Position numbers and translations under genes: made by a program. The notes beneath the pieces were generated by a model. It saw only the letters and a program-made list of their open reading frames with translations, made no database searches and had not been told where the DNA came from. Source: Crocinitomicaceae bacterium (GTDB lineage: Bacteria; Bacteroidota; Bacteroidia; Flavobacteriales_D; Crocinitomicaceae). From it: DNA of 64,000 nt. Location: contig PAQM01000028.1 of the NCBI GenBank assembly GCA_002709305.1, positions 1 to 64,000 of the forward strand, read 5' to 3'. This document shows, in pieces, positions 1-64,000 of this stretch (its first letter is position 1; each line of letters opens with the position of its first letter).

Positions 1-358
1 CAACATTTTCTAAAAATATATAAGTAGGCTTCTTTTTTCTTTTGTCTATAATTTCAAGTATTCTAAAAAAATGATTTCCTTTTTCTTCATCATTGAAACC
101 TTTCATATATCCAGCCCTTGAAAATGGTTGGCATGGAAATCCCCCACAAATTATATCATGATCTGGTATTTTTTTTATATCAACTTTAAAAATATCTCCT
201 TCTATAGGTGTGCCGGGGAAATTTTTTTGATATAAGCTTCTTAAATTATCATTATATTCTGAAGCCCAAACACATTGATGGCCTAATGATGATAAGGCTT
301 GGTGGAAACCACCTAAGCCAGCATATAAATCAATAAATTTTAACTTTTTGTTAGTCAT
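1..358 (-). CDS. DNA (cytosine-5-)-methyltransferase, truncated at window edge
   Basis: Reverse-strand translation from ATG at 358: MTNKKLKFIDLYAGLGGFHQALSSLGH...IICGGFPCQPFSRAGYMKGF...TYIFLENV; C5-MTase motifs I (DLYAGLGG), IV (GGFPCQPFS) and VI (ENV). Runs off position 1. Confidence 0.93.
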   Translation of the reverse strand, partial: MTNKKLKFIDLYAGLGGFHQALSSLGHQCVWASEYNDNLRSLYQKNFPGTPIEGDIFKVDIKKIPDHDIICGGFPCQPFSRAGYMKGFNDEEKGNHFFRILEIIDKRKKKPTYIFLENV

Positions 359-409
359 TGAAAATTATCCAGTAGTATAGTTGAAAATTAGATCATTAAA
401 AATACTATT

Positions 410-835
410 TTAATTCCAACTAAACTCATTCATATTAAACATCATTGGAGTAGAGACAACTACAACAGGACTTTCTTCTTCTCTATTTTCATATAAATGT
501 TTATAAAATAAATTGTTAATACACATAACCTCTTGAACTTTCGCTGGTTTTATCTCTGCTTCTTCAACTGGAATAGAAACCCAATCAGAAATATCCATTC
601 CAAATTTATACTCTCTTATTTTTTTGCCATCTTTTGTGTAAGAATTTGCAAGTGTGTAATCCTGAATAATACTTACAAATTCATCTTTCCACCATTGTTC
701 TCTAAGATAAAATTCTATAATTTTCCCATTGCTTAACTCATAAAATGACCAATACATTTTTAAATTCTTATACCGTTCAATATATTCGCCTTTATACAAC
801 CCATAATGTTTATATCTAATTACTCTTAATGACAT
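410..835 (-). CDS. Hypothetical protein, 141 aa, upstream of and co-directional with the methyltransferase
   Basis: ORF track; no recognised family. Confidence 0.6.
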   Translation of the reverse strand: MSLRVIRYKHYGLYKGEYIERYKNLKMYWSFYELSNGKIIEFYLREQWWKDEFVSIIQDYTLANSYTKDGKKIREYKFGMDISDWVSIPVEEAEIKPAKVQEVMCINNLFYKHLYENREEESPVVVVSTPMMFNMNEFSWN

Positions 836-895
836 TATTCTCTTCTAATTTGATTAATAATTTCTTTTTAATTTATTCTATAAATGTAATTTGAA

Positions 896-917
896 AAAGT
901 CTAGTCGACTAGACTTT
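896..917. promoter_or_regulatory. 22-bp perfect palindrome AAAGTCTAGTCGACTAGACTTT (operator or terminator candidate)
   Basis: Direct reading; self-complementary over 11+11 bp with no spacer. Confidence 0.6.
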
Positions 918-995
918 ATTTATCCAAAAATATACTACTACAACATAAACTAATTACGTTTATAATTCAACCTATTTTTTAACACAAATAATGCT

Positions 996-1117
996 AAAAA
1001 AGAGTTTTTGAAAAATTCTGTTTTTTCACTAAAAAAGGTGATTTTTAACCGAAAAAGGCTATTTTTTGGCAAAAAAATGGCTTTTTCTGGTGAAAAATGA
1101 AGTTTTTTGACTTTTTT
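996..1117. repeat. Helically phased alternating A-tract/T-tract array (copy 1)
   Basis: Tracts: A 996-1001, T 1005-1009, A 1011-1015, T 1021-1026, A 1031-1036, T 1042-1046, A 1052-1056, T 1062-1067, A 1071-1077, T 1082-1086, A 1093-1097, T 1103-1108, T 1112-1117. Centres from 1023 to 1105 are ~10.3 bp apart. Confidence 0.85.
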
Positions 1118-1172
1118 AGATTTCGATAAATCTACAATTTTAAAATGTAAATTGTGCAATAATTTTAGATAA

Positions 1173-1325
1173 TTAATCCACAATTTTTCTGCGTACTAAT
1201 CTAGCTGCATTTTCTAGAGCTAAAATTATTTTTTCTTGAGAAGGAAGCCTTCCTTCTTCTCTTAATTTTTGAATAATTTTTAATAGCTCTTTTGGATTTA
1301 ATTTTTCTGTATTAGGAATTCTCAT
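1173..1325 (-). CDS. Small hypothetical protein, 50 aa
   Basis: Manual translation MRIPNTEKLNPKELLKIIQKLREEGRLPSQEKIILALENAARLVRRKIVD*; ATG overlaps the end of the upstream ORF; below track cutoff. Confidence 0.55.
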   Translation of the reverse strand: MRIPNTEKLNPKELLKIIQKLREEGRLPSQEKIILALENAARLVRRKIVD

Positions 1326-1677
1326 AATGATGGATTTTATAATATTTATTTTTTTCTAGTTTATATTCATACAATGACAACCCTGAAACATTTCCAGATA
1401 GAAGAGATTTTGATAGAATAGCAAAAGCCCTGTCCCCGTTAAAGAAATTAGGAATATCATTAAATCTAGGATGAATACCAAATTGAGAACCTATAAATAA
1501 TGGTATTCGTTGCTTTTCTATTCTTATAAATTCATCAAATTCTACCGTATCTATTATCTCTTTATCTATATCAAATTTTGGATAGCCGGTTGAAAGTTTT
1601 TTAAATCTTTTGTGACTATTTGTACCATCTTTCTTAAATCTTTTAATCCAATGTTTATTCCAAGGTTTATCTTGCAT
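1312..1677 (-). CDS. Hypothetical protein, 121 aa
   Basis: ORF track; no recognised family. Confidence 0.6.
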   Translation of the reverse strand: MQDKPWNKHWIKRFKKDGTNSHKRFKKLSTGYPKFDIDKEIIDTVEFDEFIRIEKQRIPLFIGSQFGIHPRFNDIPNFFNGDRAFAILSKSLLSGNVSGLSLYEYKLEKNKYYKIHHYENS

Positions 1678-1695
1678 GAATTCTTGTATTAATTT

Positions 1696-2817
1696 TTAAT
1701 TTATTTGAATAAACTTTCCACGAGACAATAATATTCTTGCATTTCCAATTTTAAATTTTGTGCCTTCTTTAATCGTTGCAAGATTATTTAGATCTTGTTC
1801 CATGGTGTGAACAGTTCCACCTGTTGCTCTAGCAATATTTAAATAGTTTGTATTTAACCTACTATTCACGCCGCAAATAATAATTCTAACTGGAATCTTC
1901 TTTTCTTTTAGATAATCAACAAGATACATATCACATGGATCTTCCCAATTATCCGCAATCATTAGAACTTTCTTTTTTTCTTTTGGAAATTCGTCAATTG
2001 CTCTACATACAGCTTCTAAGTTGTTTTCAATGTGTTTACCTTCTTTCATTGCTTTAAATGCAACATCCATAACTTTTCTATAATTACCTGAGCTTATCTT
2101 CCACATACCTGTTGGATCCTTTTTCTTTATCTGTGCAGTACTTATTTCATCATCATCATTAAAAAATATTATGTTCTTCATAGAACGCATTTTTTGATTT
2201 GCTTTGATCCAAAGTAAAAGCTGTGAAGTATATGGAGACATACTGCCTGTAACATCACAAACAACGAGCATATCTTTCCAATTTTCATTTCGTTCAAATA
2301 CTTTTAATAGTGTTGAATCTTCTGGTTTAGTTTTGCCTGAAACAATATCTTCTATTAATTTGTTTTCCGCATAATTTGTTGGCATTGGCCTGTAGTATAT
2401 CACAAACCCATGAAAGTATTTATCTATACCTCCTGTTTTTTCAACACCAGTTTGTTTTACTATTCGCCAAGAAACGACAGAGCGGTTAAAAGCTGAAGGA
2501 AGAGCACCAAAGAGTTCAATTATTCTTCTTTTATTAAGCTCTGTAAAATCATTACCCTTAGGGTAATCTGTATAAACAAGATCGACTGCAATTATTGTTT
2601 CTGATTTTAAAAGATCTGTTGCGGTTTCATTTTTTATCCTCCAGTTTCCTGGAGCCATATATAACTTCTGTATTTTAAAGCCATTATCTATTCGTTTATA
2701 CTTATCAATAACAAGGGTGTCTTTGATTTTTGTTCGTAACCTAATACTAACTTGAGATTGAGAAAATGAGTAATAACTAGACAATATAATAGCTATCGCT
2801 AATGAGAGATTTTTCAT
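1696..2817 (-). CDS. Secreted von Willebrand factor A-like domain protein
   Basis: N-terminal signal peptide MKNLSLAIAIILSSYYSFSQ; MIDAS-like DVTGSMS; vWA-like FFNDDDE and MIADNWEDP strands. Confidence 0.75.
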   Translation of the reverse strand: MKNLSLAIAIILSSYYSFSQSQVSIRLRTKIKDTLVIDKYKRIDNGFKIQKLYMAPGNWRIKNETATDLLKSETIIAVDLVYTDYPKGNDFTELNKRRIIELFGALPSAFNRSVVSWRIVKQTGVEKTGGIDKYFHGFVIYYRPMPTNYAENKLIEDIVSGKTKPEDSTLLKVFERNENWKDMLVVCDVTGSMSPYTSQLLLWIKANQKMRSMKNIIFFNDDDEISTAQIKKKDPTGMWKISSGNYRKVMDVAFKAMKEGKHIENNLEAVCRAIDEFPKEKKKVLMIADNWEDPCDMYLVDYLKEKKIPVRIIICGVNSRLNTNYLNIARATGGTVHTMEQDLNNLATIKEGTKFKIGNARILLSRGKFIQIN

Positions 2818-2874
2818 AGTTTGATAATTAAGGAGATTTATATTTATAACAAGTTTTAAGTGAAAAGTAACAGA

Positions 2875-3321
2875 TTATTTATCTTTGGTTTCGTACATCC
2901 TATGTTTTATACCAAACTTTTCAATTTGTAGAGTAACTAGGTCCCATCGTTTACCCCCTCTCTCTATTCTCCAAGCATATCTTATGTACTCATCATCTTC
3001 TAAATTATAATTAGGACATTGACCTTTTAATAAAGACTCCATATCACAGTTATCCGTATCTGTGAATGCTACATCTACTTGAGCATAACCAGGTTTTAAT
3101 ATATCTAACCCATTTTCTTTTAGAGTTTTTGAACATTTTTCTATTACAAACTCTCTTATTCCATTTCTGTTCCAATCTTCAACTGCATACCATTGAACAA
3201 TGTTCTGAATTTGCTTCTTGTTACTTACTCTGTTATTTACTTTTTGTGCAAAAACGGTTGTTTGGATTAAGAGAAAAACGAGGAAAAGATATTTCTTTGC
3301 AAGCTTCCCTGCTTTATGCAT
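2875..3321 (-). CDS. Hypothetical secreted protein (track ORF extends to 3453; internal ATG preferred)
   Basis: MHKAGKLAKKYLFLVFLLIQTTVFAQ is a signal peptide beginning at residue 45 of the track ORF. Confidence 0.55.
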   Translation of the reverse strand: MHKAGKLAKKYLFLVFLLIQTTVFAQKVNNRVSNKKQIQNIVQWYAVEDWNRNGIREFVIEKCSKTLKENGLDILKPGYAQVDVAFTDTDNCDMESLLKGQCPNYNLEDDEYIRYAWRIERGGKRWDLVTLQIEKFGIKHRMYETKDK

Positions 3322-3481
3322 GTTTTGCTTATAAGCGGATAGAAGCGTTTGTTCTTGAATGATGAGTCCATCTATATCAATTGTTAGATTCTTCGGATTC
3401 TTCTTCTCAATCTCGGTTTTGCTAGAATAGGGGTGTTGACCTTTTTTTTTCATGATGTAAAATTTTAAATGTTAAACAATA

Positions 3482-3597
3482 CATCATCAAGTAAACATGT
3501 AGAAACGCATATTGATTTAAGCAGTCGCTTCTCATCGTTTTTCCACCGTGCCCTGCGTTGGGTCGGTTGGCATTCCTTAAGGAAACTCCTGATGATG
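3482..3597. other. Candidate structured RNA or small mobile-element-like island with terminal inverted repeats
   Basis: CATCATCA (3482-3489) pairs with TGATGATG (3590-3597). Inside: CC/GG, ACCG/CGGT, CCC/GGG stem (3543-3570) and TTCCTTAAGGAA (3573-3584). GC-richer than surroundings. Confidence 0.4.
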
Positions 3598-3656
3598 ATT
3601 ATATAACGAAATTATATTTGATTTATTTCCTTATTATTTAGATAAAATGAAAATTA

Positions 3657-4181
3657 TCAATATACCGGTCTATAGATAATAAACTTGCCTTTTGTAATAT
3701 TCTTAAATTCAAATTTACTCAAGCTGACTTTTTTTCCTGAAGGTTTACCACCTTGTGTGTTTTGATGGGCTAACACAAAACCATGCCTGCCTTTAACTTC
3801 ATAGATAATTGCAGTGTGATTTCGCATTATCTCAGTATATCTTACTCCTTTATTGTCACGATACTTAAGTCTAATTCCTTTGAGTTGAATTATATCGCCT
3901 GGAAAAATGCACTCTTCTTTATAGTCAACTTTCCTCCCAAACTTACGTTTACCATCCCAGTTTGCATCAATTAAATTAAGAGGTACTGCGGCTAAATCCC
4001 AACAATAACCTCTTCCCACTATTCTATTTATTTTAGAAGAAACGAACTCAATAATCTTCTTATTTAATTCGGGTATATTATCGCACTCATAATTTAATTT
4101 AGAAGGTTCGTAAGTAAAAGAGCTAATAGGTCCAAAATTAAAACCTATAACTAATGATAATATTAAAACTTTAAGAGTCAT
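3657..4181 (-). CDS. Secreted CHAP/NlpC-like cysteine peptidase-fold protein
   Basis: Signal peptide; GRGYCWDLAAVPL (Cys), FPGDIIQ, NHTAIIYEV (His), LAHQN: typical C...H arrangement of papain-like amidases. Confidence 0.55.
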   Translation of the reverse strand: MTLKVLILSLVIGFNFGPISSFTYEPSKLNYECDNIPELNKKIIEFVSSKINRIVGRGYCWDLAAVPLNLIDANWDGKRKFGRKVDYKEECIFPGDIIQLKGIRLKYRDNKGVRYTEIMRNHTAIIYEVKGRHGFVLAHQNTQGGKPSGKKVSLSKFEFKNITKGKFIIYRPVY

Positions 4182-4241
4182 ATTTAATGTGTTTTTAATT
4201 TATAACAACAATCCGTCAATTTAGTAACACTTTAAATAAAG

Positions 4242-4344
4242 AAAATTCGCTTTTTTGATCGAAAAACACTCATTTTTATCAAATAAATACCGATTTCAGT
4301 CAAAAAACTGTCATTTTTGGTTAAAAATAGGCTTTTTTAGAAAA
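4242..4344. repeat. Helically phased alternating A-tract/T-tract array (copy 2)
   Basis: Tracts at 4242-4245 A, 4251-4256 T, 4262-4266 A, 4273-4277 T, 4281-4286 A-rich, 4294-4296 T, 4302-4307 A, 4313-4317 T, 4323-4327 A, 4333-4338 T, 4340-4344 A-rich. Confidence 0.8.
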
Positions 4345-4404
4345 CTTAAAAGTGCCTATTATTTAACCCCCATTAATAAATGATTTTAAAAATGTAAAAA
4401 ATAG

Positions 4405-4493
4405 AAAAAACCATCGATTTTGAGTGAAAAAGACTAATTTTTGCAAAAAAACAACCATTTTTGATTAAAAAAACACTGTTTTTTTTCGAAAAA
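4405..4493. repeat. Helically phased alternating A-tract/T-tract array (copy 3)
   Basis: Tracts at 4405-4410 A, 4418-4421 T, 4427-4431 A, 4438-4442 T, 4445-4451 A, 4458-4462 T, 4467-4473 A, 4479-4486 T, 4489-4493 A. Confidence 0.8.
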
Positions 4494-4542
4494 TTGAATT
4501 TTCAACTTTTCATATTTACTTTTTTATAAGACCATTTAAGTA

Positions 4543-4550
4543 TATCTTTG
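4543..4550 (+). promoter_or_regulatory. Bacteroidota -7 promoter element TATCTTTG
   Basis: Matches TAnnTTTG consensus 16 bp before the TTG start at 4567; no clear -33 TTG seen. Confidence 0.4.
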
Positions 4551-4566
4551 TTAAAAATCATTTTAA

Positions 4567-4797
4567 TTGCTTAAAAGGACTTTTACAATATTATTTTTTT
4601 TATTCTTTACAACATTTTGTTTTACTCAAACAAAACCATACAAGGAATATTATGAAACTGGTCAACTAAAAGTTGAAGGAAATCTTGTTAATGGAAAAAA
4701 AACAGGTGTTTGGAAATATTACCATGAAAATGGTCAGCTATGGTATGAGACACCATATAAAAATGGTAAAAGAGATGGTATAACTATATGGTATTAA
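4567..4797 (+). CDS. Secreted MORN-variant repeat protein (YwqK-like)
   Basis: Signal peptide; repeats YYETGQLKVEGNLVNGKKTGVWKYYHENGQLWYETPYKNGKRDG. TTG start. Confidence 0.75.
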   Translation: MLKRTFTILFFLFFTTFCFTQTKPYKEYYETGQLKVEGNLVNGKKTGVWKYYHENGQLWYETPYKNGKRDGITIWY

Positions 4798-4799
4798 AG

Positions 4800-5567
4800 A
4801 TGAAAAATGCAACTTATATATTTATATTATACTTCTGTATAATTAACTTATCTCTTCAGGCACAATCTATTGGAGACTTTTATCAAGGAGGTGTTGTTTT
4901 CTATACCTATCCATCTGGTGGGGGTCTTATTGTTGATATCGCTGATCTTTCTAATCCAAATCCACCTAGTGGAACAACACCACTCGACAGTTTATTATCT
5001 CGTTGGGGTGGATATAGTGATTTCGTGGCTGGAACTTCAGTTGATTCTATTGGTGCTGGAGAAACAAACACTCAAAATTTCATGAATTTTTATCCAGATT
5101 TAAATGGATGTTATGCTGTTCATCAATGTGTTAATTCGACTAGAGGTGGTTATAATGATTGGTTTTTACCATCAAGAAATGAACTGATAGAAATCTTTAA
5201 TCACAAATCATTAATTGATTCTATTGCGTTATTAAATGGTGGGCATACATTTGATGCATTTGCTCAACAATATCCATATTGGAGTTCATCACAAACACCA
5301 AGTTTAACAGATTTTAGATATGCTTATGTAGCATATTCTAGTCAACCCGTTTTTGACCTATTAAGAAGTAAAATATTAGAATATAAAGTTCGAGCAGTTA
5401 GATCTTTTTCAGCAAATGCTGGAATTAATTCAAAGCCAATAGTGAATAAAGAGATTGTGAAAATTGTTAACTTACTTGGTCAAGAAATCTCTCCAGAACC
5501 AAATATTCCTCTCTTATATATATACAGTGATGGTAGCGTAGAAAAGAAAATGATAATTAAAGAATAA
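4800..5567 (+). CDS. Lcl/DUF1566-like secreted protein with unusual C-terminal sorting-like tail
   Basis: Track ORF 4788-5567; signal peptide begins at MKNATYIF (4800). GGVVFY...GGLIVD...GGYNDWFLPSRNEL...YWSSSQ...VRAVRSF typical of Lcl domains. Confidence 0.75.
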   Translation: MKNATYIFILYFCIINLSLQAQSIGDFYQGGVVFYTYPSGGGLIVDIADLSNPNPPSGTTPLDSLLSRWGGYSDFVAGTSVDSIGAGETNTQNFMNFYPDLNGCYAVHQCVNSTRGGYNDWFLPSRNELIEIFNHKSLIDSIALLNGGHTFDAFAQQYPYWSSSQTPSLTDFRYAYVAYSSQPVFDLLRSKILEYKVRAVRSFSANAGINSKPIVNKEIVKIVNLLGQEISPEPNIPLLYIYSDGSVEKKMIIKE

Positions 5568-5569
5568 CT

Positions 5570-6904
5570 ATGAAAATACTGTTCCTTATTCTTATATTAA
5601 GTATCTCTGTATTTGGAAAAACACAAAATGACTATTCAATTCGATTTGATGGAACAGATGACTACATTGATTTTGGAAATTCAACTGATTTTGATTTTTC
5701 AAATACTTCTTTTACTTTTGGTTGTTGGGTGAAAATTGGTAGCTTATCTCCACTGCCTGGTATTATTAATAAATCAGACACAAACAACTATGGATGGTTT
5801 CTATCAATTGAATCAAATCCTGGAAATTCAAATCATGAAAAGTTTCGTTTTTCTGGAACTTCCTCTAATTCTCCTGATTATTTTAATGTTTATTCTGATG
5901 TTATTTATAGCCCTATGGAATGGCATCATGTTATGGCGGTATTTGAAAATGGTACTCAAAAATTATATTATGATGGAAGTTTAGCCTCTACTGATAATTG
6001 GAATTATAGCATCGTAAATACAAGCACTAATTTAATCGTAGGAAAAAAAGAAGGTGGTTCATTCTTGAATGGATCGATAGATGATGTTCAAATATGGAAT
6101 GTACCATTAACGCAACAAGAGATACAACAATATATGTATTGTTCTCCAATAGGTAATGAAAATGGACTTATTGGATATTGGAATTTTGAAGAAGGAAGTG
6201 GAACAACAGCTATTGATTTGACCTCAAATAACAATGGAATAATTAACGGTGCTATATATACAAGAAATACACCGCCAAGCAGTCGAAATATCTTAACTAT
6301 AGATACAGTCAATGCTTGTGAATCTTATACCTGGATTGATGGAAACACATACATAATATCTAATAATTCTGCTACAGTGATAGAAACCAACTCGTTTGGA
6401 TGTGATTCCGTTATTCAACTTAATTTAACTATCACTCCCTACCCTAACACTTCGATTATAGAGAACATACCAAGCCTTACAGCAGATCAATTTGCTAGTG
6501 GATATCAATGGCTAAATTGCAACAATGATTATTCTATAATTATTGGTGAAACAAACCAAACTTTCACGCCAACAGAAACAGGGAACTATGCTGTCGCTAT
6601 TTCATTAAATGGTTGTATTGATACTTCTGAATGTATTCCAGTAAACCTATCGGAAATAAATGATTTCAAAAATAATTTTGCTAGTGTTTACCCAAACCCC
6701 GTATCCGAAATATTAGTAATCAAAGGATTAAAAAAACTGACTGAATTAGAAAACATTGAAATTATTTCTTCAAAAGGAAATGTTTTGAAAAAACTTGAAG
6801 AAAAAAAAGAAATTATAAACATTAAAAACCTACCTCCAGGACTTTATTTTCTAAAAATAAATCTCAAAACAGAAGCAAGAACAATAAAGTTTATAAAAAA
6901 CTAA
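5570..6904 (+). CDS. LamG/ConA-like domain protein with T9SS type A sorting domain
   Basis: YSIRFDGTDDYIDFGNS...LIGYWNFEEGSGTTAIDLTSNNNGI (LamG); VYPNPVSEILVIKGL...GLYFLKI (T9SS). Confidence 0.88.
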   Translation: MKILFLILILSISVFGKTQNDYSIRFDGTDDYIDFGNSTDFDFSNTSFTFGCWVKIGSLSPLPGIINKSDTNNYGWFLSIESNPGNSNHEKFRFSGTSSNSPDYFNVYSDVIYSPMEWHHVMAVFENGTQKLYYDGSLASTDNWNYSIVNTSTNLIVGKKEGGSFLNGSIDDVQIWNVPLTQQEIQQYMYCSPIGNENGLIGYWNFEEGSGTTAIDLTSNNNGIINGAIYTRNTPPSSRNILTIDTVNACESYTWIDGNTYIISNNSATVIETNSFGCDSVIQLNLTITPYPNTSIIENIPSLTADQFASGYQWLNCNNDYSIIIGETNQTFTPTETGNYAVAISLNGCIDTSECIPVNLSEINDFKNNFASVYPNPVSEILVIKGLKKLTELENIEIISSKGNVLKKLEEKKEIINIKNLPPGLYFLKINLKTEARTIKFIKN

Positions 6905-9900
6905 CTATTGACTTTTTAATATTCTTCTCGTATCTAATATGTTATCAGCAGAAAACCTTATCAAATATATTGCTGGTGGATAAGACGAAACATTTAATGA
7001 AACTTCTTTAGTTCCTTTTAAAATTTTAAATTCTTCTATAACCCTTCCATCAATTGCTAAAATTTTAGTATTAATTTCACTTGTTGTTGGCTGCGAAAAA
7101 ATAATGTTAGAGTTACCATTAGTTGGATTTGGTTGAAGAACTAAATCTAATTTATTATCACTAATCTCATCAATATTAACAATAACCATAATAGTATACA
7201 TAAAAGAACATGCTCCATCATTAATGGTAAGAATTACAGCGTGTGGACCATTAATAGTATATGTATGAACTGGATTCTGCTCAGTAGATGTATTTCCATC
7301 ACCAAAATCCCATAACCAACTATATGCACCAATAGAATTGTCTGTAAAAGTAACTGTACTACCATTAATAGAAGCAGTAAATTGAGCATCTACTACACCA
7401 GCAGTGACTACTTGTGTTGGACTCTCGCATTTCGTGCTCACATCCCAATCATAAAGATAGTAGTAATAATCAGGGGATGTAGTTGCAGTTGAGCTTGTTA
7501 AAGAAGCTATACCTGGAGTAGTATATGGATAAACTGCACCACCATTATTTCTAAATAAATTCATCTGATTTCCACCAATAGCAAAGTCTCCTGAAGATGG
7601 AACTTCAATACCTAAATATATTCTTTGTGGACCATCAACTAACGCAACTGTAACTTGTTGTATAATGTTATTAGTAGGTTGAACAGCTCCACTAAGAATG
7701 TTTCCATCCCATAAATATATTGTTCTATCACCTGCTCCATCAGCATCTACCCAAACAGAATCAATTGTAAAGGTTGTTTCCGAAGTGAAATTGATTGCGC
7801 CATAAAATCCAGAGCCATGATAACCTCCTCCTCCAATTGTATTATCTTGAGGCCCAACATTTGAGAATGTTTGAATAACATCCTGAACAGTATATATCTG
7901 TGATGAAATAAGAGGAGGCGTATTAAAAGTATCTCCAATATGAACCAACCCTGTTGAATCATACCAATAGATATCTCCTGAAAACGAACCATTTACAGCA
8001 GATAATTCTATTGATGTGTTAGGACAACCCTCTCCATCTATAGTTGAAATAATCTCAGGGTACTCGACATCAATATATGAATTCTTTATTTCAGTATCCA
8101 ACCCATTTATATTACTTGTTTGAAGAGAAACTGTATATTGACCTGAGCTACTATATGTATGAGTTGGGTTCTGTTGTGTTGATAAATTACCATCACCAAA
8201 ATCCCATAACCATCCTGTAGGGAAATTATTTGAAAGATCAGTAAACTCTACTGTACCATCACAAGTATTAGTAACATTTGCTTCAAAATCACAAATTGGC
8301 GGTAATCCCGTAACATCAATATTAATATTGTCAAGGTATAACTTCTGACCGTATCCATTAATATTTACAAATCGTAACGTAACTGTATTACCTATGTATG
8401 ATGAAATATCTATTGTTTCCTGCTGCCAATCACTTGCTGCTGGAGTCCAATTATTACTAGTAGATGTATTCCCTCCCGATAAAGTTGCTCCATCTTTGAA
8501 ATAGAGTTGAGTATAAGTCTGACCACAATCTGTTGAAACATCAATTCTTAAATCATCTGAATAAGTTGCGCTATATTGGTAATAAGCAACATCAAATGAT
8601 AATTGTGCAATTGTACCTGTATTAAGATCCATAGTTAAAATTTGCATAATATCCTCTTCACCCGAAGCATTATAAGAATAATTATTCACGAAAACAGCAT
8701 TAGTTTGGGCCCCATCAGCTCCAGTCACGTCTGTTCTTTCCCAAGTATATTCAGAATCTGGATTGATTATCGTTATGTCTGATGTAGGAAAAACAGGTTG
8801 TTCAAAACCCTCTTGATATGGATAAACAGCATTTGGATTAAGTATATCAATTATTTGCACCAACGTATCATTGCACGATGTACTATCATTTGTCAAACCT
8901 GTCCATACTTTTAGTTCATACTGACCTGGTATAGAAACATTAATTGGAGTAAAAAAAGTATAGCTGATCGTTGATCCGGAAGATATGGGACTTGATACGA
9001 TTTCAGTTTCAATTGAATTATTATCATATTGATAACTAATAGGGAAATTAGATTCTGTATATAATCCTTTATTTTCTATAACTACTTCTACAGGAATTAT
9101 ATTTGCCCCTCCACAGAGCTCAATAAATGAAGAAGGAGAAGTTATTTCTCTTACTCCTGCATCATGATCGCCGGCACATGATAGAAAACAATTATTGACT
9201 CCTCCAGTAGAACCAGAATATTCTATAGCAATTTGCCTTAAACTAACCATGTCATTCAAACCACGAGCACGAACAGAGAACCAATAGTCTAAAGAAACAT
9301 CCGGCACAACAACACCATATTGTAAGTTTGATGTAGTACCTACTGAATCCATAAATTTATCTCCTAACATAAATACATCATACGCTGTAGCATTAGGGAC
9401 AGAATCCCATTGTAACTGAATGGTACTTTGATCTGGACAAACTCTATTTACTATTATGTTTTGTGGTCGCTCCATGATAGAAAAATTAGCGTCACTTATA
9501 TCCGATACAGAGCCACGACTAACTCGAATTAATCCTTGCCCCGTAACATTCGTTGGAACATTCCATGAAATAAATCGAGAATCACCACTAACTGTATTTA
9601 TTGTTGTCCAAGAACCTCCATTATTTTCTGAATACTCTATTAAAAAAGAGCCACTATCATCAAAAGCATCCCAATGAATTCTATCTTGATTTCCTGGGAT
9701 TAGTCCTTCACCTCCCATTGGGAAAATTACTGTAATGTCATCATATAAAAACTCATAAACTACCCAATATTCTCGGGCGCCAAAAGGAATAACATTCCCC
9801 TTAACTTTAAGGGTATAACTACCTTGCTGAGGATTATCAATCGCTATTTGTTCAACATTATTCAAGTGATCCTCTCCCTTAATAGCTGGTGTAGCTAAAC

Positions 9901-11635
9901 TAACAGGGTCTGGTGTATGATCTAATAACCAAGGGTAATGTACTACAGATAAAGGGTCAATTACTGTAGCGTCCAAATCATTAACAAGTGCATATGATGC
10001 TGACGTAGAGGCTTCTAAATCAGACCAATAAACCATAATCTTAGCACGTTGAACGCCTGCAGGAATTGATATATTATGAATATTACTATCGCCTTGAGCT
10101 ATAGTAGCAGAGAAATATCGATTATCTTCTAATAGTTTAACCGCCTTATATGCATTTACTTTTCCCCATCCATAAATAAAGTCTGGTCCATCATTCCCTA
10201 ACTCATTAGCAGTGTTAAGTAACGTTGCTTTTAATAAAGAAGAAGATGCAACATTACCTCCATTCATCTCTTGATAGGCATTATGCAATTGAGCCATAAC
10301 ACCACATATACCAGGGGCAGCAGCTGATGTTCCTCCACCAGGAGCATATGTATTATTAGGATCAGTAGATATTTGACTATTACCATGAGCAGATATATCA
10401 GGTTTAATCCTACCATCTGAAGCAGGGCCCCTAGATGAACTAGCAATTATACCATCATTCTCATTTAAATTTGCTGTAGCTATCACATTCTTGCCTATTT
10501 TATGCCCACCTGTTATATTACCCCACTGATCTCCTGCACCATACCCACAATCGTTATTATTACTATTACCGGCAGAGAATGTTTGCATCAATGTAGGGTT
10601 TTGATCGATTTCTTGATCTACAAGCAATGTCGTATTAGTGTATCCACCATTACAACCATTGGAATATGAAGAATTAAAAACTAAGACCGCACTATCTTGA
10701 TGAAGAGTAACTGTACCACCCATACCAGAGCTATATTGTCTTATGTGCAAATAAGAAGCAGGAGCCATTCCTCGCATTAGAGGATCTAGATTTCCAGCTC
10801 CACCAGCAATTCCGGCACACATATCACCATGATCTCCAGTTAAATCTCCTGCTACATCATCTTGATTAACTCTTCCTGTATAATCAATATGTGGACCAAC
10901 ATATCCATCATCATTTATAGCTATAGCAATACCTGTTCCATCATATTCTAACCCCCCATTATAATCATTATCAATTGCATTAGACCTATGCAAATTTCTT
11001 CCATCATCTGATTCAGGCACTCCAGGCTCAGAGATTAAGTCAACAAAACGTATAAATGGTAGATTTATAAGAGTACTTAATTTATTTTCTAATAATTGAA
11101 TATCAAACATGTTGGCATGCTTATAGACATGACTAATGGAAGCGCCAATACTCTCTATAGAACTTATTACTGTTTCAATAGAAATGTCTTTAAAAACTAG
11201 AACAGACAGACTTAAATACTGACCATCATAAGCCCAATTTGGAAAGTTACCTCTATCTAATCGACGGCTAGTTTTATACTTTAAATCAAAGTCCTCTATA
11301 TTGATAACACCCAATGAAAAGAGCAACTGTTTATTAATATTTTGAGGCAAAGATGCTAAATAAGTGTTATTTGGTATATACTCTAACATTTGAATATCCT
11401 TGTCAGATAATTTTTTTAACAACTCAACATTTGGTACCTTTTCAAAAGTTATAAAACGATACAATCTCCCGTTGTATAAGTTGCTTTGATAATCAAATTG
11501 ATAATTATTAATATTAGATTTTTTCTCAATTTTTTCTTTGTTAAAATTTAAGCTGATAACTTGAGAAGTCTGAGCAGTCAATTGAAAACAAGTAGAAATA
11601 ACTACCAACAAAACAAAAAGAGACATCTTTATCAT
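6905..11635 (-). CDS. S8 (subtilisin-like) serine peptidase with PKD domains and T9SS sorting domain, 1576 aa
   Basis: Triad blocks IAINDDGYVGPHIDYTG (D), GDHGDMCAGIAGG (H), GGGTSAAAPGI (S); PKD WLWDFGDGN-STQQNPTHTY twice; C-term LQPNPTNGNSNI. Confidence 0.92.
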   Translation of the reverse strand: MIKMSLFVLLVVISTCFQLTAQTSQVISLNFNKEKIEKKSNINNYQFDYQSNLYNGRLYRFITFEKVPNVELLKKLSDKDIQMLEYIPNNTYLASLPQNINKQLLFSLGVINIEDFDLKYKTSRRLDRGNFPNWAYDGQYLSLSVLVFKDISIETVISSIESIGASISHVYKHANMFDIQLLENKLSTLINLPFIRFVDLISEPGVPESDDGRNLHRSNAIDNDYNGGLEYDGTGIAIAINDDGYVGPHIDYTGRVNQDDVAGDLTGDHGDMCAGIAGGAGNLDPLMRGMAPASYLHIRQYSSGMGGTVTLHQDSAVLVFNSSYSNGCNGGYTNTTLLVDQEIDQNPTLMQTFSAGNSNNNDCGYGAGDQWGNITGGHKIGKNVIATANLNENDGIIASSSRGPASDGRIKPDISAHGNSQISTDPNNTYAPGGGTSAAAPGICGVMAQLHNAYQEMNGGNVASSSLLKATLLNTANELGNDGPDFIYGWGKVNAYKAVKLLEDNRYFSATIAQGDSNIHNISIPAGVQRAKIMVYWSDLEASTSASYALVNDLDATVIDPLSVVHYPWLLDHTPDPVSLATPAIKGEDHLNNVEQIAIDNPQQGSYTLKVKGNVIPFGAREYWVVYEFLYDDITVIFPMGGEGLIPGNQDRIHWDAFDDSGSFLIEYSENNGGSWTTINTVSGDSRFISWNVPTNVTGQGLIRVSRGSVSDISDANFSIMERPQNIIVNRVCPDQSTIQLQWDSVPNATAYDVFMLGDKFMDSVGTTSNLQYGVVVPDVSLDYWFSVRARGLNDMVSLRQIAIEYSGSTGGVNNCFLSCAGDHDAGVREITSPSSFIELCGGANIIPVEVVIENKGLYTESNFPISYQYDNNSIETEIVSSPISSGSTISYTFFTPINVSIPGQYELKVWTGLTNDSTSCNDTLVQIIDILNPNAVYPYQEGFEQPVFPTSDITIINPDSEYTWERTDVTGADGAQTNAVFVNNYSYNASGEEDIMQILTMDLNTGTIAQLSFDVAYYQYSATYSDDLRIDVSTDCGQTYTQLYFKDGATLSGGNTSTSNNWTPAASDWQQETIDISSYIGNTVTLRFVNINGYGQKLYLDNINIDVTGLPPICDFEANVTNTCDGTVEFTDLSNNFPTGWLWDFGDGNLSTQQNPTHTYSSSGQYTVSLQTSNINGLDTEIKNSYIDVEYPEIISTIDGEGCPNTSIELSAVNGSFSGDIYWYDSTGLVHIGDTFNTPPLISSQIYTVQDVIQTFSNVGPQDNTIGGGGYHGSGFYGAINFTSETTFTIDSVWVDADGAGDRTIYLWDGNILSGAVQPTNNIIQQVTVALVDGPQRIYLGIEVPSSGDFAIGGNQMNLFRNNGGAVYPYTTPGIASLTSSTATTSPDYYYYLYDWDVSTKCESPTQVVTAGVVDAQFTASINGSTVTFTDNSIGAYSWLWDFGDGNTSTEQNPVHTYTINGPHAVILTINDGACSFMYTIMVIVNIDEISDNKLDLVLQPNPTNGNSNIIFSQPTTSEINTKILAIDGRVIEEFKILKGTKEVSLNVSSYPPAIYLIRFSADNILDTRRILKSQ

Positions 11636-11758
11636 AAGAGAATTTATTTTAATTAATGAGTAATAACGTAATGTAATATTACAAAATAAAAAGAAGATAA
11701 AATAACTTAGAGAAGAACAAAATCATTACCTTTAAAACAAACGTTAATTTTAAAAATC

Positions 11759-12319
11759 ATGACAACTACTCAAATCATGTTAATTATTGTAGCAATATTA
11801 GTCGCTTGGATTATTGCGATTTATAACACACTTGTGAAACTAAAGAACAATCGCAAAAATGCTTTCGCAGACATAGATGTTCAACTTAAACAAAGACATG
11901 ATATAGTGCCACAGCTTATTGCATCTGTTAAAGGGTATATGGATCATGAAAGAGGAACATTAGAAGCCATCACTTCCAAGAGGAATAAAGCAATTAACGC
12001 TAATTCAATTAATGAAAAAATAGCAGCCGAAAAAGAATTATCTTCTGCTCTAAATGGTTTTAACATACAAGTTGAAGCTTATCCAGATTTAAAAGCAAGT
12101 AATAACTTCTCTCAACTTCAAACAGAACTTTCTGATATTGAAAACAAATTAGCATCCGTAAGAAGATTTTTCAATTCATCAACAAAAGAATTAAACATTG
12201 CTATTCAAAAATTCCCTAATAATCTTTTGGCATCAATCTTTGGATATAGGGAAGAAGATATGTTTGATCTTGGAGATAATAGAACAGATTACGAAAAAGC
12301 TCCGGAAGTTAAGTTCTAA
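11759..12319 (+). CDS. lemA: LemA family protein
   Basis: YNTLVKLKNNRKNAFADIDVQLKQRHDIVPQLIASVKGYMDHE: LemA signature. Confidence 0.93.
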   Translation: MTTTQIMLIIVAILVAWIIAIYNTLVKLKNNRKNAFADIDVQLKQRHDIVPQLIASVKGYMDHERGTLEAITSKRNKAINANSINEKIAAEKELSSALNGFNIQVEAYPDLKASNNFSQLQTELSDIENKLASVRRFFNSSTKELNIAIQKFPNNLLASIFGYREEDMFDLGDNRTDYEKAPEVKF

Positions 12320-12324
12320 ATACA

Positions 12325-13278
12325 ATGAAATACGTTGGTCTTCAAAAACAAATTAGCTCTAACAATAAAAAATCTATCCTTTTATTAATAGGGTTCCCAA
12401 TAATTCTTCTTGGAGTTGTTTATTCTGTATTAATACTAGCATCTAACGATCTTGATAGATTAAATTTTGAAGCGATTAACGAAAGTTTTATAGAGATTAG
12501 CCCATATATATTAATCGGTACAGGAATATGGTTTTTCATTGCATACTTAGGTCATTCATCTATGATTGACTATGCATCAAAATCAAAGGGTATAACTCGT
12601 AAAGAGAATATGCGGGTCTATAATTTAACTGAAAATCTTTGTATGAGCGTTGGTATGACCATGCCAAAGCTCAAAATAATTGAATCCGAAGCATTAAATG
12701 CATTTGCTAGTGGTTTAAATAAAAAAAACTATAGTGTAACATTAACTAGGGGTATTATTGAAAAACTAAATGACGATGAATTAGAAGGTGTCATTGCACA
12801 CGAATTAATGCACATAAGAAATAATGATGTGAAATTACTTGTCATCAGTATAATATTTGTTGGTATCTTTTCATTAATAATACAAATAGCATTTAGAGGA
12901 ATGCTTTATGGAAATATGGGGAGATCAAGAAAGAAAGATGGGAAAGGAAGTGCTGCACTTTTAATTATTATTCTTATAGTATCAATAATAGCATATCTTA
13001 TTTCTCTACTATTTAAATTTGCCATAAGCCGAAAAAGAGAGTTTTTAGCAGATGCTGGAGCAGCAGAAATGACTCGAAAACCAAGTTCTTTAGCTAATGC
13101 ACTTCAAAAAATCTCTTCTAATTCTAAAATTGACTATATCAGAAGCGATGATATTAAACAGCTATTCATTGATAATTCTCCTGACACAAAATCAAAGAAC
13201 ATTTTAGGCAATTTTAGAGGGCTTTTTTCTACACACCCTCCTATAGAAGAAAGAATAAAAATTTTAAATCAATTTTGA
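12325..13278 (+). CDS. htpX: M48 family metalloprotease, HtpX-like
   Basis: HELMHIRNND (HExxH), REFLADAGAAEMTRKP, TM segments; adjacent to lemA. Confidence 0.88.
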   Translation: MKYVGLQKQISSNNKKSILLLIGFPIILLGVVYSVLILASNDLDRLNFEAINESFIEISPYILIGTGIWFFIAYLGHSSMIDYASKSKGITRKENMRVYNLTENLCMSVGMTMPKLKIIESEALNAFASGLNKKNYSVTLTRGIIEKLNDDELEGVIAHELMHIRNNDVKLLVISIIFVGIFSLIIQIAFRGMLYGNMGRSRKKDGKGSAALLIIILIVSIIAYLISLLFKFAISRKREFLADAGAAEMTRKPSSLANALQKISSNSKIDYIRSDDIKQLFIDNSPDTKSKNILGNFRGLFSTHPPIEERIKILNQF

Positions 13279-13312
13279 TTATAAAACTTTAATCAATTTA
13301 ATATTTACGTTT

Positions 13313-13954
13313 TTACAATTCAATTTGAAAAATTATACCAATATTATTTAAATTATTTAACCTTTGCTCATCAAAGAAAAACTTTGTTGGTACAGTCTGA
13401 AACTTTGTTATATCTGATTGACATGTATAATTCAATCCAACACTTACCTTATCTATAAATTCATATAAGAAAGATAAATTAAATTGTCCGCCAATATTCC
13501 AACCTTCAAAAACATCTTGCTGCCTTTCATTTAAATAGCGAAATTCATCTTCAGCTATATGCTGAACATATGGCCCTAAAAAAAACATAATTTTTATTTT
13601 TTCTGCAATATTAGAATCAAATGAAACTAATAAAGGAATTTTTATAACTGATCGAATATGATTAAAATCTCCTAAATAATTAGAGCCATTTCCACTAAGT
13701 TTATTTAAGCCTAGACCAGATGAAAGGCCAAATCTTTCTCCTATTTTATAATTAAAAAGTATTGCGCCACTATTACTATTTAGATTATAGTTTAAAGCAT
13801 TGTCATTTTCCACTGTTCCAAACCCAATACCTCCATACCCTATAAAACTAGATTTAGATTCTTGTGCATTTAACAAGTTAAATGAAAGAAAAATTGATAA
13901 TAATAAATGAACCCTCAACTTATTCATTGGCTTAGTATTAAAAAGATTCAACAA
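13313..13954 (-). CDS. Outer membrane beta-barrel protein (PorT-like)
   Basis: Signal peptide and amphipathic strands (LSSGLGLNKL, IPLLVSFDSN, VSVGLNYTCQ). Confidence 0.65.
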   Translation of the reverse strand: MLNLFNTKPMNKLRVHLLLSIFLSFNLLNAQESKSSFIGYGGIGFGTVENDNALNYNLNSNSGAILFNYKIGERFGLSSGLGLNKLSGNGSNYLGDFNHIRSVIKIPLLVSFDSNIAEKIKIMFFLGPYVQHIAEDEFRYLNERQQDVFEGWNIGGQFNLSFLYEFIDKVSVGLNYTCQSDITKFQTVPTKFFFDEQRLNNLNNIGIIFQIEL

Positions 13955-14110
13955 TTCCTGATATTAATATATAATTTACAAATTTTGATTTTAAAATCCA
14001 AACAACCTATCTATCAACATATAACAAGTTGAAAAGTCAATACGTTCAACATCAAGTATTTACATATTTTTTTGTATTTTTAAAATAACAACCACTTTAT
14101 TGAGTATAAT

Positions 14111-14281
14111 ATGAAAGGAAAAATTCAACAGGCAGGGATAATGTTAGTTATTTGTTTTACTCTTATGCTTGGATCCTCTTTAGTTGAAGAGGAAAATAAA
14201 GACTTCAAAGCATGTCTTAATTATTTTGCTATGGGTTCTGGGATTTTAGCTGGAGCTTTGCTAATAGGATCAAGAAGATGA
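14111..14281 (+). CDS. Small membrane protein, 56 aa
   Basis: MKGKIQQAGIMLVICFTLMLGSSLVEEENKDFKACLNYFAMGSGILAGALLIGSRR*; two hydrophobic segments; below track cutoff. Confidence 0.5.
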   Translation: MKGKIQQAGIMLVICFTLMLGSSLVEEENKDFKACLNYFAMGSGILAGALLIGSRR

Positions 14282-14377
14282 AATTCTATAACAATAGAAA
14301 GGGAAAATTATAGATTTGTTCAAAATCTATTTTGACTATAAAAACAAATAGATTCTATGTCTAATTAAAAGACTATT

Positions 14378-15502
14378 TTATGAATTATATTTTTTTCCAT
14401 TCAAAAATTTCCCAATAAATGTACTTCTAACCAAATAGTGATAACTTAAAAAGCTTAAAGCACCACTTATAATTAATACAAAAAGAAATCTTAATGTAGA
14501 TGGAATCGGCCAATTTGAGATAAAACTAGGTATAATGGCAACAAAAAATAAATGTATTAAATATACCCAATAAGAAGCATCAGACATATACCTCATCACT
14601 GATGAAAAATGACTCATATATCTAATAAAAAGCCCTGTGATACCAAAAACAAATAACCATACTATTATTGCATTAATAATAACGTGAAAAATATAATTAA
14701 ACCAACCCCCCGCAAAAAAATAAAAAGAGAAAAGAGATATAGCAAGAACAACAAAAAACCAATCGTTTTTGATTAAACTAACCAGCATCTCTTTTGATTT
14801 ATATAAAATCCAACCTACTAAATAAAAAATTAAATAATATATAAATGTATTTGGTTCTGGGATAAAAGATGTTGATGGAGAAACTTGATGACTTCTAGTT
14901 AAAATAAGTATAATAGCTGTAATTGCAGAAAATATAATTATACGCAAAAATGATCTATTTATTAACCATTTAAACATACTTAAAATTTTATTAGATAGAT
15001 GTGGCATTTTTCTTAAAAAACATGCTAGACAAGTAACTAAAAGAGTAAATAATGACAAATAATATAAAAACCAAAGATGAAGTGTATGACGAGGAATTAT
15101 AATACTAGGAGATAAGGTTAAAGTTGAAATGTCACCTTCAAAAACCAATTTTGTATATGTAAATGCAAAAGCTAGGATAGGCGAAAGTGAAAAAATAAAA
15201 ACAATAAAAGGTAAAATAATTCTTTTTACTCTATTTTTAATCATCTTAAAAAGTCCCCTTTCATAAAATAACATAGAGCCAAAAAAACCTGCAACTAAAA
15301 AAAATACCTGCATTCGAAAGGCATGAATTATAGAAACAATAAAATCATTCGAAATATGAACAGCAGAATCTTTTAATGGCCATTTATAAGTATATTCAGA
15401 ATAAGTGATCGCAGAATGCAAAACTAATCCAAGGAGCATCATAATAGCTCTTAAAGAATCAAGAGAGTGTATTCTTTTGGTCTTTTTTTGAGTTTCTATC
15501 AT
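14378..15502 (-). CDS. Acyltransferase family 3 (OafA/YrhL-like)
   Basis: RIHSLDSLRAIMMLLGLVLHSAITY N-terminus and multiple TM helices. Confidence 0.88.
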   Translation of the reverse strand: MIETQKKTKRIHSLDSLRAIMMLLGLVLHSAITYSEYTYKWPLKDSAVHISNDFIVSIIHAFRMQVFFLVAGFFGSMLFYERGLFKMIKNRVKRIILPFIVFIFSLSPILAFAFTYTKLVFEGDISTLTLSPSIIIPRHTLHLWFLYYLSLFTLLVTCLACFLRKMPHLSNKILSMFKWLINRSFLRIIIFSAITAIILILTRSHQVSPSTSFIPEPNTFIYYLIFYLVGWILYKSKEMLVSLIKNDWFFVVLAISLFSFYFFAGGWFNYIFHVIINAIIVWLFVFGITGLFIRYMSHFSSVMRYMSDASYWVYLIHLFFVAIIPSFISNWPIPSTLRFLFVLIISGALSFLSYHYLVRSTFIGKFLNGKKYNS

Positions 15503-15637
15503 CTTTTAAAATTAAACGAATAATCTTATTTTATTAATAAATGACATAATATTTTATAAAAATCTCTTTAGAAAGCATTTAACTTTAAGTTCTATGTTTA
15601 AACTAATTTCCGTTTCTTTGAGGTTCATTTATAAAAA

Positions 15638-16513
15638 ATGGCACATAAAGCTGGGTTTGTTAATATTATAGGAAGTCCAAATGTTGGAAAATCAACGCTC
15701 ATGAATCAACTTGTGGGTGAAAAGTTATCTATTGTTACCTCTAAAGCTCAAACAACAAGACATCGGATACTAGGCATTTTCAATACTGAAGAAAGTCAAA
15801 TTGTTTTTTCAGATACTCCGGGGGTTATTAACTCATCATATAAACTACACGAAAATATGATGAAATACGTGAATACATCAATTAAAGATGCGGATATTAT
15901 ACTCTTGATTACAGATATTAAAGAGAATGAAATCAATCATAAACAAACTCTAGCTAGAATTAAATCATCTAATGTTCCTATAATTTGTTTAATAAATAAA
16001 ATCGACTTATCAAATCAAGATATAGTTAGTGAAAGATTAAATTACTGGCAGAATCTTCTTCCTAAAGCAACGATTATTCCTATCTCTGCACTTCATAAAT
16101 TTAACCTTGATAGAGTTTGGGATGAAATTATTTCACATATACCTGAAAGCCCAGCATATTTTGACAAAAATGCTATCACAAACCGACCAATTCGTTTTTT
16201 TATATCAGAAATGATTCGTGAAAAAATCTTTATACATTGTAAAAAAGAAATCCCCTATGCTACACAAGTCGAGATTGAAGAATATAAAGAAGAAGATAAG
16301 ATTATCAACATTAGAGCAGTAATTATAGTTGAACGTAATTCTCAAAAAGGTATAATCATTGGGAAAGGTGGTGAGATGTTAAAACGTATAGGAAGAGAAT
16401 CACGTATTGACATGCAAAAATTTATTAATAAAAAAGTGTTTTTAGAAACATTCGTGAAGGTGGACAAAAATTGGAGGGAAAGTGATTACAAACTAAAAAA
16501 ATACGGATATTAA
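15638..16513 (+). CDS. era: GTPase Era
   Basis: GSPNVGKSTLMNQLVGEKLSIVTSKAQTTRHRILGI; KH domain GKGGEMLKRIG. Confidence 0.97.
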   Translation: MAHKAGFVNIIGSPNVGKSTLMNQLVGEKLSIVTSKAQTTRHRILGIFNTEESQIVFSDTPGVINSSYKLHENMMKYVNTSIKDADIILLITDIKENEINHKQTLARIKSSNVPIICLINKIDLSNQDIVSERLNYWQNLLPKATIIPISALHKFNLDRVWDEIISHIPESPAYFDKNAITNRPIRFFISEMIREKIFIHCKKEIPYATQVEIEEYKEEDKIINIRAVIIVERNSQKGIIIGKGGEMLKRIGRESRIDMQKFINKKVFLETFVKVDKNWRESDYKLKKYGY

Positions 16514-16547
16514 AATATCGTAATATATTAAATTTGTATTTATAAAT

Positions 16548-17861
16548 ATGATAAATATTATAGCAATTGTAGGCCGTCCTAATGTAGGAAAATCGACGCT
16601 TTTTAACAGACTAACAGAATCTAGAAAAGCTATTGTTAAAGAAGTTAGCGGTGTTACTAGAGATCGATTATATGGTCGAGGCGAATGGAATGGTGAAGAA
16701 TTCTCAGTAATTGATACAGGAGGTTATATAAAAGGTTCAGAAGATATATTTGAATCTGAAATCAGGAAACAAGTTGAAATTGCAATTGAGGAAGCCAGTA
16801 TAATTATTTTTGTGTTAGATGTAATGACAGGATTAGTTGATTTAGATGAAACTGTAGCTAAACTACTACGCAAATCGAATAAAAAAGTATTTATTGTTGC
16901 CAATAAAGTAGATAATAATTCAAGGGTTGGGTTATCTTCTGAATTTTGGTCTCTAGGTTTAGGTGATGTTTTTGATATTTCAGCGACCAATGGTAGTGGA
17001 ACAGGAGAATTACTAGACGAAATAGTTAAAGAGTTTAATGAAAAAAATAGTTCATCATTAAATCAAGATAAAAACATTCCACATATTGCAATAGTAGGAA
17101 AACCTAATGTTGGTAAGTCTTCTTTTATAAATGCTCTAACTGGTCAAGACCGCAATATTGTAACTAATATCTCCGGAACAACTCGTGACTCAATAAATAC
17201 TAGATATAAAGGTTTTGGGTTTGACTTTATACTTGTAGATACTGCCGGAATTAGAAAAAGATCGAAAGTCATTGAAGATATTGAATATTATTCTGTTCTT
17301 AGATCCGTTAGAGCAATTGAAAACTCTGATGTATGTATGCTCATGGTTGATGCAGAAGATGGAATTCAGAAACAAGATTTACATATATTTTATATCATTG
17401 AAAAAAACTCAAAAGGTGTTGTGTTACTTATAAATAAATGGGATTTAATAAAAAAAGATCATAATACAATGAAAAAATATGAAGAAGAAGTAAGACAGCA
17501 ATTAGCACCTTTTAACGACATCCCAATCATATTCACATCAACAATAACAAAACAACGTATTCATAAAACATTAGAAACTGTAATGACAGTTTATAATAAT
17601 AGAACACAGAAAATATCTACTTCTCAAATTAATAATATTATGCTTGATATTATTGCTCAGAATCCACCTCCATCTATAAAAGGAAAATACGTTAAAATAA
17701 AATATGTTCAACAATTACCTTCTCATTCTCCAGCTTTTGCTTTTTTCTGTAACCTTCCTCAATACATTCCCGAAAGTTATAAACGTTTTCTTGAAAATAG
17801 ACTTAGAGAAGAATTTGATTTTCATGGTATACCTATTAAAATTTTCTTTAGAAAAAAATAA
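16548..17861 (+). CDS. der: Ribosome biogenesis GTPase Der
   Basis: Two G domains: GRPNVGKSTLFNRL and GKPNVGKSSFINALTG. Confidence 0.97.
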   Translation: MINIIAIVGRPNVGKSTLFNRLTESRKAIVKEVSGVTRDRLYGRGEWNGEEFSVIDTGGYIKGSEDIFESEIRKQVEIAIEEASIIIFVLDVMTGLVDLDETVAKLLRKSNKKVFIVANKVDNNSRVGLSSEFWSLGLGDVFDISATNGSGTGELLDEIVKEFNEKNSSSLNQDKNIPHIAIVGKPNVGKSSFINALTGQDRNIVTNISGTTRDSINTRYKGFGFDFILVDTAGIRKRSKVIEDIEYYSVLRSVRAIENSDVCMLMVDAEDGIQKQDLHIFYIIEKNSKGVVLLINKWDLIKKDHNTMKKYEEEVRQQLAPFNDIPIIFTSTITKQRIHKTLETVMTVYNNRTQKISTSQINNIMLDIIAQNPPPSIKGKYVKIKYVQQLPSHSPAFAFFCNLPQYIPESYKRFLENRLREEFDFHGIPIKIFFRKK

Positions 17862-17880
17862 TACTAAATCTGTATTTAGT

Positions 17881-20800
17881 TTAAAAAAATGCTCTTAACT
17901 CCATACCTCCAGAATGGATCATCTTAAGATTCTCAGATTTTCTTCCATTATATTGAATTGACAATTGCAAGTTTTTAGAAATAGACATCTGATAACCTAA
18001 ATTCCAAGTATAATTAAGCCCTGAATTAAGCCCTTCTAACATTTCAAATCCAAGTGGCGAATTACTGATACCAGTATATTGAATGTTCAACATTTTAACA
18101 CCTCCTTGAATAGATCCTTTTTCTAATTGATTATATTTAACTGTCGAACCTAACTCATATACATTAGCTAATTCACCTCCTAATTGAAGAGAATTTTGTT
18201 TCTTAGAAATCCTTCCATCTAAAGTAACTGTCAATAGTGTGTTTGGTTGATAAATTATTCTAGGCTCTATGAAACAATAATCTATACTATAATTTCTCCC
18301 TGTAACATAATCTACTTCTGAAATTTTTTCTCCCAATTTAACCGATAATTTAAATGTAATTTTACGTTTAATATTGCATCTCATAGCAACTTCATGAAAC
18401 TGGTTAAATCTTGAATCAAAACCACTTGCTAACAATGTCTTATTTCTAATATCTTGATAAGAATACTCTGCTCCAAAAATCCTAGAGGTGCGATTAAAAA
18501 ATAAAGTATTTCTAAGATTAGAATTTGTTGAAATCAGACTAGTATCAGAAATTCTTGTGAAAAAAGGATTAAAGGCGTCTAATCCATCATACGAATTTGT
18601 TTTGCGATTAATTCGAATACGTGATTGATTTGCAAAACGAGATAGAAACTTTAAGATTCCTTTCTTAGATGACCATATTCTACTAGGCTTCCAATATATC
18701 GATTGATTATATTCATTCGAAAAAGTTTTAGTATAATCACTACTAGGTGTAAATACTCTTATATAACTTGCCTGATCAACATACTGAGCTACTTCAAATT
18801 CATTTAAATCTTTAATACCATCAGAATTATAATCAACCCAAGTATAGATTCCTTGTCCATCATTTACTTGAATGTATAAAAACTCTCGCCTTAACTCTAA
18901 ACCTGATCCAACTTCATAGAAAGTATTAAGGGTTAATGCACCTTTAAATATTCGCATTTGATGTTCTAATCTAGCCAGAAGTGTATTTTCAGGTTTCTCA
19001 GATATTAATTCTGGTTTACTAATACTCAATTCTCTATAACTTGTAATAATATTCAAATTCTGATCTTGCCATTTAGTGATTTTAATTTCAGAGCCAATAG
19101 ATCTTGCTTTTGCTGCTGGAGATAAACGAGTACTATCAGATTTTTTATCATAACGTTCTCTATAAAATATACGATAATGATTTTTAGTAGAATCACTATT
19201 ACATAAATAAACCTGATAATCAAAAAATTGGTAGCTAATTGGCTCTAAAATACTCGCTTTATATAGGTTAAACTCATGATCATCCTTATACCCAATTGTT
19301 AAAAATCCAATACGTTGAGACAAATCAAATTTATGTCGAATGAACTCGTTTAAATTTGTCGAATTATAACTCAATAAATAACTTGCATCTATTTTACCTT
19401 TAAACCCTTTTTGACGCCATTTACTATTAAAATTAGCCCTTAAACCTTCATAATCATCTCCAATCTTATAATGTCTAGCTTCTAAATTGATGTTACCATA
19501 TTCTTTCTGTCTAAAGTCAAGAGATAAATTTGATAAAATTTCATTTCCATTATAACCATTATTTCGAGTGTTCCAATCCCTATCAAATTCAACAAGTCTA
19601 TAGTTTTCTATAGGGCTAAAATTTCTATCTCTAAACTCAATCCCTGAATTAGCAAATAAAAGCCAATTAAAAACACTATCCTTAGATAATGGTATCTCTC
19701 CTCTAAATTTCAGAATCCCAGCATAACCATGGTCATCTTTACTATCATACTTCGAAAAAGTATTCAAGTCATTTTTTGAATAAGAAACCTCGGTATCCAT
19801 TCTTATAAATTTCCCTAGAGAAAATTCACTACCAACATTAACCATCTGACGTTGTTTTGGGGTAATTATTAAACGAGAAGGAATATAGTCTCCCTGAGGC
19901 ACTCCAGCTAATGGAGAAACCCATTTATAAACTTTTCCTAGTGCGTTGGATCCTTGAAAAATATAATCCCCATTACCAGGTCCAACATATTCAAATGTTA
20001 CTCGGTAATTTGCAGAATCTGGATTCACAGTATAAACTAAAATTGAATCTAATCCTAATGAATCTACTAACTTATATAGATTTTGATTGTCAAAATAACC
20101 AATAAAATCAATGCTTGAGATTCTAGCTAAACTTAAACTATCACCTATTTCTGATAAATAAAGCTTTTGATCTAAAGTTAGATTTTGTTGCAGGGGTTGA
20201 TTTTTCAAATCTTGCTCTGAATAAGCGTTAAACCAAAACTTAAAAGATTCTGATGTATAGCTTGTAGATGTTTGAAATAAAGATCTAGCATAATTTTGAT
20301 CCGAATATTGAAATTCAACAACAATTCTAGTGTCTTTAGTAATTTGATTTCTTGCTGTAAATATAACTTCAGAAGTATTATAATTTATAATATAATCATA
20401 GTCTTGACCGCGCTCAAGTAACTGACCATCTATGTATACCCTTTCTGTACCACTTAAAACAACAATAAATGGCTCATTCTCTCCTCCAACTAAACGATAA
20501 GGGCCTTGATTCCCCTCATTTCCTTGTATAATCTGTCTTTGGAACTTCCCTTTAGATAGTGCTCCAGAAACATTTGTTGTCCAAACTTTTGAAAAATCTT
20601 TATTCCACTTATAATTAACTGTTAATCCTTGAGCCCTTTTTTTATATTTCATAAAATAACCAACTGGTTTATTTAACCAAAAATCACCAACTATCATTTT
20701 AAAACGGTTATTATATATTTGTATAAATACTTGATCAAATTCTCTTAATGTATTGGTATTACCATCTGGTTGAATGGGGAGATTATTGTCAGAAATAGAT

Positions 20801-21327
20801 GCTAATAACTTTAGATTTGGAGTTATTTGACCTGATAACTCAAGATTCAAAGTTGAATTTATCCCAAAATCTTGATTATTACCAAAAGAAACCCCCCTTG
20901 AAATACTCCCAGATTTATATAATCCTGATCCGCCAAAAAAATCAGTATATGTAAACGAATTGCTGATTAAAAAACGGTCACGAAACCCCTTGTTCTTTAT
21001 ATAAATTGAACTTGTATCTCTTTTTGCATAAACTTTAGATAAATTAATGGGAAGTACACGATACTCTACAATTAAATCTCCTTGACATTTATTAAATAAT
21101 GTTAGAGTACTAGATACATAATCTAATTTATATTCATCTCTTGGGATAATGTTCCCATTACATTTTAATTTAAATGAATTTGGAAATATACTTAAACTAT
21201 CTAAACGAATAGTATCAGAAGTACTCTTTATAAATTTATGCCGTAAATTTGACATTTGCGTTATTCCATAAATTGGAATAACGCAAATAATTAAGACAAC
21301 TAATCTTTTAATAAATAAATACATCAT
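17881..21327 (-). CDS. Large predicted outer membrane beta-barrel protein, 1148 aa
   Basis: Signal peptide, many amphipathic strands, C-terminal aromatic residues (GGMELRAFF). Confidence 0.6.
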   Translation of the reverse strand: MMYLFIKRLVVLIICVIPIYGITQMSNLRHKFIKSTSDTIRLDSLSIFPNSFKLKCNGNIIPRDEYKLDYVSSTLTLFNKCQGDLIVEYRVLPINLSKVYAKRDTSSIYIKNKGFRDRFLISNSFTYTDFFGGSGLYKSGSISRGVSFGNNQDFGINSTLNLELSGQITPNLKLLASISDNNLPIQPDGNTNTLREFDQVFIQIYNNRFKMIVGDFWLNKPVGYFMKYKKRAQGLTVNYKWNKDFSKVWTTNVSGALSKGKFQRQIIQGNEGNQGPYRLVGGENEPFIVVLSGTERVYIDGQLLERGQDYDYIINYNTSEVIFTARNQITKDTRIVVEFQYSDQNYARSLFQTSTSYTSESFKFWFNAYSEQDLKNQPLQQNLTLDQKLYLSEIGDSLSLARISSIDFIGYFDNQNLYKLVDSLGLDSILVYTVNPDSANYRVTFEYVGPGNGDYIFQGSNALGKVYKWVSPLAGVPQGDYIPSRLIITPKQRQMVNVGSEFSLGKFIRMDTEVSYSKNDLNTFSKYDSKDDHGYAGILKFRGEIPLSKDSVFNWLLFANSGIEFRDRNFSPIENYRLVEFDRDWNTRNNGYNGNEILSNLSLDFRQKEYGNINLEARHYKIGDDYEGLRANFNSKWRQKGFKGKIDASYLLSYNSTNLNEFIRHKFDLSQRIGFLTIGYKDDHEFNLYKASILEPISYQFFDYQVYLCNSDSTKNHYRIFYRERYDKKSDSTRLSPAAKARSIGSEIKITKWQDQNLNIITSYRELSISKPELISEKPENTLLARLEHQMRIFKGALTLNTFYEVGSGLELRREFLYIQVNDGQGIYTWVDYNSDGIKDLNEFEVAQYVDQASYIRVFTPSSDYTKTFSNEYNQSIYWKPSRIWSSKKGILKFLSRFANQSRIRINRKTNSYDGLDAFNPFFTRISDTSLISTNSNLRNTLFFNRTSRIFGAEYSYQDIRNKTLLASGFDSRFNQFHEVAMRCNIKRKITFKLSVKLGEKISEVDYVTGRNYSIDYCFIEPRIIYQPNTLLTVTLDGRISKKQNSLQLGGELANVYELGSTVKYNQLEKGSIQGGVKMLNIQYTGISNSPLGFEMLEGLNSGLNYTWNLGYQMSISKNLQLSIQYNGRKSENLKMIHSGGMELRAFF

Positions 21328-21440
21328 TACGAATGTACAACGTTGTATGAATAAAAATCGTGTTTCAAATCAATTAAACTTTATTATTATAACCTAAAAA
21401 TTTTAAAAAACACATTACATATATTAATTTTAATTAATAT

Positions 21441-21914
21441 ATGAAAAACACCTTACTATTAATATTATTATTAATCTCACACTTTTCGTTAGGGCAAGAT
21501 AGCTCTTGGATCAATAAAGCTGACTCAGTAATCATGTTTGCAAAATCTCAATTAGGTGTTCCTTATAAATGGGCAACATGTAATCCTAATATAAGTTTCG
21601 ACTGTAGTGGATTAACTTCATACGCATACTCATCCTGCAATATTTCTTGTTCTAGAATTTCAAAAAATTACAATAAAATTGGGACTAAAATTAAGTTGCA
21701 AGAATGTAGAAAAGGAGACTGCATATTATTTACAGGAACATCTGGACAGGGATCAGGTATTGGGCACATAGGAATAATTATATCAAATAATGAAAATGGA
21801 ATTAAATTTATTCATTGTTCGAGTTCAAAAAAACATTTTGGAGTTGTCATAACAGATTATTATAATTCTGGCTATCCAAAAAGATTTCATTCTGTAAGAA
21901 GAATTATACCTTAA
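21441..21914 (+). CDS. C40 family peptidase (NlpC/P60)
   Basis: FDCSGLTSYAYSS, GDCILFTG, IGHIGIII: NlpC/P60 C and H blocks. Confidence 0.9.
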   Translation: MKNTLLLILLLISHFSLGQDSSWINKADSVIMFAKSQLGVPYKWATCNPNISFDCSGLTSYAYSSCNISCSRISKNYNKIGTKIKLQECRKGDCILFTGTSGQGSGIGHIGIIISNNENGIKFIHCSSSKKHFGVVITDYYNSGYPKRFHSVRRIIP

Positions 21915-21975
21915 TTTTTATTGATATAAAATAAAATGAATCATTTAAAGTTATTAGACTGTATTAATAATACAT

Positions 21976-21983
21976 TAACTTTG
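21976..21983 (+). promoter_or_regulatory. Bacteroidota -7 promoter element TAACTTTG
   Basis: Matches TAnnTTTG, ~19 bp before ATG at 22003. Confidence 0.45.
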
Positions 21984-22002
21984 AACTAAGAAAATTGAAA
22001 AT

Positions 22003-22998
22003 ATGGCTAAAGATATTAATGATTTAAATCAAGGAAGAAACTCACTATTAATATTTATATGGAGACAAAGAAAAATTATATCCTATGTTACAGTAATTGC
22101 AGCTATTTCCGCAACCATTATTTCTTTTCTTTTAACTCCAATATTTAAATCAACAGCAATTGTTTTTCCAGCAGCTACAAATACTGTTTCTTTTTCCGAA
22201 CAGAGAAATGCAAAGGCCTCTTCAATGGATTTTGGAGAAGAAGAACAAGCTGAACAATTAATTCAAATTCTCCAATCTTCTCGAATTAGAAATATAATTG
22301 TAGAAAAATATAACCTTATAGATCATTACAATATTGATCAAAATGATCCAAATAAAAATCACAAACTAGGGAAAGCTTGGGACAACCATATTAGTTTTAA
22401 TAGAACGCGATACGGATCAATTCAAATTGATGTTTTTGATAAAGACCGTTTTTTAGCGGCAAAAATAGCTAATAAAATTGTTCAGATTATTGATACAGTA
22501 AAAAATGAAATAATCCAAGAAAGAACGGTTCCTGCCTTTAAAATAAATGAACGTAAAAAAAAGCAATTAGAAATTGAAAAAACAGCAACTCTTAAAAAAT
22601 TAGATAGTCTATCTGAATTAGGTGTTGTATCAATTGAAGGAAGAGCTAATCTTTTCTCTGCTTATAATGAATCTAAAAATGCTGAAGACAGAGCTTTTTT
22701 TAAAAAACAAATCGATATAAACTTAAAATATGGTGCCACATTTGATGGACTTGAAATGATAAGAGATGAAAAAATCACAAGACTGACTAAATTTGAAGAT
22801 ACATATGAACAAGCTGAATCAGATGCGAACACTCTTTTCAATCACAAATTTATTGTCGAACAAGCAGTAGTTGCAGATAAAAAAACAAAACCAAAAAGGC
22901 TAATAATTATAATTCTCTCTACACTTGGGACTTTCGTATTTGTAATTTTTACTTTATTAATTAATGCTCGTATTAATGAATTAAAAAAACTTTCATAA
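22003..22998 (+). CDS. Polysaccharide chain-length determinant (Wzz/GumC-like)
   Basis: Two terminal TM helices with coiled coil between; TPIFKSTAIVFPA motif. Confidence 0.8.
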   Translation: MAKDINDLNQGRNSLLIFIWRQRKIISYVTVIAAISATIISFLLTPIFKSTAIVFPAATNTVSFSEQRNAKASSMDFGEEEQAEQLIQILQSSRIRNIIVEKYNLIDHYNIDQNDPNKNHKLGKAWDNHISFNRTRYGSIQIDVFDKDRFLAAKIANKIVQIIDTVKNEIIQERTVPAFKINERKKKQLEIEKTATLKKLDSLSELGVVSIEGRANLFSAYNESKNAEDRAFFKKQIDINLKYGATFDGLEMIRDEKITRLTKFEDTYEQAESDANTLFNHKFIVEQAVVADKKTKPKRLIIIILSTLGTFVFVIFTLLINARINELKKLS

Positions 22999-24435
22999 TT
23001 GCAAACACTCAAAAAAAATAGTGTTTTGTTATTCTTGGGGCTTTTTTATGTGTCGATTTGCTGTTTTTTTATTTGGACAGATCAAATCTATTTTACATTA
23101 TCTTCTTTTGGATTAATAGCAATATACTTTGCTATATTTAATACTGAATATACCTTTTTAGGTCTTGCCTTTTTTACACCCCTTTCAATAAATATTGAAG
23201 AATACACTAATGATTTTGGCTTATTTATTCCTACAGAACCTATATTATTTGGATTGCTATTATTCCTATTAATGCAAGTAATAAATAAAAACTTATTGCA
23301 TAAATATATATGGAGAAATCCTATCATATTGGCCGTTGGATTCTACCTTTTTTGGATACTAATTTCCTCTATGACAAGTAGCTCTCCTATAGTTTCATTT
23401 AAATTTTTACTTGCAAAAATTTGGTATATAATTCCACTATTAATTTTTGGAACTAAAGTATTTATGAACCCAAAAAACATTAAACGATTCATATGGTTAT
23501 TCGTATTATCTATTTGTATTGTTATTATTTATACAGTCATCATACATGCTCAATATAATTTTGGTGAAAAGGAAGGGCACTGGGTTATGTGGCCTTTTTT
23601 TAAGGACCATACTATTTATGGGGCAACCGTAGCATTTACAGTACCTCTAGTATTCGCACTTTACTTTTCTAAGAAACATGATTTATTAATCAAAATTTCA
23701 ATTATTTCAATGATTATCATAAGCTCAATAGGGTTATATTTTTCATACTCTAGAGCAGCTTGGCTTAGTGTAATATTAGCACTAATAATATTAAGTATTA
23801 TTAAACTAAAAATTAAATTACATTTTCTTTTGGCTCTATCAATACTAGCATTAACAATAGTGTTTTTAAGCTGGGATAAAATTAATATGGAACTTGAACG
23901 AAATAAATATGAGCACACAACATTAGAATTTGGAGAGAAAATTAAAAGCGCTACCAATATCACAACTGATGCTTCTAATCTAGAAAGATTAAACCGATGG
24001 AATTGTGCTATTGAAATGTTTAAAAAACGTCCTATATTCGGATTTGGTCCAGGAACATATGCTTTTGAATATGCAAAATTCCAACACCCAAATAACAAAA
24101 CAATTATATCAACTAATTTTGGTACTGCGGGTAATGCTCACAGTGAATACCTAGGTCCGCTATCTGAAACGGGGATTGTTGGTTTCTTATCTTTTTTAGT
24201 TATTGTATTTACTATATTTTATAAAGGAATAAAATTATATTATGCATGGCCAATAGAAGATATCGAGATGAAAACAATCATTTTATCAATGATTGTATCA
24301 TTATCCACTTACTTTATACATGGTATATTAAATAACTATCTAGATACCGATAAAGCATCTATTCCAATTTGGGTTTTTTGTGCTAGTTTTATTGCTTTAG
24401 AACAATACAATAAAGTAAAATTAAAAGAAACCTAA
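22999..24435 (+). CDS. O-antigen ligase/polymerase family protein
   Basis: Many TM helices; FGFGPGTYAFEY and GNAHSEYLGPLSETGIVGFL motifs. TTG start directly after the Wzz stop. Confidence 0.85.
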   Translation: MQTLKKNSVLLFLGLFYVSICCFFIWTDQIYFTLSSFGLIAIYFAIFNTEYTFLGLAFFTPLSINIEEYTNDFGLFIPTEPILFGLLLFLLMQVINKNLLHKYIWRNPIILAVGFYLFWILISSMTSSSPIVSFKFLLAKIWYIIPLLIFGTKVFMNPKNIKRFIWLFVLSICIVIIYTVIIHAQYNFGEKEGHWVMWPFFKDHTIYGATVAFTVPLVFALYFSKKHDLLIKISIISMIIISSIGLYFSYSRAAWLSVILALIILSIIKLKIKLHFLLALSILALTIVFLSWDKINMELERNKYEHTTLEFGEKIKSATNITTDASNLERLNRWNCAIEMFKKRPIFGFGPGTYAFEYAKFQHPNNKTIISTNFGTAGNAHSEYLGPLSETGIVGFLSFLVIVFTIFYKGIKLYYAWPIEDIEMKTIILSMIVSLSTYFIHGILNNYLDTDKASIPIWVFCASFIALEQYNKVKLKET

Positions 24436-24439
24436 AATA

Positions 24440-25210
24440 TTACTTTTCTGCAATATAAAATAAATCAATGCAGTCGTCTTGAGCTGATGCCAAATAATAA
24501 TCAGTCATTTTAATATCAACACCTTTATTAGAAAGTTTTTTCCTGTTCATTCTATTTAAAATATCATAAGGTATCTGAAAAAGCCATCTCGGAAGATTAT
24601 ACTCTAAATTAAAAAGATCAAATCTTTTTATTTTCTGAACTGATTTTTTATTCTCTTGGTAATAGTTCATGACATTATTATTCCCAAATACACCCTGAGC
24701 ATTAACAATGCTAAAACATCCTAACAATATTTTTCTTAGCTCTTCAATAGTATACTCACGGACATGCCAAGGATTTCTAGTCAAAGACATTTTTTTATTT
24801 GGTGTAGTTAAAATAAACTTACCTTTCTTTTTTAAAACTCTATAAATTTCTTTCACGAATTCTATGTCACTATTAATATGTTCTATAACTTGAAATGAAA
24901 CTACAAAATCAAAATAATTATCTGGAATGTTTTCTAAAGGTGGCACAGTCATTTGACGAAAATCAACATTTTTAATTTCTTTACTTAATTTTAATCCTGT
25001 TATAGAAGGAAACTTATCAATAGTTAAAAATGAATCTACATTAGGGCTTAAAACTTCTATCCCATAACCACTTCCTGTTCCAATTTCTAAAACATTTCCT
25101 GAAATTAATTTTGCAGTTTCATAATATGCTAAAATACTTCTTTGAAAAACATAATTATCAGATCTTTCTTGATGTGAAACCCTTTCTGCAGTTTGTATCT
25201 TTTTATTCAT
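24440..25210 (-). CDS. Class I SAM-dependent methyltransferase
   Basis: VLEIGTGSGYGIEVL, FDFVVSFQVIEHI, YRVLKKKGKFILTTPN. Confidence 0.92.
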   Translation of the reverse strand: MNKKIQTAERVSHQERSDNYVFQRSILAYYETAKLISGNVLEIGTGSGYGIEVLSPNVDSFLTIDKFPSITGLKLSKEIKNVDFRQMTVPPLENIPDNYFDFVVSFQVIEHINSDIEFVKEIYRVLKKKGKFILTTPNKKMSLTRNPWHVREYTIEELRKILLGCFSIVNAQGVFGNNNVMNYYQENKKSVQKIKRFDLFNLEYNLPRWLFQIPYDILNRMNRKKLSNKGVDIKMTDYYLASAQDDCIDLFYIAEK

Positions 25211-25248
25211 AATTTAACTCGAAATATATTAACAATATAGTTTATTAT

Positions 25249-26529
25249 TTAATGAGAAATCCAAAGAGTTGGATTTAGACAAGTTACTTTGCTTCCTATG
25301 ACATGGTGTATTTCAAAATGAGCAATTGACATATTAACAGACTCACTTAATAATAAAGTTCCTATTACTTTTTTTGTGTCAATATTCATACCAGACTTAA
25401 CATAAGTATCTTGAAGATTACTATATACTGTTCTATAGTTCCCATGTTTAATAATAATAACTTTGCCGGCTCCTGGAATCTTTAATACACTAGTAACCTG
25501 ACCCTTAAATACCGCTCTTACTTGAGAATTTTTAGATGTACTAATGTCGATACCTCGATTGTTTGTTGTAACGTTTTTCAATGTTGGATGCAAATTCTTA
25601 CCAAAATTTTCTGTAATATTGCCTCTCTTAACTGGCCAAGGTAATCGGCCTTTATTTTTCTCAAAAGAAGCATTTAATTTATAGCTTTCTTTCGTCTCTA
25701 AAAATATTGATTCGCTACTTGAAGAATTCAAATTGTTCTTTGTGTCGGAAGATACTAATCGTTCGGCTTCTTCTTTTTTTCTTCTTGCTTCTTCAGCTGC
25801 AATTTCTTGACGAATCGCTTCATTAATTCTATCCCTTAAATTTCTCCTTAAACTCTCTTCTTTTGCTAATTTTGAGATTAATATATTTTCTTCATTTTTA
25901 AACTTTTGATATAAATATTCTTGATTTTTTCGATCAGATTCAATTTCAATCTTCTCATTTAATTTCTCTTGAATAATAGCACGTTTATGTTCTTTTTCCT
26001 TTTCAATTATTATTATCTCTTCCTTTATTAATTTCTGATGTTGTCTAATTGCTAAAAATTGTTTTTCTTGAATTTCTGCAATATACTCCAAGTATTTTAT
26101 TCGCTTTAAAGCTTCAAAATAACTCCCAGAAGAGAAAATAAACATCATTTTTCCATATATATTTCGGTGTTTATATGCATATATTAACAATTTTTGATAC
26201 TGTTTTTTTAGTTGATTTATCTTTTCATATAATAACTCTATTTGTTGAGCTTTACTTTTTAAACTTAATTCAGCCGCGCGAATCTGATTGTCATAATTTT
26301 TTAATAACTGCTCACGATAAAAAATTTGATTTTTAATAACCTTTAGTTCATCTAATGATGTCTCTTTAGCAGATTTACTTTTAGATAAAAGAAATTTTGT
26401 GTCAGATATTTTCTGTTCCAACCTAGATTGCTCTCGTTTCAATTTATCACTAGTCTTTTGGGAAAAACCAATGGATGTGTATAATAATAAATAAATTAAA
26501 ACTATTTTACCTACAATTTTCATATCCAT
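25249..26529 (-). CDS. EnvC-like murein hydrolase activator (M23 domain)
   Basis: Coiled coil plus GRLPWPVKRGNITENFG...NRGIDIS...KVIIIKHGNYRTVYSNL. Confidence 0.9.
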   Translation of the reverse strand: MDMKIVGKIVLIYLLLYTSIGFSQKTSDKLKREQSRLEQKISDTKFLLSKSKSAKETSLDELKVIKNQIFYREQLLKNYDNQIRAAELSLKSKAQQIELLYEKINQLKKQYQKLLIYAYKHRNIYGKMMFIFSSGSYFEALKRIKYLEYIAEIQEKQFLAIRQHQKLIKEEIIIIEKEKEHKRAIIQEKLNEKIEIESDRKNQEYLYQKFKNEENILISKLAKEESLRRNLRDRINEAIRQEIAAEEARRKKEEAERLVSSDTKNNLNSSSSESIFLETKESYKLNASFEKNKGRLPWPVKRGNITENFGKNLHPTLKNVTTNNRGIDISTSKNSQVRAVFKGQVTSVLKIPGAGKVIIIKHGNYRTVYSNLQDTYVKSGMNIDTKKVIGTLLLSESVNMSIAHFEIHHVIGSKVTCLNPTLWISH

Positions 26530-27313
26530 CAGGTATTATAAAATTTATTTTCTCGGGTTGGTTAAATCGTATCTTTTTAGACTGAAGTTGAATGGAGATA
26601 GTATTTCCTGGAATGTCTATTTGTATATCTAACTCATTAGGTATAAAATATGAATCAACTACTTTATAAGATTTATAATCTAACTTAATTGATATTTTTT
26701 TATCAGGAAAAACTAAAAGTACTTGCTTTAATTTTTTTAAATCTTCTGTCAATGAATAATACTTTATAACATCTGATTGACTTTTTTTCTTCAACTTTTT
26801 TACTTCACGTTTATTGTGTGAACTAACTATATAATTATATGGATCCTGAACTCTATAATACTTAGTTTGGTCTTTAAATCCTAAAGGGGAACCTAATAAT
26901 ATCTGCTCTATATTTAAAGAACTAAATTGAAGCCCAAAACTATCTAGTAAATATGTATTGTGTTTCTCTATAAAACATTTTTGATCCTTAATAACTAACC
27001 ACAAAGAATCTTTGGTAAATAACGCATTTAAAACAGGTATACGCATAAAAGTAATTAATGCATTAACAGCGCTATCTCGAGTCATTCTAATTGAGGTTTT
27101 GAAAGAAACCTTCTGTGCTGAATCTTTATACTTGGTTGAAAATTTTGTATAAAAATGAGTATATTCTTTTGATGAAAGACTATCTAAAACACTAAATATT
27201 TGGTTATCTTTTACCTTATCAAGTTTTTGAGCCAATAACCCAAAATTATTCACAAAAAATGTTAATAATAATAGGCATAAAATACTAAGGTTTTTATTAG
27301 AAAACTGGATCAT
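26507..27313 (-). CDS. DUF4292 family protein
   Basis: LolA/LolB-like fold pattern; located between TPR and EnvC genes as in other Bacteroidota. Confidence 0.7.
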   Translation of the reverse strand: MIQFSNKNLSILCLLLLTFFVNNFGLLAQKLDKVKDNQIFSVLDSLSSKEYTHFYTKFSTKYKDSAQKVSFKTSIRMTRDSAVNALITFMRIPVLNALFTKDSLWLVIKDQKCFIEKHNTYLLDSFGLQFSSLNIEQILLGSPLGFKDQTKYYRVQDPYNYIVSSHNKREVKKLKKKSQSDVIKYYSLTEDLKKLKQVLLVFPDKKISIKLDYKSYKVVDSYFIPNELDIQIDIPGNTISIQLQSKKIRFNQPEKINFIIPDGYENCR

Positions 27314-29033
27314 AGTACTTTTTATCTTCTATTTTCTTTAATAAAATTTTATTATCTGAATTTAATTCTTTAGCCTTTTGCCATAAATCAATTGATTTAT
27401 TTATCTGCCCTAATTTGAAATAAACATCGCCTAAATGCTCTAAAATATTTTTGTCATTTTCTTTTAATTTAGCTGCCTTTTGCAACTGAATTAATGCTCC
27501 ATCATAATCTCCTTTTTGAAATAAAATTAATCCATATGTATCTATAAATTTTGGGTTAGATGAAGCGGACTTATTATCTCCTGAACTACCAGATGCGCCA
27601 ATAATCTGAATTGCGAGAGACTCCGCTAGCTCTAAGTCTTCTCTATTAATTGCTAGTTGAAAGGCAAAATTATTACGAATAAAAGTATTTTTACTATCTA
27701 TAATTAACGCCTTTTGAAAACTCTTTTTACCATTCACAAAATCTTTTAGACCAAAATATGCCTCTCCCAATTGTGCGAAAAAGTCTGCTTCTAATTGATT
27801 ATCATTAACTACTAATTCCTTTCCATAAGATAATAACTCTAATGCTTCGTTATATTTTTTTAATTTGTTCGCACTAATTCCATTTAATAAATAGACTGTT
27901 GTTGATGTAGGAAAAAAAGTTAAACATTCCTTACTATGTTTATATAAATTTTCAAATTCTCCCTTCTGATACTCCATAATAAGAACCTCGTTCCATATTG
28001 GATAACGTGTTTTATCATAATTAAGAGACTCTCTATAAGCTTCCAATGCTTCATCATTTTTCTTAGCACGTATTAAATAATCCCCCTTAATTGAGTGGGC
28101 TTTTGCCTCTTGAGGATATAAATCTACCAATATATCAATTAGATTATAAAATTGAGCTTCAATATTAAAGTTTGTCTCTAATATGTTTATTAAAATTTTC
28201 ATTTTAGTATCAAGCGTAACAGCTTTACTTTTAAAAGCCAAAATTAGCTCCTGAAAAGATTCTTCATTATTTCCTTCTTGCTTATAAATATCTGATAAAG
28301 CTAAATGCGCACGACCATTATTTGGATCAGCTAAAACTAATTCTTTTAACATTTTAACACCTTTATCAACTTCATTTAACTTAAAATAATAATCTACATA
28401 TAAAGCTATCAACTGAGGATTATTAGAATAAAAATTTCGAGCATTATCCAACTCAAGAATCGCCTTTTTATAATCTTTCATCTCCATTAAAACCTTATGT
28501 TTTTTTATAGATAAAGGAAGACTTATTCCTACTTGATCTTCAACTCCATTTAATACATCAATTGCTTTATTGTATTCTCCTATTTTTAATAGTACTTCTG
28601 CATAAGTAAATTGTAGCTCAATATTTCTTGGTTTTAATTTGACCAAATCATCAAATTTTTCTGCTGATTTTTCAAATTCTTCAATTTCATAATACATATA
28701 TGCTAGCTCTTCAAAGTACCATTCATTATCAGAATCAATTTCGGATGCCTTTATGATATAATCAGCGGACTTATCAATATTACCATAAGAAAACTCTAAT
28801 TGGGATAATAGATAATAAACAGCAGCATCATCTTTTCTTAGAGACAAACAATATTCAAGTTTTTTAATTGATTCCAGATTTCTACCAGCAATTTTTAACC
28901 GGATTGCTTGATGGAAAGCACTGATATATGGATAATCAGAAGATGTGATATTTGAATCAGTAACTATTTTATTTGAACCACAAGAGAAGGTGAACAAAAA
29001 TAATCCAATTATATATATATATACTTTATCCAT
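27297..29033 (-). CDS. TPR-repeat lipoprotein
   Basis: FLFTFSCGSNK lipobox; multiple TPRs. Confidence 0.88.
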   Translation of the reverse strand: MDKVYIYIIGLFLFTFSCGSNKIVTDSNITSSDYPYISAFHQAIRLKIAGRNLESIKKLEYCLSLRKDDAAVYYLLSQLEFSYGNIDKSADYIIKASEIDSDNEWYFEELAYMYYEIEEFEKSAEKFDDLVKLKPRNIELQFTYAEVLLKIGEYNKAIDVLNGVEDQVGISLPLSIKKHKVLMEMKDYKKAILELDNARNFYSNNPQLIALYVDYYFKLNEVDKGVKMLKELVLADPNNGRAHLALSDIYKQEGNNEESFQELILAFKSKAVTLDTKMKILINILETNFNIEAQFYNLIDILVDLYPQEAKAHSIKGDYLIRAKKNDEALEAYRESLNYDKTRYPIWNEVLIMEYQKGEFENLYKHSKECLTFFPTSTTVYLLNGISANKLKKYNEALELLSYGKELVVNDNQLEADFFAQLGEAYFGLKDFVNGKKSFQKALIIDSKNTFIRNNFAFQLAINREDLELAESLAIQIIGASGSSGDNKSASSNPKFIDTYGLILFQKGDYDGALIQLQKAAKLKENDKNILEHLGDVYFKLGQINKSIDLWQKAKELNSDNKILLKKIEDKKYYDPVF

Positions 29034-30045
29034 CTATAGTTGTATAATCACCTACACTCAAATCTCGGGCCAAACCATCATAATAAACATGTGAACCAAT
29101 CATAGAATCCCTAAGTATTGCATTTTTTATCGTTGTTGAATGCTGTATTATTGTTTTTTTGATTACACTATCTGAAACGACAGTATCTTTACCGATAGAA
29201 GTATAAGGACCAACAATAGAATTAATTAATTCGACATTTTCATCAATGAAACATGGCTCTATAATAATTGAATTCTGCATTTTAATAGACTTTGATATTA
29301 AATTTTCTCCATTCCTCATATCATTTTCTAAAACTAAAGCATTTGTTTCAACTGTAACTTGCTTATTCCCACAATCCATCCATTGTTTTACTTTACCTGT
29401 CTTAAAAACCTTACCCTTTGATATCATATTCTTAATCCCATCATTAATTTGATATTCCCCTCCATTAGTAATCTCATTATCTATTATTGACTGAAGTTCC
29501 ATTTTAAGCTCTCCGACTTCTTTAAAATAATAAATCCCTATTGCTGCTAAATCACTTATAAATTTAGTTGGCTTTTCAACTAAACTTATGATGTCCTGAC
29601 TTTCATTTAATTGAACAACTCCATATGACTCAGGATTATTTACTTTCTTAACCCAAATAACTGAATCAGCTGTTTCATCTAATTTAAAATCGGCCTGAAT
29701 CAATGTGTCAGCATAAGCAATCACCGCAGGGCCAAATAAGGATTCTTTAGCACACATAATTGCATGTCCTGTCCCCATTGGTTTTTCTTGACGATAAATT
29801 GACGCTTTTGCTCCTATTGATTCTGCAAGCTGAGTTAATCTTTTTACTACATCGTCACCAAAGAACGCGGGATCTCCTATGATGAATGCCACTTCATCTA
29901 CTTTTTGGTCTACAATTTTAGCAATATCTTTTATTAAGCGATTTACAATTGACTGACCAGCAACTGAGACTAATGGTTTAGGAACTTTTAATGTATGAGG
30001 TCTTAGTCTACTCCCTCTTCCTGCCATTGGAACAATAATTTTCAT
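29026..30045 (-). CDS. Sugar-phosphate nucleotidyltransferase
   Basis: MKIIVPMAGRGSRLRPHTLKVPKPLVSVAGQSIV; hexapeptide-like C-terminus. Confidence 0.92.
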   Translation of the reverse strand: MKIIVPMAGRGSRLRPHTLKVPKPLVSVAGQSIVNRLIKDIAKIVDQKVDEVAFIIGDPAFFGDDVVKRLTQLAESIGAKASIYRQEKPMGTGHAIMCAKESLFGPAVIAYADTLIQADFKLDETADSVIWVKKVNNPESYGVVQLNESQDIISLVEKPTKFISDLAAIGIYYFKEVGELKMELQSIIDNEITNGGEYQINDGIKNMISKGKVFKTGKVKQWMDCGNKQVTVETNALVLENDMRNGENLISKSIKMQNSIIIEPCFIDENVELINSIVGPYTSIGKDTVVSDSVIKKTIIQHSTTIKNAILRDSMIGSHVYYDGLARDLSVGDYTTIDG

Positions 30046-30070
30046 GTTTTTTATTTTAAGTTACGAATAA

Positions 30071-30505
30071 CTATTTAACTCCGGTACTACCAAAACCTCC
30101 CGCACCCCGAATAGTATCTGTAAGTTGAATAGCTTCTTCCCATATTACCTGTTTTACTTCAGCAAAAACAAGTTGGGCTATTCTCTCTCCATCCTCTATA
30201 ACAAAACTTTTATCTGAAAGATTAATCAATATAACACCTATTTCACCTCGATAGTCTGCATCTATAGTTCCAGGAGCATTTAAAACAGAAATCCCTTTTT
30301 TCAATGCTAATCCACTTCGAGATCTTACTTGACATTCACAACCAACAGGAATTTCAATAAATAATCCTGTCTTAACCAAAACTCTTTCTAATGGGTTTAA
30401 TTTAATAGGCTTATCTATATTTGCTCTCACATCCAAACCAGCAGAAGCAGTTGTTTCATAAGAAGGGAGAACATGTTTTGATTTATTTACTACCTTAACT
30501 TTCAT
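30071..30505 (-). CDS. dut: dUTP diphosphatase
   Basis: [53 protein letters not shown]. Start moved to ATG 30505 (MKVKVV). Confidence 0.96.
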
Positions 30506-30523
30506 ACTAATTTCTAAATGACT

Positions 30524-30531
30524 CAAAAATA
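30524..30531 (-). promoter_or_regulatory. Bacteroidota -7 promoter element TATTTTTG for dut
   Basis: Reverse complement of caaaaata; matches TAnnTTTG just upstream of ATG 30505. Confidence 0.4.
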
Positions 30532-30597
30532 AGAATTTTAGATTCTTGAAAAAACATAAAAGTCTTGGTTCATAAAGAAGTTACTAACTATCAATCG

Positions 30598-32052
30598 TTA
30601 GTTTTTTTTTAGCTTAGGTCTCTCTATAAACCAAAATAAAAAAATGTAAAATACAATTAAGCTATTATGAAAAATAAACTTTTCCCAAGAAAAAATTCCT
30701 GGATCAATATCAATAATAAAAGCAACAAAAAATATAATTAAAGAAAAGCCGAAATATAATAAGAACTTCCTTAGGTTATAATTTATAGGATAATATTTTT
30801 GACCTAAAAAATACGATGCTATCATCTGCCCCCCATATACAAACATAGTTACCCATGCACAAGCCCAAAAACCGTAAATCGGAATAAAAATAAAGTTGAG
30901 TAAAATTGTAACAAAACCTCCTAAAATTGCTATAAATGCTCCATATTTTGTCTGCCCACTGAGCTTATACCAAATAGATTGGTTCAAATAGATTCCATAA
31001 AATACATTCGCAATCAAAAGTATTGGGACAACATTCAAACCTACCCAAAATTCTTCATTACGAATAAAATGCTTAAATACATCAATATTTAGACTTACAG
31101 TTATAAATATTAAACAAACAAACGCAACAAAATAATTCATTATTTTCGAATACATATTTTTACTGCCTTTCTTTTTTTCTTGAGCAAAGAAAAAAGGTTC
31201 TGCTGCATAACGATAAGCTTGTAAGAAAATCGTTACTATCATTGCTAATTTATAGCATGCGCTATAAATACCAAGCTGAGTCTCAGATTCTCTCAATGTT
31301 AACCCTCCTTTATTATAAAGTACCTGTTTAAGCATTGCACGATCAATGGTTTCATTAATTATCCCAGCAAAACCAGCAATAACTAGAGGTAAAGAATACT
31401 TAAACATTTCTCTAACCAATTCACGGTTATAATGTAATTTTAATCCAAAATAATCTTTATATGTAGCAATTGGTTTAATAAAAGATGCTAATAGATTAGC
31501 AACCAAAATGAATAAGATTCCTTGTTCTGGATTTTCCTTATTAAAAAAACCGTACAGAAAAACTAAATTCAAAGTAATATTTAAAATAATTGAAGAAAAA
31601 TGTATCGTCGCAAATCTAACAGCCTTATTGTCTGCACGTAATTTTGCCATAGGCATAGCAGATGTAGCATCTATAGCAACTATTAAAGCAAGTAATATAA
31701 TATAAATTGCATGGTCATTATACAATAAAATATTTGCAATTTGTTGATTAAATAAAAATATGATTAAAAGAAAAATTAAATTAAAAACTATAACTGTTAA
31801 AAAGCTGCTCTGAAAGACTTCTTTTTTGTTTTCTTTTAAATTTATAAACTTAAAAAATGCTGTCTCCATACCAAATGTGAGAAGTACTATTAAAAAAGCA
31901 ACTAACGCATATAGTTCTGATATCTTTCCATACTCATAAACTGGTAAAAGAGAAGTATAAATAGGGACTAACATATAATTCAATAATCTACCAACTATTG
32001 ATGGTAAACCATAAATGGCAGTTTGACCTAATAAATTCTTAATCGGATTCAA
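30598..32052 (-). CDS. Oligosaccharide flippase (Wzx-like)
   Basis: Many TM helices; LLGQTAIYGLPSIVGRLLNYMLVPIYTSLL N-terminus. Confidence 0.88.
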   Translation of the reverse strand: MNPIKNLLGQTAIYGLPSIVGRLLNYMLVPIYTSLLPVYEYGKISELYALVAFLIVLLTFGMETAFFKFINLKENKKEVFQSSFLTVIVFNLIFLLIIFLFNQQIANILLYNDHAIYIILLALIVAIDATSAMPMAKLRADNKAVRFATIHFSSIILNITLNLVFLYGFFNKENPEQGILFILVANLLASFIKPIATYKDYFGLKLHYNRELVREMFKYSLPLVIAGFAGIINETIDRAMLKQVLYNKGGLTLRESETQLGIYSACYKLAMIVTIFLQAYRYAAEPFFFAQEKKKGSKNMYSKIMNYFVAFVCLIFITVSLNIDVFKHFIRNEEFWVGLNVVPILLIANVFYGIYLNQSIWYKLSGQTKYGAFIAILGGFVTILLNFIFIPIYGFWACAWVTMFVYGGQMIASYFLGQKYYPINYNLRKFLLYFGFSLIIFFVAFIIDIDPGIFSWEKFIFHNSLIVFYIFLFWFIERPKLKKN

Positions 32053-32829
32053 TTATTTTCTAAAATTAGGTTTTCTCTTTTCTAAAAATGCTTTTGTTCC
32101 TTCTTTAAAATCTGATGTTCCAAAACACTTTCCAAATTCCTCAACTTCTATATTATAACCATTAACCCCTTCTTTATAATTTGCGTTAATAGATTTAATT
32201 GCTGAAGCAATTGCTGATCCTGAATTATTCAAAATTGACAAAGCAATAGCCTCTGTCTTTTCCATTAGTTCATTATATTCAACAACATGATTTACTAGGC
32301 CTAATCTTAATGCTTCATCTGCTTTAATCATACCTGCTGTAAAAACCATTTCATTTGCCTTACCACGTCCAACTAACTGGGCCAATCTCTGTGTCCCTCC
32401 ATACCCAGGGATAACTCCAAGACTAACCTCTGGCAAACCCATTCTAGCATTAGAAGATGCTATACGAATATGTGAACACATTGCAAGTTCTAGACCACCG
32501 CCTAAAGCAAATCCATTAATAGCTGCGATAATAGGTTTAGAACAATTCTCAATATATGTAAACAATAGCTCCTGACCTTTTTTAGCAAGGTTACCTCCTT
32601 GTGAAATTGTGAAATCTGCAAATTCCTTTATATCAGCTCCAGCAACAAATGACTTTTCTCCTGCACCTGTCAAAATAATAACACCTATATTTAAATTATC
32701 TTCAGCTAATTTAATTGCTGTATGTAATTCTTCTATAGTATCCTTATTTAAAGCATTCAATTGCTTCGGTCTATTAATAGTAATTATGTTGATTTTATTC
32801 TTTTCTTCTACAACTATGTTCTTATACAT
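32053..32829 (-). CDS. Enoyl-CoA hydratase/isomerase family
   Basis: INRPKQLNALNKDT, AGADIKEFA, NGFALGGGLELAMCSHIRIAS, PEVSLGVIPGYGGTQRL. Confidence 0.95.
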   Translation of the reverse strand: MYKNIVVEEKNKINIITINRPKQLNALNKDTIEELHTAIKLAEDNLNIGVIILTGAGEKSFVAGADIKEFADFTISQGGNLAKKGQELLFTYIENCSKPIIAAINGFALGGGLELAMCSHIRIASSNARMGLPEVSLGVIPGYGGTQRLAQLVGRGKANEMVFTAGMIKADEALRLGLVNHVVEYNELMEKTEAIALSILNNSGSAIASAIKSINANYKEGVNGYNIEVEEFGKCFGTSDFKEGTKAFLEKRKPNFRK

Positions 32830-32835
32830 CTCTAT

Positions 32836-33387
32836 CTAATTAATTTTCTGTTTTTTATCTTTAAATCGTTTATACATTTTTATAACAATCATTAACCCTA
32901 AAGCTACTGCAAAAAAAGAAATTGTTCCCTTTATCCAATTCATTGAATGTTTTAGTGAGACAATAAATACAATGATAACAAGAAATAAAGTAGCAACTTC
33001 ATTCCACAACCTTAATTTAGTGGATGTCCAATTGAACTTCCCTCTACTGAAACTAACAAGAATTTTTTGACAAATAAAATGATAAATTAACAACAACAGC
33101 ACAAAAGACAACTTAATATGCATCCAAGTTGCATTAATATAATAATCTGGAATTAATAAAATCATCCAAATTCCAAAAATAATTGTTAAAAGCATAGCTG
33201 GTGTAGTAATAATCCACCAAAGCCTCCTTTCCATAATTTCAAATTGATTTGATAAAATTTCCTTCTCAACTTTATCCTTGTCTTGAGCTTCAACATGATA
33301 GATAAACAAACGGACAACATAAAAAAGTCCAGCAAACCAAGAAACTACAAAAATTATATGTAAAGCTTTTACCGTTGCAAAATCCAT
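32836..33387 (-). CDS. hemJ: HemJ/CopD family membrane protein (protoporphyrinogen oxidase-like)
   Basis: MDFATVKALHIIFVVSWFAGLFYVVRLFIYHVEA; RRLWWIITTPAM. Start set at ATG 33387. Confidence 0.85.
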   Translation of the reverse strand: MDFATVKALHIIFVVSWFAGLFYVVRLFIYHVEAQDKDKVEKEILSNQFEIMERRLWWIITTPAMLLTIIFGIWMILLIPDYYINATWMHIKLSFVLLLLIYHFICQKILVSFSRGKFNWTSTKLRLWNEVATLFLVIIVFIVSLKHSMNWIKGTISFFAVALGLMIVIKMYKRFKDKKQKIN

Positions 33388-33508
33388 AATGTAAAGATAA
33401 CTTGATTTCTTTATTATCAATACTTAAAATAATTTGTATTGTAATAATTAAAAATAAAAAATTCATCATTATTACTAAATAATTATCTTTACTTAGATTA
33501 ATACTTAT

Positions 33509-35224
33509 ATGAGCATAATAGAACATTCAGAACAAGAAATTCAAAGAAGAGAAAAGTTAACAAAACTTCGCGCGTTAGGCATTAATCCTTATCCTGCGAT
33601 ACTATTTCCTGTCTCAGATTATTCAACTGATTTAAAAAAGAATTTTGAGGAAGGGAAAAATGTTTGTATTGCTGGTAGAATGATGTCTCAACGAGATATG
33701 GGAAAAGCATCTTTTGCTGAAATTCAAGATTCCAAAGGTAGAATCCAAGTCTATTTAAATCGAGATGAAATTTGTCCAGGTGATGATAAAACAATCTATA
33801 ATACTGTTTTTAAAAAATTACTAGACCTAGGTGATTTTATAGGGATTAAAGGTTCTCTTTTTAAAACAAAAGTTGGTGAAATCTCTATTAAGGTAAATGA
33901 AATGACATTATTGAGTAAATCACTCAAACCATTGCCATTACCTAAAACAGATGCTAATGGTGAAATTCACGATGCATTTACTGACCCTGAAACACGTTAT
34001 CGACAACGTTACACAGATTTAATTGTGAACCCTCATGTAAAAAATGTTTTTATAAAAAGAGGGAAATTAATGCATGCAATGAGATCGTTTTTTATTGATA
34101 AAGGTTACCACGAAATAGAAACACCAATATTACAGGCTATTCCTGGGGGAGCAAGTGCTCGTCCTTTCATCACCCATCATAATACATTAAATGTACCAAT
34201 GTATCTTAGAATTGCATGTGAATTATATCTCAAAAAAACATTAATCGGAGGGTTTGATGGTGTATTTGAATTTGCAAAAACATTTAGAAATGAAGGGATG
34301 GATAGAACACATAACCCTGAATTTTCTATGATGGAAATTTACGTTGCTTATAAAGATTATAATTGGATGATGGATTTTACAGAAAACCTTCTAGAACACT
34401 GTGCAATTTCTGTAAATGGTTCAACTAAGGTCACTTTCGGTGACCACAAAATAGACTTTAAAGCACCATACAAAAAGGTAACTATGAGACAATCAATTAT
34501 TGATTTTACTCAATTTGACATCAAAAATAAATCTGAAGACGATATCCATAATTGGTGTATTAATAACGATATTGAAGTAGACAAAACTATGGGTAAAGGA
34601 AAACTCATAGATGAAATATTTGGAAAGTATTGCGAAAAAAACTATATCGATCCAACATTTATTATTGATTATCCCAAAGAGATGTCCCCTCTTTGTAAAG
34701 AACATAGAGATGATTCCTCTTTAACAGAAAGGTTCGAACTAATTGTTTGTGGTAAAGAATTGGCAAATGCTTATACAGAATTAAATGATCCCATTGATCA
34801 AAAAAAACGTTTTGAAGATCAATTAAAATTAGCAGAGAGAGGAGACGAAGAAGCAGGTGAATTTATAGATTACGATTTTTTACGGTCTCTTGAATATGGT
34901 ATGCCTCCAACCTCAGGAATGGGTATCGGAATTGACCGATTAACAATGTTCTTGACTAATAATCAATCTATTCAAGAGGTTATTTTATTTCCACAAATGA
35001 AGCCAGAAGTTTTTATAAAAAAAGGGCCTAATTTATCTGAAAATGAAAAAATAATTTTTGATCTTCTTTCTAAAGAAAAATCAATAGAATTAAATTCTTT
35101 AAAAGAAGCATGTGGTTTATCTAACAAAAAATGGGACTTAGGGTTAAAAGCTCTCAGGAATTATGGATTAACTAGAGTAATAAAAGAAGAAGATTCAATT
35201 ATAATAGAAATAATCAACCAATGA
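33509..35224 (+). CDS. lysS: Lysyl-tRNA synthetase, class II
   Basis: KLRALGINPYP, RYRQRYTDLIVN, FRNEGMDRTHNPEFSMMEIY, GMGIGIDRLTMFLT. Confidence 0.97.
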   Translation: MSIIEHSEQEIQRREKLTKLRALGINPYPAILFPVSDYSTDLKKNFEEGKNVCIAGRMMSQRDMGKASFAEIQDSKGRIQVYLNRDEICPGDDKTIYNTVFKKLLDLGDFIGIKGSLFKTKVGEISIKVNEMTLLSKSLKPLPLPKTDANGEIHDAFTDPETRYRQRYTDLIVNPHVKNVFIKRGKLMHAMRSFFIDKGYHEIETPILQAIPGGASARPFITHHNTLNVPMYLRIACELYLKKTLIGGFDGVFEFAKTFRNEGMDRTHNPEFSMMEIYVAYKDYNWMMDFTENLLEHCAISVNGSTKVTFGDHKIDFKAPYKKVTMRQSIIDFTQFDIKNKSEDDIHNWCINNDIEVDKTMGKGKLIDEIFGKYCEKNYIDPTFIIDYPKEMSPLCKEHRDDSSLTERFELIVCGKELANAYTELNDPIDQKKRFEDQLKLAERGDEEAGEFIDYDFLRSLEYGMPPTSGMGIGIDRLTMFLTNNQSIQEVILFPQMKPEVFIKKGPNLSENEKIIFDLLSKEKSIELNSLKEACGLSNKKWDLGLKALRNYGLTRVIKEEDSIIIEIINQ

Positions 35225-35227
35225 TAA

Positions 35228-35683
35228 TTAATCATTAAATATTTCAGCCATTTTATTTCTTCGATAGTCAAATATATATTTCAACTTTCTTTTTACTATT
35301 ATTCTATTAGCAATATATCCCAGTATTCCTAAAGGTATTTTATAAGTGACAATATCTGTCATTAAAGTCCCTCTATTCTTTGACTCTAAAAAATGTTGAT
35401 GATGCCAAAGTTTAAATGGACCTATTCGCTGTTCATCGACAAAATATTGAACTGGAATTAAATGAGTTATTTCAGTAACCCAAGTAGTCTTAATACCAAA
35501 AAGAGGAGATACCTTATAGCTAATAATCATTCCTTCATACATTCTATTCACACTATCTGAAGTAATTTCAAACCCCATATCAGGTGTTATTTTATTTAAA
35601 TTATTTGGGTTAGATATAAATCCCCATAAATCTTCAATTGGATGCTCAAAAAATTGTTCCCTCTTAAACTGATAAAAATTCAT
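35228..35683 (-). CDS. SRPBCC family protein
   Basis: MNFYQFKREQFFEHPIEDLWGFISNPNNLNKITP typical N-terminus at 35683; track extension to 35785 looks non-coding. Confidence 0.8.
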   Translation of the reverse strand: MNFYQFKREQFFEHPIEDLWGFISNPNNLNKITPDMGFEITSDSVNRMYEGMIISYKVSPLFGIKTTWVTEITHLIPVQYFVDEQRIGPFKLWHHQHFLESKNRGTLMTDIVTYKIPLGILGYIANRIIVKRKLKYIFDYRRNKMAEIFND

Positions 35684-35703
35684 TTGTCTGTCTTTTAGTT
35701 TAA

Positions 35704-35823
35704 TCATGCTGAACGTCCGTCTCTGAAATTGCCCCATCCGATTCCACCTTCTGGTTCTTTTGTTTTTAATCTTTTTTTTACCCAACCAGGGACCTTATTA
35801 TAATTCTTTACGTAAACGAGCAA
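35704..35823 (-). CDS. Possible small ORF overlapping the rpoN 3' end
   Basis: TTG start; LLVYVKNYNKVPGWVKKRLKTKEPEGGIGWGNFRDGRSA*; protein-like composition. Confidence 0.35.
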   Translation of the reverse strand: MLVYVKNYNKVPGWVKKRLKTKEPEGGIGWGNFRDGRSA

Positions 35824-37237
35824 CAGGAATTTTTAATTGCTCACGATACTTAGCAACAGTTCTACGCGCAATATTATACCCTTTTTCCTTTAATAGTTTT
35901 GCTAACCTCTCATCAGTCAAAGGCTTACGTTTTTCCTCATTATCTATAGCTTCAGAAAGAATTTTCTTCACTTCACGTGTTGAAACCTCCTCTCCAGAAT
36001 TAGTCGAGAGTGATTCTGAAAAGAAATATTTTAATGATAAAATTCCTGAACTAGTCTGTACATATTTACTATTTGCAACACGAGATACTGTAGATATATC
36101 CATATCGATAATTGTTGCTATATCTTTTAAAATCATTGGTCGCAATTGAGTTTCATCACCAGACAAAAAATAATCTTTCTGGTAATTCATTATAGCATTC
36201 ATAGTAACAAATAAAGTATTTTGACGTTGTTTAATAGCATCAATAAACCATTTCGCACTATCTAACTTCTGTTTTACAAAGGTAAGTGCTTCCTTCTCAG
36301 ATTTAGATGATTTAGCACCTTCTGAATAAGTTCTAAGCATATTCTGATATTGTTTACTAACCTTAAGATCAGGAGCATTCCTCCCATTTATAGTCAATTG
36401 TAATTGACCTTCATTAACAACAATTTCAAAATCAGGAATAATTTGCTGATAAACCCCTCTAGATTCTTTCGTAGATCCTCCAGGTTTTGGGTTAAGTTTA
36501 ACTATTTCTTCAATAGCTTCCTTCAAATCTTGATCAGAAATTTCTAATTTATCTAATATTTTTTGATAGTGCTTTTTTGTAAACTCTGTAAAATACTGTT
36601 CTAAAATTTTCTTAGCAGTAAAACGTGTAATATTGCCATCTTGTTTTCGATTAATTTGTAATAAAAGGCACTCTTGTAAATCTCTTGCTCCTATTCCTGC
36701 AGGATCTAAATCTTGAATAATCTTTAAAACTTCTAAAACTTCTTGTTCAGTAACTATAATATTTAATGAAAAAGCCAAGTCATCAACAAGCGCCTCTATT
36801 GATCGATTTAAATAGCCTGATTCATCTAAATTACCTACAATTATGTCAGCAATTATGTATTCTTGATCGGTAAAATTAAGCAACTGAATCTGATTAATTA
36901 AGCGTTCTTGAAAAGAATTATCTACTGAAAGAGGTATAGCCTTATCATCATTATCCTTACTTGAATTATTTATACGTGTCTTATAATCCGAATCATCACT
37001 TAAATAATCATCTACATTAAACTCTTTTTCATCTATGTCTTCACCTATCTCTTCATTTTCTCCATAATTATCTTCAGATATTTCTAGACCTTCCTCTAGC
37101 GCAGGATTTTCTTCTATCTCTTGCTTAATTCTTTGTTCTAACTCTAGGGTTGGCACCTGCAATAATTTCATTAACTGTATCTGTTGAGGAGAAAGTCGTT
37201 GTTCTAACTTTGTTGATATAATTTGTTTTAATGCCAT
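35798..37237 (-). CDS. rpoN: RNA polymerase sigma-54 factor
   Basis: MALKQIISTKLEQRLSPQQIQLMKLLQVPTLELEQRIKQEIEENPALE; RpoN box variant ARRTVAKYREQL. Confidence 0.97.
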   Translation of the reverse strand: MALKQIISTKLEQRLSPQQIQLMKLLQVPTLELEQRIKQEIEENPALEEGLEISEDNYGENEEIGEDIDEKEFNVDDYLSDDSDYKTRINNSSKDNDDKAIPLSVDNSFQERLINQIQLLNFTDQEYIIADIIVGNLDESGYLNRSIEALVDDLAFSLNIIVTEQEVLEVLKIIQDLDPAGIGARDLQECLLLQINRKQDGNITRFTAKKILEQYFTEFTKKHYQKILDKLEISDQDLKEAIEEIVKLNPKPGGSTKESRGVYQQIIPDFEIVVNEGQLQLTINGRNAPDLKVSKQYQNMLRTYSEGAKSSKSEKEALTFVKQKLDSAKWFIDAIKQRQNTLFVTMNAIMNYQKDYFLSGDETQLRPMILKDIATIIDMDISTVSRVANSKYVQTSSGILSLKYFFSESLSTNSGEEVSTREVKKILSEAIDNEEKRKPLTDERLAKLLKEKGYNIARRTVAKYREQLKIPVARLRKEL

Positions 37238-37279
37238 TGAAAAAATATAGAAATAGCTTTTTTATTTAATTATAAGAAA

Positions 37280-38719
37280 CTAAAAATCTGCATTTTGAGG
37301 TGTCCTTGGGAAAGGAATTACATCACGAATATTTGTCATACCTGTAACGAACATTACTATTCTTTCAAATCCAAGACCAAAACCTGCGTGAGGAGCAGTA
37401 CCAAACTTACGTATATCCAAATACCAATGTAATTCTTTTTCTGAAAGATTAAACTCAATAATTTTAGATTTTAAAATATCTATACGTTCTTCACGTTGAG
37501 AACCACCAACAATTTCACCTATTCCTGGAAAAAGTACATCCATTGCAGCAACAGTTTTACCATCATCATTTTGACGCATATAAAAAGCCTTTATCTCGGA
37601 TGGATAATCTGTCAAAATTACCGGACACTTAAATTCTTTTTCTACTAAATAGCGTTCATGTTCACTCTGTAAATCAACTCCCCATTTAATATCATATTTA
37701 AATTTCTTTTTCTTAAAAGGCTTTGATTTTAATAATATATCAATTGCATCAGTATATGTTAATCTTTTAAACTTATTATTCACAACGAATTCTAACCTCT
37801 CTTTAAGGCCTAAATCACTACGTTCATTCTTTGGCTTTAATTTTTGTTCATTTAATTCACGGTCATTTAAAAAATTAAGATCATCAGAATGATTTTCTAG
37901 AATATATTTTATTAAATACTTTAAAAACTCCTCTGTTAAATCCATATTATCAATTAAATCACTAAAAGCTACTTCAGGCTCAATCATCCAGAATTCGGAA
38001 AGATGCCTCGAAGTATTAGAATTTTCTGCTCTAAATGTTGGCCCAAATGTATATACTTGACCAAGTCCCATAGCACCAAGTTCAGCTTCAAGTTGACCGG
38101 AAACAGTTAAATTAACAGGTTTTCCAAAAAAATCTTTTTTGTAATCAATCACTCCATCATCAGTAATTGGAAGATTTAATAAATCTAAATTTGTCACCTT
38201 AAACATCTCACCAGCACCTTCTGCATCAGAACCAGTAATAATTGGTGTATGGATATAATAAAACCCTCTATCATTAAAAAATTTATGGATAGCAAAAGCT
38301 AGTGCATGACGAATTCTAAAAACAGCTCCAAATGTATTTGTTCTAAAACGTAAATGTGATTGTTCACGAAGAAATTCTAAACTATGCTTTTTAGGCTGCA
38401 TAACAGTTTTCTGAACTTCCTCAGGGTTAGCATCACCTATGATTTCAATACTATTTACTTTAATCTCAATTGATTGTCCAGCACCCTGAGAATCTACAAT
38501 TTCTCCAGAGACTGAAACTGATGACGCAATAGAAATTCTCTTCAATAATGAATCATCAAAGTGTTCAAAATCAATAACAGCTTGAATATTTTTAATCGTA
38601 GAACCATCATTGATTTGTATAAAACGATTACTTCTAAAAGCACGCACCCAACCTTTTACAATAATGTTATCGCCTACTTTTGAGCTTTCAAGAATATCAA
38701 TTACTTTTTTTCTTTTCAT
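37280..38719 (-). CDS. asnS: Asparaginyl-tRNA synthetase
   Basis: [75 protein letters not shown]. Confidence 0.97.
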
Positions 38720-38809
38720 TTGAATTATTATTCAATAACTCAAAAATAACAAGAAACTAGATTGTATTTAAATTTAAAGAAGAAAAAAGGATAGCTAACT
38801 TAATTAATT

Positions 38810-39373
38810 TTATTTATTGTTGAAGTTTGTCATAGTAAGTTGTAGACCAATAGATACAAATCCTTTTATAAATTCTGCAGAAAAATCAATTCGTTCATAA
38901 AGAGTTATTTTTTCTTTTTCCAACCATTCTCCTAATACATGTTCAGACTGTCTACCAGGATAAAAATCATTACCTACACCAAATCTCAACCTAGAATATT
39001 TTGAAGAGTTTAAAACTAATTGAATATCTTTTAAACCATTATGGCCTCCATCAGAACCTTTACCTTTCATACGAATTTTACCAAAGGGCAAAGAAATATC
39101 ATCTGTAATAATAAGTATCTTATTTATCGGTATTTTTTCTTTTTGCATCCAATAATTAACAGATTTTCCTGATAAATTCATAAATGTTGTAGGCTTAATA
39201 ACAATAACTATTTTACCTTTATATTTAATGTTAGCAACGTCAGCAAATTTATTACTTTCAAACTCACCTTGACATTGTCTTACAAGCTCATCAACAATTT
39301 TAAATCCAACGTTATGTCGAGTTTCTTCATACTTGCTGCCAGGATTACCTAGACCAACAATTAGATATTTCAT
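38810..39373 (-). CDS. pth: Peptidyl-tRNA hydrolase
   Basis: MKYLIVGLGNPGSKYEETRHNVGF; KPTTFMNLSGKSV; DDISLPFGKIRMKGKGSDGGHNGL. Confidence 0.97.
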   Translation of the reverse strand: MKYLIVGLGNPGSKYEETRHNVGFKIVDELVRQCQGEFESNKFADVANIKYKGKIVIVIKPTTFMNLSGKSVNYWMQKEKIPINKILIITDDISLPFGKIRMKGKGSDGGHNGLKDIQLVLNSSKYSRLRFGVGNDFYPGRQSEHVLGEWLEKEKITLYERIDFSAEFIKGFVSIGLQLTMTNFNNK

Positions 39374-39403
39374 TTTTTAATTTATTATTAAATATACACT
39401 AAG

Positions 39404-39435
39404 AAAAAAAAACCCGGATTGAAAAACAAACCGGG
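39404..39435 (-). terminator. Intrinsic terminator of the TolQ/ExbD operon
   Basis: Reverse strand CCCGG-TTTGTTTTTCAAT-CCGGG followed by a T-run, ~20 bp after the ExbD stop. Confidence 0.75.
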
Positions 39436-39455
39436 CCATAATGTCTTATTTATAG

Positions 39456-39977
39456 TTAAATATTTCCATTATCTCTGACAGCATAGGCAATGGTTAAAGC
39501 ATCAATGTCTTGTAGTTCTTTTCTTATATCAAAGATGATTCCTGAGGGAGCTCCTTTATCAGCTTTTACACATGTAATAACAGATTCTATTGGCTCACTC
39601 ATACGTGCAGGCTTAGATTCAAATTTATCTAATTTCCAACGTTTAATCGCATTTACATTATACAAGTCATCTGGATTTGATTGAGCAACATTATCCATAA
39701 ATAATAAATACTCCATACCCTTCTCCTTGTACTTTTCAGCTCTTGCAGAATTTAATGGTTTTCCTAAATAAATAAAATCTATTTCAGACCTTTGTTTATA
39801 TGGTGTCATATCAGTTGTTCTAAATCCTTCAGGCTGAACTACTTTCACAGAAGGGTCAGTTTCCTTACTTGTTGTAGCAACCATAAAAAAGAACAAAAGC
39901 ATAAAAACAATATCAGGTAGTGAAGATGTATTTACACCAGGAGCACCTTTCTTATTTTCTTTCTTAAATTTTGACAT
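39456..39977 (-). CDS. ExbD/TolR family biopolymer transporter
   Basis: GVNTSSLPDIVFMLLFFFMVATT single N-terminal TM with conserved Asp. Confidence 0.9.
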   Translation of the reverse strand: MSKFKKENKKGAPGVNTSSLPDIVFMLLFFFMVATTSKETDPSVKVVQPEGFRTTDMTPYKQRSEIDFIYLGKPLNSARAEKYKEKGMEYLLFMDNVAQSNPDDLYNVNAIKRWKLDKFESKPARMSEPIESVITCVKADKGAPSGIIFDIRKELQDIDALTIAYAVRDNGNI

Positions 39978-39982
39978 AATTG

Positions 39983-40747
39983 TTACTTTGTAGGTGTTAC
40001 TTCTATAAATCTATCAGGATACAAAATTTTCAAAAGATCTAACTTTTCCTTATCCATTTTTGGGTCTTTCTTTTTATCTAAAGAGTAACGACTTTTAATT
40101 TTAGAATAACTTTCGCCAAAAATTTCTTTAGCTGCATCATCTCTTAAAAAATATATTGCCTCTTCTAACTCAGATTGAATTTTAGAAAACAAACCATACT
40201 CTGTACCTTTTTGAACTTCAATACGAATATGTGCTTGAGGAGAAATTTCTGGTAATTGTTTTTTGCCATAAAGTTGAAGTGAACGTTTTTTCTTCTCCCA
40301 TTCTTTAAGTATATTATACTTAAAATCAATTATATCATCAGTAACTCCAGGTGTTGCTTCCGTAGCCTCGGCATCAGCTAATGATGCATCTATGTTTCCT
40401 TGTATCTCTGGAAGGCTAATTCGAGAGTATAATGGGAAATTACTAGAAAGATCATTAGTTAATTCATTATGAGTATAAAACTCTACAACACGTTCAGATA
40501 TATCATCAGGATTTGACATTTTTTCATCCCGGACCATTAATTCATTGTTAAAATTAGCACGTATAGCAAGGATATCTCTTTTTTCGACATCAATTGGCGG
40601 AGTGTTAACTTCCACTCTTTTTGGGATATTTCTAACATAGGCTTGATCTTTATCCATAGTTGTAGTAACTAAGAAAAATATCAATAGTAAGAAGGCGATA
40701 TCGGCCATCGAGCCAGCATTTATTTCAGGTATATCTCGTCTTGCCAT
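39983..40747 (-). CDS. ExbD/TolR family biopolymer transporter
   Basis: PEINAGSMADIAFLLLIFFLVTTTMD. Confidence 0.9.
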   Translation of the reverse strand: MARRDIPEINAGSMADIAFLLLIFFLVTTTMDKDQAYVRNIPKRVEVNTPPIDVEKRDILAIRANFNNELMVRDEKMSNPDDISERVVEFYTHNELTNDLSSNFPLYSRISLPEIQGNIDASLADAEATEATPGVTDDIIDFKYNILKEWEKKKRSLQLYGKKQLPEISPQAHIRIEVQKGTEYGLFSKIQSELEEAIYFLRDDAAKEIFGESYSKIKSRYSLDKKKDPKMDKEKLDLLKILYPDRFIEVTPTK

Positions 40748-40753
40748 GTTCTT

Positions 40754-41227
40754 TTATTTTCTATAACGCCCTAATAAAGGACCAAAAACCGCAACCATCA
40801 ATGCTGCAAATACACCAAAAACAACAGTATAAATACCTGCTGATGAAGATCTTATTGTGCCTTGAGCAACTTGAACATCTTCTAGTAATGCCAAAGATTC
40901 ATTTGTATCACTTGTTCCTATCATTAGGAAAAATAAATAAAGTACAAGAGCTACTAATAAACCAATAATTGATAGAATTGTCTTCTTTGGGTTAGAAATT
41001 AACTGAAGAACAAAAAACAGCAAAATTAAACCAATACTAGCAAATATAATAAAACCGGTAAAAGATGTAATTAAGCTCATACTAACACCCTCTCTGAAAA
41101 TTTCTTGAGTCTCTAAAGTATTCTCCATATTAGGACCTCCAATAATGAATAGGCATAATATAACACCTATTCCTACCAATCCTATTTTAAGAATACTCAT
41201 ATATAAATTAAACTTTTTAATATCCAT
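40754..41227 (-). CDS. Four-TM hypothetical protein between TolQ and ExbD genes
   Basis: Hydrophobic profile; operon context. Confidence 0.6.
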   Translation of the reverse strand: MDIKKFNLYMSILKIGLVGIGVILCLFIIGGPNMENTLETQEIFREGVSMSLITSFTGFIIFASIGLILLFFVLQLISNPKKTILSIIGLLVALVLYLFFLMIGTSDTNESLALLEDVQVAQGTIRSSSAGIYTVVFGVFAALMVAVFGPLLGRYRK

Positions 41228-41267
41228 TTATTTAAGTTTAAAGATTAATAATCTTGTTTATGACAGA

Positions 41268-42107
41268 TTATGTTTTGACAATTTTATTTTTCAACATCAT
41301 GTCAACTAGAGAAATTGATGAGTCTTCCATCTCATTAACTAATCCATCAACTTTCGATACAATGTAATTGTAAAATATTTGAAGGATAATAGCCGCAATC
41401 AAACCAAATACAGTTGTTAGTAGGGATACCTTAATACCTCCAGCAACAGTAGTTGGTGAAACCTGACCATCGGATACAATTTTATCAAAAGCGAAAATCA
41501 TTCCAATCACTGTTCCTAAGAAACCAAGCATAGGAGCTAAAGCGATGAATAAAGATAGCCAAGAAAGACCTTTCTCTAAAAGTCCCATCTGAACACCACC
41601 ATATGATACTACAGATTTCTCAACCATTTCAATACCCTCGTCAGATCGGTCTAAACCTTGATAAAAAATAGAAGCAATTGGTCCCCTAGTATTACGACAA
41701 ATATCTTTTGCAGCTTCAACTCCTCCATTTTTAAGAGCTGTTTCAACATCGTCTAAAAATTTTCTTGTATTTATTGTGGATAAATTTAGGTAGACTATTC
41801 GTTCAATAGAAAGGGCAAGACCTATAATTAAACAAATTAATACGGGAGTCATCCAAAATGGATCTCCTTCAATATATTTTTGTTTTAATGTTTGAACAAA
41901 ATCTAATTCAACGACTTCATCTATTGATTCTAGAACCTCACCATCCTCTTCATTAGCCTGATTTGAGATTGAATTGGAAGATTCTACCATTTTTTCAGTT
42001 ACGGAATCTGTAGCAATACTTTCCGTTGTATCTTGAGATACTGCATAATTAAAAACCCCAATGGCCATTAGTAACGCAATTGATATAGAACTAATTGTTT
42101 TTTTCAT
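41268..42107 (-). CDS. MotA/TolQ/ExbB proton channel family
   Basis: LAPMLGFLGTVIGMIFAFDKI...GGIKVSLLTTVFGLIAAIILQIFYNYI. Confidence 0.93.
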   Translation of the reverse strand: MKKTISSISIALLMAIGVFNYAVSQDTTESIATDSVTEKMVESSNSISNQANEEDGEVLESIDEVVELDFVQTLKQKYIEGDPFWMTPVLICLIIGLALSIERIVYLNLSTINTRKFLDDVETALKNGGVEAAKDICRNTRGPIASIFYQGLDRSDEGIEMVEKSVVSYGGVQMGLLEKGLSWLSLFIALAPMLGFLGTVIGMIFAFDKIVSDGQVSPTTVAGGIKVSLLTTVFGLIAAIILQIFYNYIVSKVDGLVNEMEDSSISLVDMMLKNKIVKT

Positions 42108-42346
42108 ATTCTAAAAGATTAATTTATCGTATTAAGTGTGTTTAAATTTTAAGGCCTAAAAATAATAAAATTTATAATCACATTAAATAATGAACTAGAT
42201 TAAAATAAAGAGAGTTATTAAACATAATTAATATTTCATTGAAATAAAAGGGTTTAAATGTTAACTTCATAAAATAACCATATATATTATTCTCTTTTTT
42301 TTTTTCTAGTAAAAGGTATTATTTTTATTCTAAAATAAATTGTAGA

Positions 42347-45196
42347 ATGAGAACTCTTCTTGCTTCATCACTTTTATCACTAATGTATATTTACGGATTC
42401 ACACAAAACCTTAAATGGTCAACTTTCATTGATACTTCAACAACATTTTCTTCTCCAAGAAGCGTAGATCTAACAAATGATGGTATACTTGATGTAGTTA
42501 TAGGAGGGGGATTAGATGGGTTTTCACAATCTAATGGAGTTAATGCTATTAACGGTGCTGATGGTTCTATTTTATGGAACTTTGCTACAAACGAAGAAAT
42601 ATTTGGCTCAGCAAAATTTATGGATATTAATAATGATGGAATAAAAGATGTCTTTATTGGAGGAAGATATGGAGAATTTTACGCTATTAATGGTAGCACA
42701 GGAAGTATGATTTGGGAGTTCTTCCCCTATCCTCCAACTTCCTCCATTGATAGTGGTTGGTTTAATTTCTATAATCCACAATTTATTCCCGATCAAAATT
42801 TTGATGGGACACCAGATATTCTAGTTGCAAATGGAGGTGATCATTCTGCACCACCTTGGGATACTATTAGAGAACCTGGAATGTTATTAGTCATAGATGC
42901 TTTAAGTGGCAATGTACTTGCAAAAGATACAATGCCTGACGGCGAAGAAACATATTGTGCCCCTGTAGTTGTAAATTATTCAGGCCAATTAGATATAATT
43001 TATGGTTCAGGAGGGGAAAATGATAAAGGAGCTCTTTGGCGTGTTAGCTTAACAGATTTAATGAATAATAATCTTGAAAATTCTCAAATGTTAGCATCAG
43101 ACCCATCACTCGGGTTTATTGCCCCATCTAGCATTGCCGATATGAATAATGATGGAATATTAGACATCATTAATCAAGCATATGATGGAACTATAAGGTG
43201 TTTTGATGGGTCAAATAATAATTTAATGTGGGAGGTGTTAAATACAGGAACAGAGTCTAGCTCTGCCCCTACAATTGGAAATTTCATTGGCGACGCTACT
43301 CCCGATGTTTTCAATGTAATATATAAGGGTGCAGCACCTACTTTCGTTGAATTCTATCAAATTCTTATAGATGGTGCCACTGGTGATGTAGCATGGAAAG
43401 ATAGCATAGGTGACCTACACTATGGATCATCCGCTGCTATAGATTTAGATTTAAATGGAAGGGATGAAGTTATTATTTCTGTTAACAATCATAATGGGAC
43501 ATCATTTACTCACCAGTTATTAAGCATAGATTTCCAAAACAACCTAACTACACCAATATATAATTCAGACCCAGGAATTAATCTTGCTGTGACACCAATG
43601 CTAGAGGATATTGATAACAATGGTTATATTGATTTTATTTTCGGCTATCGTGCAGATAGTTTAAACCCTATGGGGCAAAATGGATTTTTTGTAAAATGTC
43701 TTGAAGGAACAAACACAATTCCTGGCACTGGAATTGCTTGGGGTAATTATCAAGGGACTAATAAAGATGGCCATTACACATATAATGGTCAAAACTGTGG
43801 AACTGTAACAGCTAATTATAATTTTCAAAATATAACTTGTAATCAATCTGCAGATGGCATAGCTTCAGTTACACCTTCAAGCGGGATAGAACCCTTTACA
43901 TACTTATGGAATACCGGTGATATTTCAAACTCCATTGATTCGATGGATATAGGCAACTACTCTGTTATAATAACCGATTCAACTGGCTGTTATACTGAAA
44001 TTACATTCGATGCTTTTGATCCGTATACCATCACTTTTGGAGGAATTACTTCTCCATTATGCCCTGGAGACTCTAATGGAATAGCGACTGTAAATAGTTC
44101 GGGTTGTCCATGTATGTTTAGTACATGTCTATTTAATTGGAATTCCGGAGATATTGGTAAAACAGGTAATTCGTTAACTTCTGGTTGGCAAACAGTAGAA
44201 ATTACACATATGGACGGATGTATAGTTGTTGACTCAATTTTAATCCCAGATGCGATTCCTATATTAGATAGCTCAATTATAGGACACATTACATGTGCAA
44301 CAAATCCTTATGCATCTAGCTTTATTCAACTATATCTTCATGATTCACTAAGCACTCAATTAACATGGAATACTGGTGACTCAACTGCATATATTGACAG
44401 TTTAGATGTAGGAATATATCATGTTGAACTTTTTGACTCAATTAGAGGTTGTTTTGAATTAGACACAGTTTATATTAATGCCCCTGATACTCTTCAAATT
44501 AATATTTTGTCTAACAATCTTCAATGTTATAATGATAGTTCAGGTATAATAAATACAACAGTAATTGGTGGATTACCTAATTATGAATATACTTGGTCTA
44601 CATCAGATACAACAGAAATCTTAACAAATCTGAATGCCGGATATTATAGTGTTCTTATAGTTGATTCTGGTGGATGTACAATTCAAGTTGATAGTATTGA
44701 AATCACTCAACCTGAATTTCTAAATGTCGACATAATTAACTTTTGGAGTGACTCACTTGGGAATTGTGAAGGAGGAGCTATTGCTATTGGAACTGGTGGA
44801 ATAACACCATACAGTTTCTTATGGAATGATCCACAATCAACAATAAATGACTCTATTACTGATTTATGTAGTGGAACATATGAAGTTATGCTTACTGATA
44901 GTAATGGTTGTATATCTTATGATAGTATAATCATCTTAAATACTCTCAACATTCATGAATTATCAAATAATAATTATATCGTTTACCCGAATCCCACTCA
45001 AAATATTATTACGCTTTCAGCCTTTGGAGAAAAATTTAAAAATAAAAACTATATAATCACAAATAATAATGGAAGGACTATTAGTGAAGGCATTATAAAC
45101 AGTTCTAAACAAAAGATTGACTTTTCTTCTTTTAAAAATGGTATATACTATATAACTATTGATAATTACAGAAAATATAAAGTAATTAAATTCTGA
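42347..45196 (+). CDS. FG-GAP/beta-propeller protein with SprB-like repeats and T9SS sorting domain, 949 aa
   Basis: Repeated DxNNDGxxDV; SprB-type YLWNTGDISNSIDSMDIGNYSVIITDSTGC modules; C-term VYPNPTQNIITLSAFG. Confidence 0.88.
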   Translation: MRTLLASSLLSLMYIYGFTQNLKWSTFIDTSTTFSSPRSVDLTNDGILDVVIGGGLDGFSQSNGVNAINGADGSILWNFATNEEIFGSAKFMDINNDGIKDVFIGGRYGEFYAINGSTGSMIWEFFPYPPTSSIDSGWFNFYNPQFIPDQNFDGTPDILVANGGDHSAPPWDTIREPGMLLVIDALSGNVLAKDTMPDGEETYCAPVVVNYSGQLDIIYGSGGENDKGALWRVSLTDLMNNNLENSQMLASDPSLGFIAPSSIADMNNDGILDIINQAYDGTIRCFDGSNNNLMWEVLNTGTESSSAPTIGNFIGDATPDVFNVIYKGAAPTFVEFYQILIDGATGDVAWKDSIGDLHYGSSAAIDLDLNGRDEVIISVNNHNGTSFTHQLLSIDFQNNLTTPIYNSDPGINLAVTPMLEDIDNNGYIDFIFGYRADSLNPMGQNGFFVKCLEGTNTIPGTGIAWGNYQGTNKDGHYTYNGQNCGTVTANYNFQNITCNQSADGIASVTPSSGIEPFTYLWNTGDISNSIDSMDIGNYSVIITDSTGCYTEITFDAFDPYTITFGGITSPLCPGDSNGIATVNSSGCPCMFSTCLFNWNSGDIGKTGNSLTSGWQTVEITHMDGCIVVDSILIPDAIPILDSSIIGHITCATNPYASSFIQLYLHDSLSTQLTWNTGDSTAYIDSLDVGIYHVELFDSIRGCFELDTVYINAPDTLQINILSNNLQCYNDSSGIINTTVIGGLPNYEYTWSTSDTTEILTNLNAGYYSVLIVDSGGCTIQVDSIEITQPEFLNVDIINFWSDSLGNCEGGAIAIGTGGITPYSFLWNDPQSTINDSITDLCSGTYEVMLTDSNGCISYDSIIILNTLNIHELSNNNYIVYPNPTQNIITLSAFGEKFKNKNYIITNNNGRTISEGIINSSKQKIDFSSFKNGIYYITIDNYRKYKVIKF

Positions 45197-45221
45197 TGAA
45201 AATAAGTCAGTTTATTTTAAG

Positions 45222-45306
45222 CGGAGAGAGGGGGATTCGAACCCCCGTTACGTTTCCGTAAACACGCTTTCCAAGCGTGCGCATTCAGCCACTCTGCCAC
45301 CTCTCC
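45222..45306 (-). tRNA. tRNA-Ser (anticodon GGA)
   Basis: Reverse strand GGAGAGGTGGCAGAGTGGC...GCTTGGAAAGC...GGGGGTTCGAATCCCCCTCTCTCCG: long variable arm, 7-bp acceptor stem. Confidence 0.95.
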
Positions 45307-45338
45307 TATTTATAAAGGTGAGTAAATTATATCTTTAT

Positions 45339-46370
45339 TTAAGATACCGTTAACTCACCACGCATGTTCTTACGAAGCATTTTTTTTGTTTTATACAAAT
45401 CACTTTTATCAAGAACTGTCATCAGTTTTGTTACAGCTGCTTCAGTGGTCATATCACCCCCACTAATCACACCTACTTTATTTAAAAAAGAGCTTGATTT
45501 ATACATCCCTTGATTAACGGAACCAAAATTACACTGTGTTATATTTAAAACTACTCCTCCTCCATCAATAAACTTCTCTAGGAGAGAATGAAACTCTTTA
45601 GAATTAGGGGCATTACCAGCACCAAATGTTTCAACAACTAAACCATCTATATTTGATGAATCAAATACACTTTTATACAATTGAAAATCCATCCCAGGAT
45701 ATAATTTTAATAATGCTACCCTACTATTCAAATTGGTGTTGATCTGTAACTGCTTTTGCTCTGTTCGATAAAATTTATTTCTATTATATTGAATCTTCAC
45801 TCCTGCTTTACATAGTTCTTGAAAGTTAGGTGACTTAAATGCTTCAAAATGATCTGCTGAATCTTTAGTCACTCTATTAGCTCTAAACAACCTGTAATCA
45901 AAATATACTGATACTTCTTGAATTAATGGTTGATTATCTTCATCTATAGAAGCTACAATTTCTATGGCAGTAATTAAATTTTCTTTACCATCTGTTCGAA
46001 TAGTACCTATAGGTAATTGTGAACCAGTAAAAATTATTGGTTTTTTTAATCCATCAAAAATAAAACTAAGAGCAGAAGAGGTGTAAGACATCGTATCAGA
46101 ACCATGAAGAACAACGAAACCATTATATTTTGCGTAATTTTTAAAAATAATTTCTGCTATATTCTTCCAATGATTAATATTCATTTCTGAAGAATCAATA
46201 GGATTTTCAAAACTTATGGTTTCCAAGTCAACGCTCAACCTTCTTAATTCTGGTAAGTAATCATATATATGATTAAAATCAACATTAATTAATTGATCAG
46301 TCTCAGTATCATTTATCATACCAATAGTTCCACCAGTATATATCAAAAGTATTTTAGGTTTTACTTCCAT
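45339..46370 (-). CDS. ansA: Type I asparaginase
   Basis: ILLIYTGGTIGMI, FVVLHGSDTMSYTSSALSF, PIIFTGSQLPIG. Confidence 0.94.
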   Translation of the reverse strand: MEVKPKILLIYTGGTIGMINDTETDQLINVDFNHIYDYLPELRRLSVDLETISFENPIDSSEMNINHWKNIAEIIFKNYAKYNGFVVLHGSDTMSYTSSALSFIFDGLKKPIIFTGSQLPIGTIRTDGKENLITAIEIVASIDEDNQPLIQEVSVYFDYRLFRANRVTKDSADHFEAFKSPNFQELCKAGVKIQYNRNKFYRTEQKQLQINTNLNSRVALLKLYPGMDFQLYKSVFDSSNIDGLVVETFGAGNAPNSKEFHSLLEKFIDGGGVVLNITQCNFGSVNQGMYKSSSFLNKVGVISGGDMTTEAAVTKLMTVLDKSDLYKTKKMLRKNMRGELTVS

Positions 46371-46387
46371 ATAGCTTTTATTAATTA

Positions 46388-47164
46388 TTATATATTAGGC
46401 AACTTAAATAGTTGTCTCGCTGTCTTTGTAGTTGTTCTTTCAATTTCACTCAATGGAAGATTATAAATGTCAGCCAATTTCTCAGCAATATGTAACAAGT
46501 ATGAGCTTTCATTTCGCTTTCCACGATATGGTTTTGGAGATAAATAAGGTGAATCAGTCTCAAGGATTAACTCATCTAAAGAAATATTTTCAATAATGCT
46601 ATCCAAATTTGAATTTTTATAGGTTACAACACCGCCTATCCCAAGTTTGAAATTATTATAACTATTTATTTTTATAGCATCCTCTAATGTTCCTGAGAAA
46701 CAATGAAAAACTCCTGATAGTTTATCATCATCCATAACATCTAATACATTAAAAATCTCTCTAAGTGACTCTCTTGCATGAATTACAATAGGCTTTTCTA
46801 ATTTTTTCGCCCATTCTACTTGGACTTTGAATGCCTCAATTTGTTCTTCTCTGTACTTCTTATCCCAATATAGATCTACGCCTATCTCACCTATAGCTAT
46901 ATACTCTCTTGAGAAAAGATTCTCCTTAATAACTTTTAAATTCTGCTCCCATTTTTCATCAATAGAACAAGGATGTAGTCCCATCATCGCAAAACAATTA
47001 TTTGGATACTTAGATTCCAAATTATGCATCAAAGGGATTGAATCAAGATCAATATTAGGTAATAAAAAAAGTTCAACTCCAGATTTAATTGCTCTATGTA
47101 TAACTTCGTCTATATCTTGATCAAAAGAACTGGAAAAAAGATGAGTATGCGTGTCAATAAACAT
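46388..47164 (-). CDS. TatD family hydrolase
   Basis: FIDTHTHLFSSSF, IGEIGVDLYWDK, HARES, LETDSPYLSPKPYRGKRNE. Confidence 0.95.
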   Translation of the reverse strand: MFIDTHTHLFSSSFDQDIDEVIHRAIKSGVELFLLPNIDLDSIPLMHNLESKYPNNCFAMMGLHPCSIDEKWEQNLKVIKENLFSREYIAIGEIGVDLYWDKKYREEQIEAFKVQVEWAKKLEKPIVIHARESLREIFNVLDVMDDDKLSGVFHCFSGTLEDAIKINSYNNFKLGIGGVVTYKNSNLDSIIENISLDELILETDSPYLSPKPYRGKRNESSYLLHIAEKLADIYNLPLSEIERTTTKTARQLFKLPNI

Positions 47165-47171
47165 AAATTAC

Positions 47172-47924
47172 TTAAAAGAGAGACACACTTAAACCCATTT
47201 GAACTAAATTAAGTTGTGTGCTAAATTGATTTGAGAAAATTGGATTAAGATTATAACTAAAATATAACGCCCAATTTCTAAGGCCTAAACGAGCATGGAC
47301 AGAATAAATTAATCGATTCACGTCTGGAAAATGATATAGCTTATAAACTTCTTTATGCCCATCAACCTCATACACTCTTTTAGACATAGTATTAACTTGA
47401 TAGCCTATTTTACCTCCTAAATGAACCTTAAAATGCTTCCAACTTTTATTCCTGAATCTTAATTCTAATGGAATAGAAAAACTATTCCCTATTAATGAAC
47501 TCTTTTTAAATTTAACAGATTCCAAATCTTCTTGATTTTCTTGATAAACTGTTTTATTATCAACATTATTTATAACAAATTGATTGTCATGACGAATATT
47601 TTTATACTCATATGAAAGGCCGATTCCTAGAGAAACTGAGTTATCTTTAATTAAAGGTATATCAAACATAAAGTTTGTATTTAACCCCATAGAACAAATA
47701 TTATTATCAAATAAATCTTCATCTCCAACCCAATCATTATATGTAATATCAAAGATCAATCGATCATATTTATGTGCCTTGTTTACTTTTGACGGTCGTA
47801 GACCAGAATAAAACCACATTGAACCTGGTCTAAATGTTGAGACTTCATTTGCCTCCTTTCCATCATACTGTGAGAAGGAGCTAAAAGCTACAATAAAAGT
47901 ATATATAAATGTTATTCTAACCAT
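47172..47924 (-). CDS. Outer membrane beta-barrel protein
   Basis: Signal peptide, amphipathic strands, terminal VSLF. Confidence 0.65.
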   Translation of the reverse strand: MVRITFIYTFIVAFSSFSQYDGKEANEVSTFRPGSMWFYSGLRPSKVNKAHKYDRLIFDITYNDWVGDEDLFDNNICSMGLNTNFMFDIPLIKDNSVSLGIGLSYEYKNIRHDNQFVINNVDNKTVYQENQEDLESVKFKKSSLIGNSFSIPLELRFRNKSWKHFKVHLGGKIGYQVNTMSKRVYEVDGHKEVYKLYHFPDVNRLIYSVHARLGLRNWALYFSYNLNPIFSNQFSTQLNLVQMGLSVSLF

Positions 47925-48954
47925 TTTTTAATCTTAATTCCCAATTCCAAGCATCTGAAATAGCTTGCTCTATTGTTTTATTTGATCTCCAACCTAAAAT
48001 TTCAAACGCTCTAGATGTGTCGGCATATATTTCTTCCACATCACCCAATCTCCTAGGGCCAAAAGACCAGTTTAATTTATGGTTAGATATCTTTTCAAAA
48101 AGATTAATTATCTCTAAAACACTTGTTCCCTTTCCTGTACCAATATTAATATGCTCTTCAATTGATTTTTTTTGTTTCATAAGCCACCTTAATCCTTTTA
48201 CATGAGCATTAGCAACATCAACTACATGGACATAATCCCGAATACATGTTCCATCAGGAGTGTCATAATCTTTACCATAAACTATAATTTCAGATATCTT
48301 TCCTGTTCCAGACTGAGTAACTATAGGTAAAAGATTATTAGGTATTCCTATAGGAAGTTCTCCTATCAAAGCGGAGCTATGTGCACCAATAGGATTGAAA
48401 TATCTTAAATTTAAGACCTTTGATTTTTCCATGCTTTTAACAAAATCACTAAGCACTTGTTCTCCAAAACGTTTTGTGTTTCCATATGGAGAACTAGCAT
48501 CTTGTAATTGAGTTTTTTCAGAAACTATTCGGCTCCCTTTCGGATTTCCATAAACAGAGCATGATGAAGAAAAAACAATATTATCTACATTGTATTCCTT
48601 AGCTAAACTAAGAATATTAATAAGCCCCAGTATATTATTTCTATAATAATCCAATGGTCGATTCACAGACTCTCCTACTGACTTAAAAGCCGCAAAATGG
48701 ATTATTCCAAAAAACTTAAACTCATCAAAAACTAACCTTGTTTTAGATAAATCACAGACATTAACTTTCCTAAAAATAATATCGGTTTTTGTTATCTCTT
48801 GTAAACCTTGTATTACTTTCTCCTTAGAATTTGAAAAATCATCTATTATAACAGGAATAAATCCATCTTCAATTAATTCTACTACTGTGTGCGAACCTAT
48901 ATATCCTGCACCTCCGGTTACTAATATGTATTTTGATTCATTCATCAACATCAA
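47917..48954 (-). CDS. galE: UDP-glucose 4-epimerase
   Basis: VTGGAGYIGSHTVVELIE, SSSCSVYGNP, YGNTKRFGE, NIGTGKGTSVLEI. Confidence 0.95.
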   Translation of the reverse strand: MMLMNESKYILVTGGAGYIGSHTVVELIEDGFIPVIIDDFSNSKEKVIQGLQEITKTDIIFRKVNVCDLSKTRLVFDEFKFFGIIHFAAFKSVGESVNRPLDYYRNNILGLINILSLAKEYNVDNIVFSSSCSVYGNPKGSRIVSEKTQLQDASSPYGNTKRFGEQVLSDFVKSMEKSKVLNLRYFNPIGAHSSALIGELPIGIPNNLLPIVTQSGTGKISEIIVYGKDYDTPDGTCIRDYVHVVDVANAHVKGLRWLMKQKKSIEEHINIGTGKGTSVLEIINLFEKISNHKLNWSFGPRRLGDVEEIYADTSRAFEILGWRSNKTIEQAISDAWNWELRLKNG

Positions 48955-48983
48955 AGTTAAAAGAATAGATTTAAATTTATAGT

Positions 48984-49175
48984 ATGAACAAGGAACGTAA
49001 AATTAATTTTAAAAAATATACTAGTCTACCAAAGTCAAAAATATATCTTCTGAAAATTTTATTTTATATCATAATTACCCTTATCATATTTTATGTTCTA
49101 ATAAAAAAAGACACTAAAAAAAATAAAATCAAAGAAGAAAAGATAAAAGAAATATATAACATAAAAACATATTAG
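48984..49175 (+). CDS. Small single-TM hypothetical protein
   Basis: 63-aa ORF, central hydrophobic helix, lysine-rich flanks. Confidence 0.4.
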   Translation: MNKERKINFKKYTSLPKSKIYLLKILFYIIITLIIFYVLIKKDTKKNKIKEEKIKEIYNIKTY

Positions 49176-49206
49176 AAATAACTATAGAATCTTAATTAGA
49201 CTCTTA

Positions 49207-49743
49207 TTATATCTTCATTCCTTTAACCACTCTGTCTTTACGTTTTCTTTTTTGAAGCTTTTTGCTAACTACTTGTAAATATGCTATAGCACTAGAATTT
49301 GTTACTTTATAGGTGTTATTTCCATAGATTACTTCGCCTCCTTTAGATGTATTAGTCCAATCTGCATCCAAGTAATATTTGCCATTAGTTGAACCCTTTC
49401 GCATTGAAAATGAAATAGTTTTACGGACACCAACTTCAAAACGTACAAGTAATTCTCCATCATCTCCAAAACTATCAAAAACACATTTCGTACCAACTGG
49501 TATGATAATTCTCTCTTGATTAGTATTTGATGAAGAAACTAGAGCCCCATCATTATCCGTGCTTTGATTACCTGATTTCTTGTTTTTCTCCAAAATGATT
49601 GTCTCAGAAATAAAAAATTGGACTTTTCTAATCTGTTGTTCTGTATCTAAACCAAATTCATCTTTAATTTGATTAGTATAAGGGACCCTAATACCACAAC
49701 TAGTTATATTCAATAAAATGACTAATAGAAAAAAATACTTCAT
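49207..49743 (-). CDS. Hypothetical lipoprotein
   Basis: Lipobox LLNITSCG. Confidence 0.65.
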   Translation of the reverse strand: MKYFFLLVILLNITSCGIRVPYTNQIKDEFGLDTEQQIRKVQFFISETIILEKNKKSGNQSTDNDGALVSSSNTNQERIIIPVGTKCVFDSFGDDGELLVRFEVGVRKTISFSMRKGSTNGKYYLDADWTNTSKGGEVIYGNNTYKVTNSSAIAYLQVVSKKLQKRKRKDRVVKGMKI

Positions 49744-49854
49744 AAAGACTTTTTTTTTACAAATATAATTAAAGTGTTCATCAAAAATTATTCCTTATGT
49801 ATTTCATTAAAGAAAACATTCTATTTTTATACTACTACATAACATATTATAAAA

Positions 49855-50499
49855 ATGAAATTATCAATTCAAAAATTTATGTTCAATGGTTTTCAAGAAA
49901 ACACATATGTAATTCAAGATGGCTCAAATTGTATAATTATCGATCCAGGTTGCTATGAAAAACATGAAGAAGATAAATTAATTAATTATATAGAACAAAA
50001 TAATTTAAATCCCATTGCTCTATTATTAACCCACGCTCATATTGACCATGTTCTAGGTTGTTCGTTTGTGCTCTCAAAATATAATTTAGACTTTTATATG
50101 AATAAGAAAGAAATTAGTACATTAGATGCTGTTTCAAACTATGCACATGTATATGGCTTCCCTAGATACTCTGCACCTCCACCACCTAATAAAAATTTAA
50201 ATGATGGTGATATATTATCTTTTGGTAGAATCAATCTTGAAGTAAAATTCACTCCTGGACATTCAATAGGGCATGTTGTGTTCTATAATAAAGAAAATAA
50301 TTTTGTCATTAATGGTGATGTTTTATTTGCCGGAAGCTTTGGAAGAACGGATTTACCTGGGGGAGATATTGATATACTAAAAAAATCTATTCATAATGTT
50401 ATGTTTCAATTACCAGAAGATACTATTGTATATTGTGGTCATGGGGAAGAAACAACTATTGGAAAAGAAAAAAAGAATAATTATATCCTTCAATTCTAA
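49855..50499 (+). CDS. MBL-fold metallohydrolase (glyoxalase II-like)
   Basis: LTHAHIDHVLG, FTPGHSIGHVVFY, NGDVLFAGSFGRTDL, YCGHGEETTIGKEK. Confidence 0.95.
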   Translation: MKLSIQKFMFNGFQENTYVIQDGSNCIIIDPGCYEKHEEDKLINYIEQNNLNPIALLLTHAHIDHVLGCSFVLSKYNLDFYMNKKEISTLDAVSNYAHVYGFPRYSAPPPPNKNLNDGDILSFGRINLEVKFTPGHSIGHVVFYNKENNFVINGDVLFAGSFGRTDLPGGDIDILKKSIHNVMFQLPEDTIVYCGHGEETTIGKEKKNNYILQF

Positions 50500-50511
50500 A
50501 ATGATTAATAG

Positions 50512-51639
50512 ATGAGAATAGCTATAAATACTCGTTTTTTAATTTCCTCAAAAATGGAGGGTTTTGGTTGGTATACATTGGAGATTGTTAAACGTATAGT
50601 TGAAAACAACCCAGAACATGAATTTCTCTTATTTTTCGATAGAAAATATGACAAAAAATTTATTTTCGGAGAGAATGTTAAACCAATCATATTATCACCA
50701 CAAGCTAGGCATCCATTTCTATTTTACATCTGGTTCGAATTTTCTATAAGAAATGCTCTAAAAAAATATAATGCTGATATTTTTCTCTCACCGGACGGAT
50801 ATCTTTCACTCAGAAGTACAGTAAAACAAATTTCGGTAATTCACGATATTAATTTCGAACATAATCCTAAAGATTTACCATGGCTAATGCAAAAATACCT
50901 GCGGTTTTTTTTTCCAAAATTTGCTCGTAAAGCAGAACATATTTTAACTGTTTCAGAATATTCAAAAAAGGATATCTGTTCAATATATAATATTAATAAA
51001 TCAAAGGTAACTGCAATATGGAATGGTGCTTCTAACCATTTTAAGCCTTTGAGTGAAGAAGAAAAACAAATAGTTCGCTCTGAATATACAAATGGTCATC
51101 CATATTTTTTGTTTGTTGGAGCAATTCACCCAAGAAAAAATTTAGAGAGGCTTATTTCTGCATTTGAAAAATTTAAAAAAATCAACTTAAAAAGTAAACA
51201 TAAATTAATAATCGTAGGTACAAACCTTTTTGGTGGTTCACAAAAAAAAATATCAATATCTCAATTCATTAAAGATGAAATTATTTTTACAGGTCACTTA
51301 CCCCTTTCTAAATTAGCTCGAGTTATGGGTTCAGCAACAATATTTACATATGTGTCCTACTTTGAAGGATTTGGAATACCTTTAGTTGAGGCAATGAAAT
51401 GTGGAACACCAATACTCTCCGGAGACCGAACTTCATTACCAGAAGTTGCTGATGATTGTGCTATTTATTGCGACCCTTTTGACATAAATGATATCAGTGA
51501 GAAATTAACCCGTCTTGCTAACAATTCAAAACTACAAAAAGAGTTAAGTCAAAAAGGAATCAAAAGAAGTGAATTGTTTTCATGGAATAAAACCGCAAAT
51601 AAAATCTGGAATATTATTTGTTCAATTACTAAAGAATAA
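50512..51639 (+). CDS. Glycosyltransferase (GT4-like)
   Basis: FLFVGAIHPRKNLERLISAFEKFK, YFEGFGIPLVEAMKCGTPIL, SLPEVADDCAIYCDPFD. Confidence 0.95.
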   Translation: MRIAINTRFLISSKMEGFGWYTLEIVKRIVENNPEHEFLLFFDRKYDKKFIFGENVKPIILSPQARHPFLFYIWFEFSIRNALKKYNADIFLSPDGYLSLRSTVKQISVIHDINFEHNPKDLPWLMQKYLRFFFPKFARKAEHILTVSEYSKKDICSIYNINKSKVTAIWNGASNHFKPLSEEEKQIVRSEYTNGHPYFLFVGAIHPRKNLERLISAFEKFKKINLKSKHKLIIVGTNLFGGSQKKISISQFIKDEIIFTGHLPLSKLARVMGSATIFTYVSYFEGFGIPLVEAMKCGTPILSGDRTSLPEVADDCAIYCDPFDINDISEKLTRLANNSKLQKELSQKGIKRSELFSWNKTANKIWNIICSITKE

Positions 51640-51656
51640 TTTTTAAACCTCTTCTT

Positions 51657-52673
51657 ATGAAATTAATTTTATTATCATTTATCATTCTTGCTTTATTTTC
51701 TTGCGGTAGTTTTAAAAAACTTGAAATTAATGAAATCCGATTAGCATATATTGAATATAACCCAATTGAAGGAATCAATTTTGGAAGCATAATCGATGCT
51801 AAAATAATGGTCATAATGAATGATGGAAAAGAAATTAACATTACTAATAACAGAAAATTAAACATTAATTCTAATGATATTATTCAAATAAATTCTAAAC
51901 AATTTAAAATAATAAAACATCCAAAACTATTCAACGATAATACGGCATGTTTAGATATTAAAATAAAAGATAAAGACTATCTTTTTGAAACTAAGGATAG
52001 TATTAAAATAAACTTTAAAGGAGACTTAAATATTAATGCAAATGGGCTAGATGGAGACAATGGAATCAACCAAAAGCATCGAAATTCTCCGTTAATCTTT
52101 CGTGATGGATCTAATGGAGAAAATGGAACTAACGGAGAAGATGGAGAAGATGGAGGAAATTATTTGTCAAAAATTTGGAGTGAGGAAGGCTTTACTCATA
52201 TTTATATAGAGAATAAAAAAAATAAAGAAGTCTGGAGATATAAAACATTAAATGATAGCAAAATAACATTTAATTTGGAAGGTGGAAATGGAGGGAATGG
52301 AGGGAATGGAGGGAATGGAGGGAATGGCCGGGATGGAATTATAAATAATGGTAAGTATAAACGTCCAGGTAATGGAGGCGATGGTGGAAATGGTGGAAAT
52401 GGTGGAAATGGTGGAAATGGTGGGTCAATTGAAGTTACGATTCATACAAATAATTCAATCATTGAACCTAATTTACTTTTTTTAACCAATGGTGGCAAAG
52501 CTGGGGACTATGGCAAAGCGGGTATTCCTGGAAATCCTGGGACTCCAATTGTAGGACAAACAGAAGGAAGGGTTGGAAGAAGAGGATTTATAGGTAGGTC
52601 GGGTAAAAAAGGCCTAAATGGTGATGTTAAACCTGTACAATTTAAAAGATTTGATGTGAATCAATTTAAATAA
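51657..52673 (+). CDS. Glycine-rich GGN-repeat lipoprotein
   Basis: Lipobox LALFSCGS; two (GGN)n blocks plus Gly-X-Y-like segments. Confidence 0.85.
   Translation: MKLILLSFIILALFSCGSFKKLEINEIRLAYIEYNPIEGINFGSIIDAKIMVIMNDGKEINITNNRKLNINSNDIIQINSKQFKIIKHPKLFNDNTACLDIKIKDKDYLFETKDSIKINFKGDLNINANGLDGDNGINQKHRNSPLIFRDGSNGENGTNGEDGEDGGNYLSKIWSEEGFTHIYIENKKNKEVWRYKTLNDSKITFNLEGGNGGNGGNGGNGGNGRDGIINNGKYKRPGNGGDGGNGGNGGNGGNGGSIEVTIHTNNSIIEPNLLFLTNGGKAGDYGKAGIPGNPGTPIVGQTEGRVGRRGFIGRSGKKGLNGDVKPVQFKRFDVNQFK
52290..52325 (+). repeat. 9-bp tandem repeat (GGAGGGAAT)x4 encoding GGN
   Basis: Direct reading. Confidence 0.95.
52383..52418 (+). repeat. 9-bp tandem repeat (GGTGGAAAT)x4 encoding GGN
   Basis: Direct reading. 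Confidence 0.95.
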
Positions 52674-53188
52674 TACGGGGAAATCATAAGGTAGACTATA
52701 ACCCCCGTTATAGCTACATAAAACCAAATTGGCCAAGTAAAACGAGTCCACTTTTTATGCCTCTCAAAATCACCTTTCCATGCAAATAAATATGTCAGTA
52801 AGACTAAAGGAATTATCACGATACTTAAAGAAATATGAGATATAAGAATAAAGTAATATAATTCTTTTAAGTTACCTTTATACTGGGTTGGACTAGATGT
52901 CATGTGATATGCTACATATGATGCTAAAAATAATAATGATAGAAATAGACAAATACGAATTATAAGTCTATGGACTTTCGTCATTTTATTTTTTATGGCA
53001 ATAAGTGCTAGGACTAACAAAAAAGCTGTTATTCCATTAATCATTGAATATAATGGCGGTAAAAAAGAAAGATTAACACCTTCTATTCTAACTCCAAAAA
53101 GAATTACAACAACAATTGGAACTAAAATTGAAATAGTATAAATAAGTATCTTAACTTTTTTTTCTTTATTTGGATCCAATAACTCCAT
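52661..53188 (-). CDS. DUF420 family membrane protein
   Basis: Five TM helices; HISLSIVIIPLVLLTY...HKKWTRFTWPIWFYVAITGV; next to SCO genes. Confidence 0.88.
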   Translation of the reverse strand: MELLDPNKEKKVKILIYTISILVPIVVVILFGVRIEGVNLSFLPPLYSMINGITAFLLVLALIAIKNKMTKVHRLIIRICLFLSLLFLASYVAYHMTSSPTQYKGNLKELYYFILISHISLSIVIIPLVLLTYLFAWKGDFERHKKWTRFTWPIWFYVAITGVIVYLMISPYYLN

Positions 53189-53846
53189 ACTCTGTTTTTA
53201 ACAGTTTTCTTAAATCTGATTGTAATAAATTAACCTGTTCTGAATTTGTCCCGCTATAAATACCGCGGACATGTCCTGAAGTATCAACAATTACAAAATA
53301 ATCAGTATGCCCAAATCCTCCATCTGCATCGTCATCTCGTTCAGCACCATTAAAGAAACTCTTTGCTAATCGGTGTGTTTCTTTTTCATCTCCAGTGAAA
53401 AAGTGCCAATTAGATGCTTCAATATTATATGTTTGGCAGTATTCTCTTAACCTTCTTGGGGTATCATGTTCAGGATCAATTGAAAAACTCATAAACTGAA
53501 CCTCTTTTTCTAAATCTTTTGTTTCGAAATTTAAACGCTTCATTTCTGTCGTCATAGATGGACAAATAGTTGGACAATATGTGAAAAAGAAATCAGCAAC
53601 CCATACTTTCCCCTTCATAGATTCTGATGTAATTAAAATAGAATCTTGATTTAAATAACTAAATGATGGTACTTTATGATAAATAGTATCTGTAATTTCT
53701 TTACCATCAGTCACTGAATATTCTACATCTCGCTCTCCTAAAATTGGTAAAAGACCTAGCTGATCAGCTTCACAAGAAAACAAAAAAATTAGCCCAGATA
53801 TAAATAAACTATTTCTTCTTAACATGCTCAACACTTTCCTTATCAT
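53166..53846 (-). CDS. SCO1/SenC family protein
   Basis: VADFFFTYCPTICPSMTTEM (CxxxC), FSIDPEHDTPRRLREY, HTDYFVIVD. Confidence 0.93.
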   Translation of the reverse strand: MIRKVLSMLRRNSLFISGLIFLFSCEADQLGLLPILGERDVEYSVTDGKEITDTIYHKVPSFSYLNQDSILITSESMKGKVWVADFFFTYCPTICPSMTTEMKRLNFETKDLEKEVQFMSFSIDPEHDTPRRLREYCQTYNIEASNWHFFTGDEKETHRLAKSFFNGAERDDDADGGFGHTDYFVIVDTSGHVRGIYSGTNSEQVNLLQSDLRKLLKTEYGVIGSK

Positions 53847-54489
53847 ACTCTTTTTTTAATAATGCAATGCTCTCACTCATCTTTCTAACTAGGCCTTCTG
53901 AATTTCCACGGTAAACCATTCTAAGATTATTTTTTTTATCTAAAAGCAACATTAATTCTTGGAATGCATGACCGCCGTAATACTCATCACCTTCCTTAAG
54001 TAAAGTAGAATTATTTTTACTAAAATTGAAAAGTTTTTTTGGTTCTCCGGAAGCCACCATCCATACTTTAGGATCATAATCCTCAACTTGATCAAAAAGC
54101 ATTTGCCGAACAGAAGATATATCTTTAATTGGATTTCCCTCTCCATCAGTAACAAAACTAATTATTCTTAAAGATCCTTTTTCATATGATTTATGACACA
54201 TTTTTTGATATATCAAATGGTTAAAATGATGAAAAGAAATAGAACAATCATAAGGACATGAAGGCTGTAATACATTAATTAATACAGTGTAATCTTTAAA
54301 TTCTTCTGTAGAATGCTTATTACCTTTAGAATCAAAGAAAGTATAGTTCTCAGCTAAACCAAAATAATCTAGCTCTTTAAACATGTGTTTACATCCTCTT
54401 GTTGAAATAAAGATTAAAATAAGTGCTGGACCAAGTAAAACAATTAAAGTAAAAAAAACTTTCTTTAGACTAATTAAAATATCTTTCAC
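53809..54489 (-). CDS. Divergent SCO-like protein
   Basis: LINVLQPSCPYDCSISFHHF (CxxxC) and YGGHAFQELMLLLD; tandem to SCO. Confidence 0.65.
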   Translation of the reverse strand: MKDILISLKKVFFTLIVLLGPALILIFISTRGCKHMFKELDYFGLAENYTFFDSKGNKHSTEEFKDYTVLINVLQPSCPYDCSISFHHFNHLIYQKMCHKSYEKGSLRIISFVTDGEGNPIKDISSVRQMLFDQVEDYDPKVWMVASGEPKKLFNFSKNNSTLLKEGDEYYGGHAFQELMLLLDKKNNLRMVYRGNSEGLVRKMSESIALLKKEYDKESVEHVKKK

Positions 54490-54513
54490 TAAACTGACTG
54501 AAATATTTTGTGT

Positions 54514-54870
54514 TTAAACTGATTTATCATATACTGCCATACCCTCCCATAAAAGAATAAAAATCAAATAAATAATAAATATAACGTATGGAATGAGGAT
54601 TACGTACTTGAAAGACTTTCGTTCATCACCCAAATGCATGAAGACCAAAACAATATATGCTGCTTTAATGACTGTCATGACAATAAATCCCCATTTAACA
54701 AATAACCAAAGTGAGGAATCTTGTTTAATAAACATACCAAGTGCAACCTCAATAGCAGTGATAAGGGTCAAAAGCCCTGTTACAAACCATATCTTTTTAC
54801 GAATTTTAACACCAGTATCTTCATTATGATGTCCATCTAAAGAATATTCTATTATGTCATCTCTTTCCAT
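54514..54870 (-). CDS. Cytochrome c oxidase subunit IV-like
   Basis: Three TM helices; FVKWGFIVMTVIKAAYIVLVFMHLGDERKSFKY. Confidence 0.85.
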   Translation of the reverse strand: MERDDIIEYSLDGHHNEDTGVKIRKKIWFVTGLLTLITAIEVALGMFIKQDSSLWLFVKWGFIVMTVIKAAYIVLVFMHLGDERKSFKYVILIPYVIFIIYLIFILLWEGMAVYDKSV

Positions 54871-54890
54871 AACTTAAAAATATTTTAAAT

Positions 54891-55946
54891 CTATACCAAG
54901 TAGAAAAATGTAAATACAAAAACCCATACTAAATCGACAAAATGCCAATATAAACCTGTTTTTTCAACCATCTCATAATGCCCTCTTTTATGGTATGTTC
55001 CTCTAAGTACACCAATAAAAATTAAAATATTTATTAATACACCTGAAAAAACATGAAAACCATGAAAACCAGTTATAAAGAAGAAAAAATGAGCATACTG
55101 TTGAGGACCATATTCATTTTTAGTAGGTAGCCAATGATTCCCATCTTCAAACCAGGGAGCACCGTAAAAAACTTTTGAAGAGCCACTATATAAGGAATTG
55201 TAGTATTCCTCTTCAGCTTTTTTTCCATAAATTTTATCTCCTACATTTCTTTCACTTGAAGATGACGATTTGATAGTTAATATCATATCATGATCATGCT
55301 CTTTATTAATTTGAGCAATAGACCCATCATGAAGATGAATTTTTCCTCCAGAATGAATATTACCAGTTAAAGCTGCATGCTGAAAAGTATGCATCAAATC
55401 ATCTTTAATTACGTCTCCCTTTTTGTTATGAGAACCACCTTCTAAAACAGTAAAGTTTTTAATTTCACCAAAATGTCCTGAAACTATTGCCTCTGAACCG
55501 TCACTCAATGTGATTCTTCCGAATTCCGTGCCATGAATAAAATGACTCCATTCCCAAACTTGAGATCCTAAAAAGAAAAATCCTCCAATTATAGTGGCAA
55601 ACATCCATTTAATCACACCTTTCTTATCCATTCTATGTCCTGCTTCAACAGCCAATACCATAGTAACAGAAGATACAATTAATATAAAAGTCATTAGTGC
55701 AACATATATCAAAGGATATCCATGTCCTAAAAAAGGGAGTGAATTAAATGTTTCTTCACCAATCGGCCATGATTCTATCGTTTGGTGTCTAGTAAAGCCA
55801 TATGCAATAAGCAAACCACTAAAAGTTAAAGCATCTGACACCAAAAAAAACCACATCATAAGCTTTCCATAACTCGTGCTAAATGGAGAAACTTTACCTC
55901 CCCAAAGGGTTTTAGAATCAATTTGTTTAGTTGCGTGTCCTCCCAT
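54891..55946 (-). CDS. Cytochrome c oxidase subunit III with large loop insertion
   Basis: GKLMMWFFLVSDALTFSGLLIAYG, HFFFFITGFHGFHVFSGV, YWHFVDLVWVFVFTFFYL. Start MGGHATKQ at 55946 preferred to the track start 56036. Confidence 0.92.
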   Translation of the reverse strand: MGGHATKQIDSKTLWGGKVSPFSTSYGKLMMWFFLVSDALTFSGLLIAYGFTRHQTIESWPIGEETFNSLPFLGHGYPLIYVALMTFILIVSSVTMVLAVEAGHRMDKKGVIKWMFATIIGGFFFLGSQVWEWSHFIHGTEFGRITLSDGSEAIVSGHFGEIKNFTVLEGGSHNKKGDVIKDDLMHTFQHAALTGNIHSGGKIHLHDGSIAQINKEHDHDMILTIKSSSSSERNVGDKIYGKKAEEEYYNSLYSGSSKVFYGAPWFEDGNHWLPTKNEYGPQQYAHFFFFITGFHGFHVFSGVLINILIFIGVLRGTYHKRGHYEMVEKTGLYWHFVDLVWVFVFTFFYLV

Positions 55947-55968
55947 GATCTTGTTATATTTTACAAGT

Positions 55969-57060
55969 TTAATGAATAAAAAGCAAAAAAAGTAGTAAAT
56001 ATATCCATAAAAACCCCAAAAAATGCCAAAAAACAACTCCTAAACTAAGTGAAATATTATTGGCTTTACTAATCTTTCCAAGATATGAATTAAACACCAA
56101 TTTTAATATATAAAATATAGTCACAACTACATGTAGTAAATGCAATATAGTAATTAACCACAAATACGAAGATGATGTATCTTGAGACTGCTCCGATTTA
56201 TTTTGAAGGTAAGAGGGAAGAGGTTTTCCTTTGAGATGAAGTTTTCTGTCGAAATATTCTAATTCATCTCCTCTAAAATAAATGCGAAAATCTTTTCCTA
56301 AATCACCTTTAGCAAAAAAATCTCCTCTTGAATCTCGAACATTCTTTGCTAAATCACTTAAATGAATTCTTTCGGTAAACTTTAATTTACCGTATTCTTT
56401 AGAAACTAATTTCCCATTTGAAATTTTAAGTGCTTTATTTAGAAGAAAAATCTGAAATTCGTTCCCGTAATTATTAATTTTGATGACTTCTTTTTTTATA
56501 AATTCTTGATTAACCTGATCGTCAAAAAGAATGAAATTTTGCATAAAATTTTTGTAAGCATTAAAATCATCTTCACTCATTTTTTCGCCATTTATTGAAA
56601 AATTATTGCCATCAACTTTAATATAACTTCCTTTATATTTAACTTCAAATAAATCTCCATATTTTCCTTTTTTTACTATTATTCCGGATCCAGTAAGATG
56701 GATTCCATTTTCAGCTAAATTTAAATATCCCAAATACTGAGTATAGACAAATGATAAAGCAAATATTAGTGTCATTAAAAGCATAATTTTCATTCGCTTA
56801 ACTTGATCTTTTTTTACATAAAAAAGTGCAAGCTGAATACTTATACTGCCTAATAACATTAAACCTGTACTTACAAAAAAAACCTTGGGCCAAGCAGACA
56901 CTGATAACTTTAGCCAAAAAGAGTCTCCCATTGAGACTATGTATGCAGATGTCAATCCACCAAACAACATAATTATACTAAGCATGGCAACATATACAAG
57001 ATTTTTTTTAGCCTTATTCATTTTTAAATCTTCTTTAGTTTTTATATAATTCTGACTCAT
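55969..57060 (-). CDS. Cytochrome c oxidase subunit III-like protein with large soluble insertion
   Basis: LVYVAMLSIIMLFGGLTSAYIV, YTQYLGYLNLAENGIHLTG, LWLITILHLLHVVV, VFWHFLGFLWIYLLLFL. Confidence 0.85.
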   Translation of the reverse strand: MSQNYIKTKEDLKMNKAKKNLVYVAMLSIIMLFGGLTSAYIVSMGDSFWLKLSVSAWPKVFFVSTGLMLLGSISIQLALFYVKKDQVKRMKIMLLMTLIFALSFVYTQYLGYLNLAENGIHLTGSGIIVKKGKYGDLFEVKYKGSYIKVDGNNFSINGEKMSEDDFNAYKNFMQNFILFDDQVNQEFIKKEVIKINNYGNEFQIFLLNKALKISNGKLVSKEYGKLKFTERIHLSDLAKNVRDSRGDFFAKGDLGKDFRIYFRGDELEYFDRKLHLKGKPLPSYLQNKSEQSQDTSSSYLWLITILHLLHVVVTIFYILKLVFNSYLGKISKANNISLSLGVVFWHFLGFLWIYLLLFLLFIH

Positions 57061-57063
57061 GTT

Positions 57064-57966
57064 TTATATTTTATTTATTTGTAAAAACGATTCTATAACA
57101 TTTAAATTACGATCAAACACATAAGAAAATTGTATGATTGGTAAATAAACAAATGATGCAAACATCAACTTTCGAGCATCTTTATCTTCACATGTTAATA
57201 ACAACTTATATGCATAATAAAAAAACACTATACCTAAAAAAGTTGAGATAATCATAGACCATGATCCCGAAACACCTATAACCCATGGTAAAAGACTAAA
57301 TGGAATTAATGCAATTGACCAAATTACCATTTGATATGCAGAATTTTTTGACTTACCTTTATCAGATGGTAATAAATTAAAACCTGCTAGTTTATAATCA
57401 TCATAACAAACCCATGCAATTGCCCAAAAGTGAGGAAATTGCCATGTAAATTGAACAAAAAACAAAATCCCTGGTATCAAACCAAAATCATCAGTATAAG
57501 CTATTGCTCCTAGCATGGGCGGTATAGCGCCAGGTATAGCTCCTATAAAAACTGCCCAAGGGGATCTAGATTTCATTGGTGTATATAAAAAAACATAAAT
57601 TACATAAGCAAGTAACCCTAGTAATGAGGAATAAAAATTAATTAAATAAAGAATAACGAGCCCAAGAATTAATGAGATTACAACAATAGTATATGCTTCT
57701 TTAAGGGAAAGAGTACCTAGAGGAAGTGGTCTTTTTGCTGTTCGCTTCATTAACGTATCTACTTCCCTCTCCAAAATTTGATTTGAACCATTCGATGCTG
57801 CTGTTACCAAAAAACCTCCAATAAAAAGATAAATCAATTCTAGAAAATTACTCCCGCCAACAAATAAATAACCCGAAATAGCTGATAAAATAACTAGTAC
57901 AGACAACCTAAACTTTGTGAAAAGTATATAAGTATTAATCTTTTCTTTCAAAACCCTTTTTAGCAT
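57064..57966 (-). CDS. cyoE: Protoheme IX farnesyltransferase
   Basis: NGSNQILEREVDTLMKRTAKRPLP, GAIPGAIPPMLGAIA, QFPHFWAIAWVCYDDYKLAG. Confidence 0.96.
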   Translation of the reverse strand: MLKRVLKEKINTYILFTKFRLSVLVILSAISGYLFVGGSNFLELIYLFIGGFLVTAASNGSNQILEREVDTLMKRTAKRPLPLGTLSLKEAYTIVVISLILGLVILYLINFYSSLLGLLAYVIYVFLYTPMKSRSPWAVFIGAIPGAIPPMLGAIAYTDDFGLIPGILFFVQFTWQFPHFWAIAWVCYDDYKLAGFNLLPSDKGKSKNSAYQMVIWSIALIPFSLLPWVIGVSGSWSMIISTFLGIVFFYYAYKLLLTCEDKDARKLMFASFVYLPIIQFSYVFDRNLNVIESFLQINKI

Positions 57967-58054
57967 AAATTAAGCAGAACAATATTTGACAACACAAAAA
58001 TAGTTATTATTTAAGCTTAATAAAGTTAATTTTGATTCAATAATATAAATTATA

Positions 58055-59113
58055 TCATATAATCATCATCGCATCTCCATATGAATAAAACCTGTACTTT
58101 TCTTTAATGGCTTCTTGATAAGCATTCATAATATTTTCATGCCCTCCAAAAGCAGAGATCATCATTAATAGAGTTGATAAAGGTGTATGAAAATTTGTTA
58201 TTAAAACATCCGCAATACTGAAATCATATGGAGGAAAAATAAATTTATTTGTCCAACCATCATATGGTTTAAGTAATCCTTCAGTTGAAACTGAAGTTTC
58301 TATTGCTCTCATAGCAGTGCTTCCAACAGCAACTATTTTCTTTTTTGTCTTCTTAGCATTATTTACCAAATCAACACAAGATTGATTAATGGAAATTTGT
58401 TCTGAATCCATTTTATGCTTAGTCAAATCTTCCACCTCAACAGGGCGGAAAGTACCTAACCCAATATGTAATGTTATTTCTGCAAAATCAATTCCCTTAA
58501 GCTCAAGACGCTTCATCAATTGTTTAGAAAAATGTAGACCTGCAGTAGGTGCTGCAACAGCACCTTCCTCTTTTGCATAAACGGTTTGATAACGGTCTTC
58601 ATCGATTTGTTCAACATCACGCTTTATATATTTTGGGAGTGGTGTTTGACCCAATTCAGTAATTGTTTTTTTGAATTCTTCATATGAACCATCAAAAAGA
58701 AAACGAAGAGTTCTTCCTCGAGATGTAGTATTATCAATCACTTCAGCGACTAAAGAATCATCCTCACCAAAATATAATTTGTTGCCTATTCTAATTTTTC
58801 TTGCCGGATCAACCAAAACATCCCAAAGTAGACTCTCTCGATTTAATTCTCTTAACAAAAAAACTTCAATTTTAGCCCCTGTTTTTTCTTTATTCCCATA
58901 CATCCTAGCCGGAAACACCTTTGTATTATTCATGATTAAAACATCACCTTCATCAAAATAATCGATAATGTCTTTAAACAATTTATGTTCAACTTTACCA
59001 GTATCCTTATGTACTACCATTAATCGAGATTCATCTCTATTCTCTGTCGGGTACTCTGCTATTAGTTCTTCTGGTAAATCAAAACTAAACTGAGATAATT
59101 TCATTTTATTCAT
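58055..59113 (-). CDS. queA: tRNA preQ1(34) S-adenosylmethionine ribosyltransferase-isomerase
   Basis: [56 protein letters not shown]. Confidence 0.97.
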
Positions 59114-59174
59114 AATAACAATTCTATTTTATTAGTTTTTTTGCAAGGATGCAAAGGTACAAAAATTAACATTT

Positions 59175-59870
59175 TTAAAGTGGAGAGTTGTCAATAAAAT
59201 CAATCCAATCATCGATACTCCTACTCTCACTAACATTTTTAGTGCCCGACTGCAATCTTCTAAGCTCAATTAAAGTGGCCCCAGAGTTAAGTCTTGAACC
59301 AAAATCATGAGCAATTTTACGAATATAGGTTCCTTTACTACATAATATATCAAAGTTTATTTCCGGAAAATTTGAGGAGTCAATCTTAAAATCATGAACT
59401 ATTATTTTATTTTTTGTTAATTCAACATCTATGCCAGAACGAGCATAATCATAAGCACGTTTACCTTTAATTTTTTTTGCTGAAAAAACAGGTGGTTCTT
59501 GATATTGTTTACCAAAAAAAGAAAGCCTAACTGACTCTATTAAATCCTCATTAATATGAGAAATAGGAAATTCTCCATTAAAATCAGTCTCTAAATCGTA
59601 TGATGAAGTTGTTTTCCCTACTAAAAACTTACCAACATATCTTTTGTCTCCTATCATATATTGGTTAATTTTTTTAGTATTTGCACCAATACAAATCACT
59701 AATAAACCAGTTGCTAAAGGATCAAGAGTTCCTGCATGACCAACTTTAATCTTTTTAACACCAAGTTTCCTTTTTAAATGCCAACGTATTTTATTCACTA
59801 CGTCAAAGGATGTCCATCCAATCGGTTTATCTACTAATATAGTCTCGCCTAAAGCAATTTTTTCTATCAT
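59175..59870 (-). CDS. truB: tRNA pseudouridine(55) synthase
   Basis: VDKPIGWTSFDVVNKIR, KVGHAGTLDPLATGLLVI, CSKGTYIRKIAHDFG. Confidence 0.97.
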   Translation of the reverse strand: MIEKIALGETILVDKPIGWTSFDVVNKIRWHLKRKLGVKKIKVGHAGTLDPLATGLLVICIGANTKKINQYMIGDKRYVGKFLVGKTTSSYDLETDFNGEFPISHINEDLIESVRLSFFGKQYQEPPVFSAKKIKGKRAYDYARSGIDVELTKNKIIVHDFKIDSSNFPEINFDILCSKGTYIRKIAHDFGSRLNSGATLIELRRLQSGTKNVSESRSIDDWIDFIDNSPL

Positions 59871-59871
59871 G

Positions 59872-60687
59872 CTAATTAAATGTTTTCCAGATTATAGCAA
59901 GAAAACCAACAATAAAACAGTAATATGAAAAATAAGACAACTTACTTTTTTTCACTAAAAAAATCATGAACTGACAAGCTATAAAACCAGTTAGGAATGC
60001 AAAAATAAATCCTATTAATATTACCCCTAAAGAAATTCCTAAGGCATCTTTATCTGAGAAAATAATTGTAAATTCTTCACTCATAATATCTTTTGCAATT
60101 TTCCCGAAGATAATTGGAATAACCATTAAAAAAGAAAATCTAGCTGCTTTGAATCTATCTATACCTAATAAAACGGAAGTACCGATAGTAGCACCAGATC
60201 TTGATATTCCAGGTAAAATGGCTATTGCTTGAGCTATTCCTATTATAATAGCATTAAAAAAACTAACTTCTTTTTGTGTAATCTTAGATTTATCGGCTAA
60301 AAACAAAATCACACCCGTGAAGATCAGCATACATCCAACAAGTAAAATCTGACCGTGAAAAAATGATTCCAAAATCTCATCAAACATAATCCCAACAATA
60401 ACGGCAGGAATCATTGATAAAAAAATTTTAATTGAAAAAATCAACTCATCATTCTTCTTAAATCTAAATAACCCTTTTAATAGCAAAGAAACATCTTTTC
60501 GAAAAACAACAATTGTACTTAACGCTGTAGCAAAATGTAAAAAAGTAGTCATCATCAAGCTAGATTTACCACTAAGATCTTGACCTTGTATATATTTGAC
60601 TAACTCTAGATGTCCACTACTACTAACTGGCAAAAACTCTGTCAATCCCTGTATTATCCCAAGAATAATTGCATCAAGAAAACCCAT
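59872..60687 (-). CDS. uppP: Undecaprenyl-diphosphatase
   Basis: GIIQGLTEFLPVSSSGHLEL, LPGISRSGATIGTSVLLG. Confidence 0.97.
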   Translation of the reverse strand: MGFLDAIILGIIQGLTEFLPVSSSGHLELVKYIQGQDLSGKSSLMMTTFLHFATALSTIVVFRKDVSLLLKGLFRFKKNDELIFSIKIFLSMIPAVIVGIMFDEILESFFHGQILLVGCMLIFTGVILFLADKSKITQKEVSFFNAIIIGIAQAIAILPGISRSGATIGTSVLLGIDRFKAARFSFLMVIPIIFGKIAKDIMSEEFTIIFSDKDALGISLGVILIGFIFAFLTGFIACQFMIFLVKKSKLSYFSYYCFIVGFLAIIWKTFN

Positions 60688-60692
60688 TTAAT

Positions 60693-61013
60693 CTATTTTG
60701 AATTTACTTTTTCCTTCTTCATTATAGCATATGCTATAATAATATATCCAATAACTAATAGGATCGGAGAAATTGTAATTCTTCTATGGCTAAACAATTC
60801 ACTAGCATCAAATTGATTTGGGTCATCCGAACCACCACCAATCATCAAAATAAAACCAAGAATATTAATAGCAAGTCCAAAAAGTAAGATTTTATAATTT
60901 TTTTTACTAAATGAGAATAATTTTTCTTCATTAAACTCGCCTAATGAAGTTGATTTTTTTTTGCTGGGTTTGTTAATTGAACTCATTTTTATTTTTTTAT
61001 TACCGAAATACAA
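60693..61013 (-). CDS. DUF3098 family protein
   Basis: FSKKNYKILLFGLAINILGFILMIGGGSDDPNQFDASELFSHRRITISPILLVIGY. Confidence 0.9.
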   Translation of the reverse strand: MYFGNKKIKMSSINKPSKKKSTSLGEFNEEKLFSFSKKNYKILLFGLAINILGFILMIGGGSDDPNQFDASELFSHRRITISPILLVIGYIIIAYAIMKKEKVNSK

Positions 61014-61022
61014 ATACCAAAA

Positions 61023-61910
61023 TTAATACAAATCATTTAACTTCATTCGTAAATATTTATTAAGAGCGAAGAAAGTAGAAATATAAGTTATAAAAATACC
61101 TATGAATATAAGAGAACCCAAAAGTGTTAGAAATGCATTTATAGAATAACTAATTTCAATTGAATCAAAAACATTATTTAACGCATAAAACAAACCAAAA
61201 AGCAAGGCTAGAGATATTATGCCACTAACAAAGCCTATAAGAATAGATTTTAATAAAAACGGTCTTCTTATATAAGAAGATGTTGCTCCAACAAGCTGCA
61301 TCGTTTTAATCGAAAATCGTTTTGAATATAACGCTAACCGTATTGTATTATTAATCATTGCCACAGCAATAAGAATGAGAAGAATAGCAACTGCTCCAAA
61401 CAAATAAACAAACTGTTTAAATCCAAGGTTTACTGACTCTACACTAGCCTTATCATAACTTACTTCTTCTATACTATCTTGGTACTCTGAAAAAAGATCT
61501 CTTTTTATTTTATCCATTCCTTCTAGTGTCGCATACTCTTCAATAGGGTTAAATCCAATTGTTGGTGGTAATGGATTAGTACCCTCAAAAATTTCTAAAA
61601 TATTATCTGTGTTTTGATCCTGACCAGTAAACTCTTCAATAGCTCTTTCAGGAGACACATAAAAAACTTTACGAAATTGGCTCCAAGTCTTTAACTCCTG
61701 TTCAACTTGCTTAATATCAGCGGAATTCATTTCTGATTTAAAAAACAAGTCTCCTTGTAAATTTTCCTTAGCTTGTTTTTGAATATTCTCCAAACCAAAA
61801 ATTGCCCCTAATACGATCCCTATCATGAACAAAACAAGTGATATTCCAACAATTGTAGAAATATAACTTGATGTTACTCCAAATTGATTGTTTTTTTTAT
61901 TTGCTGCCAT
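61023..61910 (-). CDS. ftsX: Cell division protein FtsX-like permease
   Basis: ISTIVGISLVLFMIGIVLGAI; KVFYVSPERAIEEF; IKTMQLVGATSSYIRRPFLLKSI. Confidence 0.93.
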   Translation of the reverse strand: MAANKKNNQFGVTSSYISTIVGISLVLFMIGIVLGAIFGLENIQKQAKENLQGDLFFKSEMNSADIKQVEQELKTWSQFRKVFYVSPERAIEEFTGQDQNTDNILEIFEGTNPLPPTIGFNPIEEYATLEGMDKIKRDLFSEYQDSIEEVSYDKASVESVNLGFKQFVYLFGAVAILLILIAVAMINNTIRLALYSKRFSIKTMQLVGATSSYIRRPFLLKSILIGFVSGIISLALLFGLFYALNNVFDSIEISYSINAFLTLLGSLIFIGIFITYISTFFALNKYLRMKLNDLY

Positions 61911-62111
61911 TTTATGAAAGTAAAAAAATCAAAGTTACTTAACTTAAAGTGTAATAAATAGTTTTTAATGTCAACTTGTGAATACATAAAATTTAATCTA
62001 CATAGACAGTAAGTTAAAGAGCTAAATCTATAATAACATTAAAGTTATTTTCTACTATATTTACACCTAACCAAAAATTATTTTTTATTATAAAGTTTGA
62101 AAAAAGACAGT

Positions 62112-63794
62112 ATGCACAAAAATCAATTATCAGACATTGAAATATCTCAAAAAGCTAAAATACATCCGATTAGAGAAATAGGAGAAAAATTATCCATACA
62201 AGAAGACTCGTTAGAATTATATGGGAAATATAAGGCTAAACTTCCATTAAGCTTAATAAACGAATTAGAAATTAAAAAAAATCATTTGATTTTAGTGACT
62301 GCAATGACACCTACTCCATCAGGAGAAGGAAAAACAACAACATCAATAGGCCTTACTGAGGGATTAAATAAAATTGGAAAGAAAACAACTGTTGTTCTAC
62401 GTGAACCTTCTTTAGGTCCTGTTTTTGGCATAAAAGGAGGTGCTGCCGGTGGAGGGTTTTCTCAGGTAATCCCAATGGAAGATATTAATCTTCATTTTAC
62501 TGGAGATTTTTCAGCTATTGAAAAAGCAAATAATTTACTCTCCGCATTAATAGATAATAATCTTCAGTCAAAAATAGATAATCTTAATATTGATCCAAGA
62601 ACGATATCATGGAAACGTGTTATGGATATGAACGATAGAGCACTTAGAGATATTATTATTGGATTAGGTGGTACTGGAAATGGAATACCACGACAAGATA
62701 GTTTTAACATCACACCAGCGTCTGAAATAATGGCCATTCTTTGTATGGCAGAAAATTTTGAAGATCTCAAAATACGTCTAGGAAAAATTTACATAGGGCT
62801 GACATTTGATAAAAAACCAATCTATGCTAGTGATTTAAAAGCAGAAAACGCAATGGCAATTTTATTAAAAGATGCTATTAAACCGAATCTAGTTCAAACA
62901 ATGGAAGGAAATCCTGCTATTATTCATGGAGGGCCTTTTGCCAATATTGCGCAAGGTACAAACTCTATTTTAGCTACCAAAATAGCACTATCGTTATCAA
63001 AATATGTAGTTACAGAAGCTGGATTTGGAGCTGATTTAGGCGCTGAAAAGTTTTTAAATATAAAATGTGTGTCAAGTAAATTAAAACCAGATGCTGTTGT
63101 TTTAGTGGCTACAATTAGAGCCTTAAGGCATCATGGAGGAGCATTAAAAGAAGACTACAACAAGCCAAATATAGATTTTACAGCTAACGGTTTTGAAAAT
63201 CTAGAAAAACATATAGAGAATATTAAAAAATTCAACCTATCACCAATTGTAGCGATTAATGCTTTTCCAAATGACTCTGAAGAAGAAATAAAATTAATTC
63301 AATCTAAATGTGATAAAATTGGTGTTAAAGCTATTGTTGCTAATGGTTGGGCAAAAGGAGGAAATGGAATGATTGATCTAGCAGAAAGTGTTGTTTCTGA
63401 AATCAACTCTAAAAAAAGTGAATTTACTCAACTATATCAATGGGAATCACAAGTAAAGGACAAAATTGAAAAAATTGCAGTTGAAATTTATGGTGCTGAA
63501 GGTGTTGACTATTCAAAAAAAGCACTAGCTGAATTAGACAGAATTAATAGTCTTGGATTGAGTAGCTTACCTATTTGTATGGCAAAAACACAAAAATCAT
63601 TTTCAGATAACGATAAATTATTTGGTAGGCCTTCAGATTTTAGAATAACTGTTCGTGAATTTGAATTCGCTTCTGGTGCTGGATTTATTATCCCAATCTT
63701 AGGGAAAATGATGAGAATGCCTGGTCTACCATCTAAGCCTGCCTCTGAAAAAATGGAAATAGATAATAATGGTCAAATTTCAGGATTATCTTAA
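62112..63794 (+). CDS. fhs: Formate-tetrahydrofolate ligase
   Basis: VTAMTPTPSGEGKTTTSIGLTEGL, REPSLGPVFGIKGGAAGGG, EAGFGADLGAEKF. ATG at 62112 preferred to the TTG at 62097. Confidence 0.96.
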   Translation: MHKNQLSDIEISQKAKIHPIREIGEKLSIQEDSLELYGKYKAKLPLSLINELEIKKNHLILVTAMTPTPSGEGKTTTSIGLTEGLNKIGKKTTVVLREPSLGPVFGIKGGAAGGGFSQVIPMEDINLHFTGDFSAIEKANNLLSALIDNNLQSKIDNLNIDPRTISWKRVMDMNDRALRDIIIGLGGTGNGIPRQDSFNITPASEIMAILCMAENFEDLKIRLGKIYIGLTFDKKPIYASDLKAENAMAILLKDAIKPNLVQTMEGNPAIIHGGPFANIAQGTNSILATKIALSLSKYVVTEAGFGADLGAEKFLNIKCVSSKLKPDAVVLVATIRALRHHGGALKEDYNKPNIDFTANGFENLEKHIENIKKFNLSPIVAINAFPNDSEEEIKLIQSKCDKIGVKAIVANGWAKGGNGMIDLAESVVSEINSKKSEFTQLYQWESQVKDKIEKIAVEIYGAEGVDYSKKALAELDRINSLGLSSLPICMAKTQKSFSDNDKLFGRPSDFRITVREFEFASGAGFIIPILGKMMRMPGLPSKPASEKMEIDNNGQISGLS

Positions 63795-63834
63795 TCCTAA
63801 ATTATAGCTGTTTTATTTAACAAATCTTTTCAAA

Positions 63835-64000
63835 ATGGTATCAATCATTATGCCCGTTAATAATTCAGCTATTTACTTATCTGAATGCATCGATTCAATT
63901 ATCAACCAATCTTATAAAGATTGGGAAATTATCGCTGTGAATAATGGTTCTAAGGATAATTCGTTAGAAATATTAAAAAAATTTGAATTAAAAGATAGAA
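63835..64000 (+). CDS. Glycosyltransferase family 2, truncated by window end
   Basis: MVSIIMPVNNSAIYLSECIDSIINQSYKDWEIIAVNNGSKDNSLEIL. Confidence 0.92.
   Translation, partial: MVSIIMPVNNSAIYLSECIDSIINQSYKDWEIIAVNNGSKDNSLEILKKFELKDR

Follow-up and report, generated by a model that had tools for sequence, protein, structure and literature searches.

Ten short tracts of A or T, spaced one helical turn apart and changing strand at every step, occupy about 100 bases of intergenic DNA in this Bacteroidota genome. The array (array 1, Table 1) is real and stands far above chance. It is also a genuine member of a class of curved DNA that is associated with promoters; its own promoter and its function are proposed from likeness to other arrays. 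Since arrays of the same design sit in register above strong promoters elsewhere, array 1 is most likely a bending element of the promoter type, and I put the chance that it is intrinsically curved DNA of the kind that lies upstream of promoters at a little short of even.

Table 1. Coordinates of the arrays and of neighbouring genes and sites.
Feature	Position	Strand	Description
Palindrome	898-915	.	perfect, 18 bp, AGTCTAGTCGACTAGACT; between candidate -7 box and gene 410-835
Gene	410-835	-	141-aa protein, no family; next gene left of array 1
-7 box	925-932	-	perfect, TATTTTTG; candidate promoter of gene 410-835
Outer A/T tracts	996-1117	.	A6 996-1001, T5 1005-1009, T6 1112-1117, around array 1
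Array 1	1011-1108	.	A5 T6 A6 T5 A5 T6 A7 T5 A5 T6, alternating tracts
Small ORF	1173-1325	-	about 50 aa; ends right of array 1
Gene	1312-1677	-	121-aa protein, no family; small ORF (ending 1173) downstream of it
Array 2	4250-4525	.	~20 tracts; blocks 4251-4338 and 4388-4525, gap of ~five turns
-7 box	4543-4550	+	perfect, TATCTTTG; right of array 2, upstream of ORF 4567-4797
Places with the 5-tract pattern	C28:1011, C28:4407, C26:10306, C6:185225		genome-wide pattern search

The tract centres run from 1013 to 1105.5, with a mean spacing of 10.28 bp. An earlier note had described nine of these tracts, from 1021 to 1108, and all nine, with their centres, proved exact on recheck; a tenth in-phase tract, A5 at 1011-1015 (centre 1013), lengthens the alternating run, and the helical phasing claimed by the note is supported. 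At a spacing of 9 bp from the last tract comes a T6 on the same strand, where the alternation stops; the T5 of the left flank is out of phase with the array. Spacers are 3-6 bases long and 60% G+C, and they do differ from one another as the note had it, although its list omitted the last one (tgaag). Only the scarcity of stops in the tracts keeps the 77-aa frame 950-1183 (-) open; a coding reading was rejected on this ground, and the frame is best read as a by-product of the array. A dispersed repeat was also rejected, other copies of the region being absent from the genome save for a 46-bp match at 80%. No DNA match across array 1 was found in relatives, and no known RNA family at array 1.

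The window, that is, the whole 64-kb stretch of DNA analysed here, was resampled in 100 Markov-1 and 100 Markov-5 versions. The longest alternating chain of tracts of at least 5 bases reached 4 in these versions (mean 2.3-2.4), and that of tracts of at least 4 bases reached 6. The shuffling check proposed by the note therefore sets the ten tracts of array 1 against a maximum of 4 in 200 resamplings of the window. Array 1 belongs to phased A-tract DNA, since its tracts of at least 4 bases recur every 10-11 bp through several helical turns, more than chance allows. Period and curvature statistics cover 786 kb (34%) of the genome, taken as stretches, while genome-wide counts come from a pattern search over the whole 2.3 Mb. 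For periods of 7-21 bp in the 786 kb, alternating chains longer than five tracts occur only near 10-11 bp (10, 8 and 6 tracts), and at that spacing the same-strand chains have no more than 4 tracts, which is the background level. The genome-wide scan for alternation that the note had suggested likewise came out in its favour: T4-A4-T4-A4-T4 at ~10 bp gives 33 overlapping matches in four places, with zero matches in this genome to either control pattern (same-strand; 15-bp alternating). Among the 248 Bacteroidota genomes sampled, this one is the richest in 5-tract matches. The alternating 10-bp pattern matches in 27 of the 248, the same-strand 10-bp pattern in 19 and the alternating 15-bp pattern in 13, so that at the level of the phylum 5-tract matches are only modestly above background. 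A 6-tract pattern is present in 6 of 399 genomes of the order.

Curvature was predicted with two wedge models, a dinucleotide Bolshoy-type model and an AA-wedge-only model. Over 110 bp, the predicted bend of array 1 is 152 degrees with the first and 120 degrees with the second, far over the genome background: the fraction of positions in the 786 kb that bend at least as much is 2.7e-5 and 1.4e-4, respectively. The Bolshoy-type model ranks array 2 first and array 1 second in the 786 kb; the AA-wedge-only model places an array on C26, array 2 and array 1 first to third. When the tracts and spacers of array 1 are put in shuffled order they bend less, the observed value being reached in 6/300 and 4/300 cases. 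The strong curvature expected by the note thus finds a counterpart in a predicted bend that is among the three strongest of the 786 kb in both models. The observation made in the note was right and its physics are plausible; curvature alone, however, leaves the strict strand alternation of array 1 unexplained. A rival reading is that A and T tracts pair within one strand into hairpins or a cruciform, or act in RNA. As DNA, the + strand folds better than its shuffles (z -4.6), and as RNA the - strand gives z -2.2, but any alternating A/T array gives such folding, adjacent spacers are complementary no more than by chance, and hairpins need neither helical-turn spacing nor a register with promoters. 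A single-strand structure is therefore very improbable.

What the note missed is that elsewhere arrays of such design keep a fixed helical register with promoters. When GTDB genomes were scanned for arrays of 7 tracts, at least 117 stretches came out; among the matches listed are many Bacteroidota, and also Clostridia, Fusobacteria, Nostoc, Bacillaceae and others. A 7-tract array is also present in eight viral contigs. Only 10/117 of the matches listed (5/46 and 5/71) have the array centre inside an ORF, against ~80% ORF coverage of the loci. In the 46 Bacteroidota loci among the matches listed, 26 perfect -7 boxes (TAnnTTTG) lie 20-39 bp past the array end, compared with ~1.6 per 20-bp bin further out. 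A box occupies the canonical place in 19 of these 46 arrays, six of them on both sides; in the other 27 a perfect box at that place is absent. Counted from the box's first base, tract centres in the listed Bacteroidota loci fall at -28, -38, -48 and so on to -108. Because the -7 box spans -12 to -5 (PMC9723704), these centres are at about -40, -50 and -60 from the start site. The phase lock to the box is strong among the matches listed (R=0.73, p~5e-7, n=27). The register was then held constant for a further search, whose loci may in a few cases overlap the first set; 20 of 33 loci were within 1.7 bp, against 11.1 expected. A similar register holds for the TTGAC/TATAAT promoters of other phyla (8 loci among the matches listed, p~0.009). 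Genes served by the arrays include those for tRNA-Asn, tRNA-Val, a tRNA-Thr cluster and HU. Either strand, A or T, can fill a slot, and a polarity rule fixing one or the other per slot was ruled out (R 0.14-0.20). This interchangeability would be expected if one array served divergent promoters.

The promoter register bears on a topological reading, according to which the curved DNA pins a supercoil tip between transcription units without touching one promoter. The extreme predicted curvature of the array would suit such a mark, and pinning of plectonemes by curved DNA upstream of promoters has been published (PMC6301789); the resemblance to that DNA, namely strong curvature over 70-110 bp between genes, is here a matter of sequence prediction. 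Against it, only four such places exist in 2.3 Mb, and arrays elsewhere are locked to promoters, which leaves this reading improbable.

Two further loci found in other genomes can be recorded here. At L055 (G023 C39:12314-12358), an alternating A/T array lies within a membrane-protein-like gene, in frame with its open frame of 635 aa. At L110 (C14 of G185, a relative within the order), an A/T array interrupts DNA that is otherwise rich in G+C; a DEAD-box-helicase-like gene lies on one side and a large secreted-type ORF on the other.

Array 1 itself lies between two leftward units, the small ORF and gene 410-835, and no Pfam family was found for the genes adjoining it. The perfect -7 box closest to it, read leftward from 932 to 925, stands 81 bp away from the nearest of the tract centres and misses the register by -2.2 bp. 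With up to 3 mismatches allowed, the palindrome beyond this box has no second copy in the window; it is followed by a T run on the - strand; it could be an operator or a hairpin, from its sequence. Relatives of the neighbouring genes are found in one 2.5-kb neighbourhood of a congener (G037): 69% for 410-835, 66% over 41 aa for the small ORF, 59% for 1312-1677 and 40% for part of 2875-3453. In the 14 kb around them, alternating chains of three or more tracts are absent. Since this congener keeps the genes without the arrays, the arrays are not a fixed attribute of these genes, and array 1, which is not kept with its gene in these relatives as an UP element might be, is a long, lineage-specific member of its class.

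Array 2, at about 270 bp longer than array 1, sits between the divergent genes 3657-4181 (-) and 4567-4797 (+), and the -7 box on its right is -3.7 bp off the common register. The two arrays flank one leftward gene block, and the related block of G037 is only partial. They might accordingly bracket a lineage-specific block (1173-4181) as a nucleoid-protein scaffold, HU or a hypothetical Bacteroidota xenogeneic silencer reading the dyad-symmetric alternation as a row of dimer sites and condensing or silencing the block. Strict alternation amounts to a 20.5-bp dyad repeat, which curvature alone does not require, and same-strand arrays are absent from this genome. I know of no such xenogeneic silencer in Bacteroidota, however, and no candidate was identified in this analysis; moreover, other genomes have the same design at promoters of housekeeping genes (tRNA, HU), which is the reverse of a silenced island. 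A scaffold is thus unlikely. Within the block, a SAM-I/IV riboswitch was noticed at 3503-3600 (-) of the window, above gene 2875-3453; the first ~50 residues of its product do not look like a signal peptide and could be a leader that has become fused to it. A viral origin was rejected, the VWA protein encoded between the arrays (1696-2817) having no peptide-pattern match in viral contigs.

The third array (G000 C26:10306-10401; L033 5306-5400) ends so near a lipoprotein/phosphoglycerate-mutase-like gene, ~15 bp from its ATG, that no promoter could fit on that side. Its spacers are more alike than shuffled ones (23/2000), as they would be if arrays had arisen neutrally, as repeats grown from a T5-N5-A5-N5 unit of 20-21 bp. 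Tandem intergenic units of this size with a T4-N6-A4-N5 layout, and with a T-to-A spacer conserved per genome (e.g. TTTTCGCTATAAAA), do occur at L160, L165, L186, L194, L200 and L233 (mostly Mesobacillus), at L130 (Neobacillus), at L133 and L153 (Nostoc) and at L213, L214, L218 and L226; present in several places per genome, they are possibly arrays for a regulator. The lack of arrays in G037 also fits neutral growth. The spacers of arrays 1 and 2, by contrast, are at the shuffled level of likeness (492/2000 and 235/2000), in agreement with the note's view that geometry and not spacer sequence is kept. Tracts and phase have therefore outlived the spacers, which suggests selection, and a neutral origin appears unlikely.

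The fourth array, on C6, lies above the HU gene and is the only one in this genome with the canonical promoter layout. It keeps register with its TATATTTG box to within 1 bp, and congeners have this array too; since DnaA-box-like repeats make part of the pattern, the array design is not present here in pure form. HU upstream regions of the genus (L277-L306; here C6:185225-185312) hold two DnaA-box-like repeats, TTATC(A/C)ACA, 20-21 bp apart, and in most congeners these stand directly above the conserved HU promoter (..GGATATT..TATATTTG). The sequence suggests that DnaA may control HU.

Returning to the promoter-type bending element, the ten tracts would line up about ten narrow minor grooves along the same helical face. 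In E. coli, the alpha C-terminal domains (alpha-CTDs) of RNA polymerase contact DNA at about -40, -50 and -60. Arrays of the same design elsewhere start near -40 and step upstream by ten bases from strong promoters, in the register of the alpha-CTD; so placed, they probably increase the occupancy of the promoter, both by contacts with alpha and by upstream DNA wrapped round the enzyme (or a supercoil tip pinned there). RpoA of this genome does have an alpha-CTD (LSVRALNCLKAAD...NFGKKSLTE), with the residues that bind UP elements in E. coli. An UP element ends at about -40 of a core promoter, in register. The HU array and much of the class do so; array 1 does not, and none of array 1, array 2 and the C26 array has an in-register box within the canonical 15-45 bp. 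Register among ordinary promoter candidates of this genome is not significant (184/1000). The likeliest client in the window would be the leftward promoter of gene 410-835, which would place array 1 at about -90 to -190. That array 1 acts on transcription, on which promoter and by which contact, is proposed from the class.

Phased A-tracts near bacterial promoters have long been known. Array 1 resembles UP elements, the sites of the alpha-CTD, in having A/T tracts one helical turn apart, and the class does so in the placing of its centres and this genome in its alpha-CTD; array 1 differs in its ten strictly alternating tracts and in lacking an in-register core promoter at the canonical distance. 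In Synechocystis, helically phased A-tracts are aligned with promoter and start site (PMC9825172), a likeness to the present class; that signal is a genome-wide average, however, whereas the arrays described here are rare, discrete and near-perfect, with no general trend of the genome's promoters. By that paper's own account, a cyanobacterium is the only case in which exact alignment of A-tracts with the core promoter has been reported genome-wide (PMC9825172). At H. pylori sabA, A-tract UP-like elements above the core promoter work through alpha (PMC4081817), an action that belongs to H. pylori; there, one hypervariable homopolymer tunes the alignment, whereas here there are many short tracts.

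A more speculative proposal, doubtful as it stands, is that long strand-alternating A/T arrays are distinct, repeatedly evolved extended upstream promoter elements across bacteria, reaching from about -40 to beyond -100 and often common to two divergent promoters. The alternation would then reflect recognition with dyad symmetry, either by dimers of the RNA polymerase alpha subunit or by a nucleoid protein, and array 1 would be a long member acting from a distance. Many Bacteroidota have discrete arrays that are locked to the -7 box and take A or T alike in any slot; these amount to an almost digital code for upstream curvature, and they make the choice between contact, curvature and supercoil pinning testable. 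Array 1 is useful in this respect because it has the geometry while an adjacent in-register promoter is absent.
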